The notes under the pieces are model-generated. The model had not been told where the DNA came from. It worked only from the letters and a program-made list of their open reading frames with translations, and searched no databases. From contig NZ_AP025688.1 of the NCBI RefSeq assembly GCF_023168325.1, positions 3,782,001-3,846,000 on the forward strand: DNA of 64,000 nucleotides. The letters run 5' to 3'. Source of the DNA: Tsukamurella sp. PLM1. Lineage in GTDB: Bacteria; Actinomycetota; Actinomycetes; Mycobacteriales; Mycobacteriaceae. The translations under genes and the position numbers were made by a program. Of this stretch, positions 1-64,000 are shown piece after piece. Within the stretch, counting starts at the first letter, position 1; each line of letters begins with the position of its first letter.

Positions 1-45
1 CACGCCCGCGCCTGTAGCGGCCCACCAGGTGGCAGAGTGGGCTCC

Positions 46-972
46 ATGGAGCTACGCATCTTCGTCGAACCCCAGCAGGGGGCCACATACGCCGACCAAC
101 TCGCCGTCGCCCGGACCGCGGAGGCGGCCGGCTTCGGGGCGTTCTTCCGGTCGGACCACTACGTCGCCATGAACGTCGACGGTGCGCCCGGGCCCACCGA
201 CTCCTGGGTCACCCTCGGCGGCATCGCGCGGGAGACCTCGACGATCCGCCTCGGCACGCTGGTGACGTCCGCGACGTTCCGGTTCCCCGGGCCGCTCGCG
301 ATCTCCGTCGCGCAGGTGGACGAGATGTCCGGTGGCCGCGTGGAACTCGGGCTCGGCGCCGGGTGGTTCGAAGAGGAGCACCGCGCCTACGCCATCCCGT
401 TCCCGGAGGTGAAGGAGCGCTTCGCACGATTCGAGGAGACCCTCGAGATCGTGACCGGACTGTGGGAGTCGCAGGGCCCCTACACGTTCCGCGGCGAGCA
501 CTTCTCCGTGGTCGACTCCCCCGCGCTGCCGAAGCCCGCGCAGGCGCACGTCCCGGTGGTGCTGGGCGGCGCCGGCCGCACGCGCGGAGCGGCGCTGGCC
601 GCGCGGTTCGCCGACGAGTACAACACCCCGTTCGTCCCGGTGGCCGAGGCCGCCGCGGTGTGGGGCCGGATCGACGCCGCGTGCGAGGCTGCGGGCCGCG
701 ATCCGAAGTCGGTGGTCAAGTCGGCCGCGCAGGTGGTCTGCGGCGGCGCGGACGCGGCCACCGTCGAGCGACGGGCAGCGGCCATCGGCCGCGAGCTCCC
801 CGAGCTGCGCGAGAACGGGCTCACCGGCTCCGCGGCCGAGATCGTCGACAAGCTGGGCACCTTCGCCGAGGCCGGCGCGACGCGGGTGTACCTCCAGGTA
901 CTGGACATGCGCGACCTCGCGCACGTCGAGTGGATCGGCTCCGAGGTACTGCCGCAGGTCGCCGGCCTGTAA
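46..972 (+). CDS. LLM-class (luciferase-like) F420-dependent oxidoreductase
   Basis: A 308-residue TIM-barrel oxidoreductase of the bacterial luciferase-like superfamily. In Mycobacteriales such proteins usually use F420 or flavin, but the substrate cannot be read from sequence. Visible family marks are the N-terminal MELRIFVEPQQGATYADQL, the segment GFGAFFRSDHY, a glycine-rich LGLGAGWFEEEHRAY near residue 105 and VVLGGAGRTRGAALAARFAD near residue 175. The ATG at 46 is chosen over the GTG at 37 because related proteins begin with the MELRIF strand. It is a single gene, convergent with the GMC oxidoreductase, with a palindrome between them. Family assignment is secure; the cofactor is inferred from the family. 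Confidence 0.85.
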   Translation: MELRIFVEPQQGATYADQLAVARTAEAAGFGAFFRSDHYVAMNVDGAPGPTDSWVTLGGIARETSTIRLGTLVTSATFRFPGPLAISVAQVDEMSGGRVELGLGAGWFEEEHRAYAIPFPEVKERFARFEETLEIVTGLWESQGPYTFRGEHFSVVDSPALPKPAQAHVPVVLGGAGRTRGAALAARFADEYNTPFVPVAEAAAVWGRIDAACEAAGRDPKSVVKSAAQVVCGGADAATVERRAAAIGRELPELRENGLTGSAAEIVDKLGTFAEAGATRVYLQVLDMRDLAHVEWIGSEVLPQVAGL

Positions 973-1050
973 CTGTCGGTGGGTTCGACTCTGTCGCGCC
1001 CATCACCATCGAAGAAGCCGCCGCCCGGCCACTCCCGCGGTAGCGACGTG

Positions 1051-1078
1051 TCCCGCGATCACCATGGTGATCGCGGGA
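1051..1078. terminator. 28-bp perfect palindrome, likely bidirectional terminator
   Basis: The half-site TCCCGCGATCACCA is followed directly by its exact reverse complement, giving a symmetric 28-bp palindrome without a spacer. It lies in the 143-bp gap between two convergent genes, as expected for a shared terminator hairpin. There is no T-tract, which is common for actinobacterial terminators. An operator role is less likely because no gene starts nearby. Confidence 0.6.
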
Positions 1079-1115
1079 ACGATTCGTCGCCGCGGGAGCG
1101 GACTGTGGCGGCGGG

Positions 1116-3069
1116 TCAGGCGTTCGCGGCCAGCATGTTGGTCGCGGTGCGCCGCGCCAGCGCCATCGTGGTGATCATCGGGTTCACGCCGGAACAGGTG
1201 GGCATGCCGCTGGCGTCGGCGATCCACACGCCGCGGGTGTCGTGCAGTTCGCCGGAGGGCTTCGCCACGGAGGTGGCGGGATCCGCGCCCAGCGGGGCGC
1301 TGCACATCTGGTGCGCGCTGAACACCGGGGTGCCGCCGGGGCCGATCGGGATCGCGTTCACCCGCTCGATGTACGCGTCCAGATCCTCGCCGCGCTGCCA
1401 CGGCGCGAACCGCTGCCCCGCCACGTAGATCTGGTTCGCACCGGCGGCCTCCTGCATGCGGATGGCGGCCACGAGGCCCTCCCGGAGGTGCTTGCGGTCC
1501 AGCTCGTCGTCGAACGGGTAGGTGTGCACGGCCTCGCCGTTCTCGTCGATGGTCACCGCGCCCACGCCGCGGTCCTTGACCAGGGCCACCCAGTCGACCC
1601 GGTTGCGGTACTGCACGGCGAGTTCCTTGTGGGCCGCACCGCCCAGCCACGGCACGATGCTGCTGAACAGGCCCGGGAAGTGCTGGACCGCCTCGATGAG
1701 GAAGCCGTAGCCGGAATCGGCGTCGGCGAACTCGTTCATCACGCCCGCCATCGCCGGGCCGTACCAGGGGTCCTGCGGCTCGTCGTAGATGCCGCTGACC
1801 AGCGAGGCCGGGTGCAGCCGCAGCGTTGTGCCGACCGCGGGCCCGCCGATCCCCGAGCGCAGCAGCAAGGCGGGGTCTCCAGGCTGCCCGCGGCGACCAC
1901 GACGGTGGGCGCGGTGATCCGCACCGGGGTCTGCGCGCCGGTCTCGGGGTCGGTGTGCACGCCCTCGACGCCGGTGGCGGCGCCGTCGTCCGTGGTGACC
2001 TCGCGGATCCGGGTGTTGGGCAGCAGGCGAGCGCCCGCGTCCGACGCGTCCTGCAGGAAGGTCTTCATCGTGCCGTTCTTCGCACCGGTCTGATCGCCCA
2101 TGCCGCTGTAGCCGGAGCGCACCGGGTCGAACCGGTCGGGATTCACGTTGAGATCCACCTTGCGGTACGAGTAGCCCAGGCCCGCAGCTCCTCCGCGAGC
2201 CGCTCGTGCTGAGCGTTCTGCAGGGCGACGTCCTGGTTGCAGCCCATCCGCGCGAACACCTGTGCCAGGTGCTCGTCGAATTCGGGGCCGAGGGCGTCCT
2301 CGAGCCCCGCGTCCGCCCACTCCTTGCGGACGACGTCGGGCGTCTTGAGCGAGTTGGACCAGTTGACGGTGCTGCCGCCGCCCACGGTGCCGCCCGCGGC
2401 GAGCATCACGTTCCCGTCGGCGGAGGGGAAGAATCCTCCGCGCAGGAACAGGGTCTGGTAGGCGAACAGCTCGTTCTGCACGAAATCGGCCTCGTTGCGG
2501 TAGCTTCCGCCCTCGACCACGATCACGTTCTTCCCGGCCTGCGACAGCATCGCCGCGGCCACACCGCCGCCGCTGCCGCTGCCGACGATCACGACGTCGG
2601 CGCTGAGCGTCTCCCCGGCCGTGGGCGCGATCGTGGTGATGGTCTTGGGCGTCGCGGGCGGGGCCGACACCGGCCCGGGGTAGCCCACGCCCGCCCACAG
2701 CGGGTTGCGGCCCTGGTCGTCCATGACGCCGTAGGCGATCATCGTCGACAGCTGGCACAGGCTCGCAACGGCGAGTCCCGCCTCGGGGGCGATCCCGCCG
2801 AGGTTCGCGAGGATCGCCTCGCGGATCGCCTGGGGCTGGTTCTTCATGCCGACCAGGGCGGCGGTGTCGAGCAGCTGGCCGAGGCTCTCGAGCTCCTCCT
2901 CGGGGAGGTGCTCGAGCAGGTACTGCTCGACGGCGGCGTCGACCTGCAGGTCGCTGCCCTTCACGGCCCAGAAGCCGGTGGGGTCGTCGTCGCGGGGCAC
3001 CGAGGCGACGAAGGTGTCGACGACGGCGGTGAGAGTGGCGCGGCGGCGCGCGTCGAAAGTGAAGCTCAT
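1116..3069 (-). CDS. GMC family oxidoreductase (FAD-dependent alcohol oxidase/dehydrogenase type), two frameshifts
   Basis: A flavoprotein of about 651 residues expected to oxidise an alcohol; its partner gene encodes an aldehyde dehydrogenase. An N-terminal helical region (residues 1-150) precedes the FAD-binding strand VVIVGSGSGGG near residues 159-169 and VIVVEGG about 25 residues later. The C-terminus has the GMC active-site region SAHQMCSAPLG and GVNPMITTMALA. Other long GMC enzymes have HQMGTCRMG at the first site, so this one is variant. The frame breaks near 2179 and near 1872; adding one base to a G/C run at each restores the protein (LRA-LGYSYRK and LETP-ALLLRSG). ATG at 3069 begins MSFTFDARRR. 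It lies 44 bp downstream of the aldehyde dehydrogenase in the same operon. Confidence 0.85.
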
Positions 3070-3113
3070 GGTCTTGTCCAATCGAAAGTCATGGGGGTGA
3101 GTGGGATTCGCGC

Positions 3114-4535
<1,422 letters not shown>

Positions 4536-4567
4536 CGAGGGCTCCCTGGAGGTGGTGTGTTGTTGAG

Positions 4568-4579
4568 CACTTCCAAGTG
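4568..4579. promoter_or_regulatory. Short inverted repeat in divergent ALDH/PucR promoter region
   Basis: The arms CACTT and AAGTG are separated by two bases, and GGAGTG follows directly, in the 114-bp space between the divergent aldehyde dehydrogenase and PucR genes. The position suits an operator for the regulator. The arms are only five bases, so this is weak evidence by itself. Confidence 0.3.
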
Positions 4580-4649
4580 TGGAGTGTGATGAGAGCCATA
4601 TTCTTGGCGTCATGAGCAAGGTTCGATCCCACTCTTGTCCCCGGGAACA

Positions 4650-5884
4650 ATGCCGAGCGCCGTGGCATCGCTGAGCGAGCCGGCCCGCACCTGGCTCGCG
4701 GAGTTCGCGCGAGCCGGGGAGCACGAGCACGAGCTGGACGCAATGGTGGCCATGGTCGACGACGCCATCGTCGCCGCGCTGCCCGAGATGGACGAGCCGC
4801 TGCTGCGCGGTGAACTCGACGCCAGCACCCGCGCGCACTGGCGCGGTGTCCTCGGCAATCTCCTCCGCGCGACCTACTCGATCCACCCGGGAGAGGAGAC
4901 CCACGACCTGGCCCGGACGATGGCACGGCGCGGCTTCGAACTGCGGGTCCTGCTCGCCGTGTACCGGGTGGGACAGAACGGCGCGTGGGAGTTGTTCACC
5001 GCGCGCGTCGCCGCCGAGATCGCCGACGCCGACGTACGCTCGCAGGTCCTGCTGTACTTCTGGCCCCGCGTGACCGAGTGGCTCGACGCCTCGATCGAGG
5101 AGATGATCGGCACCTTCGTGACGGAGCGCGAGCAGTGGCAACGCGGAGCGCTGGCGCGGCAGGCGGCCACCGTCGAGGCCGTGCTGGCCGGCCAGGAGGT
5201 GAACGCGGCCGAGGCGTCCGCCGCACTCGGCTATCCGCTGGGGCCCGCGCACACCGCGTACACGCTGTGGGTCGACGAGGCCGTGCCGGATACCGACGTC
5301 CATCACCTCCTCGAACGCGCCGGGGCGACGGTGCACCGGGCCGTGGGCGGAGAGCACCGCCTGGCGCAGCGGATCGGGGCGCGATCGCTGCGCTGCTGGT
5401 CCACGGGATCGTCGGAGCCCGGCTGGCCCGACCTGCCCCCGACGGTCCGCTGCTCCTCGGGACCGCGCACCCCGGCCTCGACGGGTTCCGGCGCAGCCAC
5501 GCGGAATCCGGTGCAGCGCTGGCGCTCGCGCAACGGACGGGACGGCGTTGGACCTGCTACCGGGAGGTGGAGCTGGCGTGCCTCGGTGCGGGGCTGGCCG
5601 GCCACTGGGGACTGGACACCCTGGTGCGGCGAGAGCTCGGACCGCTCGCCGCCGACACGGATTCCGCTGCGCGCCTACGGGAGACCGCGCTCGCCTACCT
5701 CGGCGCCGGCGGCGACGCCAAGGCCACCGGCGAGGAGCTGGTGGTGCACCCGAACACCGTGCGCTACCGGATCCGGCAGGCGGAACAGGCGTTGGGGCAC
5801 GGCATCGATGAGCGGCGCGTGTACGTGGAGCTGGCGCTGCACGCGGTGCGCGACCTCGGCGTCAGTCCTGCAGCGCACCCTTGA
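4650..5884 (+). CDS. PucR-family transcriptional regulator, one frameshift
   Basis: A regulator of about 411 residues. The N-terminal half is an all-helical sensory region ([40 protein letters not shown]) of the type found in PucR/CdaR-like actinobacterial regulators. The C-terminus has the PucR helix-turn-helix: [33 protein letters not shown], with VHPNTVRYR diagnostic. The frame breaks at the G-run 5376-5379; one added G joins HRLAQRIG to [15 protein letters not shown] 4650 is preferred to the TTG at 4635. It is divergent from the alcohol/aldehyde oxidation genes and probably controls them in response to the substrate. Confidence 0.85.
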
Positions 5885-6373
5885 GGTACGCGGCGGCGCC
5901 GAGGTGCTGGGCGCAGTCGTCGACGATGCTCACCAGCCGCACCGCGACGGTGACCGGCGGGTCCCACGCCTCGTCGATCACGCGCGCGAGTTCGTCGTCG
6001 GTGACGGTCGCGAGGTAGCGCTTCGCGAGGGCGTCCACGTCGCGGAAATAGCCGATGAGCAGCGCGTCGCTGCCGTGCACTTGGGCCGCCTCCGCCCGCG
6101 ACTGACCGTAGCCGGTGGCGTCCGGGGGCAGGTCGAGTGCGAAGCGGCCGTACCAGTCGTTGGCCGTCCAGACCTCCTCCACGCCGGCGATCGGCGCGAG
6201 TTGCGCGTCGATCACCCGCGCGCTGTGCCACACCAGCCACGCGATCGTGTTGGCGTCCGGGGTGATCCTGCGGTCCGCGATGCCCGGATCGAGCCCCTCG
6301 GTGACGTCCTCCGCGTGCTCGGCGATCCGGGCGAACGCGTCGGTGAGCAGGTCCGTGCAGCGGCTGAATCCAT
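5862..6373 (-). CDS. DinB-fold / DUF664-like protein (mycothiol-transferase type), one frameshift
   Basis: A protein of about 170 residues with the four-helix DinB/YfiT fold. Candidate metal-binding histidines lie in LVWHSARVIDAQ and near the C-terminus in [15 protein letters not shown]. Actinobacterial members are often mycothiol-dependent transferases or detoxification enzymes; the substrate is unknown here. The conserved N-terminus is recovered only by adding one base at the CC of 6353-6354, giving MDSAAARDLLTDAFARI. The start is then ATG 6373. Its 3' end overlaps the convergent PucR gene by 23 bp. Confidence 0.75.
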
Positions 6374-6408
6374 GTCCCCGACCGTACGCCCCTGCCGGGT
6401 CGTGCGGG

Positions 6409-8343
6409 TCAGCTCAGGCTGCGGCCGAGCTGGCGGGCGAGGACCGCGGCGAACTCCGCCGGGTCGGCGACCGCGCCGCCCTCGGCGAGGACCGCGGTGC
6501 CGTAGAGGATCTCGGCGGCGTCCGTGAGGGTCTCGTCGTCCGCGGGGGTCTCGGCGGCGGCGACGCGGTCCCGCAGGCTCTGCACGAGGTCGTTCTCGGG
6601 GTTGAGCTCCAGCGTGCGGCGGGTGCGCGGCACCTCCTGACCGCTGGCCCGGTACATCGCCTCCAGCTGCGGGGTGAGATCGAACTCGCCGCCCACGAGG
6701 CAGGCCGCCGAGGTGGTGAGGCGCGAGGTGAGGCGGACGCCGGACACCTTGTCGTCCAGCGTCGTCGCGAGCCACTCGGTGAGCGGCTCGAAGCCCTCGG
6801 CATCGGGGGTCTCGTCGCCGAGATCGGCCTCACCCTTCGCGACGGAGACGAACCGCTTACCGTCGAACTCCGCGCCCGGGGTCCACAGCTCGTCGACCTG
6901 ATCGGTGAGGAGCAACACCTCGAAACCCTTGGCGGCGAACGCCTCCAGGTGCGGCGAGGACTCCAGGCGCGTCCGCGAATCACCGGCGGCGTAGTAGATC
7001 GCGTCCTGCGCCTCGGGCATGCGGGAGACGTACTCCGCCAGGCTCGTGGTCCCCGTCTCGCTGAACGTGGACTCGAACGCCGATGCCTTGAGCAGGGTTT
7101 CGCGGTTGTCCTGGTCGTCGAGCAGGCCCTCCTTGAGGACGGCGCCGAACGCGGTCCAGAACGTGTCGTACTTCTCGCGCTCGTTCTCGCGCATCGCGCT
7201 GACGGTCTGCAGCACGCGCTTGACGAGCCGCTTGCGGATCATCACGAGGTGCCGGTCGTTCTGCAGGATCTCGCGGGAGACGTTGAGCGACAGGTCCTGC
7301 GCATCCACCACGCCGGCCACGAAGCGGAGGTACGGCGGCAGCAGGGCCTCGCAGTGGTCCATGATGAAGACGCGCTTGACGTACAGCGCGGGACCCGGCT
7401 TGGTGTTGCGGTAGAACATGTCGAACGGCGGCATGGTCGGGATGAACAGCAGCGCCTGGTACTCGAAGGTGCCCTCGGCGCGGAACGCGATCGTCTCGAG
7501 CGGCTCGTCGAAGGCGTGGCTGATGTGCCGGTAGAAGTCCGCGTACTCCTCGGCGGAGACCTCGTCCTTCGGCCGGGCCCACAGGGCCTGCATGGAGTTC
7601 AGCGTCTCGGGACCGGCCTTCTCGGCACCGGCGGCCTCGTCCTCGCCGGCATCGTCGGCGGCCTCGGATGCGGGAAGCACGAGGCGGATCGGGAAGGCGA
7701 TGAAGTCGCTGTAGCGCCGTACGACGGTGCGCAGGACGTGCGGGGACGCATAGTCGTGCAGGCTCTCATCGCCGTCGGCGGCGCGCAGGTGGAGGGTGAT
7801 CGTCGTGCCGTGCTGCGCGGGTACGTCCTCGCCGGTGAGATCGGTGACGGTGTAGGTGCCGTGGCCCTCGGACTCCCAGCGGGTGGCGGTGTCCTCCCCC
7901 GCCTTGCGCGTGACCAGGGTGACGCGATCGGCGACCATGAACGCCGAGTAGAACCCGATGCCGAACTGGCCGATGAGCTCGGCGGACGCGCCCTGCTCCT
8001 TGGCCTGCTTGGCGGCCTCGAGCTTGCGGCGCAGCTCGCCGGTGCCGGACTTGGCGAGCGTGCCGATGAGATCGACGACCTCGGCGCGGCTCATGCCGAT
8101 GCCGTTGTCGGCGATCGTGAGGGTGCGGGCCTCCGCGTCGGGGCGGAGCTCGATGTGCAGGTCGGAGGCGTCGGCGTCGAGGTCCTTGTCCTGGTACGCC
8201 TCGAGCCGCAGCTTGTCGAGGGCGTCCGAGGCGTTCGAGATCAGCTCCCGCAGGAAGACGTCCTTCTCCGAGTACACGGAGTGGATCATCAGCGAGAGCA
8301 ACTGATCGGTCTCGGCCTGGAACTGCAGGGTCTCAGCGGTCAC
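6409..8343 (-). CDS. htpG: Chaperone protein HtpG (Hsp90)
   Basis: Cytosolic Hsp90 of 644 residues, matching the family length. The GHKL ATPase domain shows FLRELISNASDALDKLR (the Asn binding Mg-ATP), ADNGIGM and GQFGIGFYSAFMVAD, followed by the middle domain (SLNVSREILQ) and C-terminal dimerisation region. The GTG at 8343 is chosen because it begins VTAETLQFQAETDQLL, follows a GAGGAGAAG ribosome-binding site, and matches homolog N-termini; the upstream extension in the same frame has no family similarity. A nested inverted repeat lies upstream. Confidence 0.95.
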   Translation of the reverse strand: MTAETLQFQAETDQLLSLMIHSVYSEKDVFLRELISNASDALDKLRLEAYQDKDLDADASDLHIELRPDAEARTLTIADNGIGMSRAEVVDLIGTLAKSGTGELRRKLEAAKQAKEQGASAELIGQFGIGFYSAFMVADRVTLVTRKAGEDTATRWESEGHGTYTVTDLTGEDVPAQHGTTITLHLRAADGDESLHDYASPHVLRTVVRRYSDFIAFPIRLVLPASEAADDAGEDEAAGAEKAGPETLNSMQALWARPKDEVSAEEYADFYRHISHAFDEPLETIAFRAEGTFEYQALLFIPTMPPFDMFYRNTKPGPALYVKRVFIMDHCEALLPPYLRFVAGVVDAQDLSLNVSREILQNDRHLVMIRKRLVKRVLQTVSAMRENEREKYDTFWTAFGAVLKEGLLDDQDNRETLLKASAFESTFSETGTTSLAEYVSRMPEAQDAIYYAAGDSRTRLESSPHLEAFAAKGFEVLLLTDQVDELWTPGAEFDGKRFVSVAKGEADLGDETPDAEGFEPLTEWLATTLDDKVSGVRLTSRLTTSAACLVGGEFDLTPQLEAMYRASGQEVPRTRRTLELNPENDLVQSLRDRVAAAETPADDETLTDAAEILYGTAVLAEGGAVADPAEFAAVLARQLGRSLS

Positions 8344-8437
8344 GGCGCACTTCTCCTCATCATCCGACGGTGCCTGGGTCGATTCTGCCAACCCGACGGT
8401 GCGCGCCTCCCGCCGGTCCGACGACGCGCGTCCCGCG

Positions 8438-8515
8438 CCGGGTGAATCCGCGGCTAGACGGAGGCACGAGGCCAGATCTGGCTTCTTGTGCCCACAGGAC
8501 CGTGGATTCACCTGG
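8438..8515. repeat. 78-bp nested inverted repeat (two concentric stems)
   Basis: The outer arms at 8438-8453 (CCGGGTGAATCCGCGG) and 8500-8515 (CCGTGGATTCACCTGG) match as inverted copies at 14 of 16 positions. Inside, 8463-8492 forms a second stem: GGCAC and GTGCC ends around the perfect 12-mer GCCAGATCTGGC. It lies in the 206-bp gap after the stop of the small secreted protein (8550) and before htpG, both on the minus strand. It could terminate the upstream gene, act as structured DNA or RNA for htpG, or be a small miniature element. No terminal direct repeats were seen. Confidence 0.6.
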
Positions 8516-8549
8516 CCCTCGGTGGCCAGCGGCGGATCGCTGGGCGGGA

Positions 8550-8969
8550 TCAGAGCTGGAAGCGGTACTCAGTGGTGGGCTTGTGCCAGATCATCTTCCC
8601 CTGCTCGTCGTGGAACTCGCTGTAGCCGCGGCCCACGAGCAGCTTCTTGCCGTACACGTCGACCACGTAGGTCTGCGGCCCGTACTTCACGTCGTCGTAC
8701 CGGAAGGGAAGCGGTTTGACGTTGAGCGCCGTGATCATGTGATCGTCGGGTGGGAAGACCCCGTTCTGCCGGCAGATCACGAACTTCTCGTCGGCGGTCT
8801 CCGCGATCACCATGGCCGCCGATACGGCGGGGTCGCAGGAGGGTCCGCCGTAGAACCCGTGCTCGGTGACCTCGCTCGCCGCCGCCGGACCGGCGGTGAC
8901 CGCTCCGGCGCCCAGCGCCACTGCGGCGACCGCCATCACGGCCCGTGCTACCACTGCGTTCCGATTCAT
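8550..8969 (-). CDS. Small secreted protein of unknown function
   Basis: A 139-residue protein with a clear Sec signal peptide: MNRNAVVARAVMAVAAVALG, then AGPAAASE with likely cleavage after AAA near residue 31. The mature part (YGGPSCDPAVSAAMVIAET, then VICRQNGVF) has one possible disulfide pair, so it is probably exported and folded outside the cytoplasm. I do not recognise a family. ATG 8969 has a GGAGG ribosome-binding site. It is monocistronic, between the groEL terminator and htpG. Confidence 0.7.
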   Translation of the reverse strand: MNRNAVVARAVMAVAAVALGAGAVTAGPAAASEVTEHGFYGGPSCDPAVSAAMVIAETADEKFVICRQNGVFPPDDHMITALNVKPLPFRYDDVKYGPQTYVVDVYGKKLLVGRGYSEFHDEQGKMIWHKPTTEYRFQL

Positions 8970-9077
8970 GCTCTGCCTCCGTCCGTGTGCGGGTCGCACC
9001 GGCGGCTTCAGTGCAGCAGTTCGTGCCCGGAGTATCGGGGCACCGTCGGGACGCGTTACGGGAGGCGACGAACGGCG

Positions 9078-9114
9078 AGGGCCCGGCACCGTCGGGAAGA
9101 CGATGCCGGGCCCT
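9078..9114 (-). terminator. groEL transcription terminator hairpin
   Basis: An 11-bp perfect stem (AGGGCCCGGCA with TGCCGGGCCCT) encloses an inner CGTC/GACG stem and a GGGAA loop. It lies 19-55 bp beyond the groEL stop on the minus strand. One stem side carries the over-represented GCACCGTCG word. No T-tract follows. Confidence 0.75.
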
Positions 9115-9132
9115 GATGCCTGAGGCGAGGAC

Positions 9133-10929
<1,797 letters not shown>

Positions 10930-10956
10930 CTAGCACTCGACGGTGCCGAGTGCAAG
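10930..10956. promoter_or_regulatory. CIRCE operator 2, with the 9-mer GACGGTGCC as spacer
   Basis: TAGCACTC, nine bases, GAGTGCAA: a second CIRCE-like repeat with one changed base, seven bases from the first. Its nine-base spacer is GACGGTGCC, part of the over-represented word CGACGGTGC. Two tandem HrcA sites would tighten repression of groEL. They also lie 54-114 bp upstream of the divergent SRPBCC gene. Confidence 0.75.
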
Positions 10957-11009
10957 GTCGATCGCCGCATGCTGCACGGACTGTTCCTACCCCTGGGTAG
11001 GATCCGGGC

Positions 11010-11468
11010 ATGGCAACCCCCGTACTGGAGTCCAGCGTCGTCATCGACGCCCCCGTCGACAAGGTCTGGTCGGTCGTGTCCGACCTGGCGCGCATGGGCG
11101 AGCGCAGCCCGCAGTGCAAGAAGGTGTTCGTGTTCGGCGGCCCGATCAAGCAGGGCACCCGCATGCTGAACATCAACAAGCAGGGCTGGCGCGTGTGGCC
11201 CACCAACACCCAGGTCGTCGAGTTCGCGCCCAACGAGAAGATCGCGTTCCGCGTGGCCGAGAACCACACCGTGTGGAGCTTCACCCTGGTCGCCGACGGC
11301 GACAAGACCACCGTGGTCGAGCGTCGCGAGGCCGCGGGCGGCAAGACCACCGCCGTCAGCAGTTTCCTCGTCTCCGCCCTCCTCGGCGGCAACGAGGACT
11401 TCGAGCAGGGCCTGCTCGTGGGCATGAAGCAGACCCTCTCGCAGATCAAGACCGAAGCCGAGAAGTAG
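11010..11468 (+). CDS. SRPBCC family protein (polyketide cyclase/dehydrase-like)
   Basis: A 152-residue START/Bet v1-like domain: ESSVVIDAPVDKVWSVVSDLARMGERSPQC at the start is the typical beta-strand and helix entry, with a small-molecule pocket in this fold. The ligand is unknown. ATG 11010. It is divergent from groEL2 and shares the intergenic region containing both CIRCE sites, so it may be heat responsive. Its stop abuts the stop of the convergent lipoprotein operon. Confidence 0.8.
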   Translation: MATPVLESSVVIDAPVDKVWSVVSDLARMGERSPQCKKVFVFGGPIKQGTRMLNINKQGWRVWPTNTQVVEFAPNEKIAFRVAENHTVWSFTLVADGDKTTVVERREAAGGKTTAVSSFLVSALLGGNEDFEQGLLVGMKQTLSQIKTEAEK

Positions 11469-12656
11469 CTACTTCTGCGCAGCCAGGATCAGGTACTGGG
11501 CGCCGATGCCCTGTACCGCCTGGTTGCGCTGAGTGGAGGTGAACTCCGCCAGGTACCGGCCGCTCGCGACCATGCAGTAGGTCCGCTTCGAGGTCGAGCC
11601 CTCGTAGGTGGAGTACGTCAGGCAGACGGCGCCGGGGGCGCCCTTGACCGTTTCTGCCTGCGCGCTCGGGTAGGCCTCCTTCGTCTCGGCGAGGAACTCG
11701 TCGTAGACGTGCTTCGCGCCCGCGACGTCCCTCGCGCGGTACACGGTGCTGCCGCCGGAACCCATCACGTCCACGCCCGCCTCGGCGAAGGTCGTCACCG
11801 ACCGCGACACGTCGGTCTGACTCATCACCGCCTGCCGGGCGGTGCGCGAGTAGCCGCCGTCGCCCTTCGACGGTGCCAGGGTCAGCCTCGCGACGCCCGG
11901 CTCGTCGGCCTTGAGCGTGGTCAGCCCGTCGACCGGGGTCGGCGTGAAGCCGTCGATCCCCTTGATCTGCTCGTCGACGTAGGTGCGGATCTGATCAGCC
12001 GAGAAGTCGCCGTAGACGGCGAGCACGTACTGCTTGTGCGCGAAGAAGGCGACGGTCACGGTGCCGCTGTACTCCCACGTCTGGGTGTAGGCGATCGCGT
12101 CGGCGTAGCCGGGGATGGTGATGCGCTTCTTCTCCGGGGTGTCCTTGCCGGAGAAGTCCTTCTCGGCCGCCAGCAGATCGCTGCTGATCGCCGCAGACGC
12201 GACATCGGGGGAGGCCGTCCGCAACACGGCCACCGTCACCGAGCGCGCCTGATCCTTCGGGTCGTACTTCGTGCCCTGCGGCTTGGACTCGGCCGAGACC
12301 GTGACGCCCACCTCGATCGCCTCTCCGAAGGCCTTCGCCGCCGCGTCGCCGAACGTGTTCTTCACCGCGATGCCGCCGTCCTTCGACGAGCCCGCCGACA
12401 CGTGCCCCTGAAAGTGCAGGGCGGGGTCGATCGTGTGGAGGAACGGCACCGTCTCCACCATGCGGTACCCCTCGAGCATGGCGCCGAGTCCCGACGACAC
12501 GGTCCCGCTGATCGTTCGGGCGGTCGTGGCGAACGAGCCGGTCTCGGGCTTCGGGACCGCAGACGGGTCCGCGACCGGGGAACCGGCCACCGTCGCGCTG
12601 CATCCCGTGACCACCAGGCACGCGGCCAGGCCCGCCGCGGATAGAACCCTCTTCAC
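11469..12656 (-). CDS. Lipoprotein paralog 3 of 3 (DUF7373-like)
   Basis: A 395-residue exported lipoprotein with signal peptide MKRVLSAAGLAACLVVTGC (lipobox VTGC) and then SATVAGSPVADPSAVPKPETGSF. The body shares with the next two genes an EGYRMVETVPFLHTIDPA segment, a PEKKRITIPGYADAIAYTQ segment, a YVDEQIKGIDGFTPTPVDGL segment, and a C-terminal cysteine pair ending AVQGIGAQYLILAAQK. Function unknown; probably anchored on the outer face of the plasma membrane. GTG 12656 starts eight bases after the previous gene. Confidence 0.75.
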   Translation of the reverse strand: MKRVLSAAGLAACLVVTGCSATVAGSPVADPSAVPKPETGSFATTARTISGTVSSGLGAMLEGYRMVETVPFLHTIDPALHFQGHVSAGSSKDGGIAVKNTFGDAAAKAFGEAIEVGVTVSAESKPQGTKYDPKDQARSVTVAVLRTASPDVASAAISSDLLAAEKDFSGKDTPEKKRITIPGYADAIAYTQTWEYSGTVTVAFFAHKQYVLAVYGDFSADQIRTYVDEQIKGIDGFTPTPVDGLTTLKADEPGVARLTLAPSKGDGGYSRTARQAVMSQTDVSRSVTTFAEAGVDVMGSGGSTVYRARDVAGAKHVYDEFLAETKEAYPSAQAETVKGAPGAVCLTYSTYEGSTSKRTYCMVASGRYLAEFTSTQRNQAVQGIGAQYLILAAQK

Positions 12657-12664
12657 GCCGCTCC

Positions 12665-13843
12665 TCACTTCGCGTCCCGCAGGATCAGATACTCGGCGCC
12701 GATGCGCTGCACCGCCTGCTGCTCCTGCGGGCCAGACACCTCCGCCACGTACCGCCCGACCGCGGCGATGCACCAGTTCGTCTTGATCACGCTCCCCGGG
12801 TACATGGGGAGCACCATGCAGGTCGCGCCCGGCACGTTCGGCGATGCGATCGCGGAGTTGGTGGTGAAGAAGCCCCGGACCTCGCGGACCGAGTCCTGCA
12901 CGTACTTCGTCGCGGCCGCAGCATCTTTCGTCCGGTAGACGGTGCCCGTCCCCACCCCGACGGCGTCGACGCCGGCCTCGTCGAAGGCCTTCTTCGCACC
13001 GGTCACGTCGATCTGCGTCTGGAGCGCCACCGACAGCGGCATCGTGCCCGTGCGGGTGCGGTCCTCGTCGCTCGGCGGCAGCGTGTACTTCGCGACGCCG
13101 GACTCGTCCACCGGCAGGCCCGCCAGCTCGTTCATCGCCGTGGGCGTGAACGAGTCGAGCCCCTTGATCTGCGCATCGAAGTACTTCCGGACCTGCTCGG
13201 GCGAGTACTCGCCGTAGGTGAAGAGCACGTACTGCTCGTGCGCGACGAACGCCACCGTCGGGTTGCCCGTCGGGAAGTCCTGCGTGTACGCGATCGCCCC
13301 GTCGTAACCGGGGATCGACGTCTCCTTCTTCTCCGGCGTGTCCGCATCCGCCTTCGGCTCCCGGCCGCGCAACGCGGCCGTCACCGCCGCGGCGGCCTTC
13401 TCCTTCGACGGCATCCGGACCACGCCGACGGTGATCCCGCGGGACTTCGCCTTGACGTCCTTGCGCACACCGGGTTTCAGGTCACTGGCCCCGATGAAGA
13501 AGCCGACCTCGCGATCCTTCAGGGCTTCCGCCGCCAGCGCGCCCAGCATGAATTCGACGGTGCGCCCGGAATCCTTGAGCGCGCCCGCCTCGACGTCGCT
13601 GTTGTACCGGATATCGGGGTCGATCTCCGTCAGCAGGGGCGCCGTCGCCGCCATCCGGCGACCTTCCAGGACCAACCCCAGCGCCGGGTCCGCCTTCCCG
13701 ACCTCGCGGGGAGCGATCACGATCGATCCGGTGTCCGGTCGCGGCAACGCCGACGGATCGACGACGGCTGAGCCGGGCACCGTCGTCGAACAGGCAGCGA
13801 GGAGTGCCGCGGACCCGACCAGGACCGCTGCGCGGACCCTCAT
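12665..13843 (-). CDS. Lipoprotein paralog 2 of 3 (DUF7373-like)
   Basis: A 392-residue lipoprotein: MRVRAAVLVGSAALLAAC with lipobox LAAC, then STTVPGSAVVDPSALPRPDTGS. It shares with its neighbours the blocks EGRRMAATAPLLTEIDPDI, PEKKETSIPGYDGAIAYTQ, YFDAQIKGLDSFTPT and the end AVQRIGAEYLILRDAK. Two late cysteines (GATCMVLPMY and NWCIAA) probably form a disulfide. Its ATG overlaps the stop of paralog 1 by four bases, so translation is coupled. Function unknown. Confidence 0.75.
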   Translation of the reverse strand: MRVRAAVLVGSAALLAACSTTVPGSAVVDPSALPRPDTGSIVIAPREVGKADPALGLVLEGRRMAATAPLLTEIDPDIRYNSDVEAGALKDSGRTVEFMLGALAAEALKDREVGFFIGASDLKPGVRKDVKAKSRGITVGVVRMPSKEKAAAAVTAALRGREPKADADTPEKKETSIPGYDGAIAYTQDFPTGNPTVAFVAHEQYVLFTYGEYSPEQVRKYFDAQIKGLDSFTPTAMNELAGLPVDESGVAKYTLPPSDEDRTRTGTMPLSVALQTQIDVTGAKKAFDEAGVDAVGVGTGTVYRTKDAAAATKYVQDSVREVRGFFTTNSAIASPNVPGATCMVLPMYPGSVIKTNWCIAAVGRYVAEVSGPQEQQAVQRIGAEYLILRDAK

Positions 13844-15012
13844 TTCGCGTCCTTCAGGATCAGGTACGACGCCCCGAGCGCCTGCTGCGCCCGGTTCTGC
13901 TGCGTGTCACCGAGCTCCGCGAGGTACCGGCCGACCGGCGCCACGCAGTAGGTCTGGGTGTTCTTGGAGCCCTTGTACGTCGGGTACGTCAGGCACGTGC
14001 CGCCGGGCACGCCCTTCACCGTCGACTCGACCGATCCGGCGTTGAATCCCTTGACCTCGGCCAGGAACCGGTCCGCGAGCAGCCGCGCGCCCGCAGCGTC
14101 CTTCGCCCGGTACACCAGGTTGCTGGCGCGGGCGACCAGGTCGACCCCCGCGTCGGCGAAGTTCTTCACCGATCCGGTGATGTCGGTCTGATTGACCACC
14201 GCGGCCCGGGCCTGGAGCACCACGTCGCGGGTGGAACTGCTCTGCAGCGTGTAGCGCAGCAGCCCGTCGCGGTCCTTGGACAGCGTCGAGAACTTGTCCA
14301 CCGGGGTGGGCTGGAAACCGTCGAGCGCCTTGATCTGGGCGTCGAAGAACTTCTTCACCGCGTCCACGCCGGCGGTGGTGTACGTCAGCAGGACGTAGCG
14401 GCCGCTCGCGACGACCGCGGTCGTCGACACCGTGTTCTGCGAGGTCCAGTTCTTCGAGTACGCCTTGGCGCCCGAGTAGCCGGGGATCGAGACGGGCTCC
14501 TTGTCGGGCTCCGTGTCCACGATCTTCTCCTCGTCGCCGAGGAACACGGGGTTCGCCACCGCGGCGATCGCGGCCGCGTCGTCCTTCATCCGCATGACGC
14601 CCATGATCAGGCTCGTGCCCGGCTTGGTCCCGGAGTCGTCGGGCTTCTTCGCCGTCGCCGAGACGTACGCGCCCACCTCGTGATCCTGCAGCGCCGTGGC
14701 GGCCCCCGCGCCGAACGTGCCCTTGATGCTGGTGAGCTTGCCGACGGAGAACTTGCCGTCGTAGCGGATGGCCGGATCGATGTCCGGCGGCATGGGGATG
14801 ATCTCGACCATCCGGTAGCCCTCGGCGGCCGCCGCCTGGACGTCGGTCATCGGCGAGACGGTGCGCGGCGCGGTCGCGAACGAGCCCGTGTCCGGCCGGG
14901 GCATCGCCGACGGGTCCGCCTGGGGCGAGCCCGGCACCGTCGTCGAACAGGCCGTGAGCAGCACTGCGACCCCCATCGCAGCCCCCATCGCGGTCCAAGA
15001 CTTCTTCAGCAT
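13840..15012 (-). CDS. Lipoprotein paralog 1 of 3 (DUF7373-like)
   Basis: A 390-residue lipoprotein, first gene of the three-gene operon. Signal MLKKSWTAMGAAMGVAVLLT and lipobox LTAC are followed by STTVPGSPQADPSAMPRPDTG. Shared blocks are AEGYRMVEIIPMPPDIDPA, YSGAKAYSKNWTS, FDAQIKALDGFQPTPVDKF, and an end of AQQALGASYLILKDAK. ATG 15012 has a strong AGGAGGA site. The conserved C-terminal half with two cysteines suggests one extracytoplasmic fold copied twice. I do not know its function. Confidence 0.75.
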   Translation of the reverse strand: MLKKSWTAMGAAMGVAVLLTACSTTVPGSPQADPSAMPRPDTGSFATAPRTVSPMTDVQAAAAEGYRMVEIIPMPPDIDPAIRYDGKFSVGKLTSIKGTFGAGAATALQDHEVGAYVSATAKKPDDSGTKPGTSLIMGVMRMKDDAAAIAAVANPVFLGDEEKIVDTEPDKEPVSIPGYSGAKAYSKNWTSQNTVSTTAVVASGRYVLLTYTTAGVDAVKKFFDAQIKALDGFQPTPVDKFSTLSKDRDGLLRYTLQSSSTRDVVLQARAAVVNQTDITGSVKNFADAGVDLVARASNLVYRAKDAAGARLLADRFLAEVKGFNAGSVESTVKGVPGGTCLTYPTYKGSKNTQTYCVAPVGRYLAELGDTQQNRAQQALGASYLILKDAK

Positions 15013-15089
15013 GGATTCCTCCTCCAGAGTCGATCCAGTGAACCACGACTGACGCGCCGATCGCATAACCCCCGCGCTATCGTGAGCCG

Positions 15090-16458
15090 ATGACCGCAAC
15101 TGTGCGCGACACCGTCGAAGCCCTGATGGACGAGGCGAGGGACGACCTGGCGGCGCTGGTGGCGCACCCGTCGGTGCACGAGAGCCCCGAGTTCGGCGCG
15201 GAGCACGGCCGCGCGTCCGCGCAGTGGGTGGCCGACGCCTTCACCGCCGCCGGCGTCGAGAACATCGAGCAGATCACCACCTCCGACGGCTCGATCGCAG
15301 TCGTCGGACACACCCCCGCCCCGCCCGGGGCGAAGACGGTGCTGCTCTACAGCCATCACGACGTCCAGCCGCCCGGCCCGCGCGAGGCGTGGGAGACCGA
15401 CCCGTTCACCCTCACCGCGCGCCCGGGGCCGGACGGGGCGGAGCGCTGGTACGGCCGCGGCGCGGCCGACTGCAAGGGCAACGTCGTCGCGCACCTGACC
15501 GCCCTGCGCGCCGTCCGGGCCGCGTACGGCACCCTCCCCGTGGGCGTGCGGATCATCATCGAGGGCTCCGAGGAGGCCGGCGGCGAGGGCCTCGACGAGC
15601 TCATCGCGGACCGCCCGGACCTGGCGCAGGCCGACCTCATCGTCATCGGCGACACCGGCAACGTCGCGGTGGGCAGGCCCACCCTGACCACGTCGCTGCG
15701 CGGCGTCGCGAGCGTGCGCGTCGAGCTCACGACGGGCACGTCCGACCTGCACTCGGGCCAGTTCGGCGGCGCCGCTCCCGACGCGCTCGCGGCCCTGATC
15801 GCGCTGCTGGCGACCCTGCGGAACGAACGCGGCGACACCACCGTCGACGGCCTGGACGCGATCGCCCGCTGGGCCGGCGAGCCCTACGACGAGGCCGCGT
15901 TCCGCGCCGACGCCGCGATCTTCGACGCCTCCGTCGTCCTCGGCTCGGGCGCCATCGCCGACCAACTGTGGGCGCGGCCGGCCGTCACCGTCATCGGCCT
16001 CGACGCGCCCGCGACGGCCACCGCCGCCGCCGCGATCCAGCCCCGCGCGGCCGCCCTGCTGAACCTGCGGGTGCCGCCCGGCACCGACCCGCGCGCCGCC
16101 GGCGAACTGCTCGTCGCGCACCTGAACGCCCACGCCCCGTGGGGCGCGCGTGGACGCGACCGTCGAGTCCGTGGGCGAGCCGTTCGCCGCCGACACCACC
16201 GGCCCCGGGTACGCCGCGCTGCGCGCCGCACTGTCCGAGGCGTACGACGGTGCCGAGGTCGCCTTCAGCGGCCAGGGCGGCTCGATCCCGCTGTGCACCC
16301 AGCTGCGCAGGGCCGCACCGCAGGCGGAGATCGCGCTGCTCGGCGTCGAGGAGCCGCAGTGCCGGATCCACGCGCCCAACGAGTCCGTCGACCCGCGCGA
16401 GCTGCGGCGGACCGCGCTCGCGGAGGCCCTGCTGTTCACCCGGCTGGGCGACGCATGA
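15090..16458 (+). CDS. M20 family metallopeptidase / dipeptidase, one frameshift
   Basis: A zinc peptidase of about 456 residues. Metal and catalytic motifs are LLYSHHDVQPPG, WYGRGAADCKGN, IEGSEEAGGEGLDEL and the dimerisation-domain TSDLHSGQFGGAAPDAL, with a late IHAPNESVD. These match the M20 dipeptidase set (PepV/CNDP-like) that cleaves short peptides or N-acyl amino acids. The frame breaks in the GC repeat at 16144-16150; two missing bases restore APWGARVDATVES. ATG 15090. Its stop overlaps the moeA start. Confidence 0.88.
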
Positions 16459-17669
16459 GGTCCGTCGAGGAGCACCGCGCCGCCGTCGCCGCGCTGGTCC
16501 CGGCCGCCCGCACCGTCGACCTGCCGGTGGCCGAGGCGCTGGACCGCGTCGTCGCCCGCGACGTGACCGCGCCGCTGTCGCTCCCGCCGTTCACCAACTC
16601 CGGTATGGACGGGTACGCCGTGCGGGCCGCGGACGCCACCGCCGGCGTCGTGCTGCCGGTGGCCGAGGACGTCCCCGCGGGCCGGGTCGGCGTCCCGCCG
16701 CTCGGGCGCGGGGTCGCGTTCCGCATCATGACCGGCGCCCCCGTGCCCGACGGTGCCGACGCCATCGTCCCGGTGGAGCAGACCGACGCCGGCGTCGACC
16801 GGGTGCGGATCGACGTGGCGCCGCAGCCCGGCCGCTTCTTCCGGCACGCGGGCAGCGACATCGAATCCGGCGACGTGGCGCTGCGCGCCGGCGAGCGGGT
16901 GGGGGCGGCCACCGTCGGGCTCGCGACCGCGTTGGGCCTGACGACGATCCCCGTGCTCGCGCCGCTGCGCGTGGCGGTGCTGTCCACCGGATCCGAGCTG
17001 GTCCCGCCCGGCGAGCCCCTGCTGCCCGGGCAGATCTACGAGTCGAACGCGCCGATGATCGCCTCCGCCGTCCGCGAGGCGGGCGCCGCCGCCGAGGTGC
17101 TGCGGTTCGTCACCGACCACCCGGACGAGCTGCTCGCGCGCCTGAACGAGCGGCTCGACCACGGCGACGTGGACCTCGTCGTCACCACCGGAGGGGTCAG
17201 CGCCGGGGCGTACGAGGTGGTCAAGGAGACCCTCGCGTCCCGGGGCGTCGAGTTCACCAAGGTGGCCATGCAGCCAGGCATGCCGCAGGGATGCGGCACC
17301 GTCGCGCTGGGCGGGGTCCGGGTCCCGTTCGTGGCGTTCCCCGGCAACCCGGTGAGCGCGCTGGTCTCGTTCGAGGTGTTCCTGCGGCCGGCGCTGCGCG
17401 CGGCCACGGGGCTGGTCCCGGACCGCCCGCGACGGCGTGCGCGGCTCGCCGAAGCGGTGGACTCCATCCCCGGGAAACGCCAGTACCTGCGCGGACGCCT
17501 CCGGAACGAGCACGACGGTACCGATTCGGTCTCGGTTCTCGGCGGAGCGAGCTCGCACTACTTACGATGGCTTGCACAGGCCGATTGCCTGCTGGACGTA
17601 CCCGCTGAGGTCGAGCACCTGGCCGCGGGGGAGCCGGTGGACGTGATCGTCCTGAACGGCACCCACTAG
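16455..17669 (+). CDS. moeA: Molybdopterin molybdenumtransferase MoeA
   Basis: A 404-residue cytosolic enzyme inserting molybdate into adenylylated molybdopterin. Marks: SLPPFTNSGMDGYAVRAAD, FRIMTGAPVPDGADAIVPVEQ, VAVLSTGSELVPPGE, IYESNAPMIASAVREAG, TTGGVSAGAYEVVKE and PFVAFPGNPVSALVSFEVFLRP. Length fits the family. Its ATG overlaps the peptidase stop (ATGA), so the two are co-translated. Synteny supports correspondence to M. tuberculosis moeA2 (Rv0438c). Confidence 0.95.
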   Translation: MRSVEEHRAAVAALVPAARTVDLPVAEALDRVVARDVTAPLSLPPFTNSGMDGYAVRAADATAGVVLPVAEDVPAGRVGVPPLGRGVAFRIMTGAPVPDGADAIVPVEQTDAGVDRVRIDVAPQPGRFFRHAGSDIESGDVALRAGERVGAATVGLATALGLTTIPVLAPLRVAVLSTGSELVPPGEPLLPGQIYESNAPMIASAVREAGAAAEVLRFVTDHPDELLARLNERLDHGDVDLVVTTGGVSAGAYEVVKETLASRGVEFTKVAMQPGMPQGCGTVALGGVRVPFVAFPGNPVSALVSFEVFLRPALRAATGLVPDRPRRRARLAEAVDSIPGKRQYLRGRLRNEHDGTDSVSVLGGASSHYLRWLAQADCLLDVPAEVEHLAAGEPVDVIVLNGTH

Positions 17670-17679
17670 GAGGCACCAC

Positions 17680-17991
17680 ATGATCACCCAGTACGCCGAC
17701 GCACTCATCGCCGCATCCTTCACCCCCGACAAGGTCGGCTGGATCGGCTGGATCATCATCGGCGGACTCGCCGGCTGGATCGCCAGCAAGTTCATGGGCA
17801 CCGACAAGCAGATGGGTTTCATCCTCAACGTGGTCGTCGGCATCATCGGCGGCCTGCTCGGCGGATTCATCCTCACCAAGCTGGGTATCGACGTGAAGGG
17901 CGGCGGCTACTGGTTCACCTTCTTCACCGCCGTCGCGGGCGCATGCATCCTGCTGTTCATCGTGAAGCTGGTCACCGGACGCAAGGGATAG
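17680..17991 (+). CDS. GlsB/YeaQ/YmgE-type small membrane protein
   Basis: A 103-residue protein with three hydrophobic helices: WIGWIIIGGLAGWIASKFM, FILNVVVGIIGGLLGGFIL and WFTFFTAVAGACILLFIVKLV. The glycine-zipper pattern is that of the transglycosylase-associated/GlsB stress proteins. Role unknown, often stress related. ATG 17680 lies ten bases after moeA, preceded by AGGAGG. Confidence 0.85.
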   Translation: MITQYADALIAASFTPDKVGWIGWIIIGGLAGWIASKFMGTDKQMGFILNVVVGIIGGLLGGFILTKLGIDVKGGGYWFTFFTAVAGACILLFIVKLVTGRKG

Positions 17992-18046
17992 CGCCCTCGG
18001 GTGCGATGATGTCACCCGAAATGACAGCGAACAGAGAGGACGTCAG

Positions 18047-18768
18047 GTGGCGCGCCGACCTCGCACGCCGGTCGACGGGCATCTGACCGAGCACTCCACC
18101 GGTATCGAGCACATCACGGAGCTGATCCGGCACACCGTCCCGCCGCTGCACCCCGCGGGGATCCCTTCATCGCGGGCTCCCTCGGGGTGGCGGCGGCGGG
18201 CTACCGCAAGGGCTGGGTCCGCGTCCCGGCGCTGCTGACCGCGGCCGCGTGCGCCGGGTTCTTCCGGCATCCCCCGCGCGTGACGCCCACCGAGGCCGGC
18301 GTCGCCGTGGCTCCCGCCGACGGCGAGGTCACCCTCGTCGACGAGCACGTCCCGCCCGCCGAGCTCGGGCTGGGCGATCAGCCGCTCCCGCGGGTCTCGA
18401 TCTTCCTCTCGGTGTTCGACGCGCACGTGCAGCGCGCACCGCTCGCGGGCGTCGTCGACTCCGTCGTGCACACCGACGGGCAGTTCCTCTCCGCCGACCT
18501 CCCCGAGGCCAGCGACCGCAACGAGCGCAACACCGTCCGGCTCGCGACCGAGTACGGCCCCGTCGGCATCGTGCAGCTCGCGGGCCTGGTGGCCCGCCGC
18601 ATCCGCACGGACTGCGCGCCCGGCGACACCCTCGAGCTGGGCGAGACCTACGGCATCATCCGGTTCGGCTCGCGCGTCGACACCTACTTCCCCGCCGGGA
18701 CGGAACTCACCGTCTACAGCGGCCAGCGCGCCGTGGCCGCCGAGACCGTGATCGCGCGGCTGCGGTGA
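18047..18768 (+). CDS. psd: Phosphatidylserine decarboxylase proenzyme, one frameshift
   Basis: A small-form Psd of about 240 residues making phosphatidylethanolamine at the membrane. The N-terminal helix FIAGSLGVAAAGYRKGWVRV is followed by FFRHPPRVTP, APADGEVTLVDE, SIFLSVFDAHVQRAP and the self-cleavage region GIIRFGSRVDTYFP, where Ser after Gly becomes the pyruvoyl group. A missing C at 18163-18165 breaks the frame; restoring it gives HPAGIPFIAGSLG. GTG 18047. An imperfect TGTCA/TGACA repeat at 18010-18026 precedes it. pssA follows with a four-base overlap. Confidence 0.92.
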
Positions 18769-19660
18769 GTCCGCAACACGCCGAGGCGCACCGGCCGGTC
18801 GGGGTCATGATCCTCCCATCGGTGCTCACCGTGGCCGCGCTGTGCGCGGGCCTCACCGGCGTGCGGTTCGCCGCCGCGGGCAAGGTCGACCTGGCGATCA
18901 TGCTGGTCGTCGTGGCCGCCGTCCTCGACGGCCTCGACGGCCGGGTCGCGCGGCTGCTCGGCGCGTCCACGAAGATCGGTGCCGAGCTGGACTCGCTGGC
19001 CGACGCGATCAACTTCGGCGTGACGCCCGCGTTCATCCTGTACTTCGTCTGCTTCCCGGGCTCCCCGCCGGCTGGATCGTGGCGCTGCTGTTCGTGGTCG
19101 CCATGGTGCTGCGGCTGGCCCGGTTCAACACCCTCGCCGCCGATCCGACCGCCCCCGCCTACACCAAGGACTTCTTCGTCGGCGTTCCGGCGCCCGCGGG
19201 CGCCCTCCTGGTCCTGGCGCCGCTCGCCGCTCAGCAGGAGTGGGGCGACGGCTGGTGGGTGAGCACGCCCGCAGTCGCGATCTGGACCCTGTTCGTGGCC
19301 GCGCTCACCGTCTCGCGCATCCCCACCTCCAGCTTCAAGACCATGACCGTGCAGCCCGCGAAGGCCGCCGGCGTGCTCGTGGTCGTCGCCGGCCTGGTGG
19401 CCCTGATGCTCACCTACCCGTACATCGCGCTGCTCGTGGTGATCGGCATCTACTTGCTGCACATCCCGTTCGCCTGGCGCTCGAAGCGGTGGGTGGTGGC
19501 CCGGCCCGAGGCGTGGGACAGCAAGCCCGCCGAGCGGCGCGCGATGCGCCGGCAGCAGCGCCGCCCGGTCCGGCCGCACCGGCGCGCCGCCACCGCGGGA
19601 CGGGGCGGCCGGCGCACGGCCGCACGCCTGGGCCTGCGGCGCCCCACGCGCGAGGAGTAG
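18765..19660 (+). CDS. pssA: CDP-diacylglycerol-serine O-phosphatidyltransferase, one frameshift
   Basis: A membrane enzyme of about 298 residues that makes phosphatidylserine, the Psd substrate. The CDP-alcohol phosphatidyltransferase motif reads DGLDGRVARLLGASTKIGAELDSLADAINFG, matching DGxDGRxAR...GxxLDSxxDxxxFG. Several hydrophobic helices surround it, and the C-terminal tail is arginine rich. The frame breaks at GGG 19058-19060; one added G gives CFPGLPAGWIVALLF. The GTG start overlaps the psd stop (GTGA). Confidence 0.92.
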
Positions 19661-19678
19661 CCGACTACCCTGGCGGTC

Positions 19679-21930
19679 GTGCCGAACCTGTCGCTCACCG
19701 TCCGCCTGCAGACGTCGGCCCTCGAGGCGCGACGGGGCATCGTCCGGATCCACCCGGAGGCGCTCGCCGCCCTCGGCCTGCGCGAATGGGACGGCATCGA
19801 GCTGCTGGGCGCGCGCCGCACCGCCGCCGTCGTGGCCGCGGCACCGTCGGACAGCGCACCCGGGGTCGCCCTGCTCGACGAGCTCACCATCACCAACTGC
19901 GGCCTCCGCGAGGACAGCGAGGTCGTGATCTCTCCCGCCACCGTGTTCGGCGCCAAACGGGTGCTGCTGCGGGGCGGATCGCTCGCTCGGGACGCGCTCG
20001 ACGGTGCCGCGCTGCGGCAGGCTCTGCTCGGCAAGGTGATGATGCCCGGCGACAGCGTCTCGCTCCTCCCCCGCGACCTCGGGCCCGGCACGTCGACCGC
20101 CGAGGCGACCCGGCTGCTGTCGCGGCTGGTCGGGATCACGTGGACGAACGAACTGCTCACCGTGGTGTCGGTGGATCCTGCGCCGGGCCCGGTCTCGGTG
20201 CAGCCGAACTCAGCGGTGCTGTGGGCGGACGACGCCGCGGCCGGCACCGTCCACCATTCGATGGACGTGCCCGTACCCGCGTCCGCGGAGGCCCCCGCGG
20301 ACGTCCCCGACGCCGAGACGCCGCCCGCACGGCCGGTGGCCGACCTCGTGGGCGCCGAGACCGCGGTCAAGCGGCTCACCGAATGGCTCTCCCTCGCGCT
20401 CGACGAGCCCGAGCTGCTCGAGAAGCTCGGCGCGCCCGCCCGGCTCGGCGTGCTGGTCACGGGCCCCACGGGCGGCGGCAAGGCCACGGTGGCGCGGTCC
20501 GTCGTGGCACCGCGTCCCCTCATCGAGCTCGACGGTGCGCTCACGGGCGCGCTCGAGCCGCAGGCGCGGCTGGAGCGGGTGCGCGACGCCGTCGCGCGCG
20601 TGCGGGCGGCCGCCGAAGGCGCCACGACGAGCACCGGCGACGCGGCCGAGGGCGGCTCGGGGGCGGCGCTGCTCGTCCGCGACGTCGAGGCGCTGCTCCC
20701 CGCCGCCCGCGAGCCGGTCGCGACGATGATCCTCGACGAGCTGCGCCGCGCCGTCGCCACGCCCCGCGTCGCGCTGATCGCGACCACGTCCGCGCCGACC
20801 GAGGTGGACTCGCGGCTGCGCGAGCCCGACCTCGCCGACCGGACGGTCACCGTCGACCTGCCGGACGCGCGGCAGCGGGAGAAGCTGCTGGAGCTGCTGC
20901 TGCGGGAGGCGCCCACCGACCACGTCGACCTGTACGAGGTGGCGCTGCGCGCGCCCGGATTCGTCGCCGCCGACCTGGCCGCGCTGTGCCGCGAGGCGGC
21001 GCTGCGGGCCGCCGCCCGCGTGGTCGGCACGGACGAGCGGGTCGCCATCACCCAGCCCGACCTGCTGGGCGCGCTCACCGTGATCCGGCCGGTGTCCCGG
21101 TCAGCCACCGAGGAGGTCTCGGTCGGGTCCATCACCCTCGACGACGTGGGCGACATGACCTCGACCAAACAGGCCCTCACCGAGACCGTGCTGTGGCCGC
21201 TGCGCCACCCCGACACGTTCGCGCGGCTCGGCGTCGAACCGCCGCGCGGCGTCCTGCTCTACGGCCCGCCCGGCTGCGGCAAGACCTTCGTGGTCCGCGC
21301 GCTCGCGGCATCGGGGCAGCTGTCCGTGCACGCGGTCAAGGGCGCGGAGCTCATGAACAAGTGGGTCGGCGAGTCCGAGAAGGCGGTGCGCGACCTGTTC
21401 GCCCGGGCCCGGGGCAGCGCACCGTCGTTGATCTTCCTGGACGAGGTGGACGCGCTCGCGCCCCGGCGCGGGCAGTCGTCCGACTCGGGGTGGGCGACAA
21501 GGTGGTCGCCGCCCTGCTCACCGAGCTCGACGGTGCCGAGCCCCTGCGCGACGTGGTGGTCCTGGGCGCGACGAACCGCCCCGACCTGGTGGATCCCGCG
21601 CTGCTGCGGCCGGGCCGGCTGGAGCGGCTGATCTTCGTGCCGCCGCCGGACGCCGAGGCCCGCGCGGAGATCCTGAAGACCGCGTCCCGGTCGATCCCGC
21701 TGGCCGGCGACGTGGACCTGGCGGTGCTCGCCGAGCAGCTGGACGGCTACTCCGCCGCGGACTGCAGCGCGCTGCTGCGCGAGGCCGCGCTCACCGCGAT
21801 GCGGCGCGACCTGGACGCGGCCACCGTCACCGCGGCCGACGTCGAGGCGGCACGGCAGGCCGTGCGGCCGTCCCTCGACCCGGCGCAGGTGGCCGACCTG
21901 CAGGCGTACGCGGACCGTCGGGCGACGTAG
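19679..21930 (+). CDS. Two-domain AAA+ ATPase (CDC48/VAT-like), one frameshift
   Basis: An ATPase of about 750 residues, equivalent by order to Rv0435c. An N-terminal double-psi barrel-like substrate domain (about 1-200) leads to a first AAA domain with a degenerate Walker A (GPTGGGKATVARS) and Walker B LLVRDVEALLP. The second AAA domain is canonical: GPPGCGKTFVVRALA, LIFLDEVDALAPRRG, LGATNRPDLVDPALLRPGRLERLIFVP. It probably unfolds or remodels proteins. The frame breaks at GGGG 21487-21490; one G restores SDSGVGDKVVAALLTELDG. GTG 19679. Confidence 0.9.
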
Positions 21931-21979
21931 CGGGCCGGCGGAGACGGCGCGGCCCGCAATGGCGGCGCGGGTCGGCCGA

Positions 21980-22396
21980 TCAGGCCTTGCTGACGGAGTA
22001 GAAGACGGCGTTGGGGACCGCGGCGTCCTGCACGGAGCTGACGGTGATGACGTAGCCCTTGCCGGAGAACTGGGCGGACTGCGATCCGCCGCCCGGCGCG
22101 CCGTCGCCGAGGGCGAGGAACCCGGCGTCGGCCAGCTTCTTCTTCGCCTCCTGGTACCCGCCCGGCTTGGCCTGGACGGTGACGTTGAACACGGTGACCG
22201 CGCCCTGCGCGCGCTCGCCCGCGTCGATCAGGTTTCCCTCGACCAGCGGAACGTCGGCCTTGGGGAACGCCGCAGGGAGGGTGACCGTCGCTGCCGGGGT
22301 ACCGGTTTCGCCGTCGCCGCAGGCCGCCCCGAGCAGCAGAGCGCCGCCCGCCAGCACTGTCGCGAGCCCACGGACCACTCGGCGTCCCGTTGCCAT
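21980..22396 (-). CDS. Putative lipoprotein, unknown function
   Basis: A 138-residue exported protein. Signal peptide MATGRRVVRGLATVLAGGAL is followed by LLGAACGDGE, a lipobox-like site with an atypical -3 residue. The mature part is predicted alpha/beta (VTVFNVTVQAKPGGYQEAKKKLADAGFLALGDG), resembling small secreted proteins of Mycobacteriales. ATG 22396 has GGAGG eight bases upstream; an earlier in-frame ATG at 22411 is less likely. Divergent from the Mnh antiporter operon. Confidence 0.65.
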   Translation of the reverse strand: MATGRRVVRGLATVLAGGALLLGAACGDGETGTPAATVTLPAAFPKADVPLVEGNLIDAGERAQGAVTVFNVTVQAKPGGYQEAKKKLADAGFLALGDGAPGGGSQSAQFSGKGYVITVSSVQDAAVPNAVFYSVSKA

Positions 22397-22445
22397 CCCA
22401 CACACCTCCATCGCGGCCGCACACTTCCCCGAAATGTCCGGCCGG

Positions 22446-22451
22446 TAGAAT
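22446..22451 (+). promoter_or_regulatory. Candidate -10 element of the mnh operon promoter
   Basis: TAGAAT in the 92-bp divergent gap, 37 bases before the mnhA start, resembles a SigA-type -10 box. The -35 region is GC rich and not convincing. Confidence 0.35.
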
Positions 22452-22488
22452 CTCGAAGCGAAACGACACCCCGCTCACAAAGGACGGA

Positions 22489-25349
22489 GTGCCCTTGCTT
22501 GTCATCCTTGTCTGTTTGTCATTGGCGACCTTAGCCGCACCGGTCGCAGTCGGCCGCTTCGGCGCGCGCGCTTTCCTCGGCCTCGCAGTGGTCCCTGCCG
22601 CCGCGCTGGTCTGGGTCGTCTCTGTCTGGCCGGTCTCCGGCGAACCCGCCCGCACCGAGACCCTGCGCTGGGTGCCGTCGCTGAACATGGACGTCGACCT
22701 GCGGCTCACGCCGCTCGGCGCCGTCATGTCGGTGCTGGTGCTCGGCATCGGCGCCGTGATCCTGGTCTACTGCGCCGGCTACTTCACCGGCGTCACCAAC
22801 ACGCGCAAGCTGCCCACCTTCGCGGCCGAGCTGGTCGCCTTCATGGCCGTCATGTTCGGCCTCGTGGTCAGCGACAACATGCTGGCGATGTACGTCTTCT
22901 GGGAGCTCACCTCGGTGCTGAGCTTCCTGCTCGTCGGCTACTACGCCGAGCGCGCCACCAGCCGCCGCGCCGCCACGCAGGCCCTGCTGGTCACCACGCT
23001 CGGCGGCCTCGCGATGCTGGTCGGCATCGTCGAGCTGGGCGAGCACTACGGCAGCTACCTGTTCTCGGAGGTCATCGCCCGGGCTGTCGCCGACCCGTCG
23101 ACCATCTCCATCGGTGTCGAAGTCGGCGTCGTGCTGATCCTGGTCGGCGCGATCAGCAAGTCCGCGATCGTGCCCTTCCACTTCTGGCTCCCCGGCGCCA
23201 TGGCCGCGCCGACGCCGGTCTCCGGCTACCTGCACGCCGCTGCCATGGTGAAGGCCGGCGTCTTCCTGGTCGCGCTGCTCGCGCCCGCCTTCGCGCAGCT
23301 CACGTCGTGGCGGGTCATCGTGCTGGGCCTCGGCATCCTGACGATGATCCTGGCCGGCTGGCGCGCGCTGCGCGAGTTCGACCTCAAGCTGATCCTCGCC
23401 TTCGGCACCGTGAGCCAGCTCGGCATGCTCATGGTGCTCGTGGGCACGGGTGAGCGGAACGTGGCCCTCGCGGGCATGACGATGCTCACCGCGCACGCCC
23501 TGTTCAAGGCGACGCTGTTCATGGTGGTCGGCATCATCGACCACGCGACCGGCACCCGCGACATCCGACGTCTCGCCCGCCTCGGCGACCGGCAGAAGGT
23601 GCTCGCGGTGATCGCTGCCCTGGCGGCCGCGTCGATGGCCGGGATCCCACCGCTGTACGGCTTCGTGGGCAAGGAGGCGGCGCTCGAGACGATGCTGCAC
23701 GCCTCGCTGCCGTCGCCGATCCCGGTGGTGCTGCTCGTGGGCATGTGCGTCGGTTCGGCGCTGACGGTGGCCTACAGCATCCGTTTCCTGTGGGGCGCGT
23801 TCGGCCGCAAGGGACAGGCCTCGCCGACGCGCGCGGTCGAGAACATGCACGCGATCAGCCCGCTCTTCCTCGCCGGTCCGGCGCTGCTCGCCGCGCTCAG
23901 CCTGATCGACGGGGTCTTCTCCCCGTGGATCGACCACGTGCTGGCCGAGTACCCGGATCGATCGTTCCCGCCGGCGCAGGACCCGTACCACCTCGCGCTG
24001 TGGCACGGATTCACGCTGCCGTTGCTCCTGACCGCGCTGATCATCGCGGCGGGCGTCGTCGTCGCCCAGCCGCACAGCCCGTTCGCGCGGCTGCGGCGGC
24101 GCAACAGCGTCCTGCTGGGCAACGCCGACCGGCTCTACGACGCCACCCTGCGCGGCGCCGACGTGCTCTCGCTCCGCATGACACAGAGCACTCAGCGCGG
24201 TTCGCTGCCGCTGACGCAGGGCACGATCCTGCTGACGCTGGTGCTACTCCCGATGCTGGTGCTCGTGCTCGGGACCCGCGCGGACCCGGAACTGCAGTTG
24301 CAGTCCTCGCCGCTGTTCCTCGCCGTGTCCGTGCTGATGTGCGCAGCCGCGCTCACCTCGGTGCTGCTGCGCAACCGCCTCGCGACCGTTCTCGTCGTCG
24401 GGGTCACGGGCTACGGCACCGGCGTGATCTTCGCGATCTACGGCGCGCCCGACCTGGCGCTGACCCAGTTCCTGGTCGAGACGCTGACGCTGGTGGTGTT
24501 CGTGCTGGTGCTGCGCAAGCTGCCCGCGGAGGCTCCGATCACGGGCAGCCGCCCGTCGCGGGTCGCCCGGGCCCTGCTGGGGGTCGCGGTGGCGGTGATG
24601 GTCGTCGTGGTGGCCGTCGCGGCGCGCGCGCGCGCGTGGCCGCGCCCGTCGCGGACCGGCTGCCGGACCAGGCCTACAAGTTCGGATACGGCCACAACAC
24701 CGTGAACGTGATCCTCGTGGACATCCGCGCCTGGGACACCTTCGGCGAGATCGCCGTCCTGCTCGTCGCGGCGACGGGCGTCGCCTCGCTGGTGTTCCGC
24801 AACCGTCGGTTCGGCGCCGCGCCGCGGGTGAGCGCCGAGGCCGCCGCCGCGGCGGCCGCGGCCCCCGGGACCACGTGGCTGCGCGGTAGCGCGCTGCGTG
24901 ACCCGCGGCACCGCTCCCTGGTGCTCGAGGTGACGTCCCGGCTGGTGTTCCCCACCGTGATGGTGCTGTCGGTCTACTTCTTCTTCGCCGGGCACAACGC
25001 GCCCGGCGGCGGCTTCGCCGGTGGCCTCACCGCGGGCCTCGCGCTGGTGCTGCGGTACCTGGCCGGCGGACGCTACGAGATCGGCGAGGCACTGCCGCTC
25101 GACGCGGGCCGCGTCCTCGGGACGGGCCTGCTGCTCGCGGCCGCGGGCAGCATCGTCTCGCTCGTGGTCGGCGCCCCGGCCATGTCGTCGGTCGCGCTCT
25201 CGTTCCACCTGCCGGTGTTCGGCGACGTGAAGGTCGTGACGGCGTTGATCTTCGACGCCGGCGTCTACCTGATCGTGGTCGGGCTCGTCCTGGACGTCCT
25301 GCGCAGCCTGGGCGCCCGCCTCGATCTGGAGGGATCCCCGCCGATATGA
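22489..25349 (+). CDS. mnhA: Mrp/Mnh cation/proton antiporter subunit A (with MnhB domain), one frameshift
   Basis: A membrane protein of about 953 residues. It has many hydrophobic helices with the proton-translocation motifs DNMLAMYVFWELTSVLSFLL, ISKSAIVPFHFWLPGAM and MAGIPPLYGFVGKEAALE of NuoL-like MrpA. After about residue 720 the sequence reads YKFGYGHNTVNVILVDIRAWDTFGE and then an MnhB domain (FFFAGHNAPGGGFAGGLTAG), fused as in other actinobacteria. The frame breaks in the GC repeat 24619-24637; one base restores it. GTG 22489. First gene of mnhA-C-D-E-F-G, which exchanges Na+ or K+ for protons in pH and salt homeostasis. Confidence 0.93.
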
Positions 25350-25383
25350 CCTCGCCCATCCCCGTCCCGGCGGGAGGCGCGAA

Positions 25384-25974
25384 GTGATCGTCGACATCGG
25401 GCTGTTCGCGGCCATCGCCGTGATGGTCGCCACCGGCGTGTACCTGCTCCTGGACCGGAGCCTGACCAGGATGCTCATGGGCATCATCCTGTTCGGCAAC
25501 GCGGTCAACCTGCTCATCCTCGCGCTGGCATCGCCGCCCGGGAACCCGCCGATCGTCGGGTACTTCTCCGCGGGCCGCAGCAGCGAGGCCGATCCCCTGG
25601 CGCAGGCCCTGATCCTCACCGCGATCGTGATCACGATGGGCATGGCCGCGTTCATCCTGGCGCTGGCCTACCGGTCCTTCACCATCAACACCGACGACGA
25701 GGTCGACGACGACCCCGAGGACACGAAGGTCCTCGAGCGCGACGTCGACCGCGCCGCGGACGACCCGGACTACGACGCGTCCGACGACCCGATCACCGGC
25801 GCACCGTCGGCCCTCGGCGACGCGTTCGGGCCGGACGGCGAACCCCTCACCCCCGAGGAGCTGCGGGAGGCCCGCCTCGACGCGCTCGACACCGGCGCGC
25901 TGCCGCTGCCGAGCGTGCCCCGCGAGAGGGAACTACCGGCCGCCGAGACGCGTGGAAAGGAGGGTGAGCGATGA
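25384..25974 (+). CDS. mnhC: Mnh antiporter subunit C
   Basis: A 196-residue NuoK-like subunit. Three membrane helices are visible: FAAIAVMVATGVYLLLDRSL, LMGIILFGNAVNLLILALA and ADPLAQALILTAIVITMGMAAFILALAYRS. The last is the conserved MnhC motif. A long acidic cytoplasmic tail (about residues 100-196, DDEVDDDPEDTK...) is longer than usual. GTG 25384 follows GGGAGG. Overlaps mnhD by four bases. Confidence 0.93.
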   Translation: MIVDIGLFAAIAVMVATGVYLLLDRSLTRMLMGIILFGNAVNLLILALASPPGNPPIVGYFSAGRSSEADPLAQALILTAIVITMGMAAFILALAYRSFTINTDDEVDDDPEDTKVLERDVDRAADDPDYDASDDPITGAPSALGDAFGPDGEPLTPEELREARLDALDTGALPLPSVPRERELPAAETRGKEGER

Positions 25975-27638
25975 ACCAGCAGATGATGCTCACCCTCATC
26001 CCGCTGCCGACCGTGCTGCCGATCGTCGCGGCCGCGACCACCATGGTGATGGGCCGGCACCCGCGGCTGCAGCGGGCGATCTCGCTGGTGGCACTGACCG
26101 CGATCGTCCTGGTCTCGGCCCTGATGCTCTACTACACCGACCGGCACGGCACCGTCGCGCTGCACGTCGGCGGCTGGGGCGACCGCGACGGCCGGGGCGG
26201 CCCGCTCGGCATCACCCTCGTCGCCGACCAGTTGGCCGCGCTGATGGTCCTGGTCTCGGCGATCGTGCTGCTCGGCGTGCTCGTGTACTCGGTCGGACAG
26301 GGTATCCGTGACGGCGACGAGAACCAGCCGGTCTCGATCTTCTACCCGACCTACCTGATCCTCGCGGCGGGAGTGTGCAACGCGTTCCTCGCGGGCGACC
26401 TGTTCAACCTGTTCGTCTCGTTCGAAGTGCTGCTCGCCGCGAGCTTCGTGCTGCTCACGGTGGGCGGCAGCGAGGACCGGGTCCGGGCCGGCGTCTCGTA
26501 CGTCATGGTGTCGATGGTCTCGTCGCTGGTGTTCCTGCTCGGCATCGCGTACGCCTATTTCGCGACCGGAACGCTGAACCTCGCCGACATGGCGGTGAAG
26601 CTGCAGGACCTGCCGTCCGGGACGCGGACCACGTTGTTCGCGGTGCTGCTGGTGGCGTTCGGCATCAAGGCCGCCGTGTTCCCGCTGTCCACGTGGCTGC
26701 CCGACTCCTATCCGACAGCGCCCGCCCCGGTCACTGCGGTGTTCGCGGGCCTACTGACGAAGGTCGGCGTGTACGCGATCATCCGCGCGCACACCCTGAT
26801 GTTCCCGGGCGGCTCGCTCGACGACGTGCTCATGATCGCGGGCCTGCTCACGATGATCGTCGGCATCCTCGGCGCCATCGCCCAGACCGACATCAAGCGG
26901 CTGCTCTCGTTCACCCTGGTCAGCCACATCGGCTACATGATCTTCGGCATCGGGCTCTCCACGCCGCTCGGCCTGAGCTCGACGATCTACTACGTGGTGC
27001 ACCACATTCTCGTCCAGACCACGTTGTTCCTGGTGGTGGGCCTGATCGAGCGGCAGGCGGGCGCGGCGTCGCTGCGCCGGCTGGGCGGCCTGGCTGCCGC
27101 GAGCCCGGTGCTGGCGATCCTGTTCTTCCTGCCGGCACTGAACCTGGGCGGCATCCCGCCGTTCTCGGGGTTCATCGGCAAGGTGGGCCTCATCGAGGCC
27201 GGTGTCCAGCACGGCTCGGTGCTCGCCTGGGTCCTGGTGGCCGGCAGCGTCATCACCAGCCTGCTGACCCTGTACGCCGTGGCCCGCGTGTGGACGAAGG
27301 CCTTCTGGCGCGCACGCGCGGACGCGCCGGAGGGACAGCTCGCGGTGGCGCACCCGCAGGCCCTGCTCGACGACGGCGACGTCATCGAGTTCGCCGACCG
27401 GGAGGATCCCGGCCGGATGCCCGCGAGCATGGTCGCGCCGACGGCCGGCCTGCTCGCCGTCGGCCTGCTGATCGCACTCTGGGCCGGCCCGATGTTCGAC
27501 GTCACCGACAGGGCGGCCGCCCAGCTCATCGGGCGGGCCGATTACATCGAGGCCGTGCTCGGCCCGGAGGCCGTCGGCGGGCTCACGTATCCCGACGGTG
27601 CGTCCGGCACCGTCGGGCCCGGGGCCGGGGAGGCGCGC
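25971..27638 (+). CDS. mnhD: Mnh antiporter subunit D (runs in frame into MnhE)
   Basis: A NuoM/N-like proton-translocating subunit of about 550 residues. Motifs: AFLAGDLFNLFVSFEVLLAA, IKAAVFPLSTWLPDSYPTAP, LVSHIGYMIFGIGLST and NLGGIPPFSGFIGKVGLIE. ATG 25971 overlaps mnhC. No stop separates it from the MnhE domain: the frame continues through 28352. A stop (TAA at 27644-27646) exists one frame over and would overlap the MnhE ATG as ATGGCTAA. A single lost base would therefore create this fusion, matching the indel pattern elsewhere. The coordinate given ends just before the MnhE start. Confidence 0.85.
27591..27617. repeat. Inverted pair of the over-represented word at the mnhD/mnhE junction
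   Basis: CCCGACGGTGC, a five-base loop GTCCG, and GCACCGTCGGG form perfect 11-bp arms inside the last codons of mnhD, 22-48 bp before the mnhE start. A stem here could modulate MnhD-to-MnhE translation. Confidence 0.6.
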
Positions 27639-28352
27639 ATGGCTAAGCGACTCGTGACGCGGATCCTGCCGGACCTGCGCGACGGCCGGACCGTGATGGT
27701 CAAGGTGGGGCAGTTGCTCTGGCTGGACGCGGTGTGGGTGATGCTGTGGGGCACGGTGAGCTGGGGCAACATCGTGGGCGGCCTGCTGGTGGGGCTCGCC
27801 ATCCTGTTGCTGCTCCCGCTGCCGCCGGTTCCGGTGGAGGGCCGAGTGCACCTGGGCTCGCTGACGAAGCTGCTGCTGGTGTACGTGGTGGAGATGTTCA
27901 AGTCGTCGGTACAGGTGGCGTGGCTGGCGCTGCGTCCGGGCGCGCCGATGAGCGCGGTGCTGCGCGCGAAGGTGCAGATCAAGTCCGACCTGGTGCTCAC
28001 ACTGTTGGTCGATATGATGAACCTCATCCCCGGGACGATGGTGCTGGACATCGACACCAAACGTCGCCTGCTGTACGTGCATGTGGTGGACGTGAGCAGC
28101 GAGAAGGCGGTGCGGCAGTTCTACCGCAGCACATCGCGGCTGGAGCGGCTGTTCATCAGCGCGTTCGAGCGCGACAACGAGTGGCACGCGAGCCCGCTGC
28201 ACGGCATCGACGACGACGAGTACCACCACGTCAGCGGCGTCGAGCGCGGCGCCGCCGGGAACCGCGCCGCGTCGGCGCGGCGGATGGCGGCCCCCGAGAT
28301 CGAGTACCGCCGCACCCGTCCCACTGCGCGCAGCGAGGAGGAGCGATCATGA
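27639..28352 (+). CDS. mnhE: Mnh antiporter subunit E
   Basis: A 237-residue subunit with its own ATG (MAKRLVTRILPDL) and a GGGGAGG ribosome-binding site eight bases upstream, though in the same open frame as mnhD. MnhE marks: GNIVGGLLVGLAILLLLPLP, LLLVYVVEMFKSSVQVAWLAL, DLVLTLLVDMMNLIPGTMVLDID and LYVHVVDV. The C-terminal 60 residues are a charged extension. Overlaps mnhF by four bases. Confidence 0.88.
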   Translation: MAKRLVTRILPDLRDGRTVMVKVGQLLWLDAVWVMLWGTVSWGNIVGGLLVGLAILLLLPLPPVPVEGRVHLGSLTKLLLVYVVEMFKSSVQVAWLALRPGAPMSAVLRAKVQIKSDLVLTLLVDMMNLIPGTMVLDIDTKRRLLYVHVVDVSSEKAVRQFYRSTSRLERLFISAFERDNEWHASPLHGIDDDEYHHVSGVERGAAGNRAASARRMAAPEIEYRRTRPTARSEEERS

Positions 28353-28675
28353 CCGCGGTGTTCCTGGTGACCGGCGTGATCCTCGTGACCGCGGCGTTCC
28401 TCACCACCTACCGGCTGCTGGTCGGGCCGAACACGCTGGACCGCGTGGTCGCGGTCGACGCGCTCGTCGCCATCGCGATGGGCGGCCTCGCGGTGTGGGC
28501 GGCCTTCAGCCGCAACTCGTCGGTGATCCCCGGGGTTGTGGCACTGTCGCTGATCGGCTTCGTCGGGTCCACCTCGGTGGCCCGGTTCCGCGTTCCCGAC
28601 GATGCCGGCACAGCCCAGGCCGGCCCTCCCGAGACACCCGACATCGACCCGGGATTCGGAGGTGAGCGCCGGTGA
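28349..28675 (+). CDS. mnhF: Mnh antiporter subunit F
   Basis: A 108-residue subunit with three membrane helices and the conserved RLLVGPNTLDRVVAVDALVAIAMGGLAVWAA. ATG 28349 overlaps the mnhE stop (ATGA), and its own stop overlaps the mnhG start. Confidence 0.93.
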   Translation: MTAVFLVTGVILVTAAFLTTYRLLVGPNTLDRVVAVDALVAIAMGGLAVWAAFSRNSSVIPGVVALSLIGFVGSTSVARFRVPDDAGTAQAGPPETPDIDPGFGGERR

Positions 28676-29004
28676 TCATCGACGTGATCTCCTCGATCCT
28701 GTTCCTGACCGGTGCCGTTTTCGCACTGACCGCGGCGCTCGGGATCATCCGCTTCCCGGACACACTGACCCGGATGCACGCGGCCACCAAGCCGCAGACG
28801 ATGGGCCTGCTGCTCCTGCTGGTCGGCGCGATCCTGCGGATGCACGACTCGGTCGACGTCTGGATGCTGGTGCTGGCCGGCCTGTTCGCGATGCTGACCG
28901 CCCCGGTGGTGGCGCATCGCGTCGGCCGGGTCGCCTACCAGGAGCAGCGCCTGCGTGACCAGACGATCCGGCTCGAGGACATGGAGACGGGCAACCGCGA
29001 CTAA
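28672..29004 (+). CDS. mnhG: Mnh antiporter subunit G
   Basis: A 110-residue subunit: ISSILFLTGAVFALTAALGIIRFPDTLTRMHAATKPQTMGLLLLLVG is the MnhG signature. GTG 28672. Last gene of the antiporter operon; its 3' end overlaps the convergent PLP-enzyme gene by four bases, so the two operons meet with no terminator space. Confidence 0.93.
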   Translation: MIIDVISSILFLTGAVFALTAALGIIRFPDTLTRMHAATKPQTMGLLLLLVGAILRMHDSVDVWMLVLAGLFAMLTAPVVAHRVGRVAYQEQRLRDQTIRLEDMETGNRD

Positions 29005-30008
29005 CCAGGCGTCGGGCGCCCCTCCCAGTGCATCCGCGACCAAGGCAGCTCGATGCCCGACGGGTCGTCCACGAGCCGCGGCCGCATTGGTTCCGCCGGT
29101 TCGGTGTGCTCGGACAGGGCGCGCAGGTAGCGGTGCCCGGTGTCCGGGAGCACCTGCACGGTGGCGTCGACCGGGTCGCCGTGGCCCTGCTCGTACCCGG
29201 CGACGACGTGCCCGGCGCCGGAGGAGAGCCCGGCGAAGAGGGCGTGTTCGCGGAGCAGCCGGTGGGTGCCGGCGCGGGCCACCTCGAAGGACACCCAGTG
29301 GATCACGTCGTAGAGCCCGTGCCGCACGTTGTCGAACGGGATCGACGAGCCGATGCCGGCGATGAGCATGGCGGGGTCCGCCACGTGCTCGGCGCCGAAG
29401 GTGACACTGCCGAAGGGCTGCACCCCGACGAGCTGCACGGCCAGCCCCGCCTCTTCGAGGCCGAGCCGCAGCGCGCCACTGGACACGCCCGAGCCGACGG
29501 GCGCGACGAGCCGCACGGAGGCGACGCCCTCCGCGGCGAGCTGGGCCGCCGCTGCGCGGGCGATGTCCCGGTAGCCGAGGTAGTGCACCGGGTCGTGGTA
29601 CTGCCGCATCCAGTGCAGCGACGGGTCCTGCGCGAGGAGTTCGGTGATGCGACGGACGCGGCGGTCCTGGTCGAGCTTGAGCGAGGCCGACGGCGGCATC
29701 TGCTCGAGTTCGACTCCCAGGGCGAGCAATTGGACACGCAGGCCCTCGTCGATCGTCGTCGATCCGACGATGCGGCACCGCACGCCCGCCTCGTGGCAGG
29801 CCAGGGCCAGGGCGTAGGCGTAGATGCCCGACGAAGAGTCGATGACGGTGCCGCCCGGCCGGACCCGGCCCGCGTCGAGGGCGGCGCGCAGCGCGGCTCG
29901 CGCGGAGGCGACCTTCATCGACTCGAACCGCAGGAGGTACCGGTCGTGCGCGCCGCGGAGGAGTGCCGGACGGCTCAGCGCCTCGGCGATGTGGCCGTGG
30001 ATCCTCAT
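29001..30008 (-). CDS. PLP-dependent fold-type II enzyme, cysteine-synthase/SbnA-like
   Basis: A 335-residue protein of the cysteine synthase family. The likely PLP lysine is in RFESMKVASARAALRAAL, where canonical members have SVKDR. The substrate loop is IDSSSGIYAYALALACHEAG instead of TSGNTGIALA, so Asn and Thr of the loop are replaced. A phosphate loop VGSGVSSGALRLGLEEAG and the family end GIGSSIP...DVIHWVSFEVA...GLSSGAGHVVAG follow. Such enzymes do beta-replacement on O-acetyl- or O-phospho-serine; SbnA uses O-phosphoserine to build a metallophore precursor. The upstream overlapping kinase could supply the phospho-amino acid. Last gene of a seven-gene operon. The product is inferred, not known. 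Confidence 0.8.
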   Translation of the reverse strand: MRIHGHIAEALSRPALLRGAHDRYLLRFESMKVASARAALRAALDAGRVRPGGTVIDSSSGIYAYALALACHEAGVRCRIVGSTTIDEGLRVQLLALGVELEQMPPSASLKLDQDRRVRRITELLAQDPSLHWMRQYHDPVHYLGYRDIARAAAAQLAAEGVASVRLVAPVGSGVSSGALRLGLEEAGLAVQLVGVQPFGSVTFGAEHVADPAMLIAGIGSSIPFDNVRHGLYDVIHWVSFEVARAGTHRLLREHALFAGLSSGAGHVVAGYEQGHGDPVDATVQVLPDTGHRYLRALSEHTEPAEPMRPRLVDDPSGIELPWSRMHWEGRPTPG

Positions 30009-30925
30009 GCGGCTCCGCCGATCGCGATCGGGGCGTCGTCCACGCGGAAGCCCACGGCGCGCACGCGGGTGCAGGTGCGCCGCAGGCGCTCCCGCGGGTG
30101 CTCGCGCTCGAAGAGCAGGCCGGCGACGTTCCCGGAGTGCGCCACCTGGACGCCGAGCGCGTCGCCGCGCTCGGCGGCGGCGATCAGGCGCTCGAGGCCG
30201 GGCTTGTAGTGGCGGGTCTGGTTGAGCAGCGCGCTGCGGGTCGCGACGGCGGCCACGGCGGCGGCGTCCCCGGCGGCGACCGCCCGGCGCAGGCGGGCGC
30301 GCAGGTCCTCGTACTCCCCCACGTCGCCGTCGCCGGTCGTCCGCAGCGTCAGGGTGTCGACGGGGCCGCCGAGCACGCACCGCACCAGCAGCATCGGGGG
30401 CAGCGCGGCTCCGAGGTCCTCGATGACGTGACCGTGCCGGTGCGCGAACAGGATCGGCCGGTCGGCCCACAGCGGGTCGGAGGCCCCCTCCGCGGCGACG
30501 GCGAGCCGCGCGACGGTGTCGGCGTCGAGCTCCACGTCCGCGCAGTCGGCGACGGCGCGGACCGCCGCGAGGACGTCGGCGGTCGAGGAACCCAGCCCCA
30601 GGCCGACGGCCGTCGTCCGCGCGATGCGGAGCTCGCCGCCCGTGCACCCGAGCGCGCCGTTCGCCCGCAGCAGGGCGAGGGTCGCCACGGCCGCGCGGCG
30701 GGCCTTGTCCAGGTCGCGCGTGCCGCCGATCGCCCGAGCACGAACCGCCCCGGACCGGTCCGGGGCGAACGCCGCCACGGATCCGACGGTGCCGATCGGC
30801 ACCGTCACGAGCCCCGGGCACTCGCCCTGGACGTGACAGCGGAACCGGCCCTGCAGGAGCTCGCCGTGGTGGCCCGTGCTCCGTCCCACGCCACGCCCGC
30901 GGGAACCGGTGCGCGGAGCGCTCAT
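30005..30925 (-). CDS. GHMP kinase, PduX-like (amino-acid kinase type)
   Basis: A 306-residue GHMP kinase. The N-terminal GHHGELLQGRF with GLVTVPIG resembles the GxCGELxQG...LVTCPI start of the L-threonine kinase PduX. The ATP loop is AVGLGLGSSTADVLAAVRA, and a C-terminal motif reads QVAHSGNVAGLLFE. PduX makes O-phospho-L-threonine; by position this enzyme may phosphorylate serine, threonine or a related amino acid for the PLP enzyme it overlaps. A role in cobalamin side-chain supply is an alternative. It contains a 22-bp palindrome built from the over-represented word near 30784. ATG 30925 overlaps the MFS stop. Confidence 0.78.
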   Translation of the reverse strand: MSAPRTGSRGRGVGRSTGHHGELLQGRFRCHVQGECPGLVTVPIGTVGSVAAFAPDRSGAVRARAIGGTRDLDKARRAAVATLALLRANGALGCTGGELRIARTTAVGLGLGSSTADVLAAVRAVADCADVELDADTVARLAVAAEGASDPLWADRPILFAHRHGHVIEDLGAALPPMLLVRCVLGGPVDTLTLRTTGDGDVGEYEDLRARLRRAVAAGDAAAVAAVATRSALLNQTRHYKPGLERLIAAAERGDALGVQVAHSGNVAGLLFEREHPRERLRRTCTRVRAVGFRVDDAPIAIGGAA

Positions 30926-32127
30926 CCGACGGCCTCCGCGGTGCGGGCGCCGCGCAGTGCGCGCCGGGCGAAGACGGCGGCCAGCGCCGTGGCGCCACCC
31001 AGGACGAGGCCGACGCCCGTCCAGCCGCCGAGCGCGAGGGCGCCGCCGGCGAAGGAGGCGCCCGCGAAGACGCCGACGCTCTGCGCGGCCCCGTTGAGCG
31101 AGAGGACGGTGCCCCGCACCGGTCCCGCGCCCCGCACGAGGGTGGTGGTCACCGCGGCGGCGATGACGGCGTGCGAGGCCGAGACCAGGGCGACCATCGG
31201 CCATGCGACGGCGACGTGGGGCGCGGTGTAGAGGGCGACCATCGCGACGGCGGCGACGAGGATCGCGGCGAGTACCGTGCCGAGCAGGCGGTCCGGCCCG
31301 CGGTCCTGCATCACCCTGCCGCCCAGGAAGTTCCCGAGGAAGAAGGCGAGGCCGGAGGTGGCCCACACGAGGGAGAACCAGCCCGTCCCGATCTCGAAGC
31401 GCTCACCGAAGGCGGCGGCGATGTACGCCAGAGACCCCATGAAGGCGAGGGTGCGCAGGAGCGAGACGGCCAGGGTGTCCAGGGCGCCGGGGATCGACCG
31501 GACGGTGCGGAAGGCCTGGAGGTAGCTCACAGAGGTGTTCCCGCCGCGCGGATCGCGACGGCGGGCGATCAGCGCCGCGACCACGAGCAGCACCACGGCG
31601 GTCGCTGCCATGTCGGCGCGCCAGCCCCACAGCACTGCGGGCAGGGCCAGGACCGGCGCCGCGAGGACCGCCGTCAGCGTCATGGTCGAGGAGACGAGGG
31701 TCGCGGCCCGCGCTGAGGCCGCCGGTGAATCGAACCGGTCGGCGGCCATCGCGGACACCGCCGGGTTGAGGACGGCCGTGCCGGCGCCGATCAGCAGGCA
31801 GAAGGCGATCCAGGCGACGGTGCTGCCCTGGAGCGCGAGCCCGCAGCCCAGCGCGAGGACGAGCAGCGCGAGCGCCGCCACCGACGAGCGCGAGAGCCGG
31901 TCGAGCAGGGGCGCGGCCGCGACTCCGACCAGCAGGGCCGCGCCCCCGCCGAGGCCGCGCAGGCCGCCGATCAGGTCGACTCCCGCGTGCGCGTCGGCGG
32001 CGATGGCCACGAGGAAGTTCGCCATGATCGTGAACGGCACCAGCCCCAGCGCGGCGGCCGCGAGCATCGGCCAGATCGCGCGGACGAGTACCCGATCGGA
32101 CAGGGGGCGGTCCTCGGTCGCGCTCAT
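30922..32127 (-). CDS. MFS transporter, putative exporter
   Basis: A 401-residue membrane protein with twelve hydrophobic segments of major facilitator type (LVPFTIMANFLVAIAADAHAGV at helix 1, GWRADMAATAVVLLVVAALIARRRD mid-protein, LAFFLGNFLGGRVMQDRGPDRLLG in the second half). It lies between the DUF364 and kinase genes, with four-base overlaps on both sides. Small-molecule export (for example of a product of the two enzymes) is inferred from context; the substrate is unknown. Confidence 0.8.
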   Translation of the reverse strand: MSATEDRPLSDRVLVRAIWPMLAAAALGLVPFTIMANFLVAIAADAHAGVDLIGGLRGLGGGAALLVGVAAAPLLDRLSRSSVAALALLVLALGCGLALQGSTVAWIAFCLLIGAGTAVLNPAVSAMAADRFDSPAASARAATLVSSTMTLTAVLAAPVLALPAVLWGWRADMAATAVVLLVVAALIARRRDPRGGNTSVSYLQAFRTVRSIPGALDTLAVSLLRTLAFMGSLAYIAAAFGERFEIGTGWFSLVWATSGLAFFLGNFLGGRVMQDRGPDRLLGTVLAAILVAAVAMVALYTAPHVAVAWPMVALVSASHAVIAAAVTTTLVRGAGPVRGTVLSLNGAAQSVGVFAGASFAGGALALGGWTGVGLVLGGATALAAVFARRALRGARTAEAVG

Positions 32128-32930
32128 GCCCGGCCCCGGTAGAGGTACATCGGGGAGGCGTCGGCGGAGAACTGCGAGAACGGGAAGTGCTCCGCGGAGA
32201 GCGCGGTCAACCCGGCGCCGAGGAAGGAGCGCGCGACCGCGGCGCCGCTCTGCGCGTACACCGCGAGCGGCACGCCGCGCTCCCGGCAGGCCGCGAGGAT
32301 CTCGTCGAAACTGCCGTTGCCCAGGGTCATCCCGGTCGCGAGCACCGCGTCGGCCTCGGCGAGCACCGCGCGGTGGTCGTCCGCGACGGGGTCGCCCCAG
32401 TGGGTCCGCTCCAGGTTCCGGTCCGCGAGCAGCGGTTCCGCGCCGCGCTCGCGGATGGCGGCCACCAGGGGATTCACCACGCCGATCAGCGCGACGCGCG
32501 TCCCGGGGGCGACGGCGAGCAGCTCGGCGACCGCGGCGTCACGGGCGACGGCCCGGACGTCGGGGGTGCCGGTGGGCAGCGTCCGGAGCTCGGCGCGCGG
32601 GTCCTCCCGGTGCGGCGCCGCGGCACCGAGCGCGGCGTCGGCGGCGGCGATCCGCAGGGGCTGCGCGGCGTGGTCGAGCAGTCCGGCGAGGGGCTCGCCG
32701 GACAGGTCCGCGACGTCCGGGTCGAGCTCGCCCTCCTCGAAGGCGCAGGCGCCGAAGGAGTCTCCGACGCGGACGAGGACGTAGCGGTTGCGGTACCGCT
32801 GGTCGCTGCCGGCGAGGCGGGTCCCGTGCGCGACGAAGAAGACACTGCGGGCGACCGCGTCGTCCGCGACCGCGCGCGCGAGATCCACGACGTCGGCGAC
32901 GGATTCGGGGGCGGGGCCGGGTGCGGTCAT
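32124..32930 (-). CDS. DUF364 (putative heavy-metal chelation) Rossmann-like protein
   Basis: A 268-residue protein. The N-terminal part (residues 1-110: RSVFFVAHGTRLAGSDQRYRNRYVLVRVGDSFGACAFE) resembles the DUF4213 partner domain. The C-terminal part (GTRVALIGVVNPLVAAIRERG, DRNLERTHWGD, ADAVLATGMTLGNGSFDEIL) is the DUF364 domain, named for its proposed metal-chelation role and often found near FecBCD-like transporters. Biochemistry is unproven in the family. It overlaps both neighbours by four bases, immediately downstream of the substrate-binding protein. Confidence 0.75.
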   Translation of the reverse strand: MTAPGPAPESVADVVDLARAVADDAVARSVFFVAHGTRLAGSDQRYRNRYVLVRVGDSFGACAFEEGELDPDVADLSGEPLAGLLDHAAQPLRIAAADAALGAAAPHREDPRAELRTLPTGTPDVRAVARDAAVAELLAVAPGTRVALIGVVNPLVAAIRERGAEPLLADRNLERTHWGDPVADDHRAVLAEADAVLATGMTLGNGSFDEILAACRERGVPLAVYAQSGAAVARSFLGAGLTALSAEHFPFSQFSADASPMYLYRGRA

Positions 32931-33928
32931 CGGGCCGCCCCACTCTGCTCCAGGTAGTCCGCGAGCGCCGCGGCGGCGTCGAGGTTGCGGGGGCCGGCGA
33001 CCAGCTCGGCGTAGTCCACCACCCGAATGCGGTTCTCCCGCACCGCGGGCGAGTCCTTGATCGGCGACGACTGTCGCAGGTAGTCGATCTTCTGCTGCGC
33101 GGGCTGCTTGTCGTAGTCGACGATGACGATCACCTCCGGCTGGGCCTGCACCACCGACTCCCAGCCGACCGAGGTCCAGCGGCCGTCCACGTCGTGCGTC
33201 ACGGAGCGCCCACCGGCCAGGGAGACCACCTGGTCGGCGGCGGCGCGGCGGCCCGCGGTGTACGGCTCCGCCGTCCCCGAGTCGTAGACGAACACCGACG
33301 GTTTCACGCTCTTACGGTCGGCGCGTTCCTGCAGTGCGCTCTCGCGGGCCCGCAGGCCGTCGACCAGCTTCGCCGCGCGGTCCGGCACGCGGAAGATCGC
33401 GCCGAGGTTGGTGAGGTCGGTGTACGTGTCGGCCAACGGGTTCGCCGCCCGCGCGGCGGGCTTGTCACCGTAGTTGTAGCAGGTCTCCTCCTGCATGTAG
33501 CTGTCGATCCGCAGCTTTCCGAGGGACTCCGGGGTGACGCCTCGGGCGGGGCTGAAGCCGGCCTGCCAGCCCGCGAACACCCAGTCCGCCTCGGCGGCCA
33601 CGAGCGGTTCCTGAGTGAGGACGCCGTCGCTGAGGATCGGGACCTTGGCGTACTCATCGCGGTACGGGGACTTCGCGATCACGCCGTGCACCGTCTTCGG
33701 CAGGACGATGCCCTTGATGCGGTCGGTGAGCCCGAGTGCGAACATCTTCTCGATCGCCGAGACGTCGTAGGGCACCGCGGCGGTGGGCGATCGGTACTGC
33801 TGGTGCACACCGCAGTTGGTGACGTCGACGAGGTCCGTCGTGGGTTCGGCGGGGCGGGCGCCGCAGGCGGTGCCGGCGAGCAGGGTGCTCGCCGCGAGGG
33901 CCGCGGCGAGCAGGGGACGGGGGTGCAT
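32927..33928 (-). CDS. ABC transporter substrate-binding lipoprotein, FecB/siderophore type
   Basis: A 333-residue exported protein: MHPRPLLAAALAASTLLAGTAC gives a signal peptide with a lipobox-like cysteine. The mature domain has the FecB fold: VSAIEKMFALGLTDRIKGIVL, EADWVFAGWQAG, NLGAIFRVPDRAAKLVDGL and VGWESVVQAQPEVIVIVDYD. It should bind a metal chelate or cobamide outside the cell and deliver it to the permease encoded upstream. ATG 33928. The 28-bp gap to the ATPase gene is the only gap in this operon. Confidence 0.85.
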   Translation of the reverse strand: MHPRPLLAAALAASTLLAGTACGARPAEPTTDLVDVTNCGVHQQYRSPTAAVPYDVSAIEKMFALGLTDRIKGIVLPKTVHGVIAKSPYRDEYAKVPILSDGVLTQEPLVAAEADWVFAGWQAGFSPARGVTPESLGKLRIDSYMQEETCYNYGDKPAARAANPLADTYTDLTNLGAIFRVPDRAAKLVDGLRARESALQERADRKSVKPSVFVYDSGTAEPYTAGRRAAADQVVSLAGGRSVTHDVDGRWTSVGWESVVQAQPEVIVIVDYDKQPAQQKIDYLRQSSPIKDSPAVRENRIRVVDYAELVAGPRNLDAAAALADYLEQSGAAR

Positions 33929-33956
33929 CGGTCGATCCTTTCGATCGGTCGGGGTT

Positions 33957-34705
33957 CTACAGTTCGAAGCGGATGCGCGGCGGGCCGGACGACCCGGCGG
34001 CGATCACCGGCCGCACGCCGTAGACCTCGCCGATCCGGTCCGCCGTGAGGACCTCGGCCGGGGTACCGGCGGCGGCGACGCGCCCACCGTCGAGGAGTAC
34101 GAGGCGGTCGCAGCTCTGCGCGGCGAGGTCGATGTCGTGGATGGCGGTGACGGTCGTCTTGGTGGTCGCCCGCAGCAGGCGCAGCAGGTCCAGCTGGTGC
34201 CGGACGTCGAGGTGGTTGAGCGGCTCGTCGAGCAGGAGGACCGGCGTGTCCTGCGCGAGGGCGCGCGCGATGAGGATGCGTTGCCGCTCGCCGCCGGACA
34301 GCCCCAGCACGCTGCGGTGCCGCAGGTGGGTGGCGCCGACCGCGGCGAGCGCATCTTCGCAGGCCCGCGCCGCGACGGCGCTGCCGGCGTCGCCGTGCGC
34401 GAACCGGCCGAGCATGACGGTCTCACCCGCAGTGAAGCCGAGGTGGCCGGCCTCGCTCTGGGTGACCGCGGCGACGCGGCGGGCACCGTCGCGGCGGCGC
34501 AGCGCGCCGAGCTCCGTGCCCCGATCCGCACGGAGCCGGAGGCCGGGGTGATCGCGCGGTACAGGCAGCGCAGCAGGGTCGACTTGCCGCTGCCGTTGGG
34601 CCCGATCAGCCCGACGTGCGCGCCCGCGGCGATGTCGAGGGAGATGTCGTGGAGCACCCGGCTTCCGCCCAGGTCGACGGTGATCCGATCCAGTTCGACC
34701 CTCAT
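33957..34705 (-). CDS. ABC transporter ATP-binding protein, FecE/siderophore type, one frameshift
   Basis: An ATPase of about 249 residues. Walker A is GPNGSGKSTLLRCLYR, the signature LSGGERQRILIARALAQ, Walker B VLLLDEPLNHLDV, then the switch TAIHDIDLAAQSCDR, all typical of iron-chelate and vitamin B12 importers. The frame breaks at CCCC 34519-34522; one base restores RIGGTELGALRRRDGARRVAAVTQ. ATG 34705 overlaps the permease stop by four bases. Confidence 0.88.
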
Positions 34706-35775
34706 GCCGCGCCGCCCAGGAGCCCGCCGCGGCGCCGGAGGAGGACGACGAAGACGGGGACGCCGACGAGCGCGGTGACGATGCCCAGCGGCAGCTCGCG
34801 CGGCGCCACCACCAACCGGCTCAGCAGGTCCACCCACACCAGCAGCAGCGCGCCGACGAGCGGGGCGAGCAGCAGCACCGCCCGGTGAGCCGGGCCGACG
34901 ATCAACCGTACCGCGTGCGGGACCACGAGGCCGACGAAGCCGACGGTGCCCGCGACCGCGACGAGGACCGAGGTCATGACCACGATGACGACGAACAGCA
35001 TCCGCCGGGCGCGGTGCGGATCGAGGCCGAGGGCGGCGGCGGCCTCGTCGCCCTGGGCCAGGACGTCGAGGACGCCCGCGAGGCGCCCGGTGATCGCGGC
35101 GCAGACCGCCACCGTCGCCGCGACGAGCGGGAGCACGGACCACTGCGCTCCTCCGAGACCGCCGAGCAGCCAGAACATCACCGAGCGCGCGGCGTCGCCG
35201 ACCGGATCGAAGAAGACGATCGCGCCGGCGAGGCCCTGGAAGGCGAAGGCGAGCACCACCCCCGTGAGCACCAGCCGGACCGGGCTGAGGGCACCGTCGG
35301 ACGTGCGGCTGAGCAGGTAGACGAGGAGCGAGGCGAGCACCGCCGTCGCGAAGGCCGCCCCTGCGGTCCCGGCGATACCGAGGCCCGCGACCAGTCCGGT
35401 GGTGACCACGAAACTCGCGCCCACCGAGGCGCCGCTGGAGATCCCGAGGATGAAGGGATCGGCCAGCGGGTTGCGCACCAGCGCTTGACACGCGACGCCG
35501 GCGGTCGCGAGGCCCGCCCCGACGAGGGCGGCGAGCAGCACGCGCGGGACCCGCAGGTCCCAGAGGATCGCGTAGGTCGACGCGTCCTCGCGGGCGAGAG
35601 TTCCCCCGGTCAGCGCGACCCAGAGGAGGCGGCGGACGTCGCCGACCGGCACCGTCGCCGCGCCCTGCGAGACGGCGAGGGCCATCGACACGACGAGGAC
35701 GACGGCGAGGACTCCGGCCGGCAGCAGCGGGGAGAGCGAGGCGCCGGCACGGCGGCCGACCGAGGTGGTGAACAC
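34702..35775 (-). CDS. ABC transporter permease, FecCD/BtuC type
   Basis: A 357-residue permease and first gene of the seven-gene operon. FecCD marks: LRVPRVLLAALVGAGLATAGVACQALVRNPLADPFILGISSGASVGA near residues 74-120 and GTVGFVGLVVPHAVRLIVG near residue 280. Only one permease gene is present, so a homodimer is expected. GTG 35775 has no visible ribosome-binding site and lies eight bases from a palindrome, suggesting a leaderless or very short-leader transcript under direct repressor control. Confidence 0.9.
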   Translation of the reverse strand: MFTTSVGRRAGASLSPLLPAGVLAVVLVVSMALAVSQGAATVPVGDVRRLLWVALTGGTLAREDASTYAILWDLRVPRVLLAALVGAGLATAGVACQALVRNPLADPFILGISSGASVGASFVVTTGLVAGLGIAGTAGAAFATAVLASLLVYLLSRTSDGALSPVRLVLTGVVLAFAFQGLAGAIVFFDPVGDAARSVMFWLLGGLGGAQWSVLPLVAATVAVCAAITGRLAGVLDVLAQGDEAAAALGLDPHRARRMLFVVIVVMTSVLVAVAGTVGFVGLVVPHAVRLIVGPAHRAVLLLAPLVGALLLVWVDLLSRLVVAPRELPLGIVTALVGVPVFVVLLRRRGGLLGGAA

Positions 35776-35783
35776 GCGACCAA

Positions 35784-35808
35784 GTTAACGAGAATAATTT
35801 TCGTTAAC
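35784..35808. promoter_or_regulatory. 25-bp AT-rich palindrome, candidate Zur/Fur-type operator of the seven-gene operon
   Basis: The half-site GTTAACGAGAAT is followed, after a central A, by AATTTTCGTTAAC's symmetric half: 11 of 12 base pairs match. The core GAGAATAATTTTC resembles GAAAATNATTTTC sites of Zur- and Fur-like metalloregulators. It begins eight bases before the permease GTG on the minus strand and includes TATTCT, a plausible -10 box, so a bound repressor would block transcription. It stands out in DNA of about 70% G+C. The regulator's identity is inference. Confidence 0.7.
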
Positions 35809-35845
35809 AAAGCAGCATGCGGCTATACGTGCATCGACCCCGCGG

Positions 35846-36982
35846 CTACGGCAGGACGAGCTCGTTCGTCACCGACCGCACGACGTCCCGGTACGCGTCC
35901 GTGCTGCACACGCCGCTGGCGACCGCACGCTGCCGCTGGTAAGACGCGCCGTGCCGCGGAATGTCGGCGACGGCCGCCAACTCGCGGGAACAGCCGAGGC
36001 GCGCGGCGATGGGCGCGAGCTGTTCGAGCAGGTCGTCGAGGTCCTCGGTGACCAGGCGCTCGTTGTTCGCGGCGTCCTGAATGATGATGGCGTCCAGGCC
36101 GTACCGGGCCGCGCGCCACTTGTTCTCTTGCACGTGCCACGGCGGGAGCGTCGGCAGGGCCTCCCCTGCGTCCAGCCGCGCATCCAGCCAGACGACGAGG
36201 CAATGGATCAGGGCGACGACTGCCTCGAGCTCCGCGAAGCTGGACATTCCGTCGCAGATCCGCACCTCGATGGTGCCGAGGTGGCACGCGGGCCGGATGT
36301 CCCAGCGGATCTCATTCAGGTGGTCGATGATCCCGGTGGTCTTCTGGTCGTACACGAAGCGCTCGAACTCGCTCCACCGCTCGAACTGGAAGGGCAGGCC
36401 CGCCGTGGGCAGCTGCTGGAACATCATCGCGCGGGTACTGGCGTAGCCGGTGTCGTGGCCGCCCCACATCGGGGAGCTGGCGGAGAGCGCCAGCAGGTGC
36501 GGGTAGTGGTTGAGGAGGGTCGAGATGATCGGCAGCACCTTGTCGCGATGGTTCACGCCCACGTGCACGTGCACGCCCCAGATGAGCATCTGCCTGCCCC
36601 ACCACTGGGTGCGGGCGATCAGCTCGTCGTAGCGCGGATTGTCGGTGAGCTGCTGCGCGTTCCACTGCGCGAACGGGTGGGTGCCCGCGCCGAACAGGTC
36701 GACGCCCATCGGGTCGGACGTCTCCCGCACCGCTCCGATGATGCGGGCCAGATCGGCCATCGCCTCCGCGGTGTTCTCGCAGACGCCGGTCACCACCTCG
36801 ACGGTGTTGCGCAGCATCTCGGAATGCACCTGCGGCGCGATGTCCGGGTGCGCCGCACGGATCCCGTCGAACAACTCCCCGGCCCTACTGACCAGGTCCG
36901 CGGTCTCCCGGTCGACGAGGGCGAACTCCCACTCGACGCCGATCGTCGGCCGCGGCGACGCCTCGAAGGCGACGGTCTCGAT
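35846..36982 (-). CDS. Glutamate-cysteine ligase-like carboxylate-amine ligase (YbdK/GCS2), start unclear
   Basis: An ATP-dependent ligase of about 378 residues, equivalent to Rv0433. Motifs: PRPTIGVEWEFALVD, LRNTVEVVTGVCENTAEAM, FGAGTHPFAQW, QMLIWGVHVHVGV, ASSPMWGGHDTGYAS and HLGTIEVRICDG. The family couples glutamate to an amine; the partner here is unknown. The conserved N-terminal strand lies upstream of the first standard in-frame start codon (TTG 36874). Reading upstream gives IETVAFEASPRPTIG, with no ATG, GTG or TTG before the sodC stop. A lost base or a non-standard start (ATC at 36982) is implied. It follows sodC by two bases. Confidence 0.85.
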   Translation of the reverse strand: METVAFEASPRPTIGVEWEFALVDRETADLVSRAGELFDGIRAAHPDIAPQVHSEMLRNTVEVVTGVCENTAEAMADLARIIGAVRETSDPMGVDLFGAGTHPFAQWNAQQLTDNPRYDELIARTQWWGRQMLIWGVHVHVGVNHRDKVLPIISTLLNHYPHLLALSASSPMWGGHDTGYASTRAMMFQQLPTAGLPFQFERWSEFERFVYDQKTTGIIDHLNEIRWDIRPACHLGTIEVRICDGMSSFAELEAVVALIHCLVVWLDARLDAGEALPTLPPWHVQENKWRAARYGLDAIIIQDAANNERLVTEDLDDLLEQLAPIAARLGCSRELAAVADIPRHGASYQRQRAVASGVCSTDAYRDVVRSVTNELVLP

Positions 36983-36984
36983 GG

Positions 36985-37719
36985 CTAACCGACCTTGATC
37001 ACGCCGCAGGCGATGCGACCGCCCGCGTCACCGGTGTTGAGGGTGGTCTCGTCCGGCACGGGCTGGCCCGGAACGACGTTCGTGTAGCGCGCCGAGGGGA
37101 TGTTGCCGAAGTTGTCCGGACCGGCGTGGATCATGAGCGCGTTGCCGTCGGTGTTCTTCTTGATGTCCGACAGCGTGAACGCGCCGGTGCTGGTGACCGT
37201 CTGGCCGGTGCCGTTGGCGTTGACGTACACCGACACCAGGTCGCCCGTCATCGGGTGGCCCGAGGCTCCGGGCTTCTGCCAGTGGCCGCCCGCGGAGCCG
37301 AAGTTCGTCGCCGAGCCCGGCGCACCGTTCTTGGCCACCGAGTTCGCCTCGCACTTGCCGACCTCGTGGATGTGCATACCGTGGAAGCCCGCGGGCAGGC
37401 CGGTCACGCGGACGTCGATCACGACGACGCCGTCCTTCTCGCTGAACGTGGCCTTGCCGGCGCTGCTGCCGTCGGGCTTGACGAGCGCGGCCTCGGCCGT
37501 GCCCGCCGACGGTGCGCTCTCGCCCGGCTTCTCCTCGCCGTGCGCGCCGGGAGCCAGGCTCCGGACGGGGCCCTCCGCGGGCACGGTCGCACCCGTCACC
37601 ACGGCGGGGGTCGTGCCCGCGCCCGGCTCGGCGGCCCGCTCGTTGGTCGTACATCCCGCGAGGGCGAGTGCCGCCACCGGGAGGACCGCAATCGGGGCGA
37701 GGAACTGGCGCTTCGTCAT
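36985..37719 (-). CDS. sodC: Superoxide dismutase [Cu-Zn], lipoprotein
   Basis: A 244-residue exported enzyme that dismutates superoxide at the cell surface. Signal MTKRQFLAPIAVLPVAALAL ends in lipobox LAGC. Copper and zinc ligands appear in FHGMHIHEVGKCE, SAGGHWQKPGASGHPMTGD and NALMIHAGPDNF; the disulfide cysteines are in GKCEAN and RIACGVIKVG. ATG 37719 follows AAGGAG. Same order as M. tuberculosis Rv0432. Confidence 0.95.
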   Translation of the reverse strand: MTKRQFLAPIAVLPVAALALAGCTTNERAAEPGAGTTPAVVTGATVPAEGPVRSLAPGAHGEEKPGESAPSAGTAEAALVKPDGSSAGKATFSEKDGVVVIDVRVTGLPAGFHGMHIHEVGKCEANSVAKNGAPGSATNFGSAGGHWQKPGASGHPMTGDLVSVYVNANGTGQTVTSTGAFTLSDIKKNTDGNALMIHAGPDNFGNIPSARYTNVVPGQPVPDETTLNTGDAGGRIACGVIKVG

Positions 37720-37783
37720 CGACGACTCCTTATGGAAACGGCTAGCGGGCTGGGCTTGCCCGAAATCATATCGGGCATTGTTT

Positions 37784-38242
37784 CTATCGCTTCACGACGG
37801 CCACCGCGACGGCCCCGGCGCACGCCTCGAGCCCGGCGGGCCTGGCCGCGGTGGGCGCACCGAGCTCGGTGCCGACGGTCTTCGCGTCCGCCTCGCCGCC
37901 CTGACCGAAGTACACGGTGGTGGCGCGCGGCGCGGCCGGCCGGTTCGGCCAGGCATCGGTGTCCTGCTGGACCGAGAATCCGGCCTGCTCGAGCTTGCCC
38001 TTGGTCTCGGCGAGCGGAGCGCGGGCCACCGCGATCAGGCACACTTCGGGCTTCGCCGCCGGCGCGGCGGTCTCGGTGGCGGCGGCCTGGAGCTTCGCCT
38101 CCTGGGCGTTCAGAGCGGCCTGCGGATCGTCGTTGCGGGTCAGGAAACCGTGGACTCCGATCGCCGCGAGGATGATCGCAGCCGAGATCATGATCATGAT
38201 GATCGTCCGGATCGGGACGGCGCGGGTGTTCTGAGTGCTCAC
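37784..38242 (-). CDS. virR: LytR_C-domain membrane protein, VirR (Rv0431)-like
   Basis: A 152-residue protein with one N-terminal membrane helix (IRTIIMIMISAAIILAAIGV) and an extracytoplasmic LytR C-terminal domain (VCLIAVARAPLAETKGKLEQAGFSV, VYFGQGGEADAKTVGTEL). By position and domain it matches Rv0431/VirR, a regulator of vesicle formation and cell-wall integrity in M. tuberculosis. Function is carried over by homology. ATG 38242. Confidence 0.82.
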   Translation of the reverse strand: MSTQNTRAVPIRTIIMIMISAAIILAAIGVHGFLTRNDDPQAALNAQEAKLQAAATETAAPAAKPEVCLIAVARAPLAETKGKLEQAGFSVQQDTDAWPNRPAAPRATTVYFGQGGEADAKTVGTELGAPTAARPAGLEACAGAVAVAVVKR

Positions 38243-38261
38243 AGCACCCGACTGTATCGGA

Positions 38262-38588
38262 TCACGTGATCTCGAAGCCGAGCTTGCGGGCGGCGCGAGC
38301 CTTCTGCCGACTCGCCCGGACGCGCCGCAGACGCTTGACGAGCATGGGGTCGGCGGCGAGCGCCTCGGGCGTGTCCACCAGGGCGTTGAGCACCTGGTAG
38401 TAGCGGGTCGCGGAGAGCCCGAAGAGCTCCTTGATCGCGTCCTCCTTGGCGCCGGCGTACTTCCACCACTGCCGCTCGAAGGCCAGGATGTCGTGCTCGC
38501 GCCTGGTCAGCCCGTCTTCGCCACGCTCGTTCGCGGCCTGCGGATCAGTCTGGACCAGTTCCTGCGCGGCCGCACCGGCGCCCTCCAT
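38262..38588 (-). CDS. DUF3263 family protein (Rv0430-like)
   Basis: A 108-residue basic protein: [46 protein letters not shown] is the DUF3263 helical domain, resembling a helix-turn-helix in which sigma-like packing has been suggested; DNA binding is plausible. ATG 38588 follows AGGGGA; an upstream ATG at 38603 has no site. It lies 19 bp before virR, as in M. tuberculosis, and is divergent from def. Confidence 0.85.
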
Positions 38589-38706
38589 GCGTTCCCCTCG
38601 CATTCGAAATCACACTTCTGTAGTTCATGACGATCTAACCACGGCCAGACGGCCGCCGACGGGGCTGCGGGGGCGTGTCGCCGATCGGGAGGACTACTTT
38701 GGACAC

Positions 38707-39297
38707 ATGAGCGTGCTCCCCATCGTCATCGCCGGCGACCCCGTGCTGCACACCCCTACCACGCCCGTCGAACTCGACGCGGAAGGCCGGCCGGACGCCG
38801 CGATCGTGACGCTGCTGGACGACATGTACGAGACCATGGACGCCGCCAACGGCGTCGGTCTCGCGGGCAACCAGGTGGGCCGCGACCTGCGGCTGTTCGT
38901 CTACGACTGCCCCGACGAGGAGACCGGTGAGCGGCGCCGCGGCGAGGTCGTCAACCCCGTCCTCACCACCTCCGAGATCCCCGAGACCATGCCGGACCCG
39001 GACGACGACTGGGAGGGCTGCCTCTCCGTCCCGGGCGAGTCCTTCCCGACGGGCCGTGCCGACTGGGCGAAGGTGGTCGGCACCGACCGCACGGGCGCCG
39101 CCGTCGAGATCGAGGGCACCGGCTTCTTCGCCCGGATGCTCCAGCACGAGACGGGCCACCTCGACGGCTACCTCTACACCGACGTCCTCACCGGCCGCTA
39201 CGCGCGGCAGGCGAAGAAGGCCATCAAGAAGAACGGCTGGACCGTGCCCGGCCTCACCTGGACGCCCGGCACCGTCGACGACCCGTTCGGCCACTGA
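38707..39297 (+). CDS. def: Peptide deformylase
   Basis: A 196-residue metalloenzyme that removes the formyl group from nascent peptides. The three family motifs are [21 protein letters not shown] and [14 protein letters not shown]; Cys and the two His bind the metal. Motif 1 has N where many enzymes have GLAAxQ, as in mycobacterial Def. ATG 38707. The stop overlaps the start of the GNAT gene (TGATG). Confidence 0.95.
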
Positions 39298-40182
39298 TGC
39301 CGGCACCGGGCGAGAGGGTGGTGGTCCGGCACCTCCTACCGTCGGGCGGGGCGACGGACGTCATCGGGACGCTGCTCGCCGACGGTGACCCGCTGGTCGT
39401 CCGCGCCGATCGCGACGGCACGGAGCACACAATCGCGCGCGCCGAGATCGTCCGGGCGAAGACGGTGCCGCCGAGGCCGATCCGGGCGAGCGAGATCCGG
39501 TCGCTGGACCTGGCGCGGGCCCGGTCGTGGTGGTCCGTCGAACGCGAGTGGATCGACGGCTGGCTCTGCCGCGCCGCGCCGGGATCAAGGGCAACCGGGC
39601 CAGTTGCGCCGCCCCCTGCACCCCGACGCCTCGCTGGACCGCCTCGACGGCGTGCGGGCCTGGTTCGCCGCACGGTCGTTGCCGCTGCACCTGACGCTCT
39701 CCGAACGCGTGCTGCCGGGCGCCTCCGGCCTGACGCCGGTCGTGCAGCCGACGGAGGTCCTCACGGCGTCGGCCGGCGGCGACGCGGATCCCGAGGTCCG
39801 ACTCGCGGACGCCCCCGACGCCGCGTGGCTCGCGCTCACCGGCACTGCGGCACCGCTCGTGACCTCGGTCGACGGCGTCGCGCTGTTCGCCCTCCTCGCC
39901 GGTCCCGACGGTGCGCCCGCCGCCGCGGGGCGACTGGCCCTGGTCGCCGACGCCGGAGGCGCGGTGTGGGGCGGAATCGGTTCGATGGCCGTCGCGCCCG
40001 AGCACCGTCGACGGGGCCTCGCTACCCGCCTGGTCGGCGCGCTCCGCGCCCGGGCTGCGGCCGAGGGTGCGCAGCGCGTGTTCCTCGAGGCCACCCTCGA
40101 CAACAGGGCCGCCCGGGCCCTGTACAGGGAATCGGGCTTCACCCGGCACCACGGCTACCACTACTGGACGGAACCGCGATGA
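39297..40182 (+). CDS. GNAT family N-acetyltransferase (Rv0428c-like), two frameshifts
   Basis: A protein of about 295 residues. The N-terminal region (EREWIDGWLCRAAPGIKGNRASCAAPL) and C-terminal GNAT core ([57 protein letters not shown]) match the Rv0428c-type double-domain acetyltransferase. Two breaks lie 30 bp apart, at GGG 39581-39583 and CCCCC 39612-39616; one base in each restores the protein. The acceptor is unknown. It is translationally coupled to def. Confidence 0.85.
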
Positions 40183-40517
40183 CGTCCCTCGCCGACCCGA
40201 TCTGGGGCCCGGGCCCAGCCGGCCACCGTCGTGCGGAGATCACCACCGCGATCGGTTCCGGCGAGGACGACTTCGCCCGCGCCGCGCACGACGTGCTGCG
40301 GTGGGCGGTGAAGACGCGGAGCGGCTTCAGCGTCTCGTCGGTCGAGCCCGTCGAGCCCGGTCGGAGGCTCACGGTGACCGCGCGGGTCGCGGGTATCACG
40401 ATCCGGTCCCTGACGCGCCCCGCGCCCCGAGGGTTCTGGCGGGCGGCGTATCCCGCGCTCCTCGTCGCACAACGGGTGGCGCGCGCCCGGTACGTCCGGG
40501 CGCTACGCCAGCACTAG
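40179..40517 (+). CDS. Short DUF1990-like protein, apparently lacking the middle of the domain
   Basis: A 112-residue protein. The first part (GSGEDDFARAAHDVLRWAVKTRSGFSV...VEPGRRLTVTARV) matches the start of the DUF1990 domain, and the last part (ITIRSLTRPAPRGFWRAAYPALLVAQRVARARYVRALR) matches its end. The usual central block with GTLPGHPExGEE is absent and the protein is about 50 residues short. The ATG overlaps the GNAT stop, and its TAG overlaps the convergent gene's stop. Function unknown. Confidence 0.6.
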   Translation: MTSLADPIWGPGPAGHRRAEITTAIGSGEDDFARAAHDVLRWAVKTRSGFSVSSVEPVEPGRRLTVTARVAGITIRSLTRPAPRGFWRAAYPALLVAQRVARARYVRALRQH

Positions 40518-40855
40518 GTGTGCGCCGCCGAGGCGACGACGCCCTGGTACTGCGGGAATCGGGTGATGAACGAGCGTACGTAGGTGCACACGGGGATCAC
40601 GTGCCTGTTGCGGGCTCCGAGGTCGTCGAGCACACCGGAGACCAGCGCGCGGGCGAAGCCCTGCCTCCCGAACTTCTCCATGACCACGGTGTGCAGCAGG
40701 ATGACATCGCCGTGATCGGTGACCTCGTACCCCTCGACGCCGATCAGTTCATCCCCCGACCACAGCTCGTACCGGTCGCGAACCGGGTTGTCGAACAGTC
40801 TCAGCGGCTCCCCCAGCTCCAGCGTGGGCGGCGGAACCTCGACGTTGTCAGCCAT
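40514..40855 (-). CDS. Small GNAT-like N-acetyltransferase domain protein
   Basis: A 113-residue protein with a compact GNAT fold of the YjdJ type: RYELWSGDELIGVEGYEV, then VILLHTVVMEKFGRQGFARALVSGVLDDLGARNRHVIPVCTYVRSFI with the acetyl-CoA loop at KFGRQGFA and the CxYVRxFI end typical of this group. ATG 40855 has GGAGG six bases upstream. Acceptor unknown. Confidence 0.8.
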   Translation of the reverse strand: MADNVEVPPPTLELGEPLRLFDNPVRDRYELWSGDELIGVEGYEVTDHGDVILLHTVVMEKFGRQGFARALVSGVLDDLGARNRHVIPVCTYVRSFITRFPQYQGVVASAAHT

Positions 40856-40930
40856 GAACACCTCCATGTGATGCGGATCACCCCACCGTACGCCCGAACC
40901 CCGCGATCTCGTCGCACTGACGCCCAGGTG

Positions 40931-40961
40931 TTTCACATCTGTCACATTCTTTATCGTGAAC
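40931..40961 (+). promoter_or_regulatory. AT-rich promoter region with TTCAC/GTGAA arms before the ABC exporter
   Basis: A locally AT-rich stretch containing two CACAT/TCACA repeats and outer arms TTCAC (40932) and GTGAA (40956), 26-56 bp before the ATPase start. It probably contains the promoter and may be an operator. Weak. Confidence 0.3.
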
Positions 40962-40986
40962 TCTGGAACGCGGCTACTGTGGGTCC

Positions 40987-41826
40987 ATGCCCCTGGTAGC
41001 CCGCGAACTCACCCGGACCTTCGCCCGGCACGTCGCCGTCGCCGACGCCACCCTCACCCTGACGCCCGGCAGGATCACCGGCCTCGTCGGCCCGAACGGT
41101 GCCGGGAAGACGACGCTGCTGCTGATGCTCGCCGGCCTGCTCCGGCCGTCGTCCGGCGGCATCGAGCTCGACGGTGCCCCCGTCTCCCCCGACGACCTCC
41201 GCACCCGCGTCGGGTGGATGCCGGACGTCTTCGGCACCTGGGACTCCCTTACCCCCACCGAGATCCTCACCACCTTCGCGAAGCTCTACGGCGTCCCGTC
41301 GGGCGAGGCCCGAACGCGGGCGAAGGACCTGCTGGAACGCGTGCACCTGTCGGAGTTCGCCGACCGCCCGGCGCAGGTGCTCTCGCGCGGACAGAAGCAG
41401 CGGCTCGGCTTCGCCCGCGCGATGGTGCACCACCCGCCGATCCTGCTGCTCGACGAACCGGCCTCCGGCATGGACCCGCGGTCGCGGTTCGAACTGCGCG
41501 ACTCGCTGCGCGCGCTCGCCGACAGCGGCGTCGCGGTGCTCGTCTCCTCGCACATCCTCTCCGAGTTGGGCGAGATGGTGGATGACGTGGTGATGATGGC
41601 CCGCGGCCGCACCGAGGCGCCTCCGGAGACCGCCGCCGCCCGCTGGCGCATCCGGCTGCTCGGTGAGCCACCCAGCGGCGGAACGGATCTCACCTTCCCC
41701 TCGGAGGACGAGGCCGCCGCGCATCTCGCCCGGATCATCGCCGACGGTGCCCGGGTCGTCGAGTTCGCCCGCGCCGGCAACGCGCTCGAGGACTCGTACT
41801 TCGCACTGGAGGCCGACCGCACATGA
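40987..41826 (+). CDS. ABC exporter ATP-binding protein
   Basis: A 279-residue ATPase of the CcmA/drug-export type: GLVGPNGAGKTTLLLMLAGLL, the signature SRGQKQRLGFARAMVHHP, Walker B ILLLDEPASGMDP and switch VLVSSHILSELGEM. The C-terminal region resembles export ATPases. ATG 40987. Coupled to the permease by a four-base overlap. Substrate unknown. Confidence 0.88.
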   Translation: MPLVARELTRTFARHVAVADATLTLTPGRITGLVGPNGAGKTTLLLMLAGLLRPSSGGIELDGAPVSPDDLRTRVGWMPDVFGTWDSLTPTEILTTFAKLYGVPSGEARTRAKDLLERVHLSEFADRPAQVLSRGQKQRLGFARAMVHHPPILLLDEPASGMDPRSRFELRDSLRALADSGVAVLVSSHILSELGEMVDDVVMMARGRTEAPPETAAARWRIRLLGEPPSGGTDLTFPSEDEAAAHLARIIADGARVVEFARAGNALEDSYFALEADRT

Positions 41827-42964
41827 ACAGCTTCACGAACTGGTGGCGCACCGTCGGCGTGCTGATCGGCCTGGAACTGCGCCAGCGCACCCGCGCCACC
41901 CGCTGGCGCGTCCTACTGGGCGTGTTCTTCCTCGTCGTCTCCGCCGTCGTCTTCGGCCTGCTGTGGTTCATGACCGCCACGTCGCCCGATTCCGGCTTCC
42001 AGACGTTCGAGGAGAACCTGTACTCCATCGTCCTCGGCTTCGTCGGCTTCCTCGGGCTGGTCATCGCGCCGACGATGACTGCGACGACGATCAACGGCGA
42101 CCGCAAGGACGCCACCTTGGCGGTCGTCCAGGCCACCCCCGCGAGCGGTCTGCAACTGGCGACGGGCAAGCTGCTCGGCGCGTGGATCGCCTCCTGCGCC
42201 CTGCTGGTGGTCTCGGCGCCGTACCTGATCTGGGCCATCGCCGTCGCCGAGTACCCGGTCGTCTTCTCGGTCCTCGGCGTGGTCGTGGCGGCGCTGATCT
42301 TCCTGGCGTACTGCGGCATCGGTCTCGGTTACTCGGCACTGCTGGCACGACCGATCGGCTCCGCCGCCATCACCCAGCTCACTATGCTGTTCCTGCTCAT
42401 CGGCCTGCCGATCATCACCGTCCTGCTGATCCCGGCGACGAAGACCGAGGTCTCCGCGGACAGGCCTCGCTGGACGTACTCCGACAGCGGCGAGAGCGGC
42501 ACGTGCCGCATCGAGCGCACGACCGTCACCGTCGAACACACCGAACGGATCTGGTGGGTCGTCGCACCGAACCCCGCCGTCGTTCTGGCGGACGCCGCTG
42601 CGCAGCGCGACCGTGGTCGCGATGCGGATCGGGACCGTGGGTATTGGACGCGCTACACCGGCGACGATCTGCGGCGACCTGCGGAATCCAGCTTGGCGTT
42701 CCTGGCCGACGGCGTGTCGGACCTGCGCACCGGGCCCGCCGCGAACCAGGACCGCGCCTGCGGACGGGTCGGGTTCAGCACGGGCGACGACGTCGTCTCC
42801 ATCCCCGACTACCGCGATCCGCGCCGAACCGACGGCTACCTCGGACACTCCTGGTACTGGGGCCTGCTGGCGAACCTGGCGCTGGGCGGGATCGGGCTGG
42901 CGTTCGCGGCCCGGCGGCTGCGGGTGCCGGCGGCGAAGCTCCCCGGGGCGTGCGGATCGCCTAG
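41823..42964 (+). CDS. ABC-2 type exporter permease with large external loop, late frameshift
   Basis: A permease of about 380 residues. Helices include WRVLLGVFFLVVSAVVFGLLWFM, LYSIVLGFVGFLGLVIAPTM, GAWIASCALLVVSAPYLIWAIAVA and VLGVVVAALIFLAYCGIGLGYSALLA. After helix 6 comes an external loop of roughly 130 residues with two cysteines (SGTCRIE, DRACGRV) and a final helix WYWGLLANLALGGIGLAFAA. A missing base at CCCC 42941-42944 hides the natural end LPRGVRIA-stop at 42964; without it the frame runs into the riboswitch. Partner of the preceding ATPase. Confidence 0.82.
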
Positions 42965-43012
42965 TGCCGATCCCCTGAAGTCTCCTCGGTCGTGCGTTAC
43001 GCTCGGTAGCGC

Positions 43013-45722
<2,710 letters not shown>

Positions 45723-45813
45723 AGTTCCGACCACTCGCCCTTGGGGGCTCGGGTCCTCACATGCGCTCGACGTGGGCGCCTCCACCCAGCCCTCCTCCGG
45801 TACGCCGGCCTCC

Positions 45814-46278
45814 CTACACGCCCGCGGGCCGGAAGGGCTCGCGGATGAGTCTCATGCCGGCCTCGGCGGGAGTGCGATCGGCCTTGCGGTGGTTGCACTC
45901 AGCACAGCACGCGACGAGGTTCGACCACGTGTTGCCGCCGCCCCTCGACCGCGGGAAGACGTGGTCGATCGTGGTCGCCCGCGCGCCACAGCCCGCGTAC
46001 TGGCACACGTGAGCGTCGCGCCGCAGGATCTCGGAACGGCTCGCATGGTCGGCGACACGGCGGTACGGGACGGCCGCGTACCGCGCCAGCAGCATCGACT
46101 TCGGCAGCTCGATCTCGGCGCTCGGTGAGCGCAGCACCCGCGGCGGATCGTGCGGCTCCAGCGCGAACGCGACCTCGCGCAGCAGCATGCCCACGGCGTC
46201 CTGCCAGGTCACCGCGTCGAGCGGGCTGTAATCCGCGTTGAACACCCGCACCGGCGGCGCGGAGATGATCGTGTTCAT
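45814..46278 (-). CDS. HNH endonuclease-domain protein
   Basis: A 154-residue protein with a C-terminal HNH domain: VCQYAGCGARATTIDHVFPRSRGGGNTWSNLVACCAECNHRKADRTP, with two CxxC pairs for zinc and the DH...N...H/K catalytic set. The N-terminus (NTIISAPPVRVFNADYSPLDAVTW) is typical of a conserved actinobacterial HNH family rather than of homing enzymes. ATG 46278. It lies convergent between the two thiD genes. A nuclease role is inferred from the motif. Confidence 0.85.
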   Translation of the reverse strand: MNTIISAPPVRVFNADYSPLDAVTWQDAVGMLLREVAFALEPHDPPRVLRSPSAEIELPKSMLLARYAAVPYRRVADHASRSEILRRDAHVCQYAGCGARATTIDHVFPRSRGGGNTWSNLVACCAECNHRKADRTPAEAGMRLIREPFRPAGV

Positions 46279-46397
46279 GTCGAGGCGCCCCTTTCCGTCC
46301 GTCGTGCGCGTCGAGCACGACGACGATACGAGCGGCCCCTTGCGGCCGCAACGCATTTACCGGTGAGGCGTGGCCGGGACCGGCGGGCAGCCTCGAT

Positions 46398-47276
46398 GTG
46401 GACCGATTCCCAGGAGTAGCCTCCAGGCCATGCAGCTGCTCCCTCCCCGCGAACGGCACGACCCCCGTCCGGGTCATGACGATCGCGGGATCGGACTCGG
46501 GCGGCGCGGCCGGACTGCAGTCGGACCTGCGCACCTTCGCGCTCGCCGGCGTGCACGGCACGAGTGCGGTCACCGCGGTCACGGTGCAGAACAGCCTGGG
46601 CGTCACGGGCTTCCACCCGATCCCGCCCGAGACCGTCGCGGGCCAGATCCGGGCGGTGGTGGAGGACATCGGGATCGCCGCCGTCAAGACGGGGATGCTC
46701 GCGACCGCCGGGATCATCGACGCGATCGCCGACACGGCGCTCGACCTGCGGATCGGCGGGCCCGACGGTACGCCGTTCCTCGTGGACCCCGTCTGCGCGT
46801 CGCAGCACGGCGACCCGCTGCTCACCCCGGACGCACTGGACACGTTGCTGCGCAGGCTGTTCCCGCTCGCCTGGGTGGTCACCCCGAACCTCGACGAGGT
46901 GCGGCTCATCACGGGGATCGAGGTGGTCGACGACGCGACCCAACGCGACGCCGCACGGGCGCTGCACGCCCTCGGCCCGCGTTGGGCCCTGGTCAAGGGC
47001 GGCCACCTCCGCACCGCCGTCACCAGCACCGACGTTCTCTACGACGGGACGGACTTCCTCGAGTTCGAGGCGAGGCGCATCGACACCCGGCACGATCACG
47101 GCGCGGGCGACACGCTCGGCGCCGCGACGGCCTGCGCCCTCGCCCACGGCCTGACGGTGCCCGACGCGATCGCGTTCGGCAAGGAATGGGTCACCCGGTC
47201 GCTGGCGGCGGCCTATCCGGTCGGCGCGGGCCACGGCCCGGTCAACGCGTCGTGGCGGCTGCGCGAGCGGCCCTGA
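46398..47276 (+). CDS. thiD2: Hydroxymethylpyrimidine(-phosphate) kinase ThiD paralog, copy 2
   Basis: A second ThiD of about 275-292 residues: [90 protein letters not shown] and HDHGAGDTLGAATACALAHG, all motifs intact. The start is uncertain: GTG 46398 is in frame, while ATG 46430 (MQLLPP) would need two extra bases in the C-run at 46441-46449. No riboswitch precedes it. About 60% of the motif positions match copy 1 by eye. Confidence 0.88.
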   Translation: MDRFPGVASRPCSCSLPANGTTPVRVMTIAGSDSGGAAGLQSDLRTFALAGVHGTSAVTAVTVQNSLGVTGFHPIPPETVAGQIRAVVEDIGIAAVKTGMLATAGIIDAIADTALDLRIGGPDGTPFLVDPVCASQHGDPLLTPDALDTLLRRLFPLAWVVTPNLDEVRLITGIEVVDDATQRDAARALHALGPRWALVKGGHLRTAVTSTDVLYDGTDFLEFEARRIDTRHDHGAGDTLGAATACALAHGLTVPDAIAFGKEWVTRSLAAAYPVGAGHGPVNASWRLRERP

Positions 47277-47293
47277 GTAGCAGCGCGAACGAT

Positions 47294-47306
47294 CCCCCGT
47301 TAGGGG
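47294..47306. terminator. Short GC hairpin between convergent thiD2 and ABC permease genes
   Basis: CCCC and GGGG arms around CGTTA in the 97-bp convergent gap. Too short to be sure, but it is the only hairpin seen there. Confidence 0.3.
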
Positions 47307-47373
47307 CGTCGGCAAACCTTCTCGCGATGCTTGAACGAGGTGTGACCTGCGTCAATGTGCAACCCCACTGGGG

Positions 47374-48129
47374 TCACGCGTCACGTCGCGCGACCAGCGC
47401 GACCGCACCGGCCCACAGCAATCCGATCACCACGACGAGGTACAGCAGCGAGACCGGCGCGGCCCAGGGGAAGTCGCTCAGCAGCACGCCCATGAAGTTC
47501 TGCAGGTTCGACAGCGGGAGGTACGGCGCGGCGGCGCGGGTCTGCGGGATCGACGAGATCACGTTGTCGACCACGAAGAGATAGCCCAGCAGCAGCGTGA
47601 TCGCGCCCGCACCGTTACGGATCGCGCACCCCACGGCGACGCCGAGGACCGCGGTGAGCGCAGTGGCGACGGGGAAGGTCACCAGGAAGGAGCCACCCGC
47701 GCGGAACACGAACAGCGGCGAGCCGTCCACGATCACACCGAACAGCACCACGCACACCACCATCGCGGCCGCGTACGCCACAGCGCACGCGACTGCGACC
47801 ACGAACGTCTTCGCGGCCAGTGCGACCCACCGGTTGGAGATCGCCAGGAAGGTCGAACGCAGTGTGTTGTACCGGATCTCGGTGGTCACGGAGAGCACGC
47901 CGATGACGCCCGCGAAGGTGATGGCGATACCCGGCAGTCCGCCGAAACCGGTGAACGGCGCCAGCGCCACCACGCCCACCTCGTCGATCGTCTCGCCGAT
48001 GTTGCGGATGACGAGGGCGACGATCACGGAGATCGCGAGCGCCCCCGCGATCGACCCGAGCAGCAGCCACTTGGTCGCGCGCACCGTCGCGATCTTGACC
48101 AGTTCCGCCTGTACCGCGCGCACGATCAT
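47374..48129 (-). CDS. ABC-2 type exporter permease
   Basis: A 251-residue membrane protein with six hydrophobic segments (WLLLGSIAGALAISVIVALVI, GIAITFAGVIGVLSVTTEI, VVAVACAVAYAAAMVVCVVLFGVIV, FPVATALTAVLGVAVG, ITLLLGYLFVVDNVI, APVSLLYLVVVIGLLWAGAVALVA). The motif TEIRYNTLRSTFLAISNRW is typical of ABC-2 permeases paired with CcmA ATPases. ATG 48129 overlaps the ATPase stop. Substrate unknown; possibly a peptide or drug. Confidence 0.85.
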   Translation of the reverse strand: MIVRAVQAELVKIATVRATKWLLLGSIAGALAISVIVALVIRNIGETIDEVGVVALAPFTGFGGLPGIAITFAGVIGVLSVTTEIRYNTLRSTFLAISNRWVALAAKTFVVAVACAVAYAAAMVVCVVLFGVIVDGSPLFVFRAGGSFLVTFPVATALTAVLGVAVGCAIRNGAGAITLLLGYLFVVDNVISSIPQTRAAAPYLPLSNLQNFMGVLLSDFPWAAPVSLLYLVVVIGLLWAGAVALVARRDA

Positions 48130-49064
48130 GCGACGCCTCCCGTCCCGCGGTACTCGACCGTCGAGCCCGTCATCCGCATGAACACCTGCTCGAGCGAGCT
48201 GCTCTGCGGCGCCAGCTCCGCGAGCGGCAGCCCCTCCGCAGCCGCGATCTCGCCGACCGCGTCGCTGGTGGCCCCGCGCACCGTCAGGACCGTGCGGCCG
48301 CCGCCGCCCGGTGCGGCCTCCGTCCCCGGCGTCACCGCGAGGCCGCGCGAAGTGAGCGCCTTGTGGAGTTCCCCGTCGCGCGGGCTGCGCACCCGCACCG
48401 TGTGCTCGGAGTTCTGCGCGATGAAGTCCGCCATCGTGCCGTTCCACACCAGGTGGCCGCGGCCCACGATCACCACGTCGTCGGCCGTGAGCGCCATCTC
48501 CGCCAGCAGATGGCTGGACACGAGCACCGTCCGGCCCTGCGCGGCAAGGGACTTCATGAAGGTGCGCACCCAGACGATGCCCTCGGGGTCGAGCCCGTTC
48601 ACCGGCTCGTCGAACAGCAGCACGCCCGGATCGCCCAGCAGCGCACCGGCGATCCCGAGCCGCTGGGCCATGCCGAGGGAGAAGCCGCCGGCCTTCTTGC
48701 GCGCCACGTCGGTGAGGCCGACGGCGGCGAGGCAATGGTCCGCGCGGTCCGCCGGCAGCCCGCTCGCGACGGCCAGCCACCGCAGGTGATCGCGCGCCGT
48801 GCGGTTGGGGTGCACCCACTTCGCGTCGAGCAGCGCGCCCACCTGGGTGAGCGGCCGGTCCAGCGTGCGGTATTCGCGCCCGCCGATCGTCGCGCGGCCG
48901 GCCGTGGGCCGGTCCAGTCCGAGGATGCACCGCATCGTCGTAGACTTGCCCGCGCCGTTCGGGCCCAGGAACCCCGTCACGCGGCCGGGCCGCACCGCGA
49001 ACGACAGATCGCTCACGGCCCGGACGGGCCCGTAGGTCTTCGTCAACCCCGCCACTTCGATCAT
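48126..49064 (-). CDS. ABC exporter ATP-binding protein (bacitracin/drug type)
   Basis: A 312-residue ATPase: GFLGPNGAGKSTTMRCILGLDRP, FSLGMAQRLGIAGALLGDP as signature, VLLFDEPVNGLDPEGI as Walker B and LVSSHLLAEMALT as switch. The C-terminal domain ends SSSLEQVFMRMT, usual for DrrA/BcrA-like exporters. ATG 49064. First gene of the pair; divergent from the Ser/Thr kinase. Confidence 0.88.
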   Translation of the reverse strand: MIEVAGLTKTYGPVRAVSDLSFAVRPGRVTGFLGPNGAGKSTTMRCILGLDRPTAGRATIGGREYRTLDRPLTQVGALLDAKWVHPNRTARDHLRWLAVASGLPADRADHCLAAVGLTDVARKKAGGFSLGMAQRLGIAGALLGDPGVLLFDEPVNGLDPEGIVWVRTFMKSLAAQGRTVLVSSHLLAEMALTADDVVIVGRGHLVWNGTMADFIAQNSEHTVRVRSPRDGELHKALTSRGLAVTPGTEAAPGGGGRTVLTVRGATSDAVGEIAAAEGLPLAELAPQSSSLEQVFMRMTGSTVEYRGTGGVA

Positions 49065-49149
49065 GGATTCACGCTAGCAATTCTCCGGCGACGCCGCCGT
49101 GTCGGTCGCGCCGCATAGACTTCTGCGCAATCGGACACGGAGGGGCGAG

Positions 49150-50664
49150 ATGACTGGGGACGAGGCGGGGGCGCGCGCGGGCAGCGAGTTCGGTCCGTAC
49201 CGGCTGGTGCGGCTGCTGGGGCGCGGCGGCATGGGCGAGGTGTACCTCGCGCACGACACGGTCAAGGATCGCGACGTGGCGCTGAAGCTGTTGCACGCGA
49301 GCGCGGCACAGGACCCTGGATTCCGGGACCGGTTCACGCACGAGTCACAGACCGCCGCGCGGCTCGCGGACCCGCACGTGATCCCCATCCACGACTACGG
49401 CGAGATCGACGGCACGCTGTACCTGGACATGCGTCTGGTGGACGGCAGCAACCTCGCTGAGATCGTCGCCGGCGGCGCCCTGCCCGCCGAGCGCGCCGTC
49501 GACCTCGTCGCGCAGGTGGCCTCGGCGCTCGATTCCGCGCACCTGCAGGGGCTGGTGCACCGCGACGTGAAGCCCGCGAACGTCCAGGTCACCCCGTCCG
49601 GCTTCGCGTACCTCCTCGACTTCGGCCTCGTCGTCGGGAACGACGGTGAGCGGCTCACCTCCGCCGGGCTGTTCGTCGGGTCGCAGGCGTATGCCGCACC
49701 CGAGCGATTCGAGGGCGGCGGCGCGACCGCGGCGGGCGACGTGTACTCGCTGGCCTGCGTGCTCTACGAGCTGCTCACCGGGCGGCCGCCGTTCGCGGCC
49801 CGGACCATCGCCGAGATGATGCGCCAGCACATGCTCACGCCGCCGCCACGCGCCTCGGCCGCAGCGCCCCACCCCGTGCCCGCCGCGCTGGACGCGGTGA
49901 TCGCCAAGGGCATGGCGAAGCGGCCCGACGAGCGGTACGCCACGTGCGGCTCGCTCGCCCGGGCCGCGACCGCGGCGCTGCGCAGCGCACCGCAGAGCTG
50001 GGGCACCACCACGACGGTGCCGTCCGCGCACCGTCCGCCGTCGGCGCCGCTGCCCGCGCAGGCCCCGCCGGCGGCCGCGCCGACCCACCACTCGATCCCC
50101 ACGCCGAGCGCCCCGCCCCGCTACGTGACGCCGAGCTATGCGCCGCCCGCCTCCTATCCGGGGGCGGCGCCCGCGCCGCGTCGCAACCGCGGGCTCATCG
50201 CCGCGCTCGCCCTCGGCGTCGTCGCCCTGGTCTCCGCGATCGTCGCCGCCGCGGTGCTGCTGTCCGGTTCGGGCGGCCCCTCCGCACCGGTCACCGTCAC
50301 CTCCACCGCCGCGCCGAACACCACCGAGACCGTGGCGACCACGGCACCATCGACCAGCGCGACGGTGGCCAAGGCCGCCCAGCCGCCCAACACCGCGATC
50401 TGCACGCCGGGCACCGGCGACGCGTTCACCTCGGTCGCGGCCGACAAGGGCAGCGGCGTGGCCGGGGATCCGTACACCTCGTGCGAGTTCGCGGGCGTCG
50501 TCGCGGCCGCCTACCGTTCCCGGTTCACGCCGCCGGAGTCCGGTACCGTCTCCGAGACCAGCCCGAAGGCCCCCGACCTGGGGCCGATCACCATGTCCTG
50601 CACCGGCGCCGGCAATCTCGTGACCTGCCGGGGAGGGAACAATGCGGTCGTCTACATCTACTGA
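49150..50664 (+). CDS. Membrane serine/threonine protein kinase with extracellular domain
   Basis: A 504-residue Hanks-type kinase. Kinase domain about 12-280: LGRGGMGEVYLAHD, VALKLL (Lys), GLVHRDVKPANVQVT, LLDFGLV and AAPERFEGG. A proline-rich linker leads to one membrane helix (LIAALALGVVALVSAIVAAAVLL), then a Ser/Thr-rich stretch and a small extracellular domain with three cysteines (AICTPG, YTSCEFAG, TMSCTGAG...VTCRGGN). It probably senses an envelope signal. ATG 49150. Overlaps the following lipoprotein gene by 23 bp. Confidence 0.92.
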   Translation: MTGDEAGARAGSEFGPYRLVRLLGRGGMGEVYLAHDTVKDRDVALKLLHASAAQDPGFRDRFTHESQTAARLADPHVIPIHDYGEIDGTLYLDMRLVDGSNLAEIVAGGALPAERAVDLVAQVASALDSAHLQGLVHRDVKPANVQVTPSGFAYLLDFGLVVGNDGERLTSAGLFVGSQAYAAPERFEGGGATAAGDVYSLACVLYELLTGRPPFAARTIAEMMRQHMLTPPPRASAAAPHPVPAALDAVIAKGMAKRPDERYATCGSLARAATAALRSAPQSWGTTTTVPSAHRPPSAPLPAQAPPAAAPTHHSIPTPSAPPRYVTPSYAPPASYPGAAPAPRRNRGLIAALALGVVALVSAIVAAAVLLSGSGGPSAPVTVTSTAAPNTTETVATTAPSTSATVAKAAQPPNTAICTPGTGDAFTSVAADKGSGVAGDPYTSCEFAGVVAAAYRSRFTPPESGTVSETSPKAPDLGPITMSCTGAGNLVTCRGGNNAVVYIY

Positions 50665-51550
50665 GCGCCTGGTGGTCCCGCTGCTGCTCGCCGCGCTGGT
50701 GGCGGGCTGCACGATCGGCGATGCGGGGAACGCGGCACCGTCGTCCTCCCCGGTACCGAGCGTCGCGGGCATCTCGCCCGCGGCGCCCGCCGCCGCTTCC
50801 CGTCCCGCGTCCGCGGGCCCGTCCGGCGGGGCGGTTGCGGCGAAGCCGGGGTCCTGGCAGGCGGCGTTCGCCCGCGCGCTCGCGGAGGTCGACGGTGCCG
50901 CCTCCGTCGCGGTCGCAGGCGACCGCACAGTGGTGATCGGCAGCGAACCCGTCGCCGCGTGGTCCACGTCGAAGGTGCCGCTCGCGATGGCGGTCCTCGG
51001 GCGCGCGCCCACGGTGACCGCGAACATCCGGGCCGCGATCGTCGAGTCGGACAACGCCGCGGCCGAGGCGATCTGGGCGTCGCTCGGCACGCCGCAGCAG
51101 GCGGGCGCCGCGGTGCAGCAGGTGCTGCGCGCCAACGGCGACGCGACCACCGTGGTGCAGACGACTCGGGTCCGCCCTCAGTACACGGCCTTCGGCCAGA
51201 CGCTGTGGGCCAACGGCGACGCCGCGGCCTTCGCCGCCCGCGTGCCGTGCTCGCCGCAGGGCCGGGCGGTGCTCGACCTGATGCGCGGCGTCGCCGGCAA
51301 CCAGCGGTGGGGCGTCCACGGGCTCGCCGGGGCGAAGTCCGTCGGCGTCAAGGGCGGCTGGGGGCCGGGCGCGGACGGCGGCTACCTGGTGCGCCAGCTC
51401 GCGGTGATCGAGACCGGGCGCGGGTACACCGGCGCGATGCTCACGGTGCGGCCGAACGACGGGTCCCTCGCGTCCGGCCGGGCCGCGCTCACGCGCCTGG
51501 CCTCGGTGTTCGCGCAGCATCTGGCAGCGCTGCCGGTGCGCCACTGCTGA
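50642..51550 (+). CDS. Lipoprotein with beta-lactamase-like serine hydrolase fold (LppW-like)
   Basis: A 302-residue exported lipoprotein: VVPLLLAALVAGC is the lipobox. After a Ser/Pro/Ala linker the fold shows the class A beta-lactamase/PBP motifs WSTSKVPLAMAVL (SxxK), VESDNAAAEAIW (SDN) and VGVKGGWGPG (KGG for KTG). No ExxLN omega-loop Glu is visible, so efficient beta-lactam hydrolysis is doubtful. Closest family type is mycobacterial LppW. Its ATG lies inside the kinase gene, so kinase and lipoprotein are co-translated and probably act together at the envelope. Confidence 0.82.
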   Translation: MRSSTSTERLVVPLLLAALVAGCTIGDAGNAAPSSSPVPSVAGISPAAPAAASRPASAGPSGGAVAAKPGSWQAAFARALAEVDGAASVAVAGDRTVVIGSEPVAAWSTSKVPLAMAVLGRAPTVTANIRAAIVESDNAAAEAIWASLGTPQQAGAAVQQVLRANGDATTVVQTTRVRPQYTAFGQTLWANGDAAAFAARVPCSPQGRAVLDLMRGVAGNQRWGVHGLAGAKSVGVKGGWGPGADGGYLVRQLAVIETGRGYTGAMLTVRPNDGSLASGRAALTRLASVFAQHLAALPVRHC

Positions 51551-51614
51551 CGATTCGCCGCCCCGGGCGCGTCGGGCGTGCGATGATGAAGCACCCGATC
51601 ACGCCCGGAGCCCC

Positions 51615-52478
51615 ATGACCACCCACGCCGCGTTGGACGCCGACGCGACCCGGGCAGCGCTCCGAACCATTCGCACGCGCACCGAACTTCCCGTCTCCTT
51701 CGTCGGCCTCGTCGACGACGATCAGGTGGTACTGCGCGGCGGCGTCGGTCTGCGCACCCCTGCCCTGAACGGCCTGCCGGTCGCGCGGGGCGCGGGCCTC
51801 GGCGGCCACGTCCTGCGCACCGGCCGCCCCACCGCGGTCGCCGACTACAGCACCGCGGGCATCACGCAGCACTACCACGCGCAGGTCCAGGCGGAGGGCC
51901 TGCGATCGATGGTCGCCGTCCCGCTGGTGCTGCACGGCACCGTGCGCGCGGTGTTCTACGCCGCGGACCGCCGGGAATCGGCCTTCGGCGACGCGGTGCT
52001 CGGCGCCGTCGCGCGCACCGTCCGCGACCTCGCTTACGAGCTGCGCGTCCGCGACGAGGTGGAGCGACGCGTCCGGTTCGCCGAGGCGGCCGCCGCCGAA
52101 CAGAGCGCGCTGGCCGGGTCCGACCGTGAGCTCCTGCGGGAGGTCTTCTCCGAGTTGCGGGCCCTCGCCGGGGAGATCGCCGACGGTGCCGTCCGGTCGC
52201 GTCTGGAGTCGGCGTGCGGAAGGATCAGCGGGCTCGGCCGGATGCCCGACGGTTCCGTGACCGAGTCCGCGACCGTCCCCGACCGCCCGCTCACCGCCCG
52301 CGAACTCGACGTGCTGGCCCAGGTGGCCCTGGGGTGCACGAACAACGAAGCCGCGCAACGCCTGTCAATCGGCGCGGAGACGGTGAAAGCGTACCTGCGC
52401 AGCGCGGCGCAGAAGCTCGGCACCCGCACCCGCTTCGAATCGGTCACCCGCGCCCGGAGCCTCGGCCTGCTGCCCTGA
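51615..52478 (+). CDS. GAF-domain LuxR-type transcriptional regulator
   Basis: A 287-residue regulator. An N-terminal GAF domain (LPVSFVGLVDDDQVVLRGGVGL...GAGLGGHVLRTGRPTAVADYS...GLRSMVAVPLVLHGTVRAVFYAA) and a central helical linker precede a LuxR helix-turn-helix at the end: LTARELDVLAQVALGCTNNEAAQRLSIGAETVKAYLRSAAQKLGTRTR. ATG 51615. It may control the transporter gene 97 bp downstream. Ligand unknown. Confidence 0.88.
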   Translation: MTTHAALDADATRAALRTIRTRTELPVSFVGLVDDDQVVLRGGVGLRTPALNGLPVARGAGLGGHVLRTGRPTAVADYSTAGITQHYHAQVQAEGLRSMVAVPLVLHGTVRAVFYAADRRESAFGDAVLGAVARTVRDLAYELRVRDEVERRVRFAEAAAAEQSALAGSDRELLREVFSELRALAGEIADGAVRSRLESACGRISGLGRMPDGSVTESATVPDRPLTARELDVLAQVALGCTNNEAAQRLSIGAETVKAYLRSAAQKLGTRTRFESVTRARSLGLLP

Positions 52479-52575
52479 GCGCAGGCGCCACGGCGCACCC
52501 ACCCCTTTCGGGGGTACCTCGACTGTGACTCCGGTCACTACCGTTGCGACGGTCCACAGACCTTGAGGAGCGCAC

Positions 52576-53978
52576 GTGATCGCAGCCGAACTCCCCGCCG
52601 TCCCCGAGCCCGGCTTCGCCGGGTGGCGATGGCCAGCTCGATCGGAACCACGATCGAGTTCTACGACTTCTTCATCTACGGCACCGCCGCCGCGCTGGTG
52701 TTCCCCACCATCTTCTTCTCCGACATGTCGCCCGCTGTTGCGACGCTCGCCTCGTTCGCCACCTTCGCCGTCGCGTTCTTCGCGCGACCCGTCGGCGCGA
52801 TCCTGTTCGGGCACTTCGGCGACCGCATCGGGCGCAAGCGCACACTGGTGTGGACGCTGCTGATCATGGGCGCCGCGACGGTCGCGATCGGCCTGCTCCC
52901 CGGCAGCGAGACCGGCGTCTTCGGCCTGTTCCCCAACGGGATCGGTACGCTCGCACCGGTCCTGCTGGTGGTGATGCGGTTCTTGCAGGGCTTCGCCGTG
53001 GGCGGCGAGTGGGCGGGCGCGACGCTCCTCACCGCCGAGTACGCACCGAAGGGCAAGCGCGGCATGTACGCGATGTACCCGCAGCTGGGCCCAGCTTTCG
53101 CGTTCTTCCTCTCCAGCGGCACCTTCCTGCTGTTCACGCTGGTCGCAGGCGACACCAAGGCCGCCGACAGCGCCTTCATGACCATCGGCTGGCGCATCCC
53201 GTTCCTGCTGTCCGCGCTGCTCGTCGCCGTCGGACTGTGGGTGCGGCTGTCGGTCGAGGAGACGCCGGTGTTCACCGAGGTCCGCAAGCGCGCACTGTCG
53301 GAGATCAACCGCACGCGGCTGCCCTTCCTCGACGCGATCCGCTTCCAGTGGAAGGAGATCCTGATCGCCGGCGGGGCCCTCGCCAGCCTGTTCTCGCTGT
53401 TCTACATGGGCACGGCGTTCCTCACGAACTACGCCACCAAGAACCTCGGCTTCCCGCGCACCACCGTGCTGGCGATGGGCATGGTCGCCGCGGTGTTCTT
53501 CGGTGTCTCCATCGCCGCGTCGGCCGTCTACTCGGACCGGATCGGGCGCCGCAAGGTGATCATGGCGTCGTGCGGGCTGGCGGTGGTGTGGGCGCTGGTG
53601 CTGTTCCCGATCCTCGACACCAAGAGCCTGCCGATGTACGCGATCGGCCTCATCGGCACGCTGATCATCTTCGGCATCGCCTACGGCCCGGCCGGTGCCG
53701 CGCTCCCCGAACTGTTCCACGAGCGCTACCGGTACACCGGGGCGGGTCTCGGGTACAACCTCGCCGGCATCTTCGGCGGCGCGATCCCGCCCCTGCTGGC
53801 CGCGCGGTTGGTGGCCGACGGCCAGGTGTTCTGGGTCGGCGTCATGCTCGCAGCCCTGTCCGCCGTGAGCGTGTTCTGCTGCTACCTCATGGTCGAGACG
53901 AAGGACCACGACATCGTACGGGATACCGAAACCGACAGGGAAGGTGCGGAACCCGGCGAGGACCTCGCCACGGTGTGA
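52576..53978 (+). CDS. MFS transporter of the MHS (metabolite:H+ symporter) family, one frameshift
   Basis: A transporter of about 467 residues with twelve helices. Marks: MASSIGTTIEFYDFFIYGTAAALVFPTIFFS, RPVGAILFGHFGDRIGRKRTL, RFLQGFAVGGEWAGATLLTAEYAP and a C-terminal GPAGAALPELFHERYRYTGAGLGYNLAGIFGGAIPPLLA, characteristic of MHS proteins such as ShiA, ProP and KgtP. The substrate is likely an organic acid or betaine but is not determined. A missing G at 52621-52623 separates the short N-terminus (GTG 52576, MIAAELPAVPEPGFAG) from VAMASSIG. Confidence 0.9.
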
Positions 53979-53989
53979 CCCGCGGCGCC

Positions 53990-55360
53990 TCAGCCGCCCT
54001 GGCGCCGAGCCCCGCCGAGCAGCAGACTCGTGACCACATGAGCGCTCTCGGCGGGGCTCGTCACGTCCACCTCGTTGACCATCGCCGCGACCACGCCGAG
54101 CATGTAGCCGAGCCAGCCCTCCGCGATCGCCCCCGGAGCCAGGCGGGGATCGATCACCCCGGCCGCGACCGCCGGCGCGAGGATCGCGGCCATCCGGTCC
54201 TTCACCTCGGCGTACAGATCGAGGTACTCCGCGAACGCCTCGGCATCGACCCCGGGAACCTCCAACATGAGGAATCGGAACTCGTCCAAGCGCTCCGTGA
54301 TGTATTGCAGCACAGACAGGTTCACGCCGAACACGGCGCCCCGCAGCACCGCCGGCGTCACCGGCCCGTCCAGCGCCCGCGCCGCGTCCTCGAGCACGCC
54401 GAGCACGGTGTTCCGGTTCCGGTCCACGAGGACGGCGAGCAGGTGACGCTTGCTGTCGAAGTAGTTGTAGAACGTGCCGTGGCTCACGCCCGCCCGCGCG
54501 GTGATCTCGCGGACCCCCACCTCGGCGTAGCCGTTGTCCACGAACTCCGTGACCGCCGCATCGAGCAGCTGCGCCGCACGGCTCGGTCCCGTCACCGCCG
54601 CCGGCCCGCGACGCAACGCCGCCGCGATGCCCGGATCCGCCGGGCCCGATTCCGCCCCCGGCGCGGACCGCGCACCGTCGGACAGGATGCCCCGCCCCGA
54701 CATCCGCACGGCCCCCCGGACGTACGCCGCGCGCCGCTCGACGTCGTCGTCGCGGTTGAGGGCCATCACCAGCCCCGGGACACCGAGCGCCGGGAGCAGC
54801 CGCCCGAGGAGCACGGTCTCCCGCTCGGGATCACCGGTGCGCGTGACGATCCAGTCGCGCTCGCGGGCGTGCGCGAGCGCTCGGCCCATCATCGAGTCGA
54901 AGGTCTGGTACAGGCCCTGGATCCGGTAGCGCAGCTCCTCGTCGACGGTGCCCGACTGGACCATCAGCACCTTGAGGATGTCGGGCCGCTCGTCCGCCAG
55001 CGCGAACAGCCGCTCCCCGAGGTCGAACACCATCCGTTCCGACGCGGCGAGGTCGCCCGTCGCCGTCACCGCGACTATCTCGTCCGGCGAGATCGCCGCC
55101 AGCAATTGGTCGACGCACTCGTCGAAGACGAGGTCGAGGAGCTCACGCTTGCCCTCCACGTACCGGTACAGCGTGCCCTGGCCGATGCCCGCGCGATTCG
55201 CGATGTCGCTCACCGACGCCTGCTCGTACCCCTGTTCTGCGAACACCTCGAACGCCGCGCGGGTCAACTCCTGGCGGCGTCGCTCGGCGAGGCCCACGGA
55301 CGGCGGGCGTCCGCGGCGAGGCCTCGCGTCGGCGAGCACCTCGGGGTGCGATTCCGGCAT
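53990..55360 (-). CDS. TetR/AcrR regulator with two tandem TetR domains
   Basis: A 456-residue protein with two complete TetR units. The first HTH is RAAFEVFAEQGYEQASVSDIANRAGIGQGTLYRYVEGKRELLD (about residues 30-75), the second DAAVTEFVDNGYAEVGVREITARAGVSHGTFYNYFDSKRHLLA (about residues 250-295), each followed by a ligand domain. Two fused repressors would make a pseudo-dimer. ATG 55360 has no clear ribosome-binding site and lies in the open frame of the UbiB-like kinase upstream, with no stop between. Targets unknown; the kinase and MHS transporter are neighbours. Confidence 0.8.
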   Translation of the reverse strand: MPESHPEVLADARPRRGRPPSVGLAERRRQELTRAAFEVFAEQGYEQASVSDIANRAGIGQGTLYRYVEGKRELLDLVFDECVDQLLAAISPDEIVAVTATGDLAASERMVFDLGERLFALADERPDILKVLMVQSGTVDEELRYRIQGLYQTFDSMMGRALAHARERDWIVTRTGDPERETVLLGRLLPALGVPGLVMALNRDDDVERRAAYVRGAVRMSGRGILSDGARSAPGAESGPADPGIAAALRRGPAAVTGPSRAAQLLDAAVTEFVDNGYAEVGVREITARAGVSHGTFYNYFDSKRHLLAVLVDRNRNTVLGVLEDAARALDGPVTPAVLRGAVFGVNLSVLQYITERLDEFRFLMLEVPGVDAEAFAEYLDLYAEVKDRMAAILAPAVAAGVIDPRLAPGAIAEGWLGYMLGVVAAMVNEVDVTSPAESAHVVTSLLLGGARRQGG

Positions 55361-57754
<2,394 letters not shown>

Positions 57755-57764
<10 letters not shown>

Positions 57765-58784
57765 GCGTGTACCTCCTCGTTCAGCACCATATCCGCCGCG
57801 CGCACGCCCGTGACCGGCGAGAGCAGGATCCCGTTGCGCCCGTGGCCCGTCGCGGCGAACCGCCGCTCGCCGAGCCGCGCGATCACCGGGACGTTGCCCG
57901 GCGTCGTCGGGCGGTGCCCGGCGTCGACCGAGACCAGGTCGTACTCCCGTAGGAACGGCAGCACCGTGAACGCGTCGTCGAGCAGGTCCACGACCGGCCC
58001 GATCCGCGGCGACAGGTCCCGGTCGTTCTCGTACTGCGTCGCGCCCACCACCACGCCGTCCGCGCGGGGCACCACGTACACCGAACGGCCGTGCACCCGG
58101 GCCCGGACGGTCACCGTCGGGGTGGCAGGCACGTGCCGCCGCGGCGCAACCGCACCACCTCCTTGACCGGCCGCACGCCCAGCTCCGGGGCGAGCGACGC
58201 GGAAGCGGCTCCGGCGCAGACGATCACGTCGCCGTCCAGTGCCCGCAGGTCCGACGGCGCGCCGACCGCCTCCGCCCGGAACGCCACTCCTGCGTCGGCG
58301 CACGCCGCGCGCAGCGCGCGGTGCACCAGACGGTTGTCGACGGCGATCTCCGCGGCGCCCGTGCCGCCGCCCGGATCCGCGGCGCCGCACCGGGAACCGC
58401 GCGCAGCGCCGCCGACGGGCGCAGTGCGCCGAACAGCTCGGGATCGCCCACCGCCGCGGCGATCGTCGCCAGGTCCTCCGCGTCACCGTCGTCCACCGCG
58501 AGCCAGACGGTGCCGCGCGCCGTGACGAGCGGGCCGTCGGCGTAGGGCTGTAGGTCCCGCGCGAAGGCCTCCCACAGGTCCAGTGATTCGACGCCGAGGC
58601 GGTACAGCGCCTCCTCGCCCGGCCAGGCCTCGGAGTACGGGGCGATCATGCCGCCCGCGACCCAGCTCGCGCCGGAGCCGGGCTCGGGATCGAGGACGGT
58701 GACCGCGGCCCCACGGCGCGCGAGCGTCCACGCGACGGTGAGCCCGACGGTTCCGCCGCCCACGACGGAAACAGACTGCTGCAA
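57755..58784 (-). CDS. thiO: Glycine oxidase ThiO, two frameshifts
   Basis: A FAD-dependent amine oxidase of about 343 residues that makes dehydroglycine for thiazole synthesis. N-terminal dinucleotide fold: VSVVGGGTVGLTVAWTLARRG; then SWVAGGMIAPYSEAWPGEE. The C-terminal FAD region reads GHRPTTPGNVPVIARLG and ATGHGRNGILLSPVTG. Breaks at CC 58377-58378 and near 58135; one base at each restores PRDPGGGTGAAEIAVDNRLVHRAL and RRGGHVPATPTVTV. TTG 58784 is the likely start, 13 bases after a TPP riboswitch. Confidence 0.92.
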
Positions 58785-58796
58785 CGGTCAATCCTT

Positions 58797-58907
58797 CCTT
58801 CGCCGGCATTACCCGGATCAGGTCTAACGGTCAGGGACGGCCCGTGCCCCACTCTCAGCCCCTCGTCACCGCGCTGCTTCCACGCGCGGTCCCGAGCTCC
58901 CGTGTGT
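58797..58907 (-). ncRNA. TPP riboswitch upstream of thiO-thiS-thiG
   Basis: On the minus strand the region reads ACGGGAGCTCGGG, then GGGGCTGAGAGTGGGG and TTAGACCTGATCCGGGTAATGCCGG split across 58860-58797, ending GCGAAGGAAGG, the full TPP aptamer pattern. It ends about 13 bases before the thiO start and should shut off thiOSG when thiamine pyrophosphate is abundant. thiE, divergent, is outside its control. Confidence 0.93.
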
Positions 58908-58945
58908 ACGACGCCCAGCCTACTCCCGACGCCTAGGCTGGGGGC

Positions 58946-59611
58946 ATGATCTCCCCGCGCGACGCGCTCGCCTCCGCCTCTCTGTACCTGTGCACCGACG
59001 CGCGTCGCGAGCGCGGCGACCTCGCCGGGTTCGTTGCGGCGGCGCTGCGCGGCGGGGTCGACATCGTGCAGCTCCGTGACAAGGGCTCGGCGGGCGAGCG
59101 GGAGTTCGGGGCGCTGGAGGCTGCGCAGGAGATCGACATCGTCGCCGAACTGCGGGAGATCGCGCACGCGCACGGCGCGTTGGTCGCGGTGAACGACCGC
59201 GCGGACGTCGCGCTCGCCGCCGGCGCCGACGTGCTGCATCTCGGCCAGGACGACCTGCCCGTCGCCGTCGCGCGCCGGATCGTGGGTCCCGACGTGGTCA
59301 TCGGCCGGTCCACGCACGACGGTGCCCAGGCCCGCGCAGCGACAGTCGAGGACGGCGTGGACTACTTCTGCACGGGTCCGTGCTGGCCCACGCCGACCAA
59401 GCCCGGTCGCCCTGCGCCGGGGCTGCCACTGGTCCGCGAGACCGCGGCCGCCGCACCGGACCGGAAGTGGTTCGCGATCGGCGGCGTCGACCTCGACCGC
59501 GTCCCCGAGGTGACGGCCGCGGGTGCCGACGCGATCGTCGTGGTCCGCGCCATCACCGCCGCCGACGACCCCGAGGCCGCCGCCCGCGCCCTCAAGGCCG
59601 CCCTGGCGTAA
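58946..59611 (+). CDS. thiE: Thiamine-phosphate synthase ThiE
   Basis: A 221-residue TIM-barrel enzyme joining HMP-PP and thiazole phosphate. Motifs: [95 protein letters not shown] and [31 protein letters not shown] 58946. Divergent from thiO; no riboswitch of its own. It lies downstream of neither thi operon. Confidence 0.95.
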
Positions 59612-59642
59612 CCGCTACCCCCGGCCCGGCCGGCGGCGTCCG

Positions 59643-59751
59643 GTGGGGGACTCGGCGCCGCGTGGGGGACGAACGACCCCACACCGCACGCACGGCTTCC
59701 GGTGAGGGAGCGAACCCTGGGACGCCTTTCGGCGCGGCGCGGGGGACGAAC
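59643..59751. repeat. Three short copies of a GGGGGAC(GAAC) direct repeat
   Basis: In the 251-bp gap after thiE, TGGGGGAC occurs at 59644 and 59663, and CGGGGGAC at 59740. The last two extend to GGGGGACGAAC. Copies sit in similar GC-rich surroundings (GGCGCCGCG and GGCGCGGCG), suggesting a diverged duplication of about 35 bp. No gene is visible here. Confidence 0.5.
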
Positions 59752-59808
59752 AACGGACCGTACCCGGACGGTGACGCCACGCCACGCGCGTCCCGACCAC
59801 AGCAGCGG

Positions 59809-59858
59809 ACTCTTTCGAGGCGTTCTGCGACCGCGCACTCGCAGAACGCCTCAAGAGT
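59809..59858. terminator. Long hairpin between convergent thiE and mutT3, likely bidirectional terminator
   Basis: ACTCTT with AAGAGT forms a six-pair outer stem and GAGGCGTTCTGCGA with TCGCAGAACGCCTC a perfect 14-pair inner stem, with a two-base bulge and an eight-base loop (CCGCGCAC). It ends five bases before the stop of the convergent NUDIX gene. Stem length and position favour a shared terminator. Confidence 0.7.
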
Positions 59859-59862
59859 GGAG

Positions 59863-60333
59863 CTACGACTCGGGGAGCGCGCGGACGTGGAGCTGCAGAT
59901 CCGGCCAGGCGGCGGCGAACGCCGGGTGCAACTTGCGGTCGGTGACGGCGCCGAGATGCACCCATTCCAGCGCGGTCGACTCCTCATTCGGCACGAGTTC
60001 GCGCGGCTCCACGAGACGGGCCAGCACCGTCGTATAGGTCCAGCCCGCCTGTGACCGGGCGGTGACGACCTCGGACAGCACTTCCAGCGACGTCGGCGGC
60101 AAGCCCGTCTCCTCGAACGCCTCGCGGAGCGCGGCCTCGGCGGCGGACTCGTGCGAATCCCGCGCGCCGCCGGGGAGCGCCCAGGTGCCGCCCTGGTGGC
60201 TCCACCACGCGCGGTGCTGCAGTAACACCTTCCCCTCGTCGGGCGACAGGGCCAGTAGACCCGCCGCGCCGAACCTGCCCCAGAACCGGGCCCCGTCCGG
60301 GTCGCGGACCCAGCCGTTCCCGTCACCCAACAT
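59863..60333 (-). CDS. mutT3: NUDIX hydrolase, MutT3-like
   Basis: A 156-residue NUDIX protein. The box GGARDSHESAAEAALREAFEETGL fits GX5EX7REUXEEXGU. WGRFGAAGLLALSP and HRAWWSHQGGTWALPGG match M. tuberculosis MutT3 (Rv0413), which acts on oxidised or ordinary nucleotide diphosphates. ATG 60333 (MLGDGNGWV) follows GGGAG; an in-frame ATG at 60387 is the alternative. Convergent with thiE. Confidence 0.9.
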   Translation of the reverse strand: MLGDGNGWVRDPDGARFWGRFGAAGLLALSPDEGKVLLQHRAWWSHQGGTWALPGGARDSHESAAEAALREAFEETGLPPTSLEVLSEVVTARSQAGWTYTTVLARLVEPRELVPNEESTALEWVHLGAVTDRKLHPAFAAAWPDLQLHVRALPES

Positions 60334-60497
60334 GGCTCCCACCGTAGCCGACCGAACCGTACTCGGGGCGGTGGAAGTGCGAGTCATGCACCGCGATGCG
60401 GCGCCACCGCGCGATAGGCTCGGACGACACCGGTCAGCGCGGGATCAGCCGCGAGCCGCAGGGCGATCGAACGACGATCAGAGGGAAGGAGCACACG

Positions 60498-61835
60498 GTG
60501 ACAGCCCAGGCGTCGAAGAATCGGCAGCTGTCGTCGCTCCGCCTCCGATCCTTCCCGGAATCATCGGTTTTCGCCGAGTTGCGCGAGTTCTTCACGTCCA
60601 GCCCCGGCAAGCTCGTGTCGATGGCGATCGTGCTCATCGCCATGTGCTTGTTCGCCGGATGGTTCACCTCCGCCGGGCAGCTCTCGCGCACCGAGGTGCT
60701 GCAACAGAACCTGGCCGACTACGAGCCCCGCGCGCACGCCGCGCAGGTGCTCTACAGCTCGCTGTCGGCGGCCAACGAGTCGGCGAACGCGGCGTTCGTC
60801 GCGGGCGGCCTGCCGTCGGACGAGATCCAGGGCAGCTACACCCTCGCGATCGCCACCGCCGGCAAGTCGCTCATCACCTCGGCCACCAGCCTGCCGCCGG
60901 AGGACTCGCGCGCCCACGGCAACCTCGACACCATCGCGATGAATCTCCCCGTCTACACCGGGCTGGTCGAGACCGCGCGCACGAACAACCGCCTCGACAA
61001 CTCGGTGGCGGCGGCCTACCTCGCGACGGCGTCGACGTTGATGCAGGAGACGCTGCTCCCGGCCGCGGAGAGCTTCTACCGCGAGGAGACCGAGAACCTC
61101 CGCGCCACCCACGACCGGTTCGCCGCGCCGCCGTGGGCGCTGTACGGCGTTCTCGGTATCGCCCTGGCCTCCCTGCTGCTGACGCACCAGTACCTCGCCC
61201 GGCGCACGCAGCGCCGGGTGAACCGCGGACTCGTGGTCGCCGCCGCGGCGCTCACCGTCGCGCTGCTCTGGGTGGTCGTCGCGGGCCTGGCGTCGTCGAC
61301 GTACTCGCTGCGTGCCGAGCAACGCGGCACCGCGGCGGTGGACGCGCTCTCGCAGGCGCGGACCCTCACCCAGAAGGCCCGCTCGATGGAGACGATGGCG
61401 CTGGTCCAGCGCGGCGCCGGCAGCGGCGCACCGTCCGGCGCCTTCGCCGAGACCCTGCAGCAGGCCCAGGAGACGCTCGAGGGCTTGGGCCGATCGGACG
61501 CCGAGATCGCCGGGGCCGTCGCCGGCGCGCGCGCCGATGCGGCCCGGTGGATCGCAGCGCACCAGCAGATCGCTGCCCGCGAGGCCACAGGCGATTACCT
61601 GGGCGCCACCCGGCTCGCGATCGGCACCGACCCCGGCTCCGCCGCCGTCGCCTACCGCTCGCTCGATAAGAACCTCACCGCCGCGATCGCCCGCGCCCGC
61701 ACGCTGTACCGCGACAACGTCAACACCGCCCGCTTCGCGATCGCGTTCTCCGGGCCCGGCGCGTTCGTACTGTGCGTGGTGGCGGCCGCGGGCGTGGCCG
61801 CCGGCTTCTATCCCCGCGTCAGGGAGTACCGATGA
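60498..61835 (+). CDS. glnX: GlnX, membrane protein of the GlnX-GlnH-PknG signalling pathway
   Basis: A 445-residue membrane protein with four hydrophobic helices (LVSMAIVLIAMCLFAGWF, WALYGVLGIALASLLLTHQYL, GLVVAAAALTVALLWVVVAGL, AFVLCVVAAAGVAAGFY). These flank two extracellular helical domains rich in Ala and Gln, as in sensor proteins. Gene order matches Rv0412c. In mycobacteria GlnX links amino-acid sensing by GlnH to PknG. GTG 60498. Its stop overlaps the glnH start. Confidence 0.88.
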   Translation: MTAQASKNRQLSSLRLRSFPESSVFAELREFFTSSPGKLVSMAIVLIAMCLFAGWFTSAGQLSRTEVLQQNLADYEPRAHAAQVLYSSLSAANESANAAFVAGGLPSDEIQGSYTLAIATAGKSLITSATSLPPEDSRAHGNLDTIAMNLPVYTGLVETARTNNRLDNSVAAAYLATASTLMQETLLPAAESFYREETENLRATHDRFAAPPWALYGVLGIALASLLLTHQYLARRTQRRVNRGLVVAAAALTVALLWVVVAGLASSTYSLRAEQRGTAAVDALSQARTLTQKARSMETMALVQRGAGSGAPSGAFAETLQQAQETLEGLGRSDAEIAGAVAGARADAARWIAAHQQIAAREATGDYLGATRLAIGTDPGSAAVAYRSLDKNLTAAIARARTLYRDNVNTARFAIAFSGPGAFVLCVVAAAGVAAGFYPRVREYR

Positions 61836-62809
61836 TGCGCCGCATCCTGGGCGGAGTCGCCCTCGCCGTCACCGTCACGCTGGCGACCGCCGGCTGCGTC
61901 GTGTCCGCGCCCGAGGCCCCCGGCGACGCCGTGACCTCGTTCCCGCAACCGATCCCCGGCTCCGGCACGGTGGTGCCGGCGGACACCCTCCCCGGCGAGG
62001 TGGCGATGTGCCCCGGCACGCCGTCACCGTCGGCCCTGCCCACCCCGGGCCGGATGCCCGCCGGGACCACGATGGCGAGCATCCTCGACCGCGGCCGGCT
62101 CATCGTGGGGATCGACATCGGCTCCAACCTGCTGTCCTTCCGCGACCCCATCACCGGCGAGATCAAGGGCTTCGACGCCGACGTCGCGCACCAGATCGCC
62201 GCCGCGATCTTCGGGGACCCGAACCGGATCCACTTCCGCATCCTGTCCACCGCCGAGCGGCAGCGTGCGCTCGAGGAGGGCACCGTCGACGTGGTGGTCA
62301 AGACCATGTCTGCCACCTGCGAGCGCGCGGAATCGGTGGCGTTCTCGGCCACGTACTTCATCGCACAGCAGCGGATCCTGGCGCCGCGCGGGGCGCCGAT
62401 CAACACCGTGGGCGATCTGTCCGGCCGCCGGGTGTGCGAGGTCCGCGGCACCACGTCGCTCGACCGCGTGCGCCGACTCGTGCCCAGCGCCGTGGTGATC
62501 GCGGCGGACTCGTGGTCGGACTGCCTGGTGATGCTGCAGCAGTCCCAGGTGGACGCCGTCTCCACCGACGACGCGATCCTCGCCGGGCTCGAGCAACAGG
62601 ACCCCAACCTCACGGTGACGGGGCCGTCGATGGGGCTCGAGTACTACGCGGTCGGCGTCGGGAAGAACAACACCGACCTGGTGCGTTTCATCAATGGGGT
62701 GCTGTTGCGGATGGCCTTCGACGGCACGTGGATGCGGCTGTACAACCAGTGGTTCGCGCCGAGCCTGGGCCAGGTCTGGTCGGCGCCCGCGGCGCAGTAC
62801 ACGGGGTGA
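61832..62809 (+). CDS. glnH: GlnH, amino-acid-binding lipoprotein
   Basis: A 325-residue lipoprotein: MMRRILGGVALAVTVTLATAGC with lipobox TAGC. The binding domain reads GRLIVGIDIGSNLLSFRDPITGEIKGFDADVAHQIAAAIFGD, with the Arg/Asp pattern of polar amino-acid solute-binding proteins, and ends WMRLYNQWFAPSLGQ. In M. tuberculosis GlnH binds aspartate and glutamate and signals through GlnX rather than feeding a transporter; no ABC permease lies nearby here either. ATG 61832. Confidence 0.92.
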   Translation: MMRRILGGVALAVTVTLATAGCVVSAPEAPGDAVTSFPQPIPGSGTVVPADTLPGEVAMCPGTPSPSALPTPGRMPAGTTMASILDRGRLIVGIDIGSNLLSFRDPITGEIKGFDADVAHQIAAAIFGDPNRIHFRILSTAERQRALEEGTVDVVVKTMSATCERAESVAFSATYFIAQQRILAPRGAPINTVGDLSGRRVCEVRGTTSLDRVRRLVPSAVVIAADSWSDCLVMLQQSQVDAVSTDDAILAGLEQQDPNLTVTGPSMGLEYYAVGVGKNNTDLVRFINGVLLRMAFDGTWMRLYNQWFAPSLGQVWSAPAAQYTG

Positions 62810-62814
62810 GGGAG

Positions 62815-64000
<1,186 letters not shown>

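Follow-up and report, generated by a model that had tools for sequence, protein, structure and literature searches.

The opine zincophores staphylopine and pseudopaline are small zinc ligands whose formation is zinc-controlled and needs no NRPS; they are made by nicotianamine-synthase-like enzymes together with opine dehydrogenases. In fungi, aspergillomarasmine A (AMA) synthase is a PLP-dependent enzyme, and we know of no kinase, DUF364 protein or dedicated transport that accompanies it. According to PMC8319579, this synthase alone converts O-phosphoserine and Asp into a strongly zinc-binding aminopolycarboxylate. For staphyloferrin B of Staphylococcus aureus (sbn), PMC12414870 describes a dedicated serine kinase, SbnI, which supplies the O-phosphoserine beta-synthase SbnA. 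EDDS synthesis is under the control of Zur and requires neither NRPS nor NIS (PMC4993170). The zinc ligands known from actinobacteria are few; those that a review names as zinc- or Zur-controlled include coelibactin, EDDS and a cluster of Mycobacterium avium subsp. paratuberculosis.

Here we analyze a seven-gene operon of Tsukamurella sp. PLM1, located in a stretch of 64,000 nucleotides (referred to as the window). Most likely the operon serves to synthesize a very small zinc ligand, by a route that differs from the known ones, to export it and to take it up again. It is probably a zincophore system free of NRPS and NIS, with an aminopolycarboxylate derived from O-phosphoserine as its product.

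Organization of the operon

The operator and the seven minus-strand genes, in order of transcription, are as follows:

35784..35808, no strand assigned: Zur-type operator, a 25-base imperfect palindrome with a 15-base core at 35789-35803
34702..35775, minus strand: FecCD-type permease, 357 aa (PF01032, E 8.7e-82; best NCBIfam match TIGR03869, below its cut-off)
33957..34705, minus strand: FecE-type ATPase, frameshifted in the assembly (PF00005 on the C-terminal piece)
32927..33928, minus strand: FecB-type binding lipoprotein, 333 aa (PF01497, E 5.5e-13)
32124..32930, minus strand: DUF364 protein (PF04016), 268 aa; its partnership with the PLP enzyme is conserved
30922..32127, minus strand: MFS transporter, presumed exporter, 401 aa (PF07690, E 2.7e-24)
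30005..30925, minus strand: GHMP-fold small-molecule kinase (PF00288, E 9.8e-10; PF08544, E 4e-5)
29001..30008, minus strand: SbnA-like fold-type II PLP beta-synthase, 335 aa (PF00291, E 6.5e-27)

This order and these coordinates had been proposed in the initial annotation and are confirmed by Pfam: FecCD, ABC_tran, Peripla_BP_2, DUF364, MFS_1, GHMP_kinases_N/C and PALP are all found above their cut-offs in the operon. Also as described before, the genes overlap by exactly four bases at five of the six junctions. At the sixth, FecE and FecB are separated by a gap of 28 bases. The NCBIfam matches of FecB (TIGR03868, E 1.3e-47; the siderophore-binding EitA, E 2.2e-26) both stay below their cut-offs, and the BtuF model matches with E 9.6e-11. 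A comparison with PHROGs yielded nothing useful.

The FecE gene is present at its position in the order, but it does not form a single open frame in the assembly. It starts at 34705 and ends at 33957, and a frameshift near 34.52 kb divides it into two pieces (approximately 34520-34705 and 33957-34520); the length of the region is no multiple of three and an internal stop is present. In all 11 congeners that carry the operon the two parts share a single frame. Given the low completeness of the genome (83.88% against 93-100% for its 15 congeners), the frameshift is possibly an assembly error, the alternative being a real mutation.

Four of the 15 congeners lack the operon, and three of these were compared at the insertion site. 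In each of the three the DNA match ends at approximately 29003 and restarts at approximately 35842-35855, with 34 to 124 bases in between. These junctions indicate that a genome has either the whole operon or none of it, and they agree with its previously proposed insertion between the equivalents of Rv0435c and Rv0433.

Comparison with known systems

The EDDS system is the aes system of Amycolatopsis japonicum ([S,S]-EDDS), for which L209, judged by its gene set and Zur-type box, is the putative locus. As in the window, a Zur-type box precedes the operon of L209, and the operon encodes an exporter and a PLP enzyme resembling SbnA. The exporter of L209 however is of the MATE type, and its other genes encode an SbnB-like enzyme and one similar to diaminopimelate decarboxylase, whereas the window has the GHMP kinase, DUF364, the MFS protein and its own FecBCD. 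The parallel with EDDS drawn in the initial annotation thus stands in its logic but not in its gene set. Both have an SbnA-like beta-synthase, but the relation is distant: the PLP enzyme of the window is 32% identical to that of L209 over 248 residues. Another locus considered for EDDS, L171 in the large g57 genomes, was rejected: it combines FecBCD, PLP enzyme and ATP-grasp genes with no Zur-type box, and the likely EDDS locus (L209) lies elsewhere in the genome.

Staphyloferrin B biosynthesis pairs a dedicated kinase with an O-phosphoserine beta-synthase, as the operon would, but in the operon the kinase is of the GHMP type and DUF364 is additional. Profile searches revealed no SbnB-like dehydrogenase, PLP decarboxylase or NIS synthetase among the seven genes of the window; since SbnB-like and decarboxylase genes are missing, the operon cannot copy staphyloferrin B or EDDS. 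Neither were nicotianamine-synthase-like or opine-dehydrogenase enzymes found by Pfam among these seven genes, even though opine zincophores resemble the proposed product in being small, NRPS-free and zinc-controlled. AMA synthase parallels the proposed chemistry, but it is a fungal enzyme.

Conservation of the gene set

The co-occurrence search suggested in the initial annotation was performed on 397 genomes of the order, counting genes as near when no more than 3.5 kb separated them from the PLP enzyme. Close relatives of DUF364 lie near the PLP enzyme in 31 out of 31 cases, and close relatives of the kinase lie near a PLP relative in 33 out of 34. The refuting case named in the initial annotation, the two enzymes in unrelated contexts, is not borne out. 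For the 49 loci in named genomes with both PLP enzyme and DUF364, which span many families, we found FecCD within 9 kb at 45, the kinase at 44 and any MFS protein at 47 (a count that takes in the MFS type of the operon and a second type). The gene set recurs in Tsukamurella, Rothia, Kocuria, Corynebacterium, Actinopolyspora, Streptomyces and others, usually with its own importer and exporter aboard. At the order level, 17 of 48 strong PLP relatives have no close DUF364 relative, and some loci that lack DUF364 adjoin genes for ATP-grasp or methyltransferase enzymes and have no Zur box. None of the matches listed in a literature search, in which subscription papers are thinly covered, describes the seven-gene set.

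The PLP enzyme and the kinase

SbnA is the best PDB match of the PLP enzyme when the family profile is used, whereas with the window protein alone SbnA ranks behind a cysteine synthase from mycobacteria. The match to the SbnA model TIGR03945 (E 5.6e-32) reaches 111 bits against a cut-off of 349.95, which places the protein outside this equivalog. Neighbours of the profile include the O-phosphoserine enzyme SbnA and also CmnB.

In PMC12414870, Arg132 and Tyr152 of SbnA are named as selective for O-phosphoserine. Their counterparts R117 and Y137, as well as K32, are conserved in 82 out of 82 sequences of the PLP enzyme, while the third selectivity residue of SbnA (Ser185) is Gly (Gly172) in all 82. 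In two cysteine synthases of the alignment the position of the R117-equivalent arginine is a gap. Judged by its sequence, this is a PLP enzyme with O-phosphoserine-type active-site residues that keeps two of the three selectivity residues of SbnA, in line with the parallel to SbnA that had been drawn before.

The kinase matches only general GHMP models in Pfam and, below cut-off, NCBIfam models for homoserine kinase, mevalonate kinase and the archaeal shikimate kinase. GHMP kinases for free threonine exist, PduX being the precedent, and the conserved residues of the PLP enzyme do not tell Ser from Thr. The same system might therefore work in the threonine series, with the kinase and the PLP enzyme turning O-phosphothreonine into a 2,3-diaminobutyrate-type ligand. 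We consider this variant unlikely: SbnA and CmnB are among the profile neighbours, and the kinase was not detected near five of the 49 named loci (of which L068 and L083 are near a contig end) nor near seven of the 31 order-level loci with DUF364 and PLP enzyme. The kinase is thus not obligatory, and as O-phosphoserine is available from central metabolism it fits these loci better than O-phosphothreonine.

The Zur-type operator

The metal-box-like palindrome that had been noticed ahead of the operon is a Zur-type box, present here and upstream of many relatives. On the plus strand it reads GTTAACGAGAATAATTTTCGTTAAC (35784-35808), is self-complementary at 22 of 25 positions and sits 8 bases upstream of the predicted GTG start of FecCD. 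Its core is an exact match to YGANAATNATTNTCR, for which the genome of 4.39 Mb contains two exact sites (against none for the reversed control). The second exact site is found about 20 bases upstream of a homologue of the AztD-type zinc chaperone (NF038015, E 3e-88, 296 bits with a cut-off of 400), and a one-mismatch site about 10 bases upstream of an ArsR/SmtB gene that is followed by a Fur-family gene, together an smtB-zur-like pair. A fourth Zur-like site in this genome lies within the glucose-6-phosphate dehydrogenase gene and is probably due to chance. The core agrees at 8 of 11 specified positions with the Streptomyces Zur motif tGaNNatSatNNtCa given in PMC5472717.

At 37 of 78 loci a box with at least 10 of 12 matching positions precedes the first gene; among random windows drawn from the same loci, 26 of 1560 contain such a box. 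Presence of the box follows DUF364: it is seen at 45 of 49 loci with DUF364 versus 2 of 25 without. The window's own box matches at 10 of 12 positions and is weaker than the best, and that of a congener (L037) matches at 9 of 12. Genome G336 has no exact site, and its sole two one-mismatch sites precede an EDDS-like operon and a gene matching the zinc permease AztB (above cut-off, with AztD above cut-off nearby). Having a Zur-type operator ahead of its first gene, the operon would be part of the Zur regulon; zinc is the presumed target metal.

Iron-siderophores are the best-known cargo of FecBCD-type importers, the siderophore binder EitA is among the model matches of FecB, and related FecBCD-PLP loci without a Zur box occur; the product might consequently be a siderophore that binds iron or some other metal, with zinc control being secondary. 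This seems rather improbable given the Zur-type box here and in relatives, and iron control is not supported, as no IdeR-type box is found in the window or in the 11 DUF364-lacking related loci that were scanned. Other clusters combine PLP relatives with ATP-grasp ligases, methyltransferases and an NRPS, so the PLP-kinase pair could make a product other than a metallophore, such as an antibiotic of the amino acid type or a precursor, and have the importer adjacent by chance. Both the proximity of FecCD across many families and the Zur-type box that accompanies the gene set make this very improbable.

Salvage of cobalamin or cobinamide, mentioned as an alternative in the initial annotation (the kinase making O-phosphothreonine for aminopropanol, the importer taking up corrinoids), can draw on PduX and on BtuCD-F as relatives of FecBCD but is hardly credible, as a search of the window at Rfam's thresholds found no cobalamin riboswitch, the scores of the BtuC and BtuF models fall short of their cut-offs and are exceeded by other models, the PLP enzyme is PALP-type, unlike the CobD-type decarboxylase with its aspartate-aminotransferase fold, and a Zur-type box is present. 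The sole riboswitch in the window at these thresholds is a TPP riboswitch at 43009-43120.

Proposed pathway and the DUF364 protein

Co-localization, the Zur-type operator and the relation to SbnA all support the system-level reading of the initial annotation, namely synthesis, export and uptake of a small metallophore under a metal regulator. With reasonable confidence we regard the operon as a self-contained, Zur-repressed module for zinc acquisition, in which a presumed Ser kinase, the SbnA-like enzyme and perhaps DUF364 synthesize the ligand, the MFS protein exports it and FecBCD re-imports it. When zinc is plentiful, Zur would repress the operon. The GHMP kinase would act on a hydroxy amino acid in free form, most likely on L-serine, and yield O-phosphoserine. 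From this, the SbnA-like enzyme may eliminate phosphate and add an amino nucleophile (an amino acid, for example Asp or Glu), so that a diaminocarboxylate is formed. DUF364 could perform the next step (condensation, hydrolysis or ring closure) or handle the metal-ligand complex. The small aminopolycarboxylate-type ligand would then leave through the MFS protein, and its zinc complex would be re-imported by FecB-FecCD-FecE. The predicted product is small enough for synthesis with purified enzymes.

DUF364 had been given no role in the initial annotation, yet no other protein accompanies the PLP enzyme as constantly. The protein matches the PF04016 profile above its gathering score and has a predicted two-domain fold, the same as that of Dhaf4260 (3l5o) and PH1506 (3npg) over 215-216 residues, at 14% and 21% identity, respectively. 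PMC2954201, in its available part, reports DUF364 next to metal ABC transporters and proposed a chelator-making role in 2010; partnership with an SbnA-like enzyme and Zur is absent from that part. We tentatively suggest, as a possibility that deserves serious attention, that DUF364 is an enzyme of a third metallophore route free of NRPS and NIS, and that SbnA-like enzyme plus DUF364 form a minimal zincophore module in at least two diverged lineages. If true, this would be the first reaction for a domain that has had a solved structure since 2010 but no known function, and the operon offers a tight handle on it.

The two lineages of this putative module differ in their company: a GHMP kinase and FecBCD in the window versus an ATP-grasp ligase in the second lineage. 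Of 31 second-lineage loci found, 20 were examined. DUF364 adjoins a different SbnA-like PLP subfamily at all 20 (the match in L234 being partial), with an ATP-grasp gene at 15 and a Zur-type box at 9.

Operon layout and presence in Tsukamurella

The operon and its associated features are located as follows.

35784-35808: imperfect palindrome of 25 bases, ahead of the predicted FecCD start
35775 down to 29001, minus strand: operon, in transcription order FecCD, FecE, FecB, DUF364, MFS, GHMP kinase and PALP enzyme
33957-34705, minus strand: FecE ATPase gene, with a frameshift near 34.52 kb in the PLM1 assembly

All seven products exceed the Pfam cut-offs in a profile search, and the genes overlap by four bases at five of the six junctions (FecE and FecB are spaced by 28 bases). 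The initial annotation is retained for the minus-strand gene order, the overlaps and the palindrome, and amended for FecE because of its frameshift. Both FecE halves share one frame in all 11 operon-bearing congeners (11/11); the completeness score is 83.88% for the PLM1 genome against 93-100% for the congeners.

The chromosome bearing the window measures 4.39 Mb, and the congeners, which include named Tsukamurella species, have the operon in 11 of 15 cases. The flanks were compared in three of the four operon-less congeners (G008, G009, G015), where a block of ~6.8 kb is absent and 34 to 124 bases separate the flanks; in the fourth (G007) the contig stops at the site. Genome G022 carries a relative of the PLP enzyme (57-58%; L032:6180-9287) with two upstream frames that have no Pfam match, and the other operon genes were not detected nearby. 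Elsewhere in the window a TPP riboswitch is found at 43009-43120 on the plus strand (55.2 bits, gathering threshold 54.3).

Zur-type boxes

The pattern YGANAATNATTNTCR has 2 exact sites across the PLM1 genome, against 0 for the reversed-pattern control. One is the operon's own palindrome; the other lies ~20 bases ahead of an AztD-like lipoprotein gene (L150:1947-3047), whose product matches the zinc metallochaperone model NF038015 at E 3e-88 and 296 bits, under the curated cut-off of 400. Two further sites appear at one mismatch: one falls within a glucose-6-phosphate dehydrogenase gene, and one is found ~10 bases ahead of a gene of the ArsR/SmtB family. A Fur-family gene (top score against Fur models, under cut-off) comes next, as in the mycobacterial smtB-zur pair. 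Allowing two mismatches gives 72 sites, with 11 for the control, so lone weak matches are uninformative.

Among relatives, a box matching at least 10 of 12 positions precedes the operon's first gene in 37/78 loci, against 26/1560 random windows (drawn from the same loci, so that some may hold true boxes). Within 7.5 kb, a box was found at 45 of the 49 loci where DUF364 neighbours the PLP gene and at 2 of the 25 without DUF364 (Fisher p 5e-13, overstated since related loci are not independent); this count dropped 6 of 80 loci, each under 9 kb, and the box scored for L037 and L055 stands away from the operon start. The presence of a Zur-type box depends on the gene content of the locus. The window core also agrees at 8 of the 11 specified positions with the Streptomyces coelicolor Zur motif (PMC5472717); it departs from that motif at the central base and at the outermost pair. 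Own-genome sites, this motif and the relatives' boxes together give a more specific identity to what had been called a metal-box-like palindrome: judged by sequence, the operator is a Zur-type box.

Conservation of the gene set

A scan of named genomes yielded 416 relatives of the PLP enzyme, and among the best 80 of these 49 loci have DUF364 within 2.5 kb of the PLP gene. FecCD and FecB are each within 9 kb in 45/49, the kinase is near 44/49, and an MFS gene of the window's type occurs in 24/49 (47/49 for either of two MFS types). Hosts are Tsukamurella, Corynebacterium, Rothia, Kocuria, Curtobacterium, Austwickia, Actinopolyspora, Pseudonocardia, Thermocrispum, Amycolatopsis, Prauserella, Nocardiopsis, Streptomyces and others.

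Separate searches with kinase, DUF364 and PLP queries in 397 genomes drawn from the order placed every close DUF364 relative (31/31) at most 3.5 kb from a close PLP relative, with the kinase also present at 24 of these 31 loci. Of the 34 close kinase relatives, 33 have a PLP relative nearby. Remote kinase relatives seldom do (2/23), and only 31/48 close PLP relatives are accompanied by a close DUF364 relative. The co-occurrence search proposed in the initial annotation (kinase, PLP enzyme, DUF364, FecBCD) finds the genes linked (31/31, 33/34, 45/49) and does not refute the proposal. At phylum level DUF364 of the operon's kind (E up to 1e-20) occurs in only 6/396 genomes, so the gene set is patchy. 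A quick PLP tree puts the DUF364-less loci mainly in a single clade of 27 that lies within the DUF364-bearing loci, for which loss or exchange of DUF364 would be the simpler history (the root is uncertain).

Comparison with EDDS

In G336, a genome of the order, TGANAATNATTNTCA has 0 exact and 2 one-mismatch sites (at two mismatches 22, control 12). One lies ~15 bases before a frame matching the zinc permease AztB above cut-off, with AztD, also above cut-off, ~3 kb beyond; the other precedes an EDDS-like operon, likely the EDDS locus itself:

L209, 4597-9411: Zur-type site, then SbnB-like, diaminopimelate-decarboxylase-like, SbnA-like and MATE genes

The proposed parallel with EDDS applies to the logic (Zur-type site, SbnA-like enzyme) but not to the gene set, and the two PLP enzymes share 32% identity across 248 residues.

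Probable substrate of the PLP enzyme and proposed pathway

SbnA (TIGR03945) is the top curated model for the PLP enzyme, well under cut-off. A search with the window protein alone puts a mycobacterial cysteine synthase at the top (E 9e-16), above SbnA (E 4.5e-13); with a nine-relative profile, SbnA structures rank first and cysteine synthases next. For O-phosphoserine selection in SbnA, PMC12414870 reports Arg132, Tyr152 and Ser185. In the alignment, Arg132 and Tyr152 fall on R117 and Y137 of the window enzyme, both kept in 82/82 sequences, and the Ser185 position is Gly172 in 82/82. The arginine position is a gap in the two cysteine synthases inspected; the L209 enzyme keeps the arginine and has His at the tyrosine position. 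Because R117 and Y137 are conserved and the cysteine synthases are gapped at the arginine, the alignment supports, without proving, an O-phospho amino acid as substrate.

Most likely, the GHMP kinase would convert Ser to O-phosphoserine, the PLP enzyme would carry out a beta-replacement with an amino acid, and DUF364 would act at a further step; the MFS protein is predicted to export the product and FecBCD to import, with the whole set under predicted Zur control. SbnB-like and decarboxylase genes are absent from the operon, which argues that the ligand would be the product of the beta-replacement, either as such or after modification by DUF364, as with aspergillomarasmine A (PMC8319579).

Related clusters of other types

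An extra protein is encoded near the PLP gene in 12 of the 49 loci (including L053, L080, L091 and L093); the one scanned has no Pfam match, and by eye the protein resembles a SAM methyltransferase bearing an NPPA motif. At L093 and L173 the kinase was not detected and an additional, unassigned protein adjoins the PLP gene. Six loci (L171, L172, L174, L177, L098, L115) have FecCD-FecE-FecB-PLP without DUF364, kinase or Zur-type box, followed by an ATP-grasp gene in L171, L098 and L115; such loci possibly serve a metallophore under another regulator. In a second putative zincophore cluster family, DUF364 adjoins another SbnA-like PLP subfamily at all 20 fetched loci (L223-L242; L035 is of the same type). 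An ATP-grasp gene is present in 15/20, and a Zur-type box stands shortly ahead of it in 9/20 (L229, L232, L235-L240 and L242).
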